A stretch of 34,151 nucleotides of DNA from an uncultured Caryophanales bacterium (GTDB lineage: Bacteria > Bacillota_I > Bacilli_A > RF39 > UBA660): positions 1 through 34,151 of the forward strand of contig CAMODE010000042.1 of assembly GCA_946611235.1 (NCBI GenBank), read 5' to 3'. The notes under the pieces were generated by a model, which saw only the letters and a list, made by a program, of their open reading frames with translations, searched no databases and was not told the origin of the DNA. How positions within the stretch are numbered: position 1 is the stretch's first letter; each line of letters begins with the position of its first letter. A program made the position numbers and the translations under genes. This document shows positions 1 to 34,151 of this stretch, in pieces.

Positions 1-219
1 GATAATGTTGTTGTCTTTCCTAATGGTAGTTTTATTACTGATAAGGTTTATTATGATGGAGCTTCTCAGGAATATAGACAACTTGATATTAATTCTTCAG
101 TTAGTATTGAATATTTAACGGAAAATCAAGATATTGCTAGTAAAATGATAAGTGTATCTAATAATATTATTACTTATGATTTTATTAAGAAATATAGAGA
201 AGAAAAAATATTTGAATAA
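1..219 (+). CDS. C-terminal end of an unidentified protein (partial)
   Basis: An open frame runs from the first base of the window to a TAA at 217-219. It encodes the last 72 residues of a protein whose start lies outside the window. The fragment is moderately charged, has no membrane segment, and ends in a basic/acidic helix-like tail. I recognise no domain. It is followed directly by a hairpin terminator and then by a HerA-like ATPase gene with its own promoter. SIR2-like or nuclease genes often neighbour HerA genes, but nothing in these 72 residues shows such a domain. Confidence 0.7.
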   Translation, partial: DNVVVFPNGSFITDKVYYDGASQEYRQLDINSSVSIEYLTENQDIASKMISVSNNIITYDFIKKYREEKIFE

Positions 220-247
220 AATGCTACTTTTTGTAGTATTTTTTTTT
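220..247 (+). terminator. Intrinsic terminator of the partial gene
   Basis: Stem AATGCTAC (220-227) pairs with GTAGTATT (233-240), with one G-T pair, around a T5 loop. A run of T follows to 247. It starts just past the stop codon of the upstream partial gene and separates it from the herA-like gene. Confidence 0.7.
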
Positions 248-253
248 AATTTC

Positions 254-262
254 TGCTATAAT
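254..262 (+). promoter_or_regulatory. Extended -10 promoter of the herA-like gene
   Basis: TGC followed by TATAAT (257-262) is an extended -10 element, 27 nt before the ATG. A weak TTGTAG at 231-236 lies 20 bp upstream, inside the preceding terminator, so the extended -10 probably carries the promoter. An AGGAGA Shine-Dalgarno lies at about 274-279. Confidence 0.5.
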
Positions 263-288
263 TTAGTTAGAATAGGAGAAGGGTTGTT

Positions 289-2049
289 ATGTTTAGAGAG
301 ATAACCGCTATTAGTAAGAATTATGCTATATGTAAAGTAGATAGTGTTATTAATGATGATTTACTTAATTTGAATGTTGTCTTCGAAGAAGATAATAAGA
401 AGATATTAGGTGAAATTGAAGAAATTTCTAATAATGAAGTTAAGATTAATTTCTTAGGGGAATTTCATGATGGTAGATATTATGATGGTATTATTAGGAA
501 ACCTAGTACTAAAGCTAGAATTAGAATTATTAATAATGAAGAACTAGCAGAACTTACTAATTATAATGATCCTGCATCAATGATACTTGGTCTTTCTCCT
601 TTATATAATAATAGTCCTATTAAAGTTAATATTAATGATATGTGGAGTAATCATACTGCTATTTTTGGTAATACTGGTAGTGGTAAAACTTATGGTGTTG
701 CTAGAATAGTACAAAATTTATTTAGTATGCAAAATTTTATTCCTTTTAATAGTGTTCTTTTTATCTTTAATAATACAGATGAATATGATAATGCTTTTAG
801 AAGTATTAGTAATTTTAATTATAATTTTAATTATAAGCTATATACGAGTAATATGGATAATAAAGATAATTTATTAAGATTACCTTTATGGCTTTTATCA
901 GTAGATGATTATGCTAATATATTAGATGCTACGGAATATTCACAGATAATGATTATTGAGAAAATGCTTAGTTATGTTTCATTATTTGCAAGAAATGATG
1001 ATGAGTCTAATAGATATAAGAATCATTTGATAGCTAGTGCTATTGTATCTGTAATGTATTCTAATCAAGTATCTGCAAGAATTAGGGATCAAATATTTTC
1101 TATTCTTACTACTTGTCATACGAAAGAACTTAATCTTGATGTTGAAGTAGAAGGGGTAGGATATACGAGAGAATTTAGAAAATGTTTTGATATTGATAGT
1201 ACTGGTCAATTTGTTGAAAGAATATTGATAACAGATTATATTAAGAAGTTTATTCTTGAAGATGTTCATTGGAATGAAGAATATGTTCCTACTTATTTTA
1301 CAATAGATGATTTGGAAGTTGCTCTTAACTTTACTTTAATTAGTGAGGGACTACTTCTTAATGAGAAATCTTATAGTGAAGCTACGGCTTTAAAAGTTAA
1401 ACTTCATACTATTGCTAATAGTTCTCTTAGAAAGTTCTTTGAAGTAGAACAGTTTATGTCTATTAATGAATATATATCTAGTTTAATACTAGTTGGTACT
1501 AATAAAAGAGCACAAATTATTAACTTTGTACTTGAAGGTATTGATGATAGATTTTGTAAGGCTTTAGTTAAAGTTTATAGTAGACTTTTATTTATGTTTA
1601 TGAAATCTCTTCCTAATAGGGGTTCTATGCCTATTCATATTATGCTTGAAGAAGCTCATAGATATGTTCAAAAAGATAATGATGTTAATATTTTAGGATA
1701 TAATATATTTGAAAGAATTGCTAAAGAAGGTAGAAAATTTGGAGTAGTTCTTGATCTTATTACTCAAAGACCTACGGAACTATCAGAGAATGTTATATCA
1801 CAGTGTAGTAATTTTATTATATTTAAGATTAATCATCCTAGTGACTTAGAGTATATTGAGAAGATGGTTCCAAATGTTAGTAATGATGTTATTGAAAAAC
1901 AGAAATCACTTCAATCTGGTACATGCGTAGCTTTTGGTAAGATGATGAAGATACCAATGATTGTTAAAATGCAATTACCTAATCCTGCTCCGACTAGTTC
2001 TAATGCTCAAATATTTGATAAATGGATGATACAATGGAAAAATAATTAA
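289..2049 (+). CDS. HerA-type (DUF87) hexameric ATPase/translocase
   Basis: The 586-residue protein has the HerA/FtsK-superfamily layout. A beta-rich N-terminal domain (about 1-100, HAS-barrel-like) precedes a P-loop GNTGSGKT at residues 127-134. Walker B is MLEEAH at 452-457, followed by the conserved ITQRP stretch and the 'SQCSNFIIFKINHPSDLEYI' segment typical of DUF87 proteins. Family knowledge: HerA proteins are hexameric DNA translocases that work with a nuclease in end resection or with an effector such as SIR2 in antiphage defence. No NurA nuclease or SIR2 domain is visible in the window; the upstream partial gene is the only candidate partner. The gene has its own promoter and terminator and points toward oriC, the lagging direction for the left arm, unlike its leftward neighbours. 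Family assignment is firm; role is inferred. Confidence 0.85.
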   Translation: MFREITAISKNYAICKVDSVINDDLLNLNVVFEEDNKKILGEIEEISNNEVKINFLGEFHDGRYYDGIIRKPSTKARIRIINNEELAELTNYNDPASMILGLSPLYNNSPIKVNINDMWSNHTAIFGNTGSGKTYGVARIVQNLFSMQNFIPFNSVLFIFNNTDEYDNAFRSISNFNYNFNYKLYTSNMDNKDNLLRLPLWLLSVDDYANILDATEYSQIMIIEKMLSYVSLFARNDDESNRYKNHLIASAIVSVMYSNQVSARIRDQIFSILTTCHTKELNLDVEVEGVGYTREFRKCFDIDSTGQFVERILITDYIKKFILEDVHWNEEYVPTYFTIDDLEVALNFTLISEGLLLNEKSYSEATALKVKLHTIANSSLRKFFEVEQFMSINEYISSLILVGTNKRAQIINFVLEGIDDRFCKALVKVYSRLLFMFMKSLPNRGSMPIHIMLEEAHRYVQKDNDVNILGYNIFERIAKEGRKFGVVLDLITQRPTELSENVISQCSNFIIFKINHPSDLEYIEKMVPNVSNDVIEKQKSLQSGTCVAFGKMMKIPMIVKMQLPNPAPTSSNAQIFDKWMIQWKNN

Positions 2050-2052
2050 TAC

Positions 2053-2081
2053 AAAATGTAACCTATTTGGTTACATTTTTT
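2053..2081 (+). terminator. Intrinsic terminator of the herA-like gene
   Basis: An 11-bp perfect stem AAAATGTAACC (2053-2063) pairs with GGTTACATTTT (2069-2079), with a 5-nt loop and a T tract. It begins four bases past the stop codon. Confidence 0.9.
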
Positions 2082-2090
2082 GTTTTAGAT

Positions 2091-2135
2091 AAACGCTTCG
2101 CTTCTCGAAATACTTCGTATTTCTTACATACCTTT
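2091..2135. repeat. Degenerate member of the dispersed hairpin repeat
   Basis: AACGCTTCGCTTC is followed by the hairpin GAAATAC-ttcg-GTATTTC. The AACCGCTTCGCTA-plus-hairpin plan resembles copies near 4702, 25629, 26367 and 31657, but the hairpin arms differ. It lies between the convergent herA-like gene and the leftward 174-residue gene. Confidence 0.35.
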
Positions 2136-2172
2136 ATTTAGAAGTGTCTTGTATTTAATGATTATTCTGGAT

Positions 2173-2203
2173 AAAAGAAAAATAGAAATCAATTAAGATT
2201 TCT
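2173..2203 (-). terminator. Intrinsic terminator of the leftward cassette
   Basis: On the minus strand AGAAATC pairs with GATTTCT (arms 2184-2190 and 2197-2203) around the stop codon of the 174-residue gene. The T-rich tract ATTTTTCTTTT follows. Confidence 0.65.
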
Positions 2204-2717
2204 GTCTTATTAAATTACCTGATTTTCTTACTAAACCTTTTGGTTGATGAACTGGTTGTTCTGATTCATTAGGTTTATTAACTTTTACTTTTCTTAAAAA
2301 ACAAATAATAACAGTAGTATTTTTAAAAGTTACATTTATACCTAGATCATTAAATTTTCTATTTATTAATTCATTATCATAATAAACTGAATCTTCAGAT
2401 TCTTTAAAATTATTTTTTTTAGAAAAATTAATAATTATGTCTACTCTTTCATTATTCATACAACAAACAAGATTTTTTACATTGTCTAAATTTATACAGT
2501 TATCAATTTTTTTTCCACTAAGTTCTATGCTGTATACAACATCAAATTCTTTTGCTGAATTAATTGCTTCTTTGATAAGTTCAATATATGCTTCTGCAAA
2601 TTTTTCATTTACTTCTTGTTTTTTTTGTTCTTCTGCTTGTTTTGCTTTTAATAATTCTTCTTTTTTATGATCAAATACTCTCTGTAGTTCATTATATATA
2701 TCAATTCTATTTTCCAT
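2193..2717 (-). CDS. Unknown protein, 174 aa, coiled-coil paralogue A
   Basis: I do not recognise the family. The N-terminal ~40 residues are a charged heptad-like helix rich in E, K and Q. A segment KFAEAYIELIKEAI follows, then an alpha/beta region with DELIN- and GINV-like blocks. The proteins at 3461-4003 and 4037-4582 show the same plan: charged helix, K-(F/Y)-A-x-A-Y, then a YDEL-x-IND...GIDV block. I therefore read all three as diverged paralogues, this one being the most divergent, with a basic C-terminus instead of the TRKR ending. There is no signal peptide or membrane segment, so it is probably cytosolic. The start is supported by GGGGGTGA just upstream and by its own strong promoter at 2744-2772. 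Any link to the origin is positional only. Confidence 0.75.
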   Translation of the reverse strand: MENRIDIYNELQRVFDHKKEELLKAKQAEEQKKQEVNEKFAEAYIELIKEAINSAKEFDVVYSIELSGKKIDNCINLDNVKNLVCCMNNERVDIIINFSKKNNFKESEDSVYYDNELINRKFNDLGINVTFKNTTVIICFLRKVKVNKPNESEQPVHQPKGLVRKSGNLIRQKS

Positions 2718-2743
2718 TTAATTCACCCCCTGAATTGGTTATT

Positions 2744-2772
2744 ACTATATCATAAAAATGGTTGTATGTCAA
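2744..2772 (-). promoter_or_regulatory. Promoter of the 174-aa gene
   Basis: On the minus strand a consensus -35 TTGACA (2767-2772) lies 17 bp from an extended -10, TGA-TATAGT (TATAGT at 2744-2749). The ATG is at 2717. It is one of the best promoter matches in the window. Confidence 0.75.
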
Positions 2773-2781
2773 GTTGTTATT

Positions 2782-2824
2782 TTCATTCCACTAAATAAAT
2801 ATGTTCATTGCACTAAATAAAATG
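2782..2824 (-). repeat. Two tandem 22-nt direct repeats upstream of a -35 box
   Basis: TTCATT(C/G)CACTAAATAAA occurs twice in tandem on the + strand (2782-2803 and 2804-2824). It lies just beyond the TTGACA of the 174-aa gene promoter. A period of 22 nt is close to two helical turns, so this is a candidate activator or repressor site. Confidence 0.45.
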
Positions 2825-2889
2825 TATTATTGTAATAGAAGTAGTGCTGCTAATTTACGCAGTTAATAAGATATCTAAACAGTTAAATA

Positions 2890-2918
2890 AAAAATGTAAT
2901 CTATTTTATTACATTTTT
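2890..2918 (-). terminator. Terminator of the 147-aa gene (symmetric hairpin)
   Basis: An 11-bp perfect stem AAAAATGTAAT (2890-2900) pairs with ATTACATTTTT (2908-2918) around a 7-nt loop. On the minus strand it overlaps the stop codon of the 147-aa gene and is followed by T-rich sequence. T tracts on both sides mean it could stop transcription either way. Confidence 0.75.
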
Positions 2919-3352
2919 CTTCTTTTACCTTCTGAATTTTCTTCAGTAGAATTTAAGGATATTACTGTATATGAATCGATTGGATTATAATCATCTTTAT
3001 ATTTTACTATATTAAAACAATCCAAATATTGACATAATTCCATTTCAGATAAAAGCTTTGAGGAATTATCTCTTAAGTATAATATAAAATATGTTCCTTG
3101 ATAACCTATTGCTCTGGCAAAAAGATCTTTATTTACTAATACTAATTTTTTTCCAATTATATCTTTATCTTCTTTGCATCCTAACATTTTTTTTAATAAT
3201 GTTAAATCTTTTTTATATAAAGGAACTTTGCACATTAATAGTTTTCGATATTTAATTGAAGCATGCTTTGCTTTATCTATTAAACTTTTACTCTCTTCTA
3301 TATTCTCAATAGTGCACTCTACAATTTCTAAGTATTCTCCATTATCTTTCAT
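2909..3352 (-). CDS. Unknown protein, 147 aa
   Basis: Not recognised, and not an obvious paralogue of the coiled-coil proteins on either side. It starts with an acidic stretch, then has a helical, lysine-rich region (SLIDKAKHASIKYRKLL). The second half contains hydrophobic beta-strand-like segments such as YFILYLRD, and the tail is charged (EGKRRKM). There is no signal peptide or transmembrane helix. An AAAGGAGA Shine-Dalgarno a few bases upstream supports the start. It is co-oriented with the 180- and 181-aa genes and may end their transcription unit, since the first strong leftward terminator lies at its stop codon. Confidence 0.65.
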   Translation of the reverse strand: MKDNGEYLEIVECTIENIEESKSLIDKAKHASIKYRKLLMCKVPLYKKDLTLLKKMLGCKEDKDIIGKKLVLVNKDLFARAIGYQGTYFILYLRDNSSKLLSEMELCQYLDCFNIVKYKDDYNPIDSYTVISLNSTEENSEGKRRKM

Positions 3353-3387
3353 TTTCTTCTCCTTTTATTAATATATACCATATTTTT

Positions 3388-3441
3388 TTATCTTACTTTT
3401 GCTACTGATTCTAATCTTTCTTTTATTTTTTCTTCTTTCAT
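3388..3441 (-). CDS. Possible 17-residue charged peptide
   Basis: A 17-codon frame encodes MKEEKIKERLESVAKVR, preceded by TAGGAGAA at a good distance. It sits in the gap between the 180-aa and 147-aa genes, in the same direction. The Shine-Dalgarno is the only positive evidence. It may be a true short peptide, a relic of a longer gene, or chance. Confidence 0.3.
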   Translation of the reverse strand: MKEEKIKERLESVAKVR

Positions 3442-3460
3442 ACTATGTTCTCCTATTAAA

Positions 3461-4003
3461 TCATATAGTTCTCTTTCTAGTATATAGATGGCACCCAGAT
3501 AAAGCAGTCTCACTATTTTTCTCTAGCTTTGATTTATCTTTATAATACAAAATATTTATAATATTCTGTAGATGTTTATTTCTTGATTGTACATCTATTC
3601 CATATTCATGTAACAAATCATTTATCCTTAATTCATCATATAATAATAAGTCTTCATTACTATTGAATATGATATCTTCTTTTTTATCAAATTTTAGTAC
3701 TATTATCATACAGTCTTTATATATTTCATAATATGATGAATTTTTATCTCCTGATATATTATAATTTCCAAATATATTATTTTCATCCCTAATAGTTATT
3801 TTTCCCTTTTTATTATGGAAATTTTGATTTTCTAAAAAATTTAAAACAAAATTTAGATATGCATCTGCATATTTTTTTATTACTTCTTCTTGATGTATTA
3901 AAATTGCATTAATTTTACTATCAAATAAAGTAATTAAATTTTTATGAAGTTTAATTTTTAATTTTCCTAATTCTCTTAATTTCATATATTCTTCTTGATT
4001 CAT
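3461..4003 (-). CDS. Unknown protein, 180 aa, coiled-coil paralogue B
   Basis: Family not recognised. The N-terminal ~45 residues form a lysine-rich helix. KYADAYLNFVLNFL follows, then a conserved middle with NNIFGNYNIS, then YDELRINDLLHEYGIDV, and the protein ends in YTRKRTI. The neighbour at 4037-4582 has matching blocks in the same order (NNVFGNYNIS, YDELMINDILYFYGIDV, HTRKRDE), so the two are clear tandem paralogues. The protein at 2193-2717 is a more distant one. There is no membrane segment. AAGGAG lies just upstream of the ATG. The 33-nt gap to the upstream gene, without a clear promoter, suggests co-transcription. Confidence 0.75.
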   Translation of the reverse strand: MNQEEYMKLRELGKLKIKLHKNLITLFDSKINAILIHQEEVIKKYADAYLNFVLNFLENQNFHNKKGKITIRDENNIFGNYNISGDKNSSYYEIYKDCMIIVLKFDKKEDIIFNSNEDLLLYDELRINDLLHEYGIDVQSRNKHLQNIINILYYKDKSKLEKNSETALSGCHLYTRKRTI

Positions 4004-4036
4004 ATATTTATTACTCCTTTAATATTTAATAAATTA

Positions 4037-4582
4037 CTATTCATCTCTTTTTCTTGTATGTATTCTTCCTGCTCCATCAAACCATGTTTCAGTATTTTTT
4101 TGTAGGTACTTTTTATCTTTATAAAAAGTAATATAGATAACATTTTTATCAATTGTATTTTTTAATTTTACATCTATTCCATAAAAATATAATATATCAT
4201 TTATCATTAATTCATCATACAAATCTTTATCTTCATTGACATTAAAATTTATTTGCTCTTTAGTATCAAATCTTAGGGCTATATATAGCATACTAAAATC
4301 TCTTGCAAATCTGTATGTTGATGGTTTTTCGTTGTTACTAATATTATAATTTCCAAATACATTATTATCTACTCTTGAGGTAATCGAACCACTATAAGAA
4401 AGATAAGTTGGATTAGATAATACTTCTTCAACTATTTTATAATATGCTTTTGCATACTTTATAGCTATTTCTTTCTTTTTAGCTAATAATTCTTTTTTTG
4501 AAAGTTCATTTGCCTTTTGTTCTTCACTTAATTTATTTACTTTATAAGTAAATATGCTGTCTAATTTGTCTACTTCATTCAT
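4037..4582 (-). CDS. Unknown protein, 181 aa, coiled-coil paralogue C
   Basis: This is the first gene of the leftward cassette and the closest to oriC on its left side. Residues ~1-45 are a charged helix with coiled-coil character. KYAKAYYKIVEEVL (about 42-55) follows, NNVFGNYNIS is at 73-82, YDELMINDILYFYGIDV at ~122-138, and the C-terminus is HTRKRDE. The C-terminal (H/Y)TRKR motif is shared with the 180-aa paralogue. Function is unknown and no catalytic motif is evident. GAGGAG precedes the ATG, and a promoter lies at 4609-4637. Leftward transcription is co-directional with the left replication fork. Confidence 0.75.
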   Translation of the reverse strand: MNEVDKLDSIFTYKVNKLSEEQKANELSKKELLAKKKEIAIKYAKAYYKIVEEVLSNPTYLSYSGSITSRVDNNVFGNYNISNNEKPSTYRFARDFSMLYIALRFDTKEQINFNVNEDKDLYDELMINDILYFYGIDVKLKNTIDKNVIYITFYKDKKYLQKNTETWFDGAGRIHTRKRDE

Positions 4583-4608
4583 AAAAATTTTCTCCTCTTT
4601 GATTATTT

Positions 4609-4637
4609 ATTATATATTATATAATGTAATAATGCAA
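4609..4637 (-). promoter_or_regulatory. Promoter of the leftward cassette
   Basis: On the minus strand TTGCAT (4632-4637) is separated by exactly 17 bp from TATAAT (4609-4614). The first ATG is at 4582 and its GAGGAG lies between. Confidence 0.6.
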
Positions 4638-4701
4638 TATAATAATTTTATATATCTAGAGTTTTATATAATTAATAGATTATTCTTGTAGAAGTGTTCC
4701 G

Positions 4702-4739
4702 CGGATTAACAACAGTTAATCCGTTAGCGAAGCGGTTAT
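4702..4739. repeat. Dispersed hairpin repeat, copy next to oriC
   Basis: CGGATTAAC (4702-4710) and GTTAATCCG (4715-4723) form a perfect 9-bp hairpin with an AACA loop, followed by TTAGCGAAGCGGTTA. The same hairpin-plus-AGCGAAGCGGTTA plan recurs at 31657-31692. In reverse orientation it recurs in diverged form at 25629 and 26367. It separates the leftward cassette from the DnaA boxes. Confidence 0.6.
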
Positions 4740-4761
4740 AAACATAATAAACCCACAAATA

Positions 4762-4943
4762 TGTGGATAAGTATACACTTTAATTGCTTATAAACAAAGG
4801 ATATATACAATTATCAACATTATCAACAGGTCTGTGGAAAAGTAAATTTACACATGTTTATAAAGAAAAATGTCGAAATTTGTTGAAAAGTCTGTTAAAG
4901 GCATATTTTATATGATATTATATTGTTGATAAGATGTTTATAA
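4762..4943. other. oriC: oriC, DnaA-box cluster upstream of dnaA
   Basis: DnaA-box-like 9-mers are clustered upstream of dnaA. A perfect TGTGGATAA is at 4762-4770. TTATAAACA is at 4788, TTATCAACA at 4811 and again at 4820 (back to back), TGTGGAAAA at 4833, TGTTTATAA at 4855, TGTTGAAAA at 4881, TGTTGATAA at 4924 and TGTTTATAA at 4935. Most are one- or two-base variants of TTATCCACA. Together with a second cluster after dnaA this is the bipartite origin layout known from Bacillus. Confidence 0.85.
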
Positions 4944-4978
4944 GTTGTTATTTTAGCTGTTAATAGAAAAAATAGGGC

Positions 4979-5006
4979 TAGACAAAATTAATTTTTGAGT
5001 TATAAT
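4979..5006 (+). promoter_or_regulatory. dnaA promoter
   Basis: TAGACA (4979-4984) is followed after 16 bp by TATAAT (5001-5006); a second TATAAT lies at 5010-5015. It sits 36 bp downstream of the last DnaA box of the upstream cluster, so autoregulation by DnaA is plausible but not shown. Confidence 0.6.
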
Positions 5007-5043
5007 AATTATAATGAAATCTTGAGGTAGGGAGGTTTTGCTT

Positions 5044-6408
5044 ATGAATACAGAAGCACTATGGAATAGTTTTCTTGAAAAAATTAAAGATCGCATATCT
5101 CCTTTATCTTATGATACTTGGTTTAAAGATACTAAACTTCATAGTATGGATGGTGGAGTTGCTACTGTTGTTGTTCCAATGATACTACATAAAAAGCATT
5201 TAGAAGAGAATTATTTAGATGATATTGAAGAAGTCTTTAATGCCATTACTGGTACTAATTTTACATTTGTCTTTAAATTAGAAAGTGAATTAGAACCAGT
5301 ACAAAGAATAGTAGAAGTTAGTGAGTTATCAACAGAAACTGTTGGTGTACCATATCAAAGTAGTGCTTCTGCTAATCTAAATAGTGAATATACTTTTGAT
5401 ACCTTTATGGTAGGAGACTCTAATAGATTTGCTTTTACAGCTGCTAGAGCAGTAGCAGAAAAGCCTGGTAAAGCTTATAATCCGTTATTCTTATATGGTA
5501 ATAGTGGACTAGGTAAAACGCATTTAATGCATGCTATTGGTAATTATATTATAGAAAATTCTAATAAAAAGGTATTATATGTATCTAGTGAACAATTTGT
5601 AAATGATTATATATATGCTGTTAGAAATAATGATAAGAATAATTATGAAAAGATTGATTTATTTAAAAGTAAATATCGAAATATTGATGTATTAATAATT
5701 GATGATATACAGTTTTTAGGTTCTGCTACTAAAGGACAAGAAGAATTTTTCCACACCTTTAATCAATTACATGATTCTAATAAACAGATAATTATAGCTT
5801 CCGACAGATCTGTTGATGACTTAAAGATGCTTGAGGATAGACTTAGAACAAGATTTAATTGGGGATTAACCGCTAATATTACTCCTCCTGATTTCGAACT
5901 GAGAGTCAATATAATAAAGAAAAAAATATCACATCAAGAAGCTGCGGAAGATATACCAATAGAAGTAATTGAGTATATTGCTAATATTAATGACTCAGAT
6001 GTTAGACAATTAGAAGGTGCAATAACAAGAGTATTTGCCTATGCTCTTATGATGAATAGGGGTATTGTTACCTTAGAAATAGCCGTAGAGGCTCTTAAAG
6101 ATAAGGTAAGTGAAAAAAGTGTCTTTAAGAATGATGTCCATAGGATACAGAGGATAGTTTGTGAGTACTTTAAAATTGATATAGAAGATTTAAAAGGAAA
6201 GAAAAGAAGTAAAGATGTCAACTATCCTAGGCAGATAGCTATATATCTGTGTAGAGAAATGACAAATGAATCATTTCCAAAGATGGGTACTTATTTTGGA
6301 GGAAGAGATCATTCCACAATAATTAGTGCATATCAAAGAATACAAAGAGATTTAAAGGTAAATAGTCAACTACAAACAGTAATAAATGAATTAAAAAACA
6401 GGATATAG
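5044..6408 (+). CDS. dnaA: Chromosomal replication initiator DnaA
   Basis: The 454-residue protein has all four DnaA domains. These are an N-terminal DnaB/SirA-interaction domain (LWNSFLEKIKDRISPLSYDTWF), a short linker, and an AAA+ domain with Walker A GNSGLGKT at 152-159 and Walker B IIDDIQF with D220/D221. The C-terminal DNA-binding domain has the box-recognition signature GGRDHSTI at about 419-426. It binds the 9-mer boxes on both sides of the gene, melts the origin and loads the helicase. ATG 5044 is preferred over TTG 5038 because GGAGG (5031-5035) lies 8 nt from it. A dnaA-dnaN unit is likely. Length and motifs are normal. Confidence 0.98.
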   Translation: MNTEALWNSFLEKIKDRISPLSYDTWFKDTKLHSMDGGVATVVVPMILHKKHLEENYLDDIEEVFNAITGTNFTFVFKLESELEPVQRIVEVSELSTETVGVPYQSSASANLNSEYTFDTFMVGDSNRFAFTAARAVAEKPGKAYNPLFLYGNSGLGKTHLMHAIGNYIIENSNKKVLYVSSEQFVNDYIYAVRNNDKNNYEKIDLFKSKYRNIDVLIIDDIQFLGSATKGQEEFFHTFNQLHDSNKQIIIASDRSVDDLKMLEDRLRTRFNWGLTANITPPDFELRVNIIKKKISHQEAAEDIPIEVIEYIANINDSDVRQLEGAITRVFAYALMMNRGIVTLEIAVEALKDKVSEKSVFKNDVHRIQRIVCEYFKIDIEDLKGKKRSKDVNYPRQIAIYLCREMTNESFPKMGTYFGGRDHSTIISAYQRIQRDLKVNSQLQTVINELKNRI

Positions 6409-6516
6409 TGGATAAAAATGTAAATATCCACAGGTGTTGTTGACAAGTTAATCCCTTTAAAATAAAGAAGAAGATGATGTTTTACACAATATCCACAGTA
6501 TAATAATAATAAATAA
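6407..6516. other. oriC second part: DnaA boxes and AT-rich trinucleotide run
   Basis: The dnaA-dnaN gap holds AGTGGATAA (6407-6415, overlapping the dnaA stop), ATATCCACA (6424-6432) and ATATCCACA (6489-6497). Directly after the last box is TATAATAATAATAAATAAAA (6499-6518), a run with TAA/AAT periodicity. In B. subtilis the unwinding element, with DnaA-trio repeats, lies in this same gap next to DnaA boxes. I infer that this run is the unwinding element. Confidence 0.65.
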
Positions 6517-6538
6517 AAGAAGGAAGGAAGAAGATAAA

Positions 6539-7654
6539 ATGAAATTTGTTGTAAAAAAAGAAATATTATTAGAAAGTTTGACAAATACGTCAAAAGCAAT
6601 ATCCACAAGAAACTTGATACCAATACTTACAGGTATAAAATTTGATTTAAAAGAAGATGGATTATATATGTATGCTAGTGATACTGATGTATCAATTAGG
6701 ACATATATAGCAAAAGATAAACTTACTAGTTTAGATGAAGTTGGTAGTATAGTAATAGGTGGTAAGTATATAGTTGAAATAGTTAGAAAGTTACCAGATG
6801 TTGATATTACTCTTGAAGTAATAGATGGTTATAAATTAATTGTTAGTACAGATAATACAGAATTTAATTTAAATGGTATTAATCCTAATGAATTTCCTAA
6901 TTTAGATTTAGATGAGACAAAAGAGCCTATTATGATAAAAGTAGGTGTATTTAGAGAAATAATAAATCAAACAGCATTTGCTATATCACAAAGTGAGACT
7001 AGACCATTACTAACTGGTATTAATTTTAAATTTAGTTCTAATACATTGGAAGTACTAGCTACTGACTCTTATAGACTTGCTAGAAAAGTTGTAGAAATTG
7101 ATCATAATTTAGAAAATGATGCTAATATGGTTATTCCTGGTAAGAATTTACTTGAACTTATAAAGATGTTAGATGATGAAAATGAAAATATTGAAATGCA
7201 TTTATTTAGTAATAAAGTACTATTTAAATATAAGAATACAGTATTCTTAACAAGACTTTTAAGTGGTACTTATCCTGCTAGTTCAAATGTAATACCAAAT
7301 GAATTTAATATTGAGTTTGAATGTGCTTTTGCTGATTTATTTAATATGATAGATAGGGCATCACTTCTTACTTCTGATAGAGAAAAGAATACGATTAAGT
7401 TATCTTTATCTAAGAAAGAATTAATGATATCTTCTAACTCTCCAGAAATTGGTAAAGTTGAAGAAAAAATGGCAATTGATTATGATAAAGAAATTAGTAT
7501 TTCATTTAGTTCTAAGTTTATGCTTGATGCTATTAAGAGTTTTAATAGAGACAGAATCACAATATGTATGAATAATGATAGTTCTCCTATTATAATTAAG
7601 AATAGTGATGATAGTAGTCTTATTCAGCTTGTGTTACCGATAAAAACATCATAA
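6539..7654 (+). CDS. dnaN: DNA polymerase III beta subunit (sliding clamp)
   Basis: The 371-residue length is typical. The N-terminal MKFVVKKEILLESLTNTSKAIS, the central SETRPLLTGINF and TDSYRLARK blocks and the C-terminal 'SSPIIIKNSDDSSLIQLVLPIKT' match the three-domain beta clamp. The ring-shaped dimer tethers the replicative polymerase and other proteins to DNA. The start follows a purine-rich AGGAAGGAAG region. It lies 130 bp after dnaA with oriC boxes in the gap, and ends in its own strong terminator, so dnaA-dnaN is probably one transcript separate from comK/recF. Confidence 0.97.
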   Translation: MKFVVKKEILLESLTNTSKAISTRNLIPILTGIKFDLKEDGLYMYASDTDVSIRTYIAKDKLTSLDEVGSIVIGGKYIVEIVRKLPDVDITLEVIDGYKLIVSTDNTEFNLNGINPNEFPNLDLDETKEPIMIKVGVFREIINQTAFAISQSETRPLLTGINFKFSSNTLEVLATDSYRLARKVVEIDHNLENDANMVIPGKNLLELIKMLDDENENIEMHLFSNKVLFKYKNTVFLTRLLSGTYPASSNVIPNEFNIEFECAFADLFNMIDRASLLTSDREKNTIKLSLSKKELMISSNSPEIGKVEEKMAIDYDKEISISFSSKFMLDAIKSFNRDRITICMNNDSSPIIIKNSDDSSLIQLVLPIKTS

Positions 7655-7687
7655 AAACTGCTTTTTCTGCAGTTTTTTTATTTTTTT
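7654..7687 (+). terminator. Intrinsic terminator of dnaN
   Basis: AAAACTGC (7654-7661) pairs perfectly with GCAGTTTT (7669-7676) around a 7-nt loop. A T-rich tract runs to 7687. Confidence 0.85.
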
Positions 7688-7716
7688 CGACATAAATCGA
7701 CATATTTTGACAATAT
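7687..7716 (+). promoter_or_regulatory. Three 10-bp-spaced GACA repeats ahead of the comK-like gene
   Basis: GACA begins at 7689, 7699 and 7709, each in a decamer of the form T(C/T)GACA(T/A)A. The third is TTGACA (7707-7712), a consensus -35 box. No clear -10 lies at 16-18 bp (only TACTTA-like sequence), as expected for a promoter needing an activator. One-turn spacing suggests a protein bound to one DNA face. Confidence 0.45.
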
Positions 7717-7761
7717 TTTATGATTTAATACTTAACCAAGAAAGGGGGTATTAGATAAGAT

Positions 7762-8223
7762 ATGAAGAATTATGTTTTGAATGATGATGTTCTATGTTTT
7801 ACACAAGATGTTGAGGATGAAGAAAATATTATGGTCATTGAAAAGAAAGATAGAATTAATATAAAGATGGATTGTTTTAAATTTCTAAAGAAGAGTTGTA
7901 GTTTTTATGGTCACTCTTATAAGATTCAAAGACAATTTATTATTGATAATTTTAATTATTATATTAAGACTCCGATTGTACTATCAGAATATGATATGAT
8001 TATTTTCTTTCCGACGACTAGTCCTAAATCTAAGGAATGTATATGGATAGCATATAATAATGTTGAAAGATATATTAGTGAGAATGATTATACTAAGATA
8101 TTTTTTAAAGGCGGAAAAGTACTCAATATTAGTGCTCCATATAGTACTATTGATAGTCAAATTACAAAGTGTATTAAGATAGAAAAATTTATTAATAATA
8201 TGAAGTTTAAAAAAGTTTACTAA
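7762..8223 (+). CDS. comK: ComK-like competence transcription factor
   Basis: The 153-residue protein aligns by eye with Bacillus ComK. SCSFYGHSY (45-53) corresponds to ComK SCRFFGSSY. IIFFPTTSPKSKECIWIAYNNV (80-101) corresponds to IFLFPTLSSTRPQCGWISHVHV. The segment VLNISAPYSTIDSQITKCIKIEKFI (120-144) corresponds to MELPISYNSFENQVYRTAWLRTKF. ComK activates DNA-uptake genes at AAAA-N5-TTTT boxes. This protein ends about 35-40 residues short of B. subtilis ComK, missing the C-terminal part implicated there in MecA/ClpC control. It lies between dnaN and recF, where Bacillus has rlbA/yaaA. The Shine-Dalgarno (AAGGGGGT) is rather far, about 13 nt, from the ATG. It has its own terminator. Confidence 0.8.
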   Translation: MKNYVLNDDVLCFTQDVEDEENIMVIEKKDRINIKMDCFKFLKKSCSFYGHSYKIQRQFIIDNFNYYIKTPIVLSEYDMIIFFPTTSPKSKECIWIAYNNVERYISENDYTKIFFKGGKVLNISAPYSTIDSQITKCIKIEKFINNMKFKKVY

Positions 8224-8236
8224 AGGCTTATTTTAT

Positions 8237-8280
8237 AAGGGAAAAAGATGAAAAAAATGATACTTTTTCCTTTATTTTTT
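8237..8280 (+). terminator. Intrinsic terminator of the comK-like gene
   Basis: AAGGGAAAAAG (8237-8247) pairs with CTTTTTCCTTT (8263-8273), with one G-T pair, across a 15-nt loop, followed by a T tract to 8280. Confidence 0.75.
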
Positions 8281-8290
8281 TAGGGTAATA

Positions 8291-8299
8291 TGGTATAAT
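8291..8299 (+). promoter_or_regulatory. Extended -10 promoter of recF-gyrB-gyrA
   Basis: TGG-TATAAT (TATAAT at 8294-8299) is an extended -10 element right after the comK terminator. No convincing -35 is visible. It would drive recF, which overlaps gyrB; gyrA follows 14 nt later. Confidence 0.55.
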
Positions 8300-8339
8300 T
8301 ATATGTATAGGAGTACATAAACTTGAAAAAGGTGATGAT

Positions 8340-8372
8340 ATGGGCAAAAAAATGACTTTAAAATGCAAATAA
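8340..8372 (+). CDS. Ten-codon mini-ORF overlapping the recF start
   Basis: ATG 8340 opens a 10-codon frame ([10 protein letters not shown]) preceded by AAAAAGGTGAT. It ends in TAA at 8370-8372, after the recF ATG at 8363. recF has no Shine-Dalgarno of its own at that ATG, so translation of this leader may feed ribosomes to recF by re-initiation. A second mini-frame starts at TTG 8323 (10 codons, behind AGGAG at about 8310). Evidence is limited to signals and overlap. Confidence 0.35.
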   Translation: MGKKMTLKCK

Positions 8373-9490
8373 AAAAAATTAGGCTTCAAAATTATCGTAA
8401 TTATGATAACTTTGAAATTGATTTGGGGCAAAATTTAAATATTATTATAGGAAATAATGCTCAAGGAAAAACTAATTTACTAGAATCAATTTATGTACTT
8501 GCTGTTACTAAGTCTTTTTTATCGATTAATGATAAAGGACTCATTAAATTTAATAATAAGTTTGCTAAAATTAGTGGGGAAATTACTAATAATGTAAGAA
8601 AAAATAATAAATTAGAAATTATTTTTAGTGATAAAGGTAAGGTTGTTAAAGTTAATGGTAAAGAGATAAAAAAACTTAGTGATTATATTTCTATTATTAA
8701 TGTTATTATTTTTAGTACGGATAATATTAGGATATTTAAAGAAAGTCCTAATTCTAGGAGAAAGTATTTTAATATAGAGATTAGTCAAATTAATAAGAAT
8801 TATTTAAAATATTTGAGTGAATATAATATTCTTTTAAAACAAAGAAATGAGTTTTTAAAGGTTATGAATATTAATAAAAAGAGTGATCTAGATTATTTAG
8901 ATATTTTAAATGATAAATACATAGATTTATCGATAGAAATATCTAATTATCGAAGGAAATATGTTGATGATATTAATGAGTATTTAAGTGATATGTTTAA
9001 ATATATTACTGGTATGGATGGATTAATACTTAAATATCATACTAATATTGATGAAGAAAAGGGTATATTTAAGGAAAAACTTACTAGTAATTTAAGTAAG
9101 GAATTAATGTATAAGATGACTCTTGTTGGTCCTAATAGAGATGATTTTTACTTTAAATTAGATGATAAAAATTTATCTTTATATGGTAGTCAAGGGCAAA
9201 TGAGAAGTGCTGTACTTGCTCTTAAACTATCGGAAGTCAAATTATTTAATGATAAGACTGGTGATAGTCCAATACTTCTACTTGATGATATATTTAGTGA
9301 GTTAGATATTGAAAAGAGAAATAATTTACTTAGTACTTTAAGTAATAATGTGCAGACTGTGATTACTACTACTGATATGGAAAATATCACGGAAGATATT
9401 AGAAAGAAAGCTAATGTTTATGAAATAGATGATGGAAATATTATTTCTATACAAAAAAATAATGAGGATGGTGAAGTAAATGGAAAATAA
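8363..9490 (+). CDS. recF: DNA replication and repair protein RecF
   Basis: The 375-residue SMC-like ATPase has Walker A GNNAQGKT at residues 30-37, the ABC signature region [16 protein letters not shown], and Walker [13 protein letters not shown], followed by the D-loop. RecF, with RecO and RecR, loads RecA at gaps and stalled forks; recR is also in this window. The ATG at 8363 gives the normal N-terminus ([12 protein letters not shown]) although no Shine-Dalgarno precedes it. No other in-frame start exists upstream before a stop. The 3' end overlaps gyrB by 11 nt, so the two are translationally coupled. Confidence 0.95.
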
Positions 9491-11402
9491 TAATGAACAT
9501 TATGATGCATCGGATATTCAAGTACTTGAGGGACTTGAAGCTGTTAGAAAAAGACCTGGTATGTATATTGGTACTACTGATGTTAAGGGGTTACATCATT
9601 TAGTATGGGAAATTGTTGATAATGCTATTGATGAATCACTTGCGGGTTATTGTAAAAATATTGAGGTTGTAATTAATAAAGATAATTCAATTACTGTTAA
9701 AGATGATGGTAGAGGTATACCTACGGCAGTGCATCCTAAGACTGGTTTATCTACGGTTGAAACTGTTTATACAGTTTTACATGCTGGTGGTAAATTTGGT
9801 GGAGGCGGATACAAAGTATCTGGAGGACTACATGGTGTTGGTGCTTCTGTTGTTAATGCTTTAAGTAAATGGGTTGAAGTTAAAGTATATAAAAATGGAG
9901 AAGTTAATTTTATTAGATTTGAAAATGGTGGACATACTGTAGAACCATTACATGTTATTGATAAATGTGATGAGAAAAGAACTGGTACTGTTGTTACTTT
10001 TAAACCTGATCCTGAGATATTTGATACTGATGTTTATGATTACAATACTTTAATGGTTAGGATAAGAGAACTTGCCTTCTTAAATAGGGGACTATCTATT
10101 ACTATTAGAGATGATAGAGATGAAGAAGATACTACTGGTGAAACATTCTTATATGAAGGTGGTATTAGTGAGTATGTTAAATTTATTAATCAAGAAAAGA
10201 CTCCTATTCATGAAGATATAATTCATCTTGAAGGTGAAGAAGATGGTGTACAATTTGAAGTTGCTATGCAATATAATACTAGTTATAATGAAAATATTTA
10301 TTCTTTTGTTAATAATATTAATACTCATGATGGTGGTACTCATGAAGAAGGTGTAAGAAGAGCTTTAACGAGGGTTATTAATAATTATGCTAGGAAAACT
10401 GGTATGCTTAAGGATAAAGATGAATCTTTAACTGGTGATGATGTTAAAGAGGGATTAACAATGATTATTTCTTGTAAACATCCAAATCCTCAGTTTGAAG
10501 GTCAAACTAAAGGTAGACTTGGTAACTCTGAAGTAAGAAAACTTGCTGATAGTGTATTTTCTCAAGGCTTTGAAAGATTTTTAATGGAAAATCCGGAAGA
10601 TGCTAAGCTTATTGTTAATAAGGCAATGCTTGCTTGTAGAGCGAGAAATGCTGCGAGAAAGGCTAGAGAAATTACGAGAAAGAGTGAAATGGCTACGACT
10701 AATTTCTTTGGTAAGTTATCTGATTGTAAGAGTAAAGATCCTAAAGTTTCCGAAATCTTTATAGTCGAGGGAGATAGTGCAGGTGGTTCTGCGAAAAAGG
10801 GAAGAGACTCAATGACGCAAGCTATTCTTCCACTTAGAGGTAAGATTCTTAATGTTGAAAAAGCAAGACTTGATAGAGCTTTATCTAATGAGGAAATTAG
10901 AACTATTATTACGGCTTTTGGAACTGGTATTGGTGAAGAGTTTGATTTATCTAAACTTAGATATGATAAGATTATTATTATGACGGATGCCGATGTTGAT
11001 GGCTCTCATATTAGAGTATTATTACTTACTTTATTCTATAGATTCTTTAAGCCTATTGTGGAAGCAGGTCATGTATATGCTGCTCAACCTCCATTATATT
11101 GTATTAAGCATGGTAAGACTATTAAGTATGTTTTAAATGATGATGATAGGGATAAGTATTTAGCTACATTAAACCCTAATACTAAAGTTGATATTGCTCG
11201 TATGAAAGGTTTAGGAGAAATGGATGCTGAAGAATTAAATGAAACTACTATGGATATAAATAAGAGAGTTTTAAGAAAGATAACTGTTGATGACTGTGTA
11301 GCTGCTGATGCTATCTTTGAGAAACTTATGGGTGATGAAGTTGAACCTAGAAGAAAGTTTATTGAAGAAAATGCTGTTTATGTACAGAATTTAGATGTAT
11401 AA
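9480..11402 (+). CDS. gyrB: DNA gyrase subunit B
   Basis: The 640-residue GyrB has a GHKL ATPase domain ([16 protein letters not shown], and [15 protein letters not shown]) in the N-terminal part. Then come the transducer and the Toprim domain with [10 protein letters not shown], the [10 protein letters not shown] metal-binding motif, and the C-terminal KGLGEM...TMD block. With GyrA it introduces negative supercoils using ATP. The length is that of Gram-positive GyrB, without the insertion of the E. coli protein. The start codon lies inside the recF 3' end, with GGTGAAG upstream. Position next to recF and gyrA, plus GyrA-type features in the partner, identify gyrase rather than topoisomerase IV. 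Confidence 0.98.
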
Positions 11403-11416
11403 GGAGGTAATTTGGG

Positions 11417-13978
11417 ATGGAAGAAGAAAAGAAAAATGATGTATATGATGAAGAACTAGAAAAAGTTAATGTTTCAAGTGATTTTAATGGTTATTTTCAT
11501 GAAAGAGATAGTCTTGCTGAGAATAATATTGTTGATGAAGTTAAAACTTCTTTTCTAGAATATTCAGTTAGTGTTATTAAATCGAGAGCTTTACCTGACC
11601 TTAGAGATGGTTTAAAGCCTGTTCATAGACGTATTTTATGGTCGATGTATGAAAGTGGTTATACTCCTGATAAACCTCACAGGAAGAGTGCTAAAACGGT
11701 CGGAGAGGTTATGGGTAATTATCATCCTCATGGTGATAGTTCAATATATGAAGCAATGGTTAGAATGGCTCAAGATTTTAGTCAAAGATACATGCTTATT
11801 GATGGTCATGGTAACTTTGGTAATATTGAGGGTGATGGAGCCGCTGCTATGCGTTATACCGAGTCGAGGTTATCTAAATTATCATTAGAACTTCTTAGAG
11901 ATATTAATAAGGATACTGTTGATATGGATGATAACTTTGATGCTACGAGAAAAGAACCTGCAGTACTTCCAAGTAGATTTCCTAATGTACTTGTTAATGG
12001 TACAATGGGAATTGCTGTTGGTATGGCTACAAATATTCCACCACATAATTTAGGTGAAGTAATTGATGGATGTGTTGCTTTTATTGATAATCCTGATATT
12101 GATACTTTAGGATTAATGCAACATATTAAAGGACCAGATTTTCCTACTGGTGGCGTAATACTTGGTAATTCTGGTATTAAAAAAGCTTATGATACTGGTA
12201 GGGGTACTATAACTATTAGAAGTAGAGCTACGATTGAGGATGAGGGTAATCATCAAAATATTGTTATAACTGAAGTTCCTTATGGCGTTAATACGATGGA
12301 ACTTAAGAATAGAGTAGCAGAACTTGTTCATAATAAGATTATTGATGGAATATCTGACTATCATACTGATTTAAAGAATGGTGTAAAAATTACTATTACA
12401 TTAAAAAAGGATGCTAATGCTCAGGTTGTTCTTAATAATTTATACAAACATACTAATTTTCAAATATCTTATGGTATTATCTTCTTAATGCTTGATGGAT
12501 TAACTCCTAAAACTTTAGGACTTAAGGATATTATTTCTAAATATATTGATCATCAAAAAGAAGTTATTATTAGAAGAACTCGTTTTGATCTTGCTAAGGC
12601 TGAAAAGAGAGTTCATATTTTAGAAGGTTATAAGATAGCTCTTGATAATATTGATGAAGTTATTCAAATTATTAAGAATGCTGAGAGTGATGTTGAAGCT
12701 AAGCAAAAACTTATTTCGAGATTTAATTTAACGGAAGTTCAATCTGATGCTATTCTTGAATTAAAACTTCGTAGATTAACTGGTTTAGAAAGAGATAAGA
12801 TAGAAAATGAACTTGCTGAACTTCTTAAGACTATTGAAGAATTGAAGGCTATTCTTGCTGATACGCAAAAGGTTCTTAATATTATTAAAGAGGAAATGCT
12901 TGAAATTAAGAGTAGATTTGCTGACGAAAGAAGAACTTCTATTGATATGACTGCGATTGATTATATTGACGATGAATCTTTGATTCCTGTTGAAAACAGC
13001 GTTATTACTCTTACTAATAAGGGTTATATTAAGAGACTTGCTTCTGATACTTATAAAACACAAAATCGTGGTGGTATGGGAATTAAAGGAATGACTACGA
13101 ATGAAGAAGATTTTGTAGAGCATATGATCAATGCTACTACCCATGATTATATATTGATGTTTACTAATAGGGGTAAGGTATATAGAATTAAAGGTTATGA
13201 GATTCCAGAGTTTAGTAGGCAATCCAAAGGTCTTCCTATTATTAATTTACTTTCACTTGAGAAAGATGAAAAGGTTACATCCCTTCTTAAGATTTCTAAT
13301 GATGATGAGTATAAATACTTAGTATTTGGTACGAAGAGTGGACTTATTAAGAGAACTGATATTGCTGAATTTGATAGTATTAGGAATAATGGTAAGAAGT
13401 TTATTACTTTAAAAGATGATGATGAACTTGTATCTGTTAAGAAAACTACTGGTAATAATGAAATTCTTATGGCTGGTTCAAATGGTAGAATGGTTAGATT
13501 TAAAGAAGATAGTGTTAGAGTTATGGGTAGAGGTGCTACTGGTGTTAAAGGTATTAACTTAGATGGTGGATATCTTGTTGGTATGGAAGTAGCTATTGAA
13601 AATGAGAATATTCTTGTTGTTACGGAAAAGGGTTATGGTAAAAAGACTCCAACTTCTGAATATAGATTAACTAATAGAGGTGGAAAAGGTGTTAAAACGC
13701 TCAATGTTACTGATAAGAATGGTTCATTAGTTACATTTAAGTCTGTTGATAGTGATAAGGATATTATGATCATAACTGATTCTGGTATTGTTATTAGATT
13801 GGATTCTGATAATATTTCTACCATGAGCAGGGTTACACAAGGAGTTAGACTTATCAATCTTAAGGAAAATAATCTTGTTAGTTCAGTGGCCCTTGTTGAT
13901 AAAGAAAATTCAGAAGAAATTATTGATGCTGGTGAATCTATTGAAAATAGTGATAATGATAACGAAGAGAGTAATTAA
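11417..13978 (+). CDS. gyrA: DNA gyrase subunit A
   Basis: The 853-residue GyrA has an N-terminal acidic/charged extension of about 25 residues relative to E. coli and its catalytic tyrosine at Y147 in GAAAMRYTE. The quinolone-determining region reads [12 protein letters not shown], with S108 and E112 at the positions equivalent to E. coli S83 and D87, the usual Gram-positive residues. The C-terminal beta-pinwheel contains GyrA-box-like sequences (NRGGMG, then NRGGKG) and ends in an acidic tail, as in B. subtilis. It breaks and rejoins DNA in the gyrase tetramer. The start follows AAGGAGG, 14 nt after gyrB. Just past the stop are a GAGAGT/ACTCTC hairpin and a 36-bp palindrome. Confidence 0.98.
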
Positions 13979-13990
13979 TACTCTCTTTTA

Positions 13991-14026
13991 TTATTAGAAT
14001 TATTTCCCGGGAAATAATTCTAATAA
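13991..14026. promoter_or_regulatory. Noc-type binding site in a 36-bp perfect palindrome
   Basis: TATTTCCCGGGAAATA (14001-14016) equals the Noc-binding consensus. It sits at the centre of a perfect inverted repeat whose arms run 13991-14008 and 14009-14026, starting 12 bp past the gyrA stop. Noc is the nucleoid-occlusion paralogue of ParB. The extended palindrome could also fold in RNA and help end gyrA transcription. The noc gene is not in the window. Confidence 0.75.
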
Positions 14027-14127
14027 ATATTTTTTAATTATATTAAAAAAATTGAATAGTTATCTGTTGATATAAATATTTCATAATGGGAAATATTTTA
14101 TGTAAATTACTGTAAATAAGCATAAAT

Positions 14128-14159
14128 CTATTAATTATTTCCTGGGAAATAATTAATAG
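14128..14159. promoter_or_regulatory. Second Noc-type site, one central mismatch
   Basis: TATTTCCTGGGAAATA (14136-14151) differs from the consensus only by C to T at the centre. It lies in a 32-bp near-perfect palindrome (CTATTAATT... to ...AATTAATAG). It is 135 bp from the first site and just ahead of the SRP RNA promoter. Confidence 0.65.
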
Positions 14160-14187
14160 CATACAAATGTTTGTTTTTATTTTTTTA

Positions 14188-14216
14188 TTGATTTTTTTAG
14201 TTAAATGTAGTATATT
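14188..14216 (+). promoter_or_regulatory. Promoter of the SRP RNA gene
   Basis: TTGATT (14188-14193), a 17-bp spacer and TATATT (14211-14216) place the transcription start near 14223, exactly where the 5' strand of the SRP RNA stem begins. Confidence 0.65.
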
Positions 14217-14222
14217 CTTGTT

Positions 14223-14303
14223 GATACAACATTAATTAGTGGAACCAGGTCAGGGATGGAAATCAGCAGCCTTAACATTCTATTAATGTGTGTATCTTTT
14301 TTT
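14223..14303 (+). ncRNA. ffs: Small signal recognition particle RNA (4.5S type)
   Basis: The conserved helix-8 core AGGTCAGG, stem-loop GAT-GGAA-ATC and AGCAGCC lies at about 14238-14270. The GGAA tetraloop is closed by three perfect pairs, and the AGGTCAGG/AGCAG internal loop matches bacterial SRP RNA. The 5' strand GATACAACATTAAT pairs with 3' ATTAATGTGTGTATC. The tract TTTTTTT at 14297-14303 gives an intrinsic end. With Ffh it targets nascent membrane proteins. The gene lies upstream of tadA, separated from it by the parS array; in Bacillus it lies between tadA and dnaX. At about 80 nt it is the short form without an Alu domain. Confidence 0.9.
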
Positions 14304-15063
14304 ATGTTCCACGTGGAACATAAAACTTATTTTGAATTATTACAAAGTACTATATATTTAATTATTTTTAATATTTTAATTATAAATGTTAATTCATGTT
14401 CCACGTGGAACATGAATAACCACACTAATTTTTTTTTATAGATTTACTTAAGCTTTATATATCTTTTGTTTAATTTAAAAATAAAATTTTTTACATATCA
14501 TTTATCTCTTATGTTCCACGTGGAACATAAGTTTATTTTATTTATTACAAAATATAATTATTTTTTATTATTTTATTAATTTAAAATGTGTTAATTTTAA
14601 ATATGACTTCATGTTCCACGTGGAACATGAAGATCCACACTAATTTTTTTTGATAGAATTACTTATGTTTTATATATTTTTTGTTAATTATTATTTTTGT
14701 CTTATGTTCCACGTGGAACATAAGAATATTATGTTTACTATAAAATACATTTTTTTATTATTTTATTATTTTAAAATGTGTTAATTATAAATATGATTTC
14801 ATGTTCCACGTGGAACATGAACATACCCAGATATGGCGAATTATATTATTTATAATATTTAAATAATTAATTTTGACTTGATCTATTTTTATATTTAACA
14901 ATCATTGCTCTTTTTTTATACTATTTCATGTTCCACGTGGAACATAAGTAATTTAATTATCTGTAGACTTTATATTTGTTTCTAGTGATAGCTTATTATG
15001 TTGATAACTGTTGATTGTGATATAAATGCATGTTAATATTTTTATATGTTCCACGTGGAACAT
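14304..15063. repeat. parS: Array of eight identical parS sites in tandem units
   Basis: ATGTTCCACGTGGAACAT occurs eight times without a mismatch, at 14304, 14396, 14511, 14611, 14704, 14801, 14928 and 15046 (first base). The 16-bp core TGTTCCACGTGGAACA is a fully symmetric version of the ParB-binding parS consensus TGTTNCACGTGAAACA. Spacings are 92-127 bp. Sites alternate between TTATG...CATAA and TCATG...CATGA flanks, and spacers repeat with a period of about 200 bp (TAAAATGTGTTAATT and CCACACTAATTTTTTTT recur), so the array grew by duplication of a two-site unit. ParB loaded here would organise origin segregation and SMC recruitment. The parAB genes are not in the window. Confidence 0.92.
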
Positions 15064-15078
15064 AAGTAGGTGATGTTG

Positions 15079-15507
15079 ATGGATGAATATTTTATGAATA
15101 TGGCTTTAGAAGAAGCTAAATTAGCTTATGAAATTGGAGAGATTCCTGTTGGATGTGTTATTGTTAGAAATAATGTCATTATTGCTAAATCTCATAATTG
15201 TAAAGAATGTAAGAAGAATTCTGTTATGCATGCTGAGTTGTCGGCTGTTGATAGAGCATGCCAGGTTGTTGGGGATTGGCGGCTAGATGATTGTATTCTA
15301 TATACTACATTAGAACCTTGTATGATGTGTATGGGAGCTATTATAGAAAGTAGAATACCTAAGGTTTTTTATGGAACAAAATGTAAGAACGAACAAATGT
15401 ATGATGTTGATAAAATTTCTGCTAAGAAAATTACCATTGTTAATGTTCGGGATGAGCGGTGTTCAACTATTTTGAGTGATTTTTTTAAAAATAAAAGGAA
15501 AAAATAA
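15079..15507 (+). CDS. tadA: tRNA-adenosine-34 deaminase TadA
   Basis: The 142-residue zinc deaminase has the catalytic HAE motif (VMHAELSAVDRAC) and PCxxC (TLEPCMMCMGA), which bind zinc and activate water. It converts A34 to inosine in tRNA-Arg(ACG), and may act on further tRNAs. IGEIPVGCVIV and the C-terminal DFFKNKRKK are typical. ATG 15079 is preferred over GTG 15070 because TAGGTGAT lies just upstream. The last parS site ends 16 nt before the start. The gene uses CGG for arginine three times (tgg-cgg, gtt-cgg-gat-gag-cgg), unusual beside AGA-dominated neighbours. Confidence 0.95.
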   Translation: MDEYFMNMALEEAKLAYEIGEIPVGCVIVRNNVIIAKSHNCKECKKNSVMHAELSAVDRACQVVGDWRLDDCILYTTLEPCMMCMGAIIESRIPKVFYGTKCKNEQMYDVDKISAKKITIVNVRDERCSTILSDFFKNKRKK

Positions 15508-15524
15508 TTAATTCCTTTATTTTT
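15494..15524 (+). terminator. Probable terminator of tadA
   Basis: AAAGGAA (15494-15500) pairs with TTCCTTT (15512-15518) around an A/T loop containing the tadA stop, followed by ATTTTT. The stem is short and AT-rich, so termination may be partial. Confidence 0.45.
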
Positions 15525-15525
15525 A

Positions 15526-15534
15526 TGATATAAT
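15526..15534 (+). promoter_or_regulatory. Extended -10 promoter of dnaX
   Basis: TGA-TATAAT (TATAAT at 15529-15534) is a perfect extended -10, 30 nt upstream of the dnaX ATG. No clear -35 is seen. It would start the dnaX-ebfC-recR-bofA-holB-ricT... unit. Confidence 0.5.
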
Positions 15535-15564
15535 TATTTCGATAGTTACATGGAGGTGAGGTTT

Positions 15565-17247
15565 ATGAGTTATTTAGCATTATACAGAAAGTATCGACCT
15601 TCTGATTTTGATAGTGTTTATGGGCAAGAAGAGGTTGTTACTGTTATTAGAAATGCTATTCTTAATAATAAGATTTCCCATGCTTATCTTTTTAGTGGAC
15701 CTAGAGGAACTGGTAAAACTACTATTGCTAAAATTATTGCTAAACTTGTTAATTGTGAACATTTAGAGAATGGTAAACCATGTGGAAAATGTTATAATTG
15801 TCTTAATTTTTCTAATAGTAATGATATTGTTGAGATTGATGCTGCTTCAAATAATGGTGTTGATGAGATTCGAGAGATAAGAGATAAGATTAATCTTGTA
15901 CCTAGTAATGCTAAATATAAAGTTTATATTGTTGATGAAGTTCATATGCTTACTAATCAAGCTTTTAATGCTCTACTTAAGACTTTAGAGGAACCTCCGA
16001 GTCATGTTATTTTTATATTGGCTACGACGGAGCCTCATAAAATTCCTTTAACTATTGCTTCTAGATGTCAAAAATTTAGATTTTCTAAAATTGATGACAA
16101 TAAGGTTGTTGATAGGTTAAAAGAAATATCTCAATTTGAAGGTATTACTTGTGATGATGATGCTTATTATGAAATTGCTAGACTTTCAGATGGATGTATG
16201 AGAGATGCTATTAATCTTCTTGATCAATTAGTGGCTTATTCTGATTCTCATATTACTTTGGAGGATATTTATAAAGTTAATGGATCGGTATCTTATAATG
16301 ATATTAATGAACTTCTAAATTATATTTATATTAATGATAAGACTAAAATTATTGAATTTGTTGATAATTTTGATAAATCTGGTAAAGAAATTAATAAGTT
16401 TATTGAGGAATTAATAATTTATATTAAGGATATTATTTTGTATAAAAATGCGGGATTTTTATCAAATATTAAGGTTAAAAATGAGAATATAAAAGTTATT
16501 TCTGATATTTTTTCTGATAAAGTTTTATATATGCTTGTGGATATGTTAAATAGTACTCAAAATAGTGTTAAAGCATCATCACATGGTTCGATATTGTTTA
16601 TGACTTCTATTCTTAATTTTGCTGAAAAGATTAATGTACAAGAACAGTGTAATAACTCTATAAAACAAGGCCAAGATGGGGTTAATAATAATGATTATAC
16701 TTCAAAGAATGTTGATATGGAAAATAAAATTATTTCCCGGGAAATAATTTCGAATGAAAACAATGTTGATAGCAGTAATATTTCTGAACTTAAAATAGAT
16801 TTGGATGGTAGAATTAATAATGCTTTAGCAGGAGCTTCTAAAGATATTTTGAAGATGTTTAAAAGTAAATGGAATTTAATTAATGATTATTTATTTGATG
16901 AAAAGTTTTCTTCGGTATGTGGTTTACTTAAGGATTCTAATGTTGTTGTTTCTTCTAGTGAATATATTATTATATCAAATAAGTTATCTTCTGTTGCATC
17001 TAGAATTAATTATAATAGTGAAATTATAGAAGAATTAATTGAGAAAATTTTTGATAATAAAGTCAAAGTAGTAGCGGTTTCTGAAGAAGAATGGTCTAAA
17101 ATTAAAAGTGAATATATTAATAATATTAAAAATGGTAAAAAGTATGTTTTTAAGAAATTGAATGAAAAGATTGAAAATGAAAAAGTTAAAACTCCAGTTG
17201 ATGATTTGATTGATTTGGTTGGAGAAAATGTTATTGAATATAAATAA
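15565..17247 (+). CDS. dnaX: DNA polymerase III gamma/tau subunit (clamp loader)
   Basis: The 560-residue AAA+ protein begins MSYLALYRKYRP. Walker A is GPRGTGKT at 45-52, a four-cysteine zinc module has C64, C73, C76 and C79, and Walker B/DExx is VDEVHML. SRC appears in TIASRCQKFRF, with domain III after it. Beyond about residue 360 there is a low-complexity linker, then a conserved C-terminal domain. It loads the beta clamp with HolA and HolB. ATG 15565 is chosen over ATG 15550 because GGAGGTGAG lies just upstream. I saw no programmed frameshift signal. The linker codons at 388-396 carry a perfect Noc-type site, including a rare CGG codon. Confidence 0.96.
   Translation: MSYLALYRKYRPSDFDSVYGQEEVVTVIRNAILNNKISHAYLFSGPRGTGKTTIAKIIAKLVNCEHLENGKPCGKCYNCLNFSNSNDIVEIDAASNNGVDEIREIRDKINLVPSNAKYKVYIVDEVHMLTNQAFNALLKTLEEPPSHVIFILATTEPHKIPLTIASRCQKFRFSKIDDNKVVDRLKEISQFEGITCDDDAYYEIARLSDGCMRDAINLLDQLVAYSDSHITLEDIYKVNGSVSYNDINELLNYIYINDKTKIIEFVDNFDKSGKEINKFIEELIIYIKDIILYKNAGFLSNIKVKNENIKVISDIFSDKVLYMLVDMLNSTQNSVKASSHGSILFMTSILNFAEKINVQEQCNNSIKQGQDGVNNNDYTSKNVDMENKIISREIISNENNVDSSNISELKIDLDGRINNALAGASKDILKMFKSKWNLINDYLFDEKFSSVCGLLKDSNVVVSSSEYIIISNKLSSVASRINYNSEIIEELIEKIFDNKVKVVAVSEEEWSKIKSEYINNIKNGKKYVFKKLNEKIENEKVKTPVDDLIDLVGENVIEYK
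16727..16750. promoter_or_regulatory. Noc-type binding site inside dnaX
   Basis: TATTTCCCGGGAAATA (16731-16746) is a full match, inside a 24-bp perfect palindrome that is read in frame as KIISREIIS. It encodes part of the variable DnaX linker, where protein constraint is weak, and forces a TCC and a CGG codon that are uncommon here. Confidence 0.75.
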
Positions 17248-17265
17248 TAAAGGAGAATGATTAAA

Positions 17266-17562
17266 ATGAATATGCAAAGTTTAATGATGCAGGCTAAAAA
17301 GATGCAAAAGGATATTGAAAAGTCTCAAAAGGAACTTGAAAATAAGGAGTATACTGGTAAATCTCAGTTAGTTAGTGCTACCATTAGTGGTTCTAATAAA
17401 TTATTATCTGTTAAAATTGATATGGATGAATTATCTATTGATGATAAAGAAATGCTTGAAGATATGATATTAGTTGCGGTTAATGATGCTATTAATCAGA
17501 TGGAAAAAGATAAGGAAGAAAAGTTTGGCAAGTATGGTCAAATGTTTAATGGTTTGATGTAG
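17266..17562 (+). CDS. ebfC: Nucleoid-associated protein EbfC/YbaB
   Basis: The 98-residue YbaB/EbfC-family protein opens with MNMQSLMMQAKKMQKDIEKSQKEL, the typical long helix. A small beta sheet follows (VSATISGSNKLLSVKID), then a second helix with DMILVAVNDAINQMEKDKEE. The family forms tweezer-like dimers that bind DNA. The gene almost always sits between dnaX and recR, as here. ATG 17266 is preferred over 17257 because AGGAG (17251-17255) would be too close to the earlier codon. Confidence 0.93.
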   Translation: MNMQSLMMQAKKMQKDIEKSQKELENKEYTGKSQLVSATISGSNKLLSVKIDMDELSIDDKEMLEDMILVAVNDAINQMEKDKEEKFGKYGQMFNGLM

Positions 17563-17563
17563 T

Positions 17564-18157
17564 ATGTATCCTAGTTGTATTAATGATATTATTGAGTCTT
17601 TTAAGGACTTACCTGGTATTGGGGAAAAGACTGCTGAAAGACTTGCTTTTTCGCTTATTAATTTTGATAAGGAGAGGCTTACTTCTTTTTCTGATGCTAT
17701 TATTGCGGTTAGAGATAAGATTAAATATTGTAGTGTATGTGGTAATATTACTGATAATGATAAGTGTAGTATTTGTAATGATTCTAATAGAAATTCTAAA
17801 ATTATATTTGTTGTAGAAAAGGCTAAAGATATTTCTTTATTTGAAAAGATTAATGTTTTTAATGGTAGATATCATGTTTTAGGTGGATTAATTTCTCCAT
17901 TAGATGGAATAGGGCCTGAAGATGATCATATTGATAATTTGATTAAAAGAATTGATAGTGATAATGTTGAGGAGATTATTTTAGCTTTAAAGCCTTCGAT
18001 TGAAGGAGAGACAACAATGCAATATATTAAGAAAGTTCTTGAGGGTAAGAATGTTAAGGTTACAAGAATTGCTACAGGTATTCCTATGGGAACGGATATT
18101 GAGTATATTGATGCTATGACTTTAGAATTTGCATTAGAAGGTAGAAAAGATATATAA
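17564..18157 (+). CDS. recR: Recombination mediator RecR
   Basis: The 197-residue protein has the RecR arrangement. A helix-hairpin-helix (LPGIGEKTAERLAF) is near the N-terminus, a four-cysteine zinc finger has CSVCGN and CSIC, and the Toprim domain contains YHVLGGLISPLDGIGPED. The C-terminal MPxGxDIEY-like block reads GIPMGTDIEYIDAMTL. It works with RecF and RecO in loading RecA. The ATG starts one base after the ebfC stop, and no strong Shine-Dalgarno is visible, so translation probably depends on coupling to ebfC. Confidence 0.95.
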   Translation: MYPSCINDIIESFKDLPGIGEKTAERLAFSLINFDKERLTSFSDAIIAVRDKIKYCSVCGNITDNDKCSICNDSNRNSKIIFVVEKAKDISLFEKINVFNGRYHVLGGLISPLDGIGPEDDHIDNLIKRIDSDNVEEIILALKPSIEGETTMQYIKKVLEGKNVKVTRIATGIPMGTDIEYIDAMTLEFALEGRKDI

Positions 18158-18192
18158 TTTTTATTGACTCATATATTTTATTGGTGAAATAT

Positions 18193-18393
18193 ATGTTAAA
18201 AATTTTTTTAGATGATTTGTTTTTAATTATAAAGAAATTTATTTATAGTGTACTTGTTATTTATGCTTTTAATATGATTATATATCCTATTGGAATTGTT
18301 ATTCCAATGAACTTATTTACGATTATTATGATTATGTTATGTGGATTTCCTTGTGTTATTGGATTTTCATTATTTTGTTTATTTATGATGTAA
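18193..18393 (+). CDS. bofA: BofA-family membrane protein
   Basis: The 66-residue protein has two hydrophobic segments (about residues 12-35 and 42-66). Its second half, FNMIIYPIGIVIPMNLFTIIMIMLCGFPCVIGF, follows the BofA pattern N-x(5-6)-GI-x-IP-x-N-x2-T-x7-G-(I/F)-P-(G/C). B. subtilis BofA is a membrane inhibitor of the SpoIVFB protease that cleaves pro-sigma-K. Its gene lies just downstream of recR-yaaL there, matching this position. The start at ATG 18193 follows GGTGA; TTG 18181 is less likely. The residue pattern and synteny support the family. That the cell sporulates is an inference only. Confidence 0.72.
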   Translation: MLKIFLDDLFLIIKKFIYSVLVIYAFNMIIYPIGIVIPMNLFTIIMIMLCGFPCVIGFSLFCLFMM

Positions 18394-18406
18394 GAGGGTG
18401 ATGCTT

Positions 18407-19342
18407 ATGTTAGAGGAATTTAAAGATAGTCAAAATCTTGCTTATAGTATTTTGAATAATGCTATTTCTAGTAATAAACTTTCTCATGCTTACTTATTTG
18501 ATTGTAATGAAAATCCTGATGCGATGAAGATTGCTTTATCTTTTGCTAAGATGATTATTTGTAATGATATTAATGATGAAGATGATAGAGTAAATATATG
18601 CAGACGTATTGATGATGGTAATTATCTTGATATTAAGATTATTGAATCTGATGGTATATGGATAAAAAAAGATGAACTTATTAATCTTCAAAATGAGTTT
18701 AGTAAGAGGGCTATTGAAGGTAAGAAGAAAATTTATATTATTAATGAAGCGGAAAAGATGAATGTTCAAACAGCTAATTCGATACTTAAATTTTTAGAGG
18801 AACCTGTTGATGATATTGTAGCAATACTACTTGTTAATAATATTAACTTAGTTCTTCCAACGATTATTTCTAGATGTCAGGTTATTAAGCTCAACAAAAA
18901 AAAATATGCATTAACTAGTAATGAAAACTTTTTTTATTTGTTTTCTAACTCTAAATATGGTAAAATATCTTCTGATGAAGCAAGTAGTATTATTGATAAT
19001 GTGGTTAATTTTGCTTCTTTTATGGAAAAAAATGGACTTGATTCTATTATTTATTCTAAGAAAATATGGCATAATGTTTTTAAGGATAGAGAAGTCAGTA
19101 TTATGGCTATGGAACTTCTTATTAATTTATATGTTGATTTTATTAGATATAAAGCGGGGGTTGAGGTTAATTTTTATAAAGATAAACTTGATATTATAGA
19201 GAATATTGCTTTTTATAATGATTTAAATAGGATTGCTAAGAAGGTTGATATTTTGATTGAAGCCAAAAACAATCTTAAAAGAAATTTAAATATTAATTTA
19301 CTTATTGATAAACTTATTATAGATATGTGTGGTGATTTATGA
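18407..19342 (+). CDS. holB: DNA polymerase III delta-prime subunit
   Basis: The 311-residue clamp-loader protein is related to DnaX but lacks a working P-loop: the segment after LSHAYLFDC is ENPDAMKIALSFAK, with no GKT. It keeps KIYIINEAEKMNVQTANSILKFLEEP and TIISRCQVIKL, the SRC motif that supplies the arginine finger. The C-terminal helical collar domain is diverged. ATG 18407 is chosen because GAGGGTGA lies 6 nt upstream; GTG 18398 and ATG 18401 overlap that signal. The stop overlaps the ricT start. Confidence 0.92.
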   Translation: MLEEFKDSQNLAYSILNNAISSNKLSHAYLFDCNENPDAMKIALSFAKMIICNDINDEDDRVNICRRIDDGNYLDIKIIESDGIWIKKDELINLQNEFSKRAIEGKKKIYIINEAEKMNVQTANSILKFLEEPVDDIVAILLVNNINLVLPTIISRCQVIKLNKKKYALTSNENFFYLFSNSKYGKISSDEASSIIDNVVNFASFMEKNGLDSIIYSKKIWHNVFKDREVSIMAMELLINLYVDFIRYKAGVEVNFYKDKLDIIENIAFYNDLNRIAKKVDILIEAKNNLKRNLNINLLIDKLIIDMCGDL

Positions 19343-20118
19343 TGAAAATTGTTGGTGTTAAGATTAATGATAATGGTAAGGTTTTTTATTATGATAGTAA
19401 TGGGTATAATTTAAAAAGAAATCTAACTGTTATCGTTAATAATGATAAAGGTCTTCAATTTGCTAAGGTTGTTGATATTATTGATGTAGATAGTGCTGAT
19501 GAATATGATAAGGTTATTAGAATTGCTAGTAAAAGTGATTATCTTAAGCATTTGGGTAATTTAAGAGATGCTGAAAAGGCTTTGATAAAGTGTAAGGAAC
19601 TTGCTAATAAAGAAGGTCTTAATATGACTATTCTTGATGCTACTTATAATTTTGATAAAACGCAGTTATTATTTAGATTTTTATCTGATGAAAGAGTTGA
19701 TTTTAGAAATTTAGCAAGAGAACTTGGAGCTAAATTTAAAACTAGAATTGAACTTAGACAAATTGGTATTAGAGATAAAGCTAAAGAAGTTGGTGGATTT
19801 GGGCCTTGTGGAAGACTTTTATGTTGCAGTACTTTTTTAACGAATTTTGATACTGTTTCTATTAGTATGGCTAAGAATCAGGGTCTTGCTCTTAATCCTA
19901 GCAAGATTAATGGGGTTTGTGGAAGACTTCTTTGCTGTCTTAATTATGAAAATGATGCTTATTCTGTAGCTAGAAAAGATGTTCCTGAAGTTGGGAAAAA
20001 GGTTATTATAGATGGTGATGAAGGAAAGGTTATTACTTCTAATCCGTTAGTGGGTAAATATAAAGTATTAATTGATAATGAAGTAGTGGAAGTTGATGTA
20101 AATGCTAGTAAGAAATAA
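19342..20118 (+). CDS. ricT: RicT (YaaT), PSP1-domain regulator of RNA processing
   Basis: The 258-residue protein carries the PSP1 C-terminal domain with two cysteine-rich blocks, GGFGPCGRLLCCSTF and INGVCGRLLCCLNYE. In B. subtilis, RicT joins RicA and RicF in the Fe-S Y-complex, which directs RNase Y processing and affects sporulation, competence and biofilm formation. ATG 19342 shares bases with the holB TGA and has better spacing from GGTGA than ATG 19339. The 3' end overlaps the next gene by 17 nt. Co-occurrence with ComK and SpoVT homologues fits the developmental role. Confidence 0.93.
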   Translation: MKIVGVKINDNGKVFYYDSNGYNLKRNLTVIVNNDKGLQFAKVVDIIDVDSADEYDKVIRIASKSDYLKHLGNLRDAEKALIKCKELANKEGLNMTILDATYNFDKTQLLFRFLSDERVDFRNLARELGAKFKTRIELRQIGIRDKAKEVGGFGPCGRLLCCSTFLTNFDTVSISMAKNQGLALNPSKINGVCGRLLCCLNYENDAYSVARKDVPEVGKKVIIDGDEGKVITSNPLVGKYKVLIDNEVVEVDVNASKK

Positions 20119-20824
20119 TTTGCTTAATTATAAGGATAAATATATTTTTCAAGATACAGATTATTTTAAGATGTCACTTGATAGTTTATTGTTATCGCAG
20201 TTTGTTACTGTTAATTTGAGAGACAAGAAGATTCTTGATATTGCTACTGGGAATGCTCCCATTCCAATGCTTTTGACTTTTAGGACTAAGGCTCACATAT
20301 GGGGAGTTGAACTTAATAAAGAAGTTCATTTACTTGGAAGAATATCTATAGCGGAAAATGAAATGAAAGATCAGATTACGCTTATTCATGATGATGCTAA
20401 GAATTTAGTTGATACTTTTAAGTCTGATTTTTTTGATGTTATTACTTGTAATCCGCCTTATTTTAAGACGAAAAATGCTGAATTTGAAAATGATAATGAT
20501 GTTAAAGCAATGGCAAGACATGAGAGAACTTTAGAACTTGAAGATGTTTTTAGGGTTAGTAAATATTTACTTAAAAATAATGGTAAGCTTGCTATTGTTC
20601 ATAGAACAGAAAGACTTATGGAAATTATTGATATAATGAAAAAGTATAATTTTGAGTTGAAAAAAATTAGATTTGTTTATCCGAATAAAGAAAAAAATAG
20701 TGATTTGGTTTTAATTGAATGTGTAAAAAATGGTAAACCTGGTCTTAAGATGTTACCTCCTTTATTTGTTTATAAAGAAAGAGGAATATATTCTGATGAA
20801 GTTAAAGCTATGTTTGGAGAGTGA
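20102..20824 (+). CDS. tRNA(Val) A37 N6-methyltransferase-like protein (YabB/TrmN6)
   Basis: The 240-residue class I SAM-dependent methyltransferase has motif I in ILDIATGNAPIPMLL and motif IV NPPYF (TCNPPYFKTKN), the N6-adenine signature. The N-terminal YIFQDTDYFKMSLDSLLLSQFV is the hallmark of the TrmN6/YabB group. It probably methylates adenosine in tRNA; the exact position is inferred from family. It lies between ricT and rsmI as in Bacillus, but the GIY-YIG gene yazA found there is missing. The start overlaps ricT. Confidence 0.88.
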   Translation: MLVRNNLLNYKDKYIFQDTDYFKMSLDSLLLSQFVTVNLRDKKILDIATGNAPIPMLLTFRTKAHIWGVELNKEVHLLGRISIAENEMKDQITLIHDDAKNLVDTFKSDFFDVITCNPPYFKTKNAEFENDNDVKAMARHERTLELEDVFRVSKYLLKNNGKLAIVHRTERLMEIIDIMKKYNFELKKIRFVYPNKEKNSDLVLIECVKNGKPGLKMLPPLFVYKERGIYSDEVKAMFGE

Positions 20825-20829
20825 TTTTG

Positions 20830-21666
20830 ATGGTTCAAAATAGTTATGATGATAGTGCTACTTTATATTTGATTAGTACTCCTATTGGTAATTTGGATGA
20901 TATGACTTATAGATCTGTTAAGATACTTGAAGAAGTTTGTGCTATTTTTTCAGAGGATACGAGAGTCACTCTTAATTTAATTAATTATTTGGGTATTAAG
21001 AAAAAACTTATCCCTCTTCATGAACATAATGAGGATAATGCTAAAGAAAAGGTACTTGAATTTTTAAGAAGAGGAGAGAGTGTTGCCTTAGTTACTGATA
21101 GGGGTACGCCTATTATTAGTGATCCTGGTTTTAAAACTAGTGAATACATTATTAAGAATGGGTATAATGTTGTGGCTCTTCCTGGGGCTACGGCTTTTGT
21201 ACCTGCTTTAATTACTTCTGGTATTGCTCCTCAACCCTTTTTGTTTTATGGATTTTTAAATAGTAATGATAATAAAAGGAAAAAAGAGTTAGAAGAGTTA
21301 TCTGATAATAAATGTACAATGATTTTTTATGAGGCTCCTCATAGGATTATGAAAACTCTTGATTTGATGTTGGAAGTATTAGGAGATAGAAATATTAGTA
21401 TATCGAGAGAAATTACGAAGAAGTTTGAAAGTATTTATCGTGGTAAGATTAGTGAAGTTAAGAGTATTATTCCTGAAAAGGGAGAATTTGTTATAATTGT
21501 TGATGGTTCTTCAGATAATAATATTGATGAGTCTTTAAGTATAGTGGATGCTGTTAATTTATATATTAAGGCGGGATTACCTGTAATGGATGCTATTAAG
21601 AGAGTAGCTAAAGAACGTGGTATTCCTAAAGGAGAAGTATATAAAGAATATCATAAAGGAGAGTGA
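20830..21666 (+). CDS. rsmI: 16S rRNA C1402 2'-O-methyltransferase RsmI
   Basis: The 278-residue tetrapyrrole-methylase-fold protein shows LYLISTPIGNLDDMTYRSVKIL, FSEDTRVTLNLINYLGI, LVTDRGTPIISDPGF and LPGATAFVPALITSGI in the RsmI order. MIFYEAPHRIMKTL lies in the second domain. It methylates the ribose of C1402 in 16S rRNA. ATG 20830 has GGAG 9 nt upstream; GTG 20821 overlaps the preceding stop and is less likely. The gene is probably coupled to trmN6 and followed with near overlap by pth. Confidence 0.96.
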   Translation: MVQNSYDDSATLYLISTPIGNLDDMTYRSVKILEEVCAIFSEDTRVTLNLINYLGIKKKLIPLHEHNEDNAKEKVLEFLRRGESVALVTDRGTPIISDPGFKTSEYIIKNGYNVVALPGATAFVPALITSGIAPQPFLFYGFLNSNDNKRKKELEELSDNKCTMIFYEAPHRIMKTLDLMLEVLGDRNISISREITKKFESIYRGKISEVKSIIPEKGEFVIIVDGSSDNNIDESLSIVDAVNLYIKAGLPVMDAIKRVAKERGIPKGEVYKEYHKGE

Positions 21667-21671
21667 GTATT

Positions 21672-22244
21672 ATGAAGTTAGTTGTTGGTCTTGGTAATCC
21701 TGGTAAGGAATATAAGAATACAAGACATAATATTGGTTTTAATTTACTTGATTATATTGCAGAAAAAAATTCTTATTCTTTTAAGGTAGATAAGAAATTT
21801 AACTGTGAGATTAGTGAGACTAATATTAATGGTGAGAAAGTTTTATTAGTTAAACCTTTATCCTTTATGAACTTATCTGGTACAGTTGTTAGTAGGATAG
21901 TTTCTTTTTATGATATAGATATTAGTGATATTCTTGTTATTCAAGATGATTTAGATATGGAATTTGGTAAGATTAGAATTGTATTTGATAGCTCTAGTGG
22001 TGGTCATAATGGTATTAAGAATATTACTGAGTGTCTTGGTAGTCAGAAGTATACGAGGTTAAAGATTGGTATTTCGAATAATAAAGATATGGATACTAAG
22101 GATTATGTTCTTGGTAAGTTTAGTAAAGATGATATTAAGAATTTAGATCATATTTATGATAAACTTGATAATATTATAAATGATTTTATAGATATGGATA
22201 TAGATAAATTAAAACAGAAATATAATAGTATGAATAATAATTAG
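21672..22244 (+). CDS. pth: Peptidyl-tRNA hydrolase
   Basis: The 190-residue Pth has KLVVGLGNPGKEYKNTRHNIGF containing the catalytic histidine, PLSFMNLSG, and QDDLDMEFGKIRI with the catalytic aspartate. SSGGHNGIKNI follows. It releases tRNA from peptidyl-tRNAs that drop off ribosomes. ATG 21672 is preferred over GTG 21663, with AAAGGAGAG upstream. In Bacillus pth also directly precedes mfd. The C-terminus is acidic and asparagine-rich. Confidence 0.96.
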   Translation: MKLVVGLGNPGKEYKNTRHNIGFNLLDYIAEKNSYSFKVDKKFNCEISETNINGEKVLLVKPLSFMNLSGTVVSRIVSFYDIDISDILVIQDDLDMEFGKIRIVFDSSSGGHNGIKNITECLGSQKYTRLKIGISNNKDMDTKDYVLGKFSKDDIKNLDHIYDKLDNIINDFIDMDIDKLKQKYNSMNNN

Positions 22245-22266
22245 ATACAAATACTTGTATCTTTTT
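22243..22266 (+). terminator. Intrinsic terminator after pth
   Basis: GATACAA (22244-22250) pairs with TTGTATC (22255-22261) around a 4-nt loop, followed by TTTTT. It overlaps the pth stop. Seven A/T-rich pairs suggest incomplete termination, so read-through into mfd is possible. Confidence 0.6.
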
Positions 22267-22289
22267 GGTGATTGAAAGGAGAAAATAAT

Positions 22290-25200
22290 ATGGCTTTTTT
22301 TGATGGTTTATTTGATATAAATAGTAAGAATGATTATAGTATTACGGGTTTAAATAAAGAACTTAATGGTATTTTTATTTATGATTATTTTTGTAAATAT
22401 AAGAGAAATGTACTTGTATTTTGTAATTCTTTATATGAAGCTAATGATATTTATAATAGGCTTTCTTGTTATACGGATAGGGTTTTATTATTTCCTATGG
22501 ATGATTTTATTGCTAGTGAAGCTACTTCGATTAGTCCGGAGTTTATGATAGAAAGACTTAGTACTTTGAATAAGTTATGTGATGATGATAAGTATATTGT
22601 TGTTACGAATATGACTGGTATACTTAGGTATTTACCTAGTAAGAAGTTATATAAGTCTAAGTTTATTAGTTTATCTAAGAATGATAGTATTGATAGGGAT
22701 AAATTTATTAATGATTTATATGAACTTGGATATATAAATGCTCCTTTAGTTAGTAAAAGTGGAGAGATGGCTATTAGGGGATATGTTATTGATATTTTTC
22801 CTATTAGTGAAGATTCTCCGGTTAGAATTGAGTTTTGGGGTGATGATATTGATAGTATTAAATATTTTGATTTGGAGACGCAGCTTTCTAATGAAGAAAT
22901 TAATAGTATTAATATTTATCCTTTTACGGAGTTTTTAATTGGCAAGAAAATAGATGATGATGTTATTAGAAAGCAGAAGTATTTACTTAATTATTCTAGT
23001 GATGTAGATGGTTTATGGGGTTATTTAGATGATCCGGTAATGTTTTATTATGATTATAATCAAATTACTACTAGTTATTCACTTCTTAGAGAGACAATAC
23101 TAGGGTATGATGCAGAAGTCAATGATAGTATTAAAACTAATTATATGTATGATATAGATGATATTAAGATTAAAGATGTTATTTATATGATGGATATTGA
23201 TAATTTAGTGGATAAAAAGATAAAGAGTTATAGTTATTTATCTTTTAATATTGATAATTATGCTGGTAATTTTGAAAAGATAAAAAGTGATTTAGATAAG
23301 TATTTATTAAAGGGTAAGACAATTATTTTATGTATAGATAAGAAACAGGTAGTTAAGAGAATTGTTAGTTATTTAGATATTAATGATGATGTTATATTAA
23401 CTAATGAGAATGAGATTATTAAGGGTAAGATTAATATTATTAATAAGTATATTACGAGTGGTTTTATGTATGAAGACTATGTTGTAATATCTGTTAATGA
23501 TTTATTTGGTAAGATAGAAGAAAAGAAAAAGAGTAAGAATAAGTTTAGAGTAGGTACGAAGATTAGTAATATTGATAATTTGGTTAAGGGTGACTATATT
23601 GTTCATATTGATCATGGTATTGGGATATATGGGGAACTTTGTTCTCTTACTAAGAATGGATTAAAGAAAGATTATATTAAGCTTATTTATGCTGATGGTG
23701 ATGTTTTATATTTACCTGTAGAAAAGATTGATAAGATTAGTAAGTTTAGTGCTTCTGATGGGGCTTTAGTTAGACTTGATAGTTTATCAAGTGATAACTG
23801 GGAAAAGAAGAAGGCTAGAGTTAGAAAGAAGTTAGAGAGTATTGCTGGTGATTTAATGAAGTTATCTGTGGAAAGAGAAATGGCTAAAGGATATGCCTTT
23901 TCAGTTGATGATGAGAATCAGATTTTGTTTGAGAGTAAATTTCAGTATGAACCTACTTCTGATCAGATAAGAGCAACGGAAATTATTAAAAAAGCTATGG
24001 AAAGTGATAAGCCAATGGATATGCTTTTATGTGGAGATGTTGGTTATGGTAAGACAGAGGTTGCTTTTAGGGCTATATTTAAGGCTGTTAATGATGGTAA
24101 GCAGGTTGCTTATTTATGTCCGACGACTATTTTATCTAATCAACAATATAATTCGGCATTAGATAGATTTAGTGATTTTCCTGTTAATATTGCTTTGCTT
24201 AATAGATTTACTTCAGTTAAGAAACAGAATGAGATATATAGGAAATTAAAAGAAGGTAAGATTGATATTTTATTTGGTACTCATAAGTTATTAAATGATA
24301 AAGTAGATTTTAAAGATTTGGGATTACTTATTATTGATGAAGAGCAGAGATTTGGTGTTGTTCATAAAGAGAAGATTAAGAGATATAAGAATAATATTGA
24401 TGTACTAACTCTTAGTGCTACGCCTATTCCTAGAACTTTACAGATGTCAATGTCTGGGGTTAGAGGTCTTGCTTTAATTGAGACTCCTCCGGAGAAGAGA
24501 AGACCTATTCAGACTTATGTAATACCTGAGAATAAGAATATTATTAAGGATGCTATATATAAAGAGTTATCGAGAAATGGTCAAGTATTTATGCTTTGTA
24601 ATAATATTGATAAACTTGATAGTAGAATCTCATTTATTAATGAGATTGTACCGGAAGCTAAAGTAAGATATGCTCATGGTAGAATGAGTAAAGATGATAT
24701 TGAAGATGTTATGAGTGATTTTATTAATCATGAATTTGATATTTTGCTTTGTACGACGATTATTGAGACTGGTATTGATATACCTAATGTTAATACTTTA
24801 ATTATTCTTGATGCTGATAGATTTGGTTTATCACAGTTATATCAAATTAGAGGTAGAATTGGTAGAAGTGATAGGATTGGGTATGCATATCTTATGTATG
24901 ATAATAGAAAAGAACTTAATGATTTGGCTGTTAAGAGACTTAATACTATTAAAGAATTTACCGAACTTGGTAGTGGATTTAAGATTGCTATGAGAGATCT
25001 ATCAATAAGAGGTGCAGGGGATATTCTTGGTAGTGAACAGTCTGGTTTTATTGATAGTATTGGTATTGATTTATATTTAAAGATGCTTAAAGAAGAGGTT
25101 GATAAATTAAAGGGTATTAAGGTAGAAGAAGAAGATACTAATATTAAACCTTTAATTGAGGTTGAAACACATATTACTAATGAATATGCTCCGGATGATG

Positions 25201-25601
25201 AGATTAAGATTGAGATTCATAAGATGATTAATGATATTAATAGTGAAGAGGATATTATTAATCTTAAGAATGTACTTGAAGATAGATTTGGTAGAGTTAC
25301 TGATGAGATGATTATTTATATGCATGAGGAATGGTTTGAGAAACAGGCTAAGATACTTGGTGTTAAGGAATCTAAACAGTCTAAGAACTTTATAGAAGTA
25401 GTACTTCCGATACTTACTTCATCTAAAATAGATGGAGAAAAGTTATTCTTTGATGCTTATGATATTAATAAGAACTTTAAGTTTTCTTATAAAGATAAAA
25501 AGATTCATATTATTTTAGATACTACTAAAAATGAGAAACATTTTATTTATTATTTAAATGAATTATTTGATAAGATTATTAAAGAAATAGAGAAGAATTA
25601 G
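22290..25601 (+). CDS. mfd: Transcription-repair coupling factor Mfd
   Basis: The 1103-residue protein has the full Mfd architecture: a UvrB-homology N-terminal module, the RNA-polymerase-interaction domain (around VKGDYIVHIDHGIGIYGEL), then a RecG-like translocase. Walker A GDVGYGKT is at 582-589, the DEEQ box at 683-686, and LSATPIPRTLQMSM follows. The helicase motif VI region QIRGRIGRSDRIGYAY and the C-terminal inhibitory domain complete it. It removes stalled RNA polymerase at lesions and recruits UvrA. ATG 22290 follows AAAGGAG; TTG 22272 is rejected. It ends in a terminator copied three more times downstream. Confidence 0.97.
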   Translation: MAFFDGLFDINSKNDYSITGLNKELNGIFIYDYFCKYKRNVLVFCNSLYEANDIYNRLSCYTDRVLLFPMDDFIASEATSISPEFMIERLSTLNKLCDDDKYIVVTNMTGILRYLPSKKLYKSKFISLSKNDSIDRDKFINDLYELGYINAPLVSKSGEMAIRGYVIDIFPISEDSPVRIEFWGDDIDSIKYFDLETQLSNEEINSINIYPFTEFLIGKKIDDDVIRKQKYLLNYSSDVDGLWGYLDDPVMFYYDYNQITTSYSLLRETILGYDAEVNDSIKTNYMYDIDDIKIKDVIYMMDIDNLVDKKIKSYSYLSFNIDNYAGNFEKIKSDLDKYLLKGKTIILCIDKKQVVKRIVSYLDINDDVILTNENEIIKGKINIINKYITSGFMYEDYVVISVNDLFGKIEEKKKSKNKFRVGTKISNIDNLVKGDYIVHIDHGIGIYGELCSLTKNGLKKDYIKLIYADGDVLYLPVEKIDKISKFSASDGALVRLDSLSSDNWEKKKARVRKKLESIAGDLMKLSVEREMAKGYAFSVDDENQILFESKFQYEPTSDQIRATEIIKKAMESDKPMDMLLCGDVGYGKTEVAFRAIFKAVNDGKQVAYLCPTTILSNQQYNSALDRFSDFPVNIALLNRFTSVKKQNEIYRKLKEGKIDILFGTHKLLNDKVDFKDLGLLIIDEEQRFGVVHKEKIKRYKNNIDVLTLSATPIPRTLQMSMSGVRGLALIETPPEKRRPIQTYVIPENKNIIKDAIYKELSRNGQVFMLCNNIDKLDSRISFINEIVPEAKVRYAHGRMSKDDIEDVMSDFINHEFDILLCTTIIETGIDIPNVNTLIILDADRFGLSQLYQIRGRIGRSDRIGYAYLMYDNRKELNDLAVKRLNTIKEFTELGSGFKIAMRDLSIRGAGDILGSEQSGFIDSIGIDLYLKMLKEEVDKLKGIKVEEEDTNIKPLIEVETHITNEYAPDDEIKIEIHKMINDINSEEDIINLKNVLEDRFGRVTDEMIIYMHEEWFEKQAKILGVKESKQSKNFIEVVLPILTSSKIDGEKLFFDAYDINKNFKFSYKDKKIHIILDTTKNEKHFIYYLNELFDKIIKEIEKN

Positions 25602-25628
25602 AGATAATATTTATCTTTAATTTTTTTT
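25602..25628 (+). terminator. Terminator module, copy 1 (after mfd)
   Basis: AGATAA-TAT-TTATCT followed by TTAA and T8. The same module follows each of the next three genes. It starts at the mfd stop codon. Confidence 0.65.
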
Positions 25629-25726
25629 AACCGCTATCGCTAACTCATTAACTATCGTTAATTCGCAGAAAGTCTTTTAGTGGAAGATTCCATTATATAG
25701 AGTTGATACTGGATAAATTGATTTTA

Positions 25727-25754
25727 TTGACTTATACTTTAAATAGTGTATAAT
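25727..25754 (+). promoter_or_regulatory. Promoter of the first paralogue
   Basis: TTGACT (25727-25732), a 16-bp spacer and TATAAT (25749-25754). The same arrangement is present at the second paralogue. Confidence 0.7.
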
Positions 25755-25786
25755 AATTTTATGGAGGGCTTTAAATTATACTAAAT

Positions 25787-26329
25787 ATGGAAGAAAATGT
25801 TTATTTATTTGTAGATAGTAGAGATATAAAAGAGGTTGATTTTCATCTTGTAGCATCAAAGGGAAAATATAATAGTTTTGTCAAAAGAGTTTTTCCTTCT
25901 TTGCAACACGATATAAAATATGAATATAAAGATATTGAACAGTATTTTATTGTTAATAGAGTTCCTGTTGATTTTAGAAAAATGGTTGTTATTTTACGTA
26001 GACCATTTACTTCAAATGTTGAGGCTGAAGAGTTATTTACTGGAATGCCTTTTAAAATTACTGGGTGTAATAGTTTTTTAAATTCTAAAATTAAAAAGAG
26101 CATTTTTGGTATTACTTGTTCTAATGATGTTGATTTTCATTATCATAAAATTGTATTTGATACTAGGGCAGTTTTTTTAGATATTGATGATGTCAAAAAT
26201 TTTTATTTATCATTATTAGATAACTATCTATTTGAAGAGTATATTTTTTCTTTGAATTGTTTAATAGGATATGAATATACAATTGATAAAGAAAAAGCAA
26301 AAGCAAAAGTTAAGAAACTTGAATCATAA
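25787..26329 (+). CDS. Unknown protein, 180 aa, first of a tandem pair
   Basis: Family not recognised. It starts with a hydrophobic strand (VYLFVD). The central core VPVDFRKMVVILRRPFTS with the following EAEELFTGMPF (about residues 59-89) is nearly the same in the downstream 170-aa paralogue. The rest differs strongly apart from a shared FYLSLL(D/E)N block. It contains no membrane segment or catalytic signature I can name. The Shine-Dalgarno GGAGGG (about 25762) lies roughly 20 nt from ATG 25787. A 7-codon frame starting at 25760 ends just before it, so re-initiation or a non-ATG start is possible. It has its own promoter and terminator. Confidence 0.75.
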   Translation: MEENVYLFVDSRDIKEVDFHLVASKGKYNSFVKRVFPSLQHDIKYEYKDIEQYFIVNRVPVDFRKMVVILRRPFTSNVEAEELFTGMPFKITGCNSFLNSKIKKSIFGITCSNDVDFHYHKIVFDTRAVFLDIDDVKNFYLSLLDNYLFEEYIFSLNCLIGYEYTIDKEKAKAKVKKLES

Positions 26330-26333
26330 TTAT

Positions 26334-26361
26334 GGATAATATTTATCTTTAATTTTTTTTT
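26334..26361 (+). terminator. Terminator module, copy 2
   Basis: GGATAA-TAT-TTATCT, then TTAA and T9, just past the stop of the 180-aa gene. Confidence 0.65.
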
Positions 26362-26463
26362 AGGTGACCGCTAGTGCTAACTCATTAACTATCGTTAATT
26401 CGCAGAAAGTCTTTTAGTGGAAGATTCCATTATATAGAGTTGATACTGGATAAATTAATTTTG

Positions 26464-26491
26464 TTGACTTATATTTTGAATAGTGTATAAT
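26464..26491 (+). promoter_or_regulatory. Promoter of the second paralogue
   Basis: TTGACT (26464-26469), 16 bp, TATAAT (26486-26491), followed by GGAGG and ATG 26515. Confidence 0.7.
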
Positions 26492-26514
26492 AATTTTATG
26501 GAGGTTTAGGAATA

Positions 26515-27027
26515 ATGGTAAAGAGGGCAAAAAATATATATTTATTAATGGATAGAAGTGATGTAAAAGAATTAAAGTCTCATCCAATTGATGAGAATAT
26601 AAAGGGGTTAATGAGGTTTCTTACAATACCAGAATATGACTATTTAGATACTGATAAATATTTTGAAAAAAATGGTATTCCAATAGAATTTAGAAAAATT
26701 GTAGTCATTTTACATAGACCGTTTACCTCAAATAAAGAAGCTGAAGAACTTTTTACTGGAATACCTTTTGATGTTTCTGGTTATACTAGATTTGTAAAAG
26801 ATAGAAGTAAGCAGATGTTTAGTGGTAGAACATATGGTAGTAGAGGTATTATGTTTACAACGAAGGCTAATCTTGTTGATTTTGATAGTATTAGAATATT
26901 TTACTTATCTTTATTAGAAAATAATCTATTTGAAAAATATATTAATTCTGTGAATAATTTGTTTAAGGCTGATTATTCATTAGATGAAGTAAAAGGAAAT
27001 ATTAAAGTTAAAATATTAGAACTATAA
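26515..27027 (+). CDS. Unknown protein, 170 aa, second of a tandem pair
   Basis: A paralogue of the 180-aa protein just upstream. The shared core is IPIEFRKIVVILHRPFTS with EAEELFTGIPF (about residues 55-85), the N-terminal strand is similar (IYLLMD), and FYLSLLENNLFEKYI is near the end. The region after the core is richer in basic residues (KDRSKQMFSGRTYGSRG). No known domain is recognised. GGAGG precedes the ATG. Protein divergence contrasts with identity of the upstream DNA, so the DNA has been kept or homogenised while the coding parts diverged. Confidence 0.75.
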   Translation: MVKRAKNIYLLMDRSDVKELKSHPIDENIKGLMRFLTIPEYDYLDTDKYFEKNGIPIEFRKIVVILHRPFTSNKEAEELFTGIPFDVSGYTRFVKDRSKQMFSGRTYGSRGIMFTTKANLVDFDSIRIFYLSLLENNLFEKYINSVNNLFKADYSLDEVKGNIKVKILEL

Positions 27028-27029
27028 TT

Positions 27030-27057
27030 AAGGATAATATTTATCTTTAATTTTTTT
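27030..27057 (+). terminator. Terminator module, copy 3
   Basis: AAGGATAA-TAT-TTATCTTT followed by AA and T7 after the 170-aa gene. A degenerate CCCCTTCGCTTG of the dispersed repeat follows. Confidence 0.65.
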
Positions 27058-27138
27058 AACCCCTTCGCTTGTACGTTACAATAAATTATTTTTCTATTGG
27101 CTTGTAGTTAGAGATTATATGTAATAATTAATATTTTA

Positions 27139-27167
27139 TTGATTTCTGCAGTGGAAAAATATATAAT
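27139..27167 (+). promoter_or_regulatory. Promoter of the radical SAM gene
   Basis: TTGATT (27139-27144), a 17-bp spacer and TATAAT (27162-27167), then AAGGGAG before ATG 27193. Confidence 0.65.
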
Positions 27168-27192
27168 ATAACTGTAAGGGAGTGTATTATAA

Positions 27193-28167
27193 ATGGGAAA
27201 ATTTAAAGTAATAGAAAAACTAGAAGCAGCGATTGACTTTAATTTTGAGCATGGAAATAAAGAAAAAATATATAGATATTTAATAAATTTTGATGACAAT
27301 AGAATAATTGAATGCATGACTATAATTCATTTAAATGATAATGAACCAATCGATGTTACTATTGAAATAAGTAATATGTATAATTGTATTGTTGGATGTA
27401 GATTTTGTGCTTCAGGTTCTTTGCCAGAAAGTAGGACTTTTTTAAAGGCAGAAGATTATTTAAAACAAGTTGAAATATGTATTAAAGAAAGTAATATTAA
27501 CCTTAATGATTATCCTAAATTATATGTTGCATTCACTGGTATTGGAGAACCTTCTGTTGTTAAAGAAGAAGTTGCTAAAGGAATAATGCTTATAAAAGAA
27601 AGATATAATAATGTTGAAGTTAATATTGCTACTACTGGATTTGATAATAAATGTTTTGAGTATTGGAATAAACTAAATTTACCTATCAGATATTTTCAAC
27701 TTCCATACTACTCTTGTGAAAAAGATAAGATTAAATATATTATCCAAAATGCACCAAAAGATTATGATTTAATCAATAATATTAAAGAAGCAATAAAATA
27801 TAGAAAGAATCATAATGAGTGTAGAGTAAAAATTAATTATGTTGTTATGGAAGGAATAAATGATAGTGAAAAAGATGTTGAAAAAATGATTGAATATTTA
27901 AAAGAATTTAAGGATGACATTATAATTAAAGTATCATATTTAAATTATACAGAAAAATGTAAAGAAAATAATTTACATTCTCCATCTCAAAAGGAGATGC
28001 ATAAAATATTAAACAGTATTAAACAGGCTGGATATGATTGTTATTTATTTGGAACTGAGAATAACACAGAATTAGGATGTGGTCAATTAGTTCAAAATTA
28101 TATTTGTGATGAAAATTCTAAAAGTATACGTTCTCAGAATTTTATTAGAAAAAAAGTTATGAATTAG
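27193..28167 (+). CDS. RlmN/Cfr-like radical SAM protein, atypical
   Basis: The 324-residue protein has the radical SAM cluster motif CIVGCRFC (C65, C69, C72), a GIGEP SAM-binding motif (AFTGIGEPS), and VKINYVVMEGINDSEKDVEKM, which resembles RlmN VTIEYVMLDHVND. GCGQL near the end contains C296 at the position of the methyl-carrying cysteine C355 of E. coli RlmN. The second catalytic cysteine of RlmN (C118, seven residues before the first cluster cysteine) is replaced by E58. RlmN/Cfr methylate A2503 of 23S rRNA. This protein may instead be a methylase variant with another resolving residue, or a different enzyme. It is short at the N-terminus and lies in an insertion between mfd and spoVT. 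Confidence 0.8.
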   Translation: MGKFKVIEKLEAAIDFNFEHGNKEKIYRYLINFDDNRIIECMTIIHLNDNEPIDVTIEISNMYNCIVGCRFCASGSLPESRTFLKAEDYLKQVEICIKESNINLNDYPKLYVAFTGIGEPSVVKEEVAKGIMLIKERYNNVEVNIATTGFDNKCFEYWNKLNLPIRYFQLPYYSCEKDKIKYIIQNAPKDYDLINNIKEAIKYRKNHNECRVKINYVVMEGINDSEKDVEKMIEYLKEFKDDIIIKVSYLNYTEKCKENNLHSPSQKEMHKILNSIKQAGYDCYLFGTENNTELGCGQLVQNYICDENSKSIRSQNFIRKKVMN

Positions 28168-28194
28168 CAAAATGATTATTAAATAATGAAAATT

Positions 28195-28222
28195 AAGGAT
28201 AATATTTATCTTTAATTTTTTT
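28195..28222 (+). terminator. Terminator module, copy 4
   Basis: AAGGATAA-TAT-TTATCTTT followed by AA and T7, 27 nt past the radical SAM gene. Confidence 0.65.
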
Positions 28223-28288
28223 ATATTATTTGTATAAATATTTAGTTATATGGAAGAATATAAAAGAGAAAGTTAAAGGTGATATTAA

Positions 28289-28819
28289 TTGAAGACTACT
28301 GGTGTTATTAGAAGAATTGATGAACTAGGTAGAATTGTTATTCCTAAAGAGATTAGAAAGAATCTTAGAATTAAGAATGGAGAGAATTTAGAGGTATTTG
28401 TAGAAGGTGAATCTATCGTATTAAAAAAATATTCTCAGTTAGAGAATATTGAGAGTGTATCTGTTGATTATGTAGAAGCTTTTAATCAGATTATTAAACA
28501 TAATATTATTGTTACGGATAGAGATAAAGTAATTGCAGTAGCAGGTCCTTTAAAGAAAAAATATTTAGGTAAAGAGATTAATGAATTTACTGAGAGAAGT
28601 ATTGATAGGAGAGATTCTTTTTCGGAAAAACAAAAGAAGATGTTTAGTGTAATTAAAGATGAAGAAGATAATGGTTATTATACTTTTACATCGATTGTGG
28701 ATAATGGGGATGCTATTGGTAGTGTTATTATTATTAGTACAGATACTCCTATTACGGATGTTGAAGATAAGATGGGTATTATTTTATCTAAATTACTTAG
28801 TAAACAATTCATAGATTAA
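28289..28819 (+). CDS. spoVT: SpoVT-like AbrB-family transcription regulator
   Basis: The 176-residue protein has an N-terminal AbrB swapped-hairpin DNA-binding domain (TGVIRRIDELGRIVIPKEIRKNL, then a NGENLEVFVEGESIVLKKY-like segment). The C-terminal region of about 120 residues fits the GAF-like domain of SpoVT. Its length matches B. subtilis SpoVT (178) rather than AbrB (about 95). In Bacillus spoVT follows mfd directly; here three accessory genes intervene. The start is a TTG codon preceded by AAAGGTGAT. SpoVT controls late sporulation genes in Bacillus; its role here is inferred. Two consecutive hairpin terminators follow. Confidence 0.9.
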   Translation: MKTTGVIRRIDELGRIVIPKEIRKNLRIKNGENLEVFVEGESIVLKKYSQLENIESVSVDYVEAFNQIIKHNIIVTDRDKVIAVAGPLKKKYLGKEINEFTERSIDRRDSFSEKQKKMFSVIKDEEDNGYYTFTSIVDNGDAIGSVIIISTDTPITDVEDKMGIILSKLLSKQFID

Positions 28820-28835
28820 AGTCTATGATTTTTTT
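28810..28835 (+). terminator. First terminator of spoVT
   Basis: CATAGA (28810-28815) pairs with TCTATG (28822-28827) around the stop codon, followed by ATT and a T tract. Confidence 0.6.
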
Positions 28836-28836
28836 G

Positions 28837-28869
28837 TCTATCAACAATACCTGTTGATAGATATATTTT
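28837..28869 (+). terminator. Second terminator of spoVT
   Basis: CTATCAACA (28838-28846) pairs perfectly with TGTTGATAG (28852-28860) around ATACC, followed by ATATATTTTT. It backs up the hairpin just upstream. Confidence 0.75.
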
Positions 28870-28880
28870 TGTAAATATAA

Positions 28881-28889
28881 TGATATAAT
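28881..28889 (+). promoter_or_regulatory. Extended -10 promoter of the hydrolase group
   Basis: TGA-TATAAT (TATAAT at 28884-28889) is a perfect extended -10. A second candidate, TGT-TATACT, lies at 28913-28921. Either could start transcription of the 20-codon ORF and the hydrolase genes. Confidence 0.5.
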
Positions 28890-28945
28890 TTATTCTAATA
28901 ATTAAATAATTATGTTATACTTGTGTTAGATAGGTGGTTATATTT

Positions 28946-29008
28946 ATGGAAGATATTGTGAATAAATTAAAAGAAAAGACTATATCTTATATAGAAAAGA
29001 AGGTGTAA
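28946..29008 (+). CDS. Possible 20-residue leader peptide
   Basis: ATG 28946 opens a 20-codon frame for a charged helical peptide (MEDIVNKLKEKT...YIEKKV), with TAGGTGG about 9 nt upstream. It ends 3 nt before the ATG of the cysteine hydrolase, whose AAGGTG lies inside the peptide's last codons. The close join suggests translational coupling. No attenuator structure is evident. Confidence 0.45.
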   Translation: MEDIVNKLKEKTISYIEKKV

Positions 29009-29011
29009 ATA

Positions 29012-29509
29012 ATGAATAAATTATTGTTAATAATTGATTTGCAAAAGGGATTTATAAATGATAATACCAAAGAAATTCCTAATGCTATAGAAGAATTACT
29101 GAATAAAAATATATTTAATAATGTTGTATTTACTAAATATATAAATGATGAAGATAGTATATTTTATAAGAAATTAAATTATAAAGGATGTATGTCTTTA
29201 GAAGATAGAAATATTGTAATAGATACTAAAAATTATAAAATAATTGAAAAAAGAGGATATACAGCTTTAAATGATAAACTAAAAGATTATATAAAAGATA
29301 ATAATATTGAAGAAATATATTTATGTGGATTAGATACTGATGCTTGTGTATTAAAGACTTCTATTGACTTATTTGAAAATGATTATAATGTTAAAGTAAT
29401 AAAAGATTTATGTATGAGTCATTCTGGGATAGAAATGCATGATAGTATTATTAATATTTTAAATAAAATGATTGGTAAAGATAATGTTATAGATGTTGAG
29501 GAGTTATAG
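29012..29509 (+). CDS. Isochorismatase-family cysteine hydrolase
   Basis: The 165-residue protein carries the catalytic triad of the isochorismatase/nicotinamidase superfamily: D9 in LLIIDLQKGF, K80 in IIEKRGYTAL, and nucleophile C112 in YLCGLDTDACV. Members hydrolyse nicotinamide, isochorismate, ureidoacrylate or similar amides; the substrate cannot be read from sequence. The shortness of the region between D9 and K80 argues against classical PncA. The HAD phosphatase gene starts 2 nt after its stop, so the two are an operon. Confidence 0.88.
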   Translation: MNKLLLIIDLQKGFINDNTKEIPNAIEELLNKNIFNNVVFTKYINDEDSIFYKKLNYKGCMSLEDRNIVIDTKNYKIIEKRGYTALNDKLKDYIKDNNIEEIYLCGLDTDACVLKTSIDLFENDYNVKVIKDLCMSHSGIEMHDSIINILNKMIGKDNVIDVEEL

Positions 29510-29511
29510 AA

Positions 29512-29967
29512 ATGTATTTAAAAGAAATAATAGAAAGCTTTGGAGATAAGAAAATAAAAATATATATTGATATGGATGGGGTAGTAGCAGATTATGATGT
29601 TGGAAAACCAGATAATTTTGAAAAGAAAAGGCCATTATATACTTCGATTGATAAGTTGAAAGAAATATCTTTTATGGATAATGTTAGTTTATATATTTTA
29701 TCTATTACGAGAAAGAATATTGGTATAGAAGAAAAAAATATATGGTTAGATAAATATATGCCTTTTATTGATAAGAATAATAGATTTATTCTTTCTAAAG
29801 AAGAAGTAAGAAAGTCTTCTAGTGAATTGAAAGTAGACTTTTTGAAAAATATTAAAAGAGAAGATGAAGTAATAATACTAATAGATGATGATCCTTTAAT
29901 TTTAAAGAGTGTTATGGATAATGTTAATGATATTGTACTACTAAAAGATACTGTTTTAGTAGATTAA
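29512..29967 (+). CDS. HAD-superfamily phosphatase, 5'-nucleotidase-like
   Basis: The 151-residue protein shows HAD motif I as IYIDMDGVVADYD (nucleophile D20, acid/base D22), a motif II-like SIT in LYILSITRK, and motif IV as LIDDDPLIL (D125-D127). The DMDGVVAD form and small cap resemble 5'(3')-deoxyribonucleotidase/YqfW-type enzymes. The preference for nucleotides is inferred. GAGGAG upstream supports the ATG. It is tightly linked to the isochorismatase-like gene, possibly in nucleotide or cofactor clean-up. Confidence 0.8.
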   Translation: MYLKEIIESFGDKKIKIYIDMDGVVADYDVGKPDNFEKKRPLYTSIDKLKEISFMDNVSLYILSITRKNIGIEEKNIWLDKYMPFIDKNNRFILSKEEVRKSSSELKVDFLKNIKREDEVIILIDDDPLILKSVMDNVNDIVLLKDTVLVD

Positions 29968-30000
29968 TAAAGTATTTGTATTAGAAAGTTGGTGCAATAG

Positions 30001-30765
30001 ATGAATGAATATTTATTAGAACTAAAAAATAAATATGGATATAGTGATCAATTACTAGGATTTTTAAGTCAGTTAATTCCCAATTTAATTAATTATTATG
30101 GTGAAGAATATAGAGATATTATTATTTCTGCAATATCAAATTGTGAAATACATTTTCAAAGTAAAGATGAGGATCCTAAAACATTCTTAAACTCATATTT
30201 TTGTATTAATAAGGAATGGAAAATACCAAGTCTTGGTGGTGCATTTTATCATAATGAGATTATGATTAAAGATGGTCAAGTTGTTGCTAAACCTATTATC
30301 TATTTAAGGAGAATTTATCAAGGTATTTATAAACCTTTTGATTTTAATGATGATAAACAAGTTAATACTTTAATTCATGAAATATGCCATTTAATTAAAG
30401 GATATTGTAAATTGAAAACAGATGGTGAAAAGATAATAGATAGAACAGGTCTTATGAAAGATACTTATTCATATAGTCTAGAAAAGGGTATTATCGAAGA
30501 AAAAAATGAAATGGTAGGGATTGAAGAAGCATTAAATGATGTAGAAACAGAACAAATACAGGAAATAATGACTGGTAGAAAACAAGAGGTATTATCATAT
30601 AGAACTGCTGGAAAATGTGTAATGAGATTATTAGAACATAAGGACATTGCAAAAGTAATTAGAATTTCACAATTTAGTGGTGATGATAGCTGGACTCAAT
30701 ATCTTGGTGAAGAACAAAGCAAATTATTAATAGAAAATTTTGATGTTTTAGTTAATTCAATGTAG
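30001..30765 (+). CDS. HExxH zinc-metallopeptidase-like protein
   Basis: The 254-residue protein has HEICH at 126-130 (TLIHEICHLIKGYCK), a zinc-binding HExxH with catalytic E127. A GIEEALND segment about 45 residues later could supply a glutamate third ligand, as in gluzincins. There is no signal peptide or membrane helix, so it is probably intracellular. I do not recognise the precise family. The Shine-Dalgarno is weak (GTTGGTG). The reading frame continues open after TAG 30763-30765 for 42 more codons, to a TGA that overlaps the next start, so the gene may have been longer. Confidence 0.75.
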   Translation: MNEYLLELKNKYGYSDQLLGFLSQLIPNLINYYGEEYRDIIISAISNCEIHFQSKDEDPKTFLNSYFCINKEWKIPSLGGAFYHNEIMIKDGQVVAKPIIYLRRIYQGIYKPFDFNDDKQVNTLIHEICHLIKGYCKLKTDGEKIIDRTGLMKDTYSYSLEKGIIEEKNEMVGIEEALNDVETEQIQEIMTGRKQEVLSYRTAGKCVMRLLEHKDIAKVIRISQFSGDDSWTQYLGEEQSKLLIENFDVLVNSM

Positions 30766-30894
30766 GTTTCTTTTAGTGAAATTAATACAAAAGAAAAGAG
30801 AGAATTATTGTATAAAAAAAGAGAAATTGCACAAGAAAATATAGATGAATTTGTTGATAATTATTATTCAAGGCAGGAGGCAATAAAGAGATGA
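30766..30894 (+). other. In-frame extension after the metallopeptidase TAG
   Basis: Forty-two sense codons follow the TAG in the same frame and end in TGA 30892-30894, which overlaps the next ATG in an ATGA arrangement. The peptide is highly charged and helical (KEKRELLYKKREIAQENIDEF...). There is no ATG; a TTG at 30808 could start a 28-residue peptide. It may be a C-terminal tail cut off by a point mutation to TAG, a separate short gene, or a read-through product. Confidence 0.4.
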
Positions 30895-31604
30895 AAGTAC
30901 AAGTAATAGGAACGGGTAGTATGTGGACTAAGTGTAATAGTGCTTCATATTTGATAGATAATGATATTATGATCGATTTTCCAAATGGTGCATGTAAATA
31001 TTTATATCGAAATAATATTAATCCAAGTAGTATTGATTATATATTACTTACTCATTTTCATGGTGATCATTATTTTGATATACCATTTTATATTTTAAAT
31101 AAATCTAAAAGTGATAATAAGAATATTAATATTTTTTGTTCTAAAGAGGGAAGAGGTAAAATAAATAAAATTGGTAATTTAGCATTTCCTAATTCTTTTA
31201 AAGATGCCTCTAGAGAAACTAATATTAAGTATGAATTTAATAATAACTTTAAAATTAAAGATTATGAGATAAGTAAATTATTAGTAGATCATGGTAGAAT
31301 GAAGCCTGCTTATGGTTATATTTTTAAAGATAATGATAAATATATAGGATTTACTGGAGATACTTCATTATGTAGTAATGTAGAATATATGGCTAGTAAA
31401 TGTAATTATTTATTTTGTGATTGTATGTTTGTTAAAGGAACTAGTAAACATATGGGAATAGATAATTTAGAATATTTATCTTCTAAATATTCTAGTTGCA
31501 TATTTGTAGTTAGTCATCTAGAAGATGAAACCAGAGAAATATTAAATAAGAAGAATATCAAAAATATTATTGTTCCAGATGATTATTATGTTTTAGAAGT
31601 TTAA
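30891..31604 (+). CDS. Metallo-beta-lactamase-fold hydrolase (RNase Z-like)
   Basis: The 237-residue protein has the MBL motif THFHGDH at 54-60, an upstream aspartate in IMIDFPNGA, a DHGRMKPAYGYIF segment, FTGDTSLC with the bridging aspartate, and VVSHLED near the end. This resembles the RNase Z/YycJ-like single-domain group rather than beta-lactamases. The lack of the exosite arm argues against a true tRNase Z. GCAGGAGG lies 10 nt from the ATG. The substrate is unknown. It overlaps the end of the frame that follows the metallopeptidase. Confidence 0.85.
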   Translation: MKVQVIGTGSMWTKCNSASYLIDNDIMIDFPNGACKYLYRNNINPSSIDYILLTHFHGDHYFDIPFYILNKSKSDNKNINIFCSKEGRGKINKIGNLAFPNSFKDASRETNIKYEFNNNFKIKDYEISKLLVDHGRMKPAYGYIFKDNDKYIGFTGDTSLCSNVEYMASKCNYLFCDCMFVKGTSKHMGIDNLEYLSSKYSSCIFVVSHLEDETREILNKKNIKNIIVPDDYYVLEV

Positions 31605-31656
31605 ATTATTTTGTATTAAACAAAAATAGAAGAATCTTCTTGTAAATGGCTATGGA

Positions 31657-31692
31657 GGATTAACTTGTTAATCCGGGTAGCGAAGCGGTTAA
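31657..31692. repeat. Dispersed hairpin repeat, copy before metG
   Basis: GGATTAAC (31657-31664) and GTTAATCC (31667-31674) form an 8-bp hairpin followed by GGGTAGCGAAGCGGTTAA. This is nearly the same as the copy beside oriC at 4702-4739, 27 kb away. It may fold as a weak terminator for the MBL gene. Confidence 0.6.
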
Positions 31693-31705
31693 ATAAAAAA
31701 AGGTA

Positions 31706-31734
31706 TTGTAAAATATATAATTATATGGTAAAAT
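31706..31734 (+). promoter_or_regulatory. Promoter of metG
   Basis: TTGTAA (31706-31711), a 17-bp spacer and TAAAAT (31729-31734), just upstream of the T-box leader. Confidence 0.5.
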
Positions 31735-31943
31735 CTTGTTGTAAAGCGATGAAGGAAAGAGTAATATTAAGTAATTTATAGAGAGTCTATGATGGTGGAA
31801 AATAGATAATGAAAGGTATCATAAATGGTTCTGGAGCTGTTATATCTAATAGGTGTAAACGGTAGCGCGTTATAGCTTAATGAGTTAAAGAAGTAAGGTG
31901 GTACCACGGATATATTTCGTCCTTTGTGTTACTATCTTTTTTT
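31735..31943 (+). promoter_or_regulatory. T-box riboswitch leader of metG
   Basis: The conserved T-box sequence AAGGTGGTACCACGG lies at 31895-31909, with TCGTCCTTTG at about 31917-31926 as the competing 3' strand, and T7 at 31937-31943 ending the terminator. Stem I hallmarks are present: GCGATGAAGGAAAGAGTA near 31746 and AGAGAGTCTATG at about 31781. GGTTCTGGAGCTG closes stem I. ATG at 31825-31827, just before GGTTCTGGAGC, is a plausible Met specifier. Uncharged tRNA-Met would stabilise the antiterminator and allow metG expression. Specifier placement is inferred by eye. Confidence 0.88.
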
Positions 31944-31988
31944 ATGAAAAAAGTAATTAGAAGTTTTAAAAAAGGAATGGTGATAATA

Positions 31989-33521
31989 ATGAATAAAAAA
32001 TTTTATATTAGTACCGCAATTGCTTATACTAGTGCTAAACCTCATATTGGTAATACTTATGAAATAGTACTTACTGATGCTATTGCTAGGTATAAAAGAT
32101 TAAGTGGGTATGATGTTTATTTTCAGACTGGTACTGATGAACATGGTGAAAAGATAGAGATTAAGGCTAAAGAAAAAGGGGTTAGTCCTCAGGAATATGT
32201 TGATGAAATTGCTGGAGAAATTAAAAATATTTGGGATATTATGAACACTAGTTATGATAGATTTATTAGAACTACGGATAAGAATCATGAAAGAGTGGTA
32301 CAAGATATTTTTAAGAAATTATATGATCAAGGAGATATTTATAAAGGTGAATATAAGGGTTTATATTGTACTCCTTGTGAATCCTTTTGGACGGAGAGTC
32401 AACTAGTAGATGGAAAATGTCCTGATTGTGGAAGAGAAGTTCATGAGTCTAGTGAAGAAGCATATTTCTTAAGAACTAGTAAGTATTCTAAGTGGTTAGA
32501 AGATTATATTGAAAGTCATCCTGGATTTATTGAACCAGAATCTAGAAAAAATGAAATTATGAATAATTTTATTAAACCAGGATTACAAGATTTATGTGTA
32601 TCTAGAACTTCTTTTAAATGGGGTATTCCTGTATCCTTTGATACTAATCATGTAGTCTATGTATGGATTGATGCACTATCTAATTATATTACTTTCTTGG
32701 GATATAATGTAGATGGTGAACTAGGTGAAGAATTTAAGAAGTATTGGCCATGTGATGTACATATTATTGGTAAAGATATTCTTAGATTTCATACGATATA
32801 TTGGCCTATTATGCTTCATTTATTAGGATTAGAACTTCCTCATAAGATATTTGGTCATCCTTGGCTTTTATTTGCAAGTGATAAGATGAGTAAAAGTAAA
32901 GGTAATATTACTTATGCTGATGATTTAGTTAATGAGTTTGGAGTAGATGCTGTTAGATTTTATATGTTACATGAAATTCCTTTTGCTTCAGATGGTAATT
33001 ATACGAGAGAATTATTAATAGAGGCTATTAATGGAAATCTTGCTAATGTACTTGGTAATTTAGTTAATAGAACAATTGGTATGGCTAATAAGTATTTTGA
33101 TGGTGTTATTACTAATACTAATGTAAGTGAAGATATTGATACTGAGTTTAAGAATTATGTACTTGGTAAGAAGAGTATTATAGATGAAAAAATGGATAAT
33201 CTTAGAGTAGCGGATGCTCTTGAAGAAGTTATAGATTTATTTAGAAGGTGTAATAAGTATATTGATGAAACTACTCCTTGGGTTTTAGCAAAGGAAGATA
33301 GTAAGAAAGATAGACTATCTACTGTTATTTATAATTTAGTTGAAGGTATTAGAATAGGAACAGTACTACTGCAGGCCTTTATGCCTGAGACTAGTGAGGA
33401 AATCTTCTATCAAATTAATACTGAGTTAAAAGACTTTGATAGTATAGAAGATTTTGGTGGATATAAGTCTGGTACTAAGGTTAATAAGCCTGAAGTTTTA
33501 TTTCAAAGAATAGAAAATTAA
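31989..33521 (+). CDS. metG: Methionyl-tRNA synthetase
   Basis: The 510-residue class I synthetase has the HIGH-like motif PHIGN (H19-N22), KMSKS at 299-303, and a zinc knuckle with C127, C130, C144 and C147. TGTDEHGEKIE and the anticodon-binding C-terminal helices are present. It lacks the C-terminal EMAP/Trbp111 tRNA-binding domain found in longer forms such as B. subtilis MetS. The start at ATG 31989 is chosen because GGAATGGTGAT lies upstream and the protein then begins MNKKFYISTAIAY. An ATG at 31926 would lie inside the T-box terminator. In Bacillus metS also precedes tatD/yabD. Confidence 0.97.
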   Translation: MNKKFYISTAIAYTSAKPHIGNTYEIVLTDAIARYKRLSGYDVYFQTGTDEHGEKIEIKAKEKGVSPQEYVDEIAGEIKNIWDIMNTSYDRFIRTTDKNHERVVQDIFKKLYDQGDIYKGEYKGLYCTPCESFWTESQLVDGKCPDCGREVHESSEEAYFLRTSKYSKWLEDYIESHPGFIEPESRKNEIMNNFIKPGLQDLCVSRTSFKWGIPVSFDTNHVVYVWIDALSNYITFLGYNVDGELGEEFKKYWPCDVHIIGKDILRFHTIYWPIMLHLLGLELPHKIFGHPWLLFASDKMSKSKGNITYADDLVNEFGVDAVRFYMLHEIPFASDGNYTRELLIEAINGNLANVLGNLVNRTIGMANKYFDGVITNTNVSEDIDTEFKNYVLGKKSIIDEKMDNLRVADALEEVIDLFRRCNKYIDETTPWVLAKEDSKKDRLSTVIYNLVEGIRIGTVLLQAFMPETSEEIFYQINTELKDFDSIEDFGGYKSGTKVNKPEVLFQRIEN

Positions 33522-33528
33522 TTATAAT

Positions 33529-33558
33529 AAAAAGCACTTTATTTTTTAGTGCTTTTTT
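33529..33558. terminator. Two-way terminator between metG and a minus-strand gene
   Basis: AAAAAGCACT (33529-33538) pairs with AGTGCTTTTT (33548-33557). It ends metG on the + strand and the 52-residue gene on the - strand; A and T tracts on both sides suit both directions. Confidence 0.8.
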
Positions 33559-33697
33559 CATTTTCAGTTATTTTATCAATGTATTTTCTAAATTCTTTTG
33601 CTTTTTTCTTGTCTTCTTGTGTAGTTGGTACTTTTATATTTAATACTTTTACATCTTGGTATTCATTCCATCTATTTGACATGAATAATTTGTTCAT
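33539..33697 (-). CDS. Small basic protein, 52 aa
   Basis: A 52-codon frame on the minus strand starts at ATG 33697 after AAAGAGGTG. It encodes MNKLFMSNRWNEYQDVKVLN followed by a lysine/glutamate-rich helical second half ending in ENEKSTKK. It has a matching promoter at 33717-33745 and a terminator at its stop. Those three signals in order support a real gene although I do not recognise the family. It is the only minus-strand gene right of the origin, so it is transcribed against the replication fork. Confidence 0.6.
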   Translation of the reverse strand: MNKLFMSNRWNEYQDVKVLNIKVPTTQEDKKKAKEFRKYIDKITENEKSTKK

Positions 33698-33712
33698 TTC
33701 AACACCTCTTTA

Positions 33713-33746
33713 TTTGATTATAAAGTATTTTTATTTTATAATCAAA
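33713..33746. promoter_or_regulatory. Palindromic bidirectional promoter
   Basis: TTTGATTATAAA (33713-33724) and TTTATAATCAAA (33735-33746) are a perfect 12-bp inverted repeat with a 10-bp spacer. On the + strand it gives TTGATT (33714), a 17-bp spacer and TATAAT (33737). On the - strand it gives TTGATT (33745-33740), 17 bp and TATAAT (33722-33717). Each arm therefore holds the -35 of one promoter and the -10 of the other, serving the 52-aa gene leftward and the small membrane protein rightward. Confidence 0.65.
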
Positions 33747-33868
33747 TTAATATTACAAAATATGTCAATAATCATGTAAAATTAAAAAAATGATATTTAC
33801 AGAGAAATAATTATATGGTATATTTTGAGAGTAGTGCCCTAAAAAAAAGAAAAGGAGATAGAAGGGTT

Positions 33869-34030
33869 ATGCTTGATACTAAGAGTATGCATATTAAGAA
33901 ATTGTCTTATGTATTTATATTGTTATTAGTTATTTTAGCTTTATTTAATAAGAATAGGATTGATTATATTTATTTAGGGTTTATTTTTATTCTTATTTTA
34001 AAATTTTGTATTGAAAGATTTAGAAAATAA
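33869..34030 (+). CDS. Small two-helix membrane protein, 53 aa
   Basis: The 53-residue protein has a short basic N-terminus (MLDTKSMHIKKLS), a first hydrophobic helix (YVFILLLVILALF), a polar turn NKNRID, and a second helix (YIYLGFIFILILKF) followed by a basic tail, ERFRK. It is probably an integral membrane protein of unknown function. AAAAGGAGATAGAAGGG precedes ATG 33869. The upstream ATG at 33815 lacks a ribosome site and would add 18 mostly polar residues. It lies between metG and tatD. Confidence 0.6.
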   Translation: MLDTKSMHIKKLSYVFILLLVILALFNKNRIDYIYLGFIFILILKFCIERFRK

Positions 34031-34074
34031 TTGTACTATGGTTATAGTATGATTTTTTTATTGGAGGGAAAGAT

Positions 34075-34151
34075 ATGTATATAGATACACACTGTCATTT
34101 ATATAAGGAATATTATAATAATATAGATGATGTTATTAAAGAAAGTATGGA
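34075..34151 (+). CDS. tatD: TatD-family metal-dependent hydrolase (N-terminal part only)
   Basis: ATG 34075, preceded by TTGGAGGG, opens a frame that runs off the window after 25 codons. It begins MYIDTHCHLYKEYY; the DTHCHL metal-binding motif at the extreme N-terminus is typical of TatD DNases. Bacillus has the TatD homologue yabD directly after metS, which supports the call. Confidence 0.8.
   Translation, partial: MYIDTHCHLYKEYYNNIDDVIKESM

Follow-up and report, generated by a model that had tools for sequence, protein, structure and literature searches.

Chromosomal ParABS systems, of which Spo0J/parS of Bacillus subtilis and parS1-4 of Pseudomonas aeruginosa are the closest described examples, combine ParA and ParB with origin-proximal sites of one 16-bp palindrome family, and all of these features recur in the genome considered here. 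B. subtilis possesses 10 parS sites with the recorded consensus TGTTNCACGTGAAACA, and its ori domain contains 8 of these (PMC7022226), and in most bacteria clustered parS sites span 5-40 kb (PMC8357415). In P. aeruginosa the sequence TGTTCCACGTGGAACA constitutes parS2 and parS3, the sites of highest affinity there (PMC4368675). The second system of relevance is that of Noc, a paralogue of ParB, with its binding sites (NBS), which number about 70 or 41 in B. subtilis and Staphylococcus aureus, respectively. Jalal et al. assigned the two specificities to a few residues, with R173 and G201 going with parS, and Q173 and R201 plus lysine at either 179 or 184 going with NBS (PMC7383237). In S. aureus, where Noc controls initiation, all but one of the 41 Noc loci reside in the origin-proximal half (PMC5540599); Noc function depends on its membrane helix, and every homologue examined was predicted to have one (PMC4331003).

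The window, the whole stretch of 34,151 nucleotides analysed here, derives from an uncultured Caryophanales bacterium of the family UBA660 and displays the gene order dnaA, dnaN, recF, gyrB, gyrA, ffs, parS array, tadA, dnaX, recR, the protein-coding genes being named from a reading of the proteins. The origin region is marked by dnaA (5038..6408, plus strand) 9 kb from the array, and gyrA (11417..13978, plus strand) forms the left edge of a conserved, putatively centromeric interval; the SRP RNA gene ffs (14218..14304, plus strand; RF00169, 51.6 bits) separates a pair of predicted NBS from the array, whose right edge is tadA (15070..15507, plus strand), and dnaX (15550..17247, plus strand) holds a third NBS. 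The 18-mer ATGTTCCACGTGGAACAT occurs in eight exact copies at 14304-15063 (0.01 expected from shuffled sequence, with a largest shuffle count of 1), with no ninth match in the window even at up to 3 mismatches, and these copies occupy the whole gap between ffs and tadA. Site 1 (14304..14321) shares one base with the end of the SRP RNA gene; sites 2 (14396..14413), 4 (14611..14628) and 6 (14801..14818) are set in symmetric TTC/GAA flanks, sites 3 (14511..14528) and 5 (14704..14721) in symmetric CTT/AAG flanks; at site 7 (14928..14945) the symmetry stops at the 18-mer, and six bases past site 8 (15046..15063) the tadA ORF opens. The preliminary description of this DNA, which had reported eight copies free of mismatches between the SRP RNA gene and tadA, each with GG in the right half, was accurate on these points, and its distance of about 9 kb from oriC holds provided that oriC adjoins dnaA with its start at 5038.

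The exact 16-mer core TGTTCCACGTGGAACA was found eight times in the whole genome (1,268,614 bases, 62 contigs, 92.26% complete), each time within the array, although the copy number of eight depends on this one 62-contig assembly. No other parS with up to 2 mismatches is present in the assembled genome outside the array, and the next-best matches are six with 3 mismatches each, as compared with one for the reversed-pattern control. The array is thus the sole parS locus in the assembled part of the genome; the whole-genome search yielded neither copies of the 18-mer scattered far from the origin nor parS sites dispersed along much of the chromosome in the manner of B. subtilis. In contrast to B. 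subtilis parS, eight identical sites are gathered here at one locus within 0.76 kb, and their core is identical to parS2/3 of P. aeruginosa (PMC4368675).

Two ParB_N proteins, the products of parB and noc, are encoded in the genome, both on contig C33. The parB gene lies directly behind parA (L009:17200-18862), and the start of its product, KKALGRGLEEL, carries LGRGL, known as a ParA-binding motif (PMC12704722). The ParA protein matches NCBIfam ParA-type models with scores under their cut-offs, and an SMC protein is encoded with a score above its cut-off. Inspection of the ParB helix-turn-helix specificity residues, which the preliminary description had recommended, gave R-I-N-G, with arginine at the 173 equivalent and glycine at the 201 equivalent, i.e. 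the parS type; both residues are invariant in the ParBs that were read (21/29). Judged from these proteins, the genome encodes a canonical ParB, a ParA and an SMC, hence site, reader, motor and loop extruder, and the earlier assignment of the cluster as an origin-proximal, centromere-like group of parS-type sites is supported by the presence of ParA and ParB and by the lack of any other such locus in the assembled genome. The parAB genes are situated beyond rnpA in this genome, but in the relatives G052, G061, G083 and G021 one contig carries both parAB and the array, 26-88 kb apart; it seems that the operon has been relocated and the array has kept its place. Among 30 genomes bearing a parS array, one, G114, yielded no canonical ParB; this genome, 93% complete, has six identical sites of the symmetric C/G form that also occurs in the window, and a Noc and distant homologues were the ParB relatives found in it.

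The family was surveyed in a sample of 145 genomes from 144 genera, the present one included. The strict pattern TGTTNCACGTGNAACA occurs in 117/145, amounting to 480 sites with a median of 4 per carrier. Long stretches were fetched for 40 of the 116 site-bearing relatives, selected among those with listed site positions, giving 41 loci together with the window, and in 41/41 the sites are located in the gyrA-tadA-dnaX interval (a few of them inside dnaX) or, where a contig breaks off, next to gyrA or tadA. The same gyrA-tadA-dnaX place was found in 10/10 additional loci, nine of which came from the 28 genomes devoid of the strict pattern; these nine hold 2-9 variant sites each, with mostly the outer base changed, and G067 features seven copies of TGTTTCACGTGAAACT at a period of 36-38 bp. 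A relaxed search gave matches, chance hits included, in 21 of those 28 genomes, its reversed control in 11/28, and the absence of strict parS in 28/145 genomes is therefore partly explained by variant sites.

Close to the array, a feature was found that the preliminary description overlooked, namely sites for Noc. A predicted NBS, ATTTCCCGGGAAAT (14002..14015), is located 23 bases past the gyrA stop, in the middle of a perfect palindrome of 36 bp, and could double as terminator stem of this gene; a second, with one mismatch (ATTTCCTGGGAAAT, 14137..14150), lies inside a longer near-perfect palindrome; and a third, exact by motif match (16732..16745), is located inside dnaX, where it reads NKIISREIIS. 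The first two flank the array about 290 and 150 bases to its left, and none is interleaved with the parS sites of the window. In the assembled genome, 4 exact NBS were counted (14002, 16732 and two on contig C60 near polC/polA), plus the one with a single mismatch at 14137; the sixth hit already has 2 mismatches. Across the family, exact NBS are found in 118/145 genomes (27/145 are devoid of them), 275 in total with a median of 1, and the reversed control of the pattern occurs in 0 of 145. The 41 genomes from which loci were fetched contain 88 NBS, with 14 inside the array, 40 no more than 1 kb and 60 no more than 5 kb away from it, as compared with ~0.2 within 1 kb expected by a hand estimate for uniform placement; 28/88 are more than 5 kb away or on other contigs. 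In 13 of the 41 loci, some of them cut by a contig end, the intergenic interval and dnaX hold no NBS with up to 1 mismatch.

The relatives differ in how the two kinds of site are interspersed. In G110 four NBS are positioned 28-29 bases after parS starts, and G004 displays a composite 66-bp repeat of NBS and parS with three alternations running up to the contig end (L303 9934-10107), where the assembly may have lost further copies. In G022, the outlier with 20 exact NBS, a 5.2-kb contig (L298 145-955) bears three parS sites flanked by four of these NBS. Since several arrays run into a contig end, assemblies of this kind can underestimate the number of parS and NBS.

The noc gene (L009:8628-9734, minus strand) belongs to a neighbourhood in the order rnpA, yidC, jag, mnmE, mnmG, rsmG, noc, where the names come from a reading of the sequences and from Bacillus gene order. 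Its product carries the specificity residues Q-K-T-R, the NBS type (by the key of PMC7383237), and Q, K, x, R are present in 30/30 Nocs read. In the tree all 32 Nocs, those of B. subtilis and Geobacillus thermoleovorans included, form one clade (support 98), with the family as a clade of support 70. Against NCBIfam TIGR04285 the protein scores 284.1 bits, under the curated cut-off of 315, and the curated nucleoid_noc cut-off is reached in 0/145 family genomes. The family Nocs (L197-L226) are long and variable, their readings spanning 343-661 amino acids, apart from one of 231 that is truncated where its contig stops; most Nocs from other families of the class have open frames of ~253-306 amino acids.

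The N-terminus deserves closer attention. The protein was aligned with the reference chains 7nfu and 7ol9, which we take to come from G. thermoleovorans and B. subtilis (partly after PMC8429893). Its residue 5 corresponds to residue 26 in the former and to residue 28 in the latter, such that the Noc of this genome begins at ~residue 22 and ~residue 24, respectively, an offset that implies that the segment of the membrane helix is missing. The nearest plausible start lies ~17-23 codons before the FQPR core in all 29 family Nocs considered (29/30 loci read, L208 left out), and no start codon is found more than 26 codons upstream in 25/29; a farther start is possible in four (L198, L212, L214, L220), with a partly hydrophobic stretch in L214 and L220. 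The family Noc therefore appears to be devoid of the N-terminal amphipathic membrane helix, as judged by alignment and length and not by a helix predictor. That such a loss is unique to the family was considered and rejected, since other families of the class also have Nocs of this kind: in 24/30 loci read, 16 have by eye a hydrophobic start of the MNIF, LNLF or MALF kind, 7 have none and 1 is unclear.

The best explanation overall, to which we assign a probability of roughly 0.8, is that the eight palindromes constitute a single ParB-loading centromere, probably shared with Noc. From the sites, the genes, their position and conservation, the specificity residues and the short N-terminus of Noc, we infer the following course of events. 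The array would be the single chromosomal centromere of the cell; each parS would be bound by ParB dimers, which would take up CTP, convert to closed, sliding clamps and occupy the gyrA-tadA region. ParA would then move the ParB complex and thereby segregate the origin, and the same complex would load SMC at one point. With all sites packed in 0.76 kb, one strong loading zone would result, and SMC would not be loaded at separate places. A suggestion made for B. subtilis is that clustering strong parS sites lowers the number of SMC collisions (PMC8357415), with which a single 0.76-kb array would agree. Noc, for its part, would load at NBS, which flank the array here and are interleaved with it in some relatives.

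As to what Noc does at such a centromere, the apparent lack of the helix and the concentration of few sites at the array make it most likely that the family Noc acts at the centromere or origin and not in a chromosome-wide, membrane-tethering occlusion. It may set a boundary to ParB spreading, control initiation as in S. aureus (PMC5540599), or serve occlusion via another anchor. A more specific proposal, which we put forward tentatively and at somewhat less than even odds, is that of a centromere with two proteins, ParB and Noc, side by side on a homogenised, satellite-like array, Noc being a second clamp free of a membrane tether and not an occlusion factor. Such an arrangement may be the ancestral state from which Noc evolved, or it may be derived, with an occlusion role lost. 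The Noc studies considered here concern species that have the helix and NBS by the dozen. What Noc did at its split from ParB would become testable in a large family of gut Bacilli whose Noc is seemingly devoid of the helix and has its sites among or beside parS.

The strongest competitor would be an ordinary parS array next to the normal origin-proximal sites of classical nucleoid occlusion, with Noc reaching the membrane by another route or through an unrecognised N-terminal stretch. Noc sites are indeed origin-biased in B. subtilis and S. aureus (PMC5540599), the Noc of this genome shares the well-supported clade (98) with those of B. subtilis and G. thermoleovorans, and 28/88 NBS are remote from the array. 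The resemblance to the described Noc-NBS systems extends to an identical NBS core and to the Q-K-x-R residues. The differences are that the segment of the N-terminal amphipathic helix is missing, that the NBS gather at the parS array, with 40/88 no more than 1 kb from parS and hence much tighter than an origin bias, and that the count, 4 exact and 1 with one mismatch in a family with a median of 1, falls far from the about 70 or 41 of the described systems, so that dozens of NBS over the chromosome were not found. Classical occlusion is on balance rather unlikely, and a ParB-loading centromere probably shared with Noc is preferred.

The anatomy of the array bears on how this centromere came about. 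The start-to-start distances of the sites are 92, 115, 100, 93, 97, 127 and 118 bases, not close to a common multiple of 10.5 by a hand check of helical phasing, and the spacers between the 16-mers measure 76, 99, 84, 77, 81, 111 and 102 bases with a G+C content of 8-21%. The alternation of flanks, TTC...GAA at sites 2, 4 and 6 and CTT...AAG at sites 3 and 5, indicates that a two-site unit of ~200 bp was duplicated. Along these lines, 14327-14470 and 14542-14685 are 78% alike and 14470-14577 and 14663-14770 are 76% alike; two successive stretches of the window, ~14507-14700 and ~14700-14897, both align to a single stretch of G140, a genome of the same genus, whose array comprises only four parS sites with three forms mixed.

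Could recent duplication alone, free of any selection on density, account for the identity of the eight sites? Duplicated units are evident from the repeat structure of the window, and relatives have tandem units of 27-66 bp. The eight cores, however, are identical, with 0/128 positions differing, while the duplicated units have drifted to 76-78%, and the sites are kept at the same locus throughout the family, such that this explanation is improbable. Pairwise alignments of the spacers are less informative on this point, because AT-rich sequence of this kind aligns well at random. The best explanation is that the array grew by tandem duplication and that its identity has been kept by selection together with homogenisation. 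The latter is also indicated by the distribution of forms among the 117 genomes, where the symmetric C/G form of the window accounts for 65/480 sites, the symmetric T/A form for 259 and others, a mixed class, for 156. Among the genomes with at least 3 sites, 49/82 hold one class only (8 C/G, 29 T/A, 12 'other'), whereas 10,000 shuffles averaged 7.1 and never exceeded 19, a procedure that ignores kinship of sites by duplication. As read from these sequences, the arrays are homogenised within a genome and different between genera. Bacterial centromeres are thereby seen to evolve as repeats homogenised within a genome and differing between genera. Eukaryotic satellites are likewise homogenised within lineages and different between them.

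The symmetry of the sites extends beyond the core. Perfect palindromes measure 24-26 bp at sites 1-6, 18 bp at site 7 and 20 bp at site 8, and over the window (14298-15067 and 13991-14026) and the family loci L042-L081 the mean symmetry past the core amounts to 3.45 bases for parS (154 sites) and 3.80 for NBS (70 sites), as compared with 0.49 and 0.47 for the controls. At flank position 3 of parS the pair is symmetric, yet the base differs from site to site. Either the true sites may be longer, or a repair of palindromes (quasi-palindrome correction) may keep the arms matched. A role of the parS palindromes as RNA terminators was considered and appears unlikely, since by eye the plus strand displays no T-run after the hairpins.

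For the palindromes at 14002 and 14137, an assignment as transcription terminators of gyrA and ffs, instead of Noc sites, has in its favour that the 36-bp inverted repeat at 14002 is perfect, lies just past the gyrA stop and is followed by a T-rich stretch. It is nevertheless quite improbable, for the 14-mer is identical to NBS, it recurs between or beside parS sites, and the reversed control pattern is absent from all 145 genomes. The same 14-mer is moreover present in exact form inside dnaX in 15 of the 41 loci, where the open frame gives ISREI at 13 of them and YFPGN at the other 2 (L043, L052); its retention in two frames, while the neighbouring residues differ, points to a constraint at the DNA level.

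The preliminary description had suggested a ParB with shifted half-site preference, on account of the GG in the right half. For a comparison, 12 ParBs were selected, 5 from all-C/G and 7 from all-T/A genomes, and none of the residues named as DNA contacts (in the accessible part of PMC7383237) splits the two groups. The columns that do so correspond to positions 35, 180, 253 and 266 of the ParB of this genome; position 180 is within the helix-turn-helix region, yet neither it nor the other three is a named DNA contact, and with so few proteins all four are likely due to chance. That the cluster reflects an altered ParB specificity, TGTTCCACGTGGAACA set against TGTTTCACGTGAAACA, is thus hardly credible, in spite of the GG at all eight sites that departs from the B. 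subtilis consensus TGTTNCACGTGAAACA (PMC7022226), because family genomes alternate between C/G and T/A forms, three forms coexist in the one array of G140, no named contact residue distinguishes the groups, and the C/G form is a strong site in P. aeruginosa (PMC4368675). As arrays are homogenised within genomes and differ between genera, and as P. aeruginosa relies on the identical 16-mer, no shifted ParB need be invoked.

Dense arrays as such are widespread. Genome contigs were scanned for groups of three sites in ~260 bp, with gaps of 75-105 bases, which gave at least 115 stretches from many groups, including Bifidobacterium, Flavobacterium, Treponema, Acidobacteria and Achromobacter, so density alone is not peculiar to the UBA660 family. 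Like the array of the window, they have at least 3 sites within ~260 bp, often of one form, and the C/G form recurs among them. Among the 115 listed, 46 were assigned to the gyrA/tadA type by a mechanical rule that also took in a few from other groups; of the 69 others, the stretch that was fetched includes parA or parB in 36, mnmG, mnmE or rsmG in a further 8, and neither in 25. NBS are found in 21/46 of the gyrA/tadA type (42 sites), at least 3 of the 46 loci (L104, L142, L163) being family genomes already within the 41, as compared with exact NBS in 0/69 of the others, in both cases among the matches listed. Plasmid centromeres made of tandem repeats, such as sopC of F, likewise comprise many identical ParB sites in less than 1 kb. 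The array of the window differs from these in being of the chromosomal parS type and on the chromosome, with parAB on another contig. It is a real feature and an element of a known kind in an unusually dense and homogenised form. In a partial coverage of the open-licence literature, by titles and the starts of abstracts, no report was recognised of parS and NBS co-clustering, of a Noc devoid of the helix, of parS beside gyrA, or of concerted parS evolution.

Finally, the window also contains two tandem pairs of small proteins, alike within each pair by eye, at 3461-4582 and 25787-27027; the former lies on the minus strand to the left of dnaA, where the GC skew reverses.

Follow-up and report, generated by a model that had tools for sequence, protein, structure and literature searches.

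At minimal mobile elements (MMEs) of Neisseria, different genomes carry different whole-gene cassettes beside conserved genes, and each comparison of genomes yields more than 30 potential sites (PMC3898611). Small repeats such as MITEs, Correia elements, the pneumococcal BOX and RUP elements and SPRITE can likewise flank accessory genes (PMC10969869), and group IIC introns insert directly behind intrinsic terminators (PMC4424553). The locus described here is compared with these systems. It contains a genus-restricted, dispersed, hairpin-forming repeat of ~85 nt, designated E, whose core is an 81-nt block found in front of two adjacent genes.

The window (the whole stretch of DNA analysed, 34,151 nt) belongs to a draft genome of 1.27 Mb, designated G000, in which it is contig C42. 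The interval from the end of mfd (position 25601) to the start of a spoVT-like regulator gene (position 28289) holds two small paralogues, designated g1 and g2, as well as a gene for a radical-SAM protein (Table 1). The array has the order T-E-g1-T-E-g2-T-E-rSAM-T, where T is a 25-nt terminator (GATAATATTTATCTTTAATTTTTTT) that occurs four times in the genome, even with three mismatches allowed, once behind mfd and once behind each of the three genes of the array. All four copies lie at the mfd locus, and the unit is therefore repeated a third time, around the unrelated radical-SAM gene. The base preceding the terminator is G in T2–T4 (GGATAA); the mfd copy reads AGATAA, and the sister species have this mfd form. 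No close match to the radical-SAM gene was found in ten congeners, which contain only distant RlmN-like genes. Its product is RlmN/Cfr-like, far below the family cut-offs, and a separate RlmN-like gene is located at position 15621 of contig C1. For g1, there was no family in Pfam, NCBIfam or PADLOC and no match in 10 congeners; its AlphaFold model, with a pLDDT of 38, is too poor to be used.

Table 1. Coordinates of terminators, E copies, promoter-like sites and genes in the window.
Feature	Position	Strand	Remark
E copy at the dnaA-adjacent variable island (2.8 kb), left border	2089..2171	+	
E copy, right border of the dnaA island	4655..4739	-	inverted
mfd terminator T1	25603..25627	+	native; sister species with an empty site carry the same
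E element copy 1	25627..25713	+	R1 97.2 bits; covers most of block 25639-25719
Promoter-like site of g1	25727..25754	+	downstream of E
g1, 180 aa	25787..26329	+	
Terminator copy T2	26335..26359	+	
E element copy 2	26364..26450	+	covers most of block 26376-26456
Promoter-like site of g2	26464..26491	+	
g2, 170 aa	26515..27027	+	g1 paralogue
Terminator copy T3	27033..27057	+	
E element copy 3	27056..27141	+	degenerate; E = 0.027
Radical-SAM gene	27193..28167	+	distantly RlmN/Cfr-like
Terminator copy T4	28198..28222	+	right edge of the array
E copy at insertion 28874-31651 (2.8 kb), right border	31609..31692	-	

The preliminary description of this DNA had reported an 81-nt block shared by the regions upstream of g1 and g2. 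The two copies (25639–25719 and 26376–26456) are indeed identical over their entire length, and this identity is not due to chance. The flanking terminator and promoter, described as nearly identical, match at 159 of 168 positions in an alignment extending from the terminator to the RBS (~5% difference), and both copies have the promoter-like sequence TTGACT-16-TATAAT. The same description had called the two proteins strongly different outside a core of ~30 residues, in agreement with an overall identity of 44–45% and a conserved core of this size. Codon alignment of the genes gave a nucleotide identity of 64.5%, with pS 0.45, dS 0.70 and dN 0.44; on the same scale, the dS of mfd between the G000 species and its sister species is 0.24–0.33. 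An upstream difference of 5% next to a coding dS of 0.70 indicates a far younger age for the upstream module than for the divergence of the coding sequences. Since the assemblies are metagenome-assembled genomes, an exact repeat of 81 nt could be misassembled; the other E copies in G000 share at most 46 nt exactly. Constraint may also contribute to the upstream identity, because the 66 nt beyond T4 and upstream of spoVT (28223–28288) are the same in G000 and in G006, a congener with an empty site (66/66 nt), and ~20% of the synonymous sites in mfd differ between these two genomes.

This arrangement could have arisen by ordinary tandem duplication, in which terminator, E, promoter and gene were copied together and the coding part then diverged fast next to a constrained upstream part. 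Such a history would fit the facts that g1 and g2 are true paralogues (dN/dS about 0.6), that other E sites, too, show tandem duplications (locus L106 and the island of the window at dnaA) and that conserved intergenic DNA exists, as seen in front of spoVT. E itself, however, is not so constrained and diverges between orthologous sites of different species, and the synonymous divergence of g1 and g2 lies far above the upstream difference. Moreover, the gene in the third unit is unrelated, and duplication alone leaves the last terminator copy beside spoVT unexplained. We regard tandem duplication as rather unlikely to account for the locus. The contrast in dS fits a homogenisation of the upstream module, as in the gene-conversion option raised in the preliminary description: the 81-nt identity would then reflect recent copying or conversion of the terminator-E-promoter module beside older, diverged coding sequences.

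The genome was searched for further E copies with two covariance models, R1 (built from ten copies) and R2 (built from 69 copies). Matches in G000 were obtained at 46 places, corresponding to about 45 copies when a contig-overlap pair (C30/C48) is counted once, and they lie at sites with variable genes. The block is thus not unique to the two copies at mfd, nor are the coding regions as similar as the DNA in front of them. Among the congeners, 43 copies were found in G001, 25 in G006, 13 in G007 and 7, all weak, in G004, whereas no E was found in six other congeners or in the 57 genomes that represent other genera of the family. Hairpin 1 of the element shows many compensatory changes, and 47 two-sided cells were counted for the whole structure, compared with 15 in shuffles. 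A hairpin followed by a T-tract is located within 14 nt before E in 51 of 68 copies, as opposed to 12% of shuffled segments. A phage origin of E or g1 was considered and rejected: the exact degenerate E pattern is absent from IMG/VR, and no relatives of g1 were found there.

A structured element with compensatory changes in hairpin 1 might act in cis, as a regulatory RNA or operator of the genes downstream, a role that had also been put forward at the outset. E is, however, positioned upstream of the promoter-like site, the next ORF points in the same direction in 32 cases and in the opposite direction in 31, and Rfam gave no match in the window region of the block. We consider a function of this kind highly improbable.

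Orthologous E sites were compared between genomes (one genome per species), with both flanks treated alike. In the 33 ortholog pairs with at least one joined flank, the 5' flank was joined in every case (33/33) and the 3' flank in four (4/33), and the 3' flank was never joined alone (0/33); counted by locus, 14 of the 18 E loci lacked a joined 3' flank in every comparison. Homology ended at positions spread from about +14 to +140, usually +58 to +117, relative to the start of the element. E is therefore a backbone-side border of fixed polarity, conserved on its 5' side and variable on its 3' side. In aligned contigs, the 3' ends of genes were broken in 18 of 100 comparisons without E and in 7 of 11 with E, a modest association in a small sample (p = 0.027 at the level of unique sites). 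Setting the 14 of 18 E loci against the 18 of 100 E-free gene ends gave p about 1e-6, with slightly different criteria on the two sides. The window shows three gene-content differences of >1 kb from G006 or G007 (2049–4811, 25627–28174 and 28874–31651), and all of them abut E. Short-read misjoining at E is unlikely to explain the breaks in general, because exact matches between copies of one genome are no longer than 46 nt, with the exception of the mfd pairs and C30/C48. Large indels without E are present on other contigs, so that E marks many, not all, sites of turnover. Three E-free indels have near-equal lengths of 914, 916 and 927 nt (C50 of G000, 33352–34267 and 39915–40832; C10 of G001, 2479–3407), and they are possibly an insertion sequence.

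The contents of individual sites differ between species. At mfd, G001 and G006 have the order mfd-T-spoVT with nothing inserted. G007 carries two different genes at this position, each preceded by an E copy, and a 3' mfd fragment of ~75 nt is repeated together with the terminator between them. The insertion at 28874–31651 is missing in G006 and G007. Taken together, the asymmetry of the flanks, the fact that all three differences in the window abut E and the contents of the mfd site indicate that E borders recurrent gene-exchange sites. In the island on the dnaA side of the window, four small minus-strand genes, three of them paralogues, lie between facing E copies (2193–4582); at this position, G001 and G006 hold different relatives and G007 holds none. 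An inverted motif, TATCAACA..TGTTGATA, is found at 28835–28862 and 3' of several E copies, either immediately past E or at the edges of cargo; it resembles a variant DnaA box.

The preliminary description had also proposed a mobile cassette with fixed ends and variable genes. Its variable genes are borne out beyond E, both genome-wide and between species, whereas an autonomous cassette end is not established: the right border mostly lacks a mark, and the searches yielded no dedicated enzyme. If E were such an end, serving as a terminal inverted repeat or att site for a dedicated enzyme that inserts behind terminators, it would fit the three loci at which facing E pairs surround cargo, left of dnaA, on C9 near 10–11.5 kb and at glyA, where the outer ends TTAACCGC...GCGGTTAA bound the islands in inverted orientation. 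Copies of host terminators or gene 3' ends, from about 25 to >200 nt long, also flank the inserts at mfd, rplQ and glyA, and the targeting of terminators resembles that of group IIC introns. At glyA in G001, two facing-E islands have a copy of the neighbouring terminator between them, and at rplQ in G001 the cargo follows the stop codon and is succeeded by a decayed second rpoA/rplQ end, a terminator and E. The mfd, rplQ and glyA cases show that duplicated host gene ends recur with variable length. At L102 (C11 of G001, rpoA-rplQ), the decayed 3'-end copy is a mosaic with 238 nt at 97% identity and smaller pieces, located between two back-to-back E copies. Most sites, by contrast, have a single E, the lengths of the repeats vary, homology does not end at one point, the orientation of the cargo is free and no matching enzyme was found. 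An enzyme-dependent cassette end appears unlikely to us. Equally doubtful is its fullest form, in which E would be the recognition end of an undescribed system that inserts single accessory genes, often candidate defence genes, behind terminators at dozens of chromosomal sites and copies the host terminator each time.

Enzyme searches covered the families PF00589, PF00078 and PF01797, and no recombinase tracks E. Xer-like tyrosine recombinases are present in every congener with or without E, and none was seen that is specific to E carriers. A reverse transcriptase (PF00078) was not found in the E-bearing genomes G001 and G007. The Y1 transposase (PF01797) was detected in G000 only and was not found in G001, G006 and G007, drafts that are 73–86% complete. 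A link to RAYT proteins was also discarded, as the neighbourhoods of the Y1 transposase genes contain no E.

Past E lies variable cargo, of which unknown genes and candidate defence genes make up a large share. Among the scanned ORFs that come first after E, about half have no Pfam family. Other scanned cargo includes KilA-N, DUF1016/YhcG nuclease, Fic, AAA_14/DUF4143, DUF3800 and WG-repeat proteins as well as a sigma factor, LemA and NUDIX. A PADLOC scan of ten cargo proteins yielded matches to PDC-S models, which we take to be phage-defence candidates, for seven of them; as the ten were hand-picked, this result offers a lead but does not amount to an enrichment.

The reading we favour, and hold to be moderately probable, is that E is the border of gene-exchange sites at which new cargo takes the place of old through recombination, with the conserved end of the gene, the terminator and E as its anchors. 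Homologous exchange fits because the breakpoints are spread, the orientation of the cargo is free and no enzyme was found. With each such swap, the incoming gene would keep the same terminator-E module, and stacking with another terminator copy would have built the array T-E-g1-T-E-g2-T-E-rSAM-T at mfd. An odd local duplication has thereby led to a genome-wide map of about 45 sites of concentrated gene turnover, all flagged by a single recognisable sequence. Accessory and candidate defence genes become findable by their border repeat instead of by homology, and the entry of single genes into small, streamlined genomes that have no obvious transposase becomes directly testable.

Several known systems share features with E. 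Like REP sequences and REPINs, it is dispersed, intergenic and palindromic, with conserved hairpins and sometimes inverted pairs; unlike them, it is longer, sits behind terminators and borders gene turnover, and in contrast to REP/RAYT systems a Y1-type transposase was found in just one E-bearing genome. MITEs, Correia, BOX, RUP and SPRITE elements are similarly short, non-coding and dispersed in AT-rich intergenic DNA. E differs from them in its border polarity and in usually having one copy per site; no short constant target duplication was seen, the flanking duplications being about 25 to >200 nt long or absent. Integron attC arrays also have a structured repeat beside each gene of a variable array, but the cargo genes of E lie with (32) or against (31) its direction, and copies of the host terminator are found between genes at E sites; no integrase tied to E was seen among the tyrosine recombinases. 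Group IIC introns share with E the position immediately after terminators (51/68 copies), but there is no intron RNA match in the window region and no reverse transcriptase in two E-bearing genomes. By analogy, E sites seem most like the MMEs of Neisseria: different whole genes lie between the same neighbours in different species, at mfd-spoVT, to the left of dnaA, at glyA, at rplQ and at other sites. Neisseria MMEs are incorporated by homologous recombination alone, through natural transformation; at E sites, exchange is proposed from the comparison of sequences. Unlike the MMEs, E sites belong to an uncultured Bacilli-like genus and are furnished with a dedicated, structured border repeat of fixed polarity.
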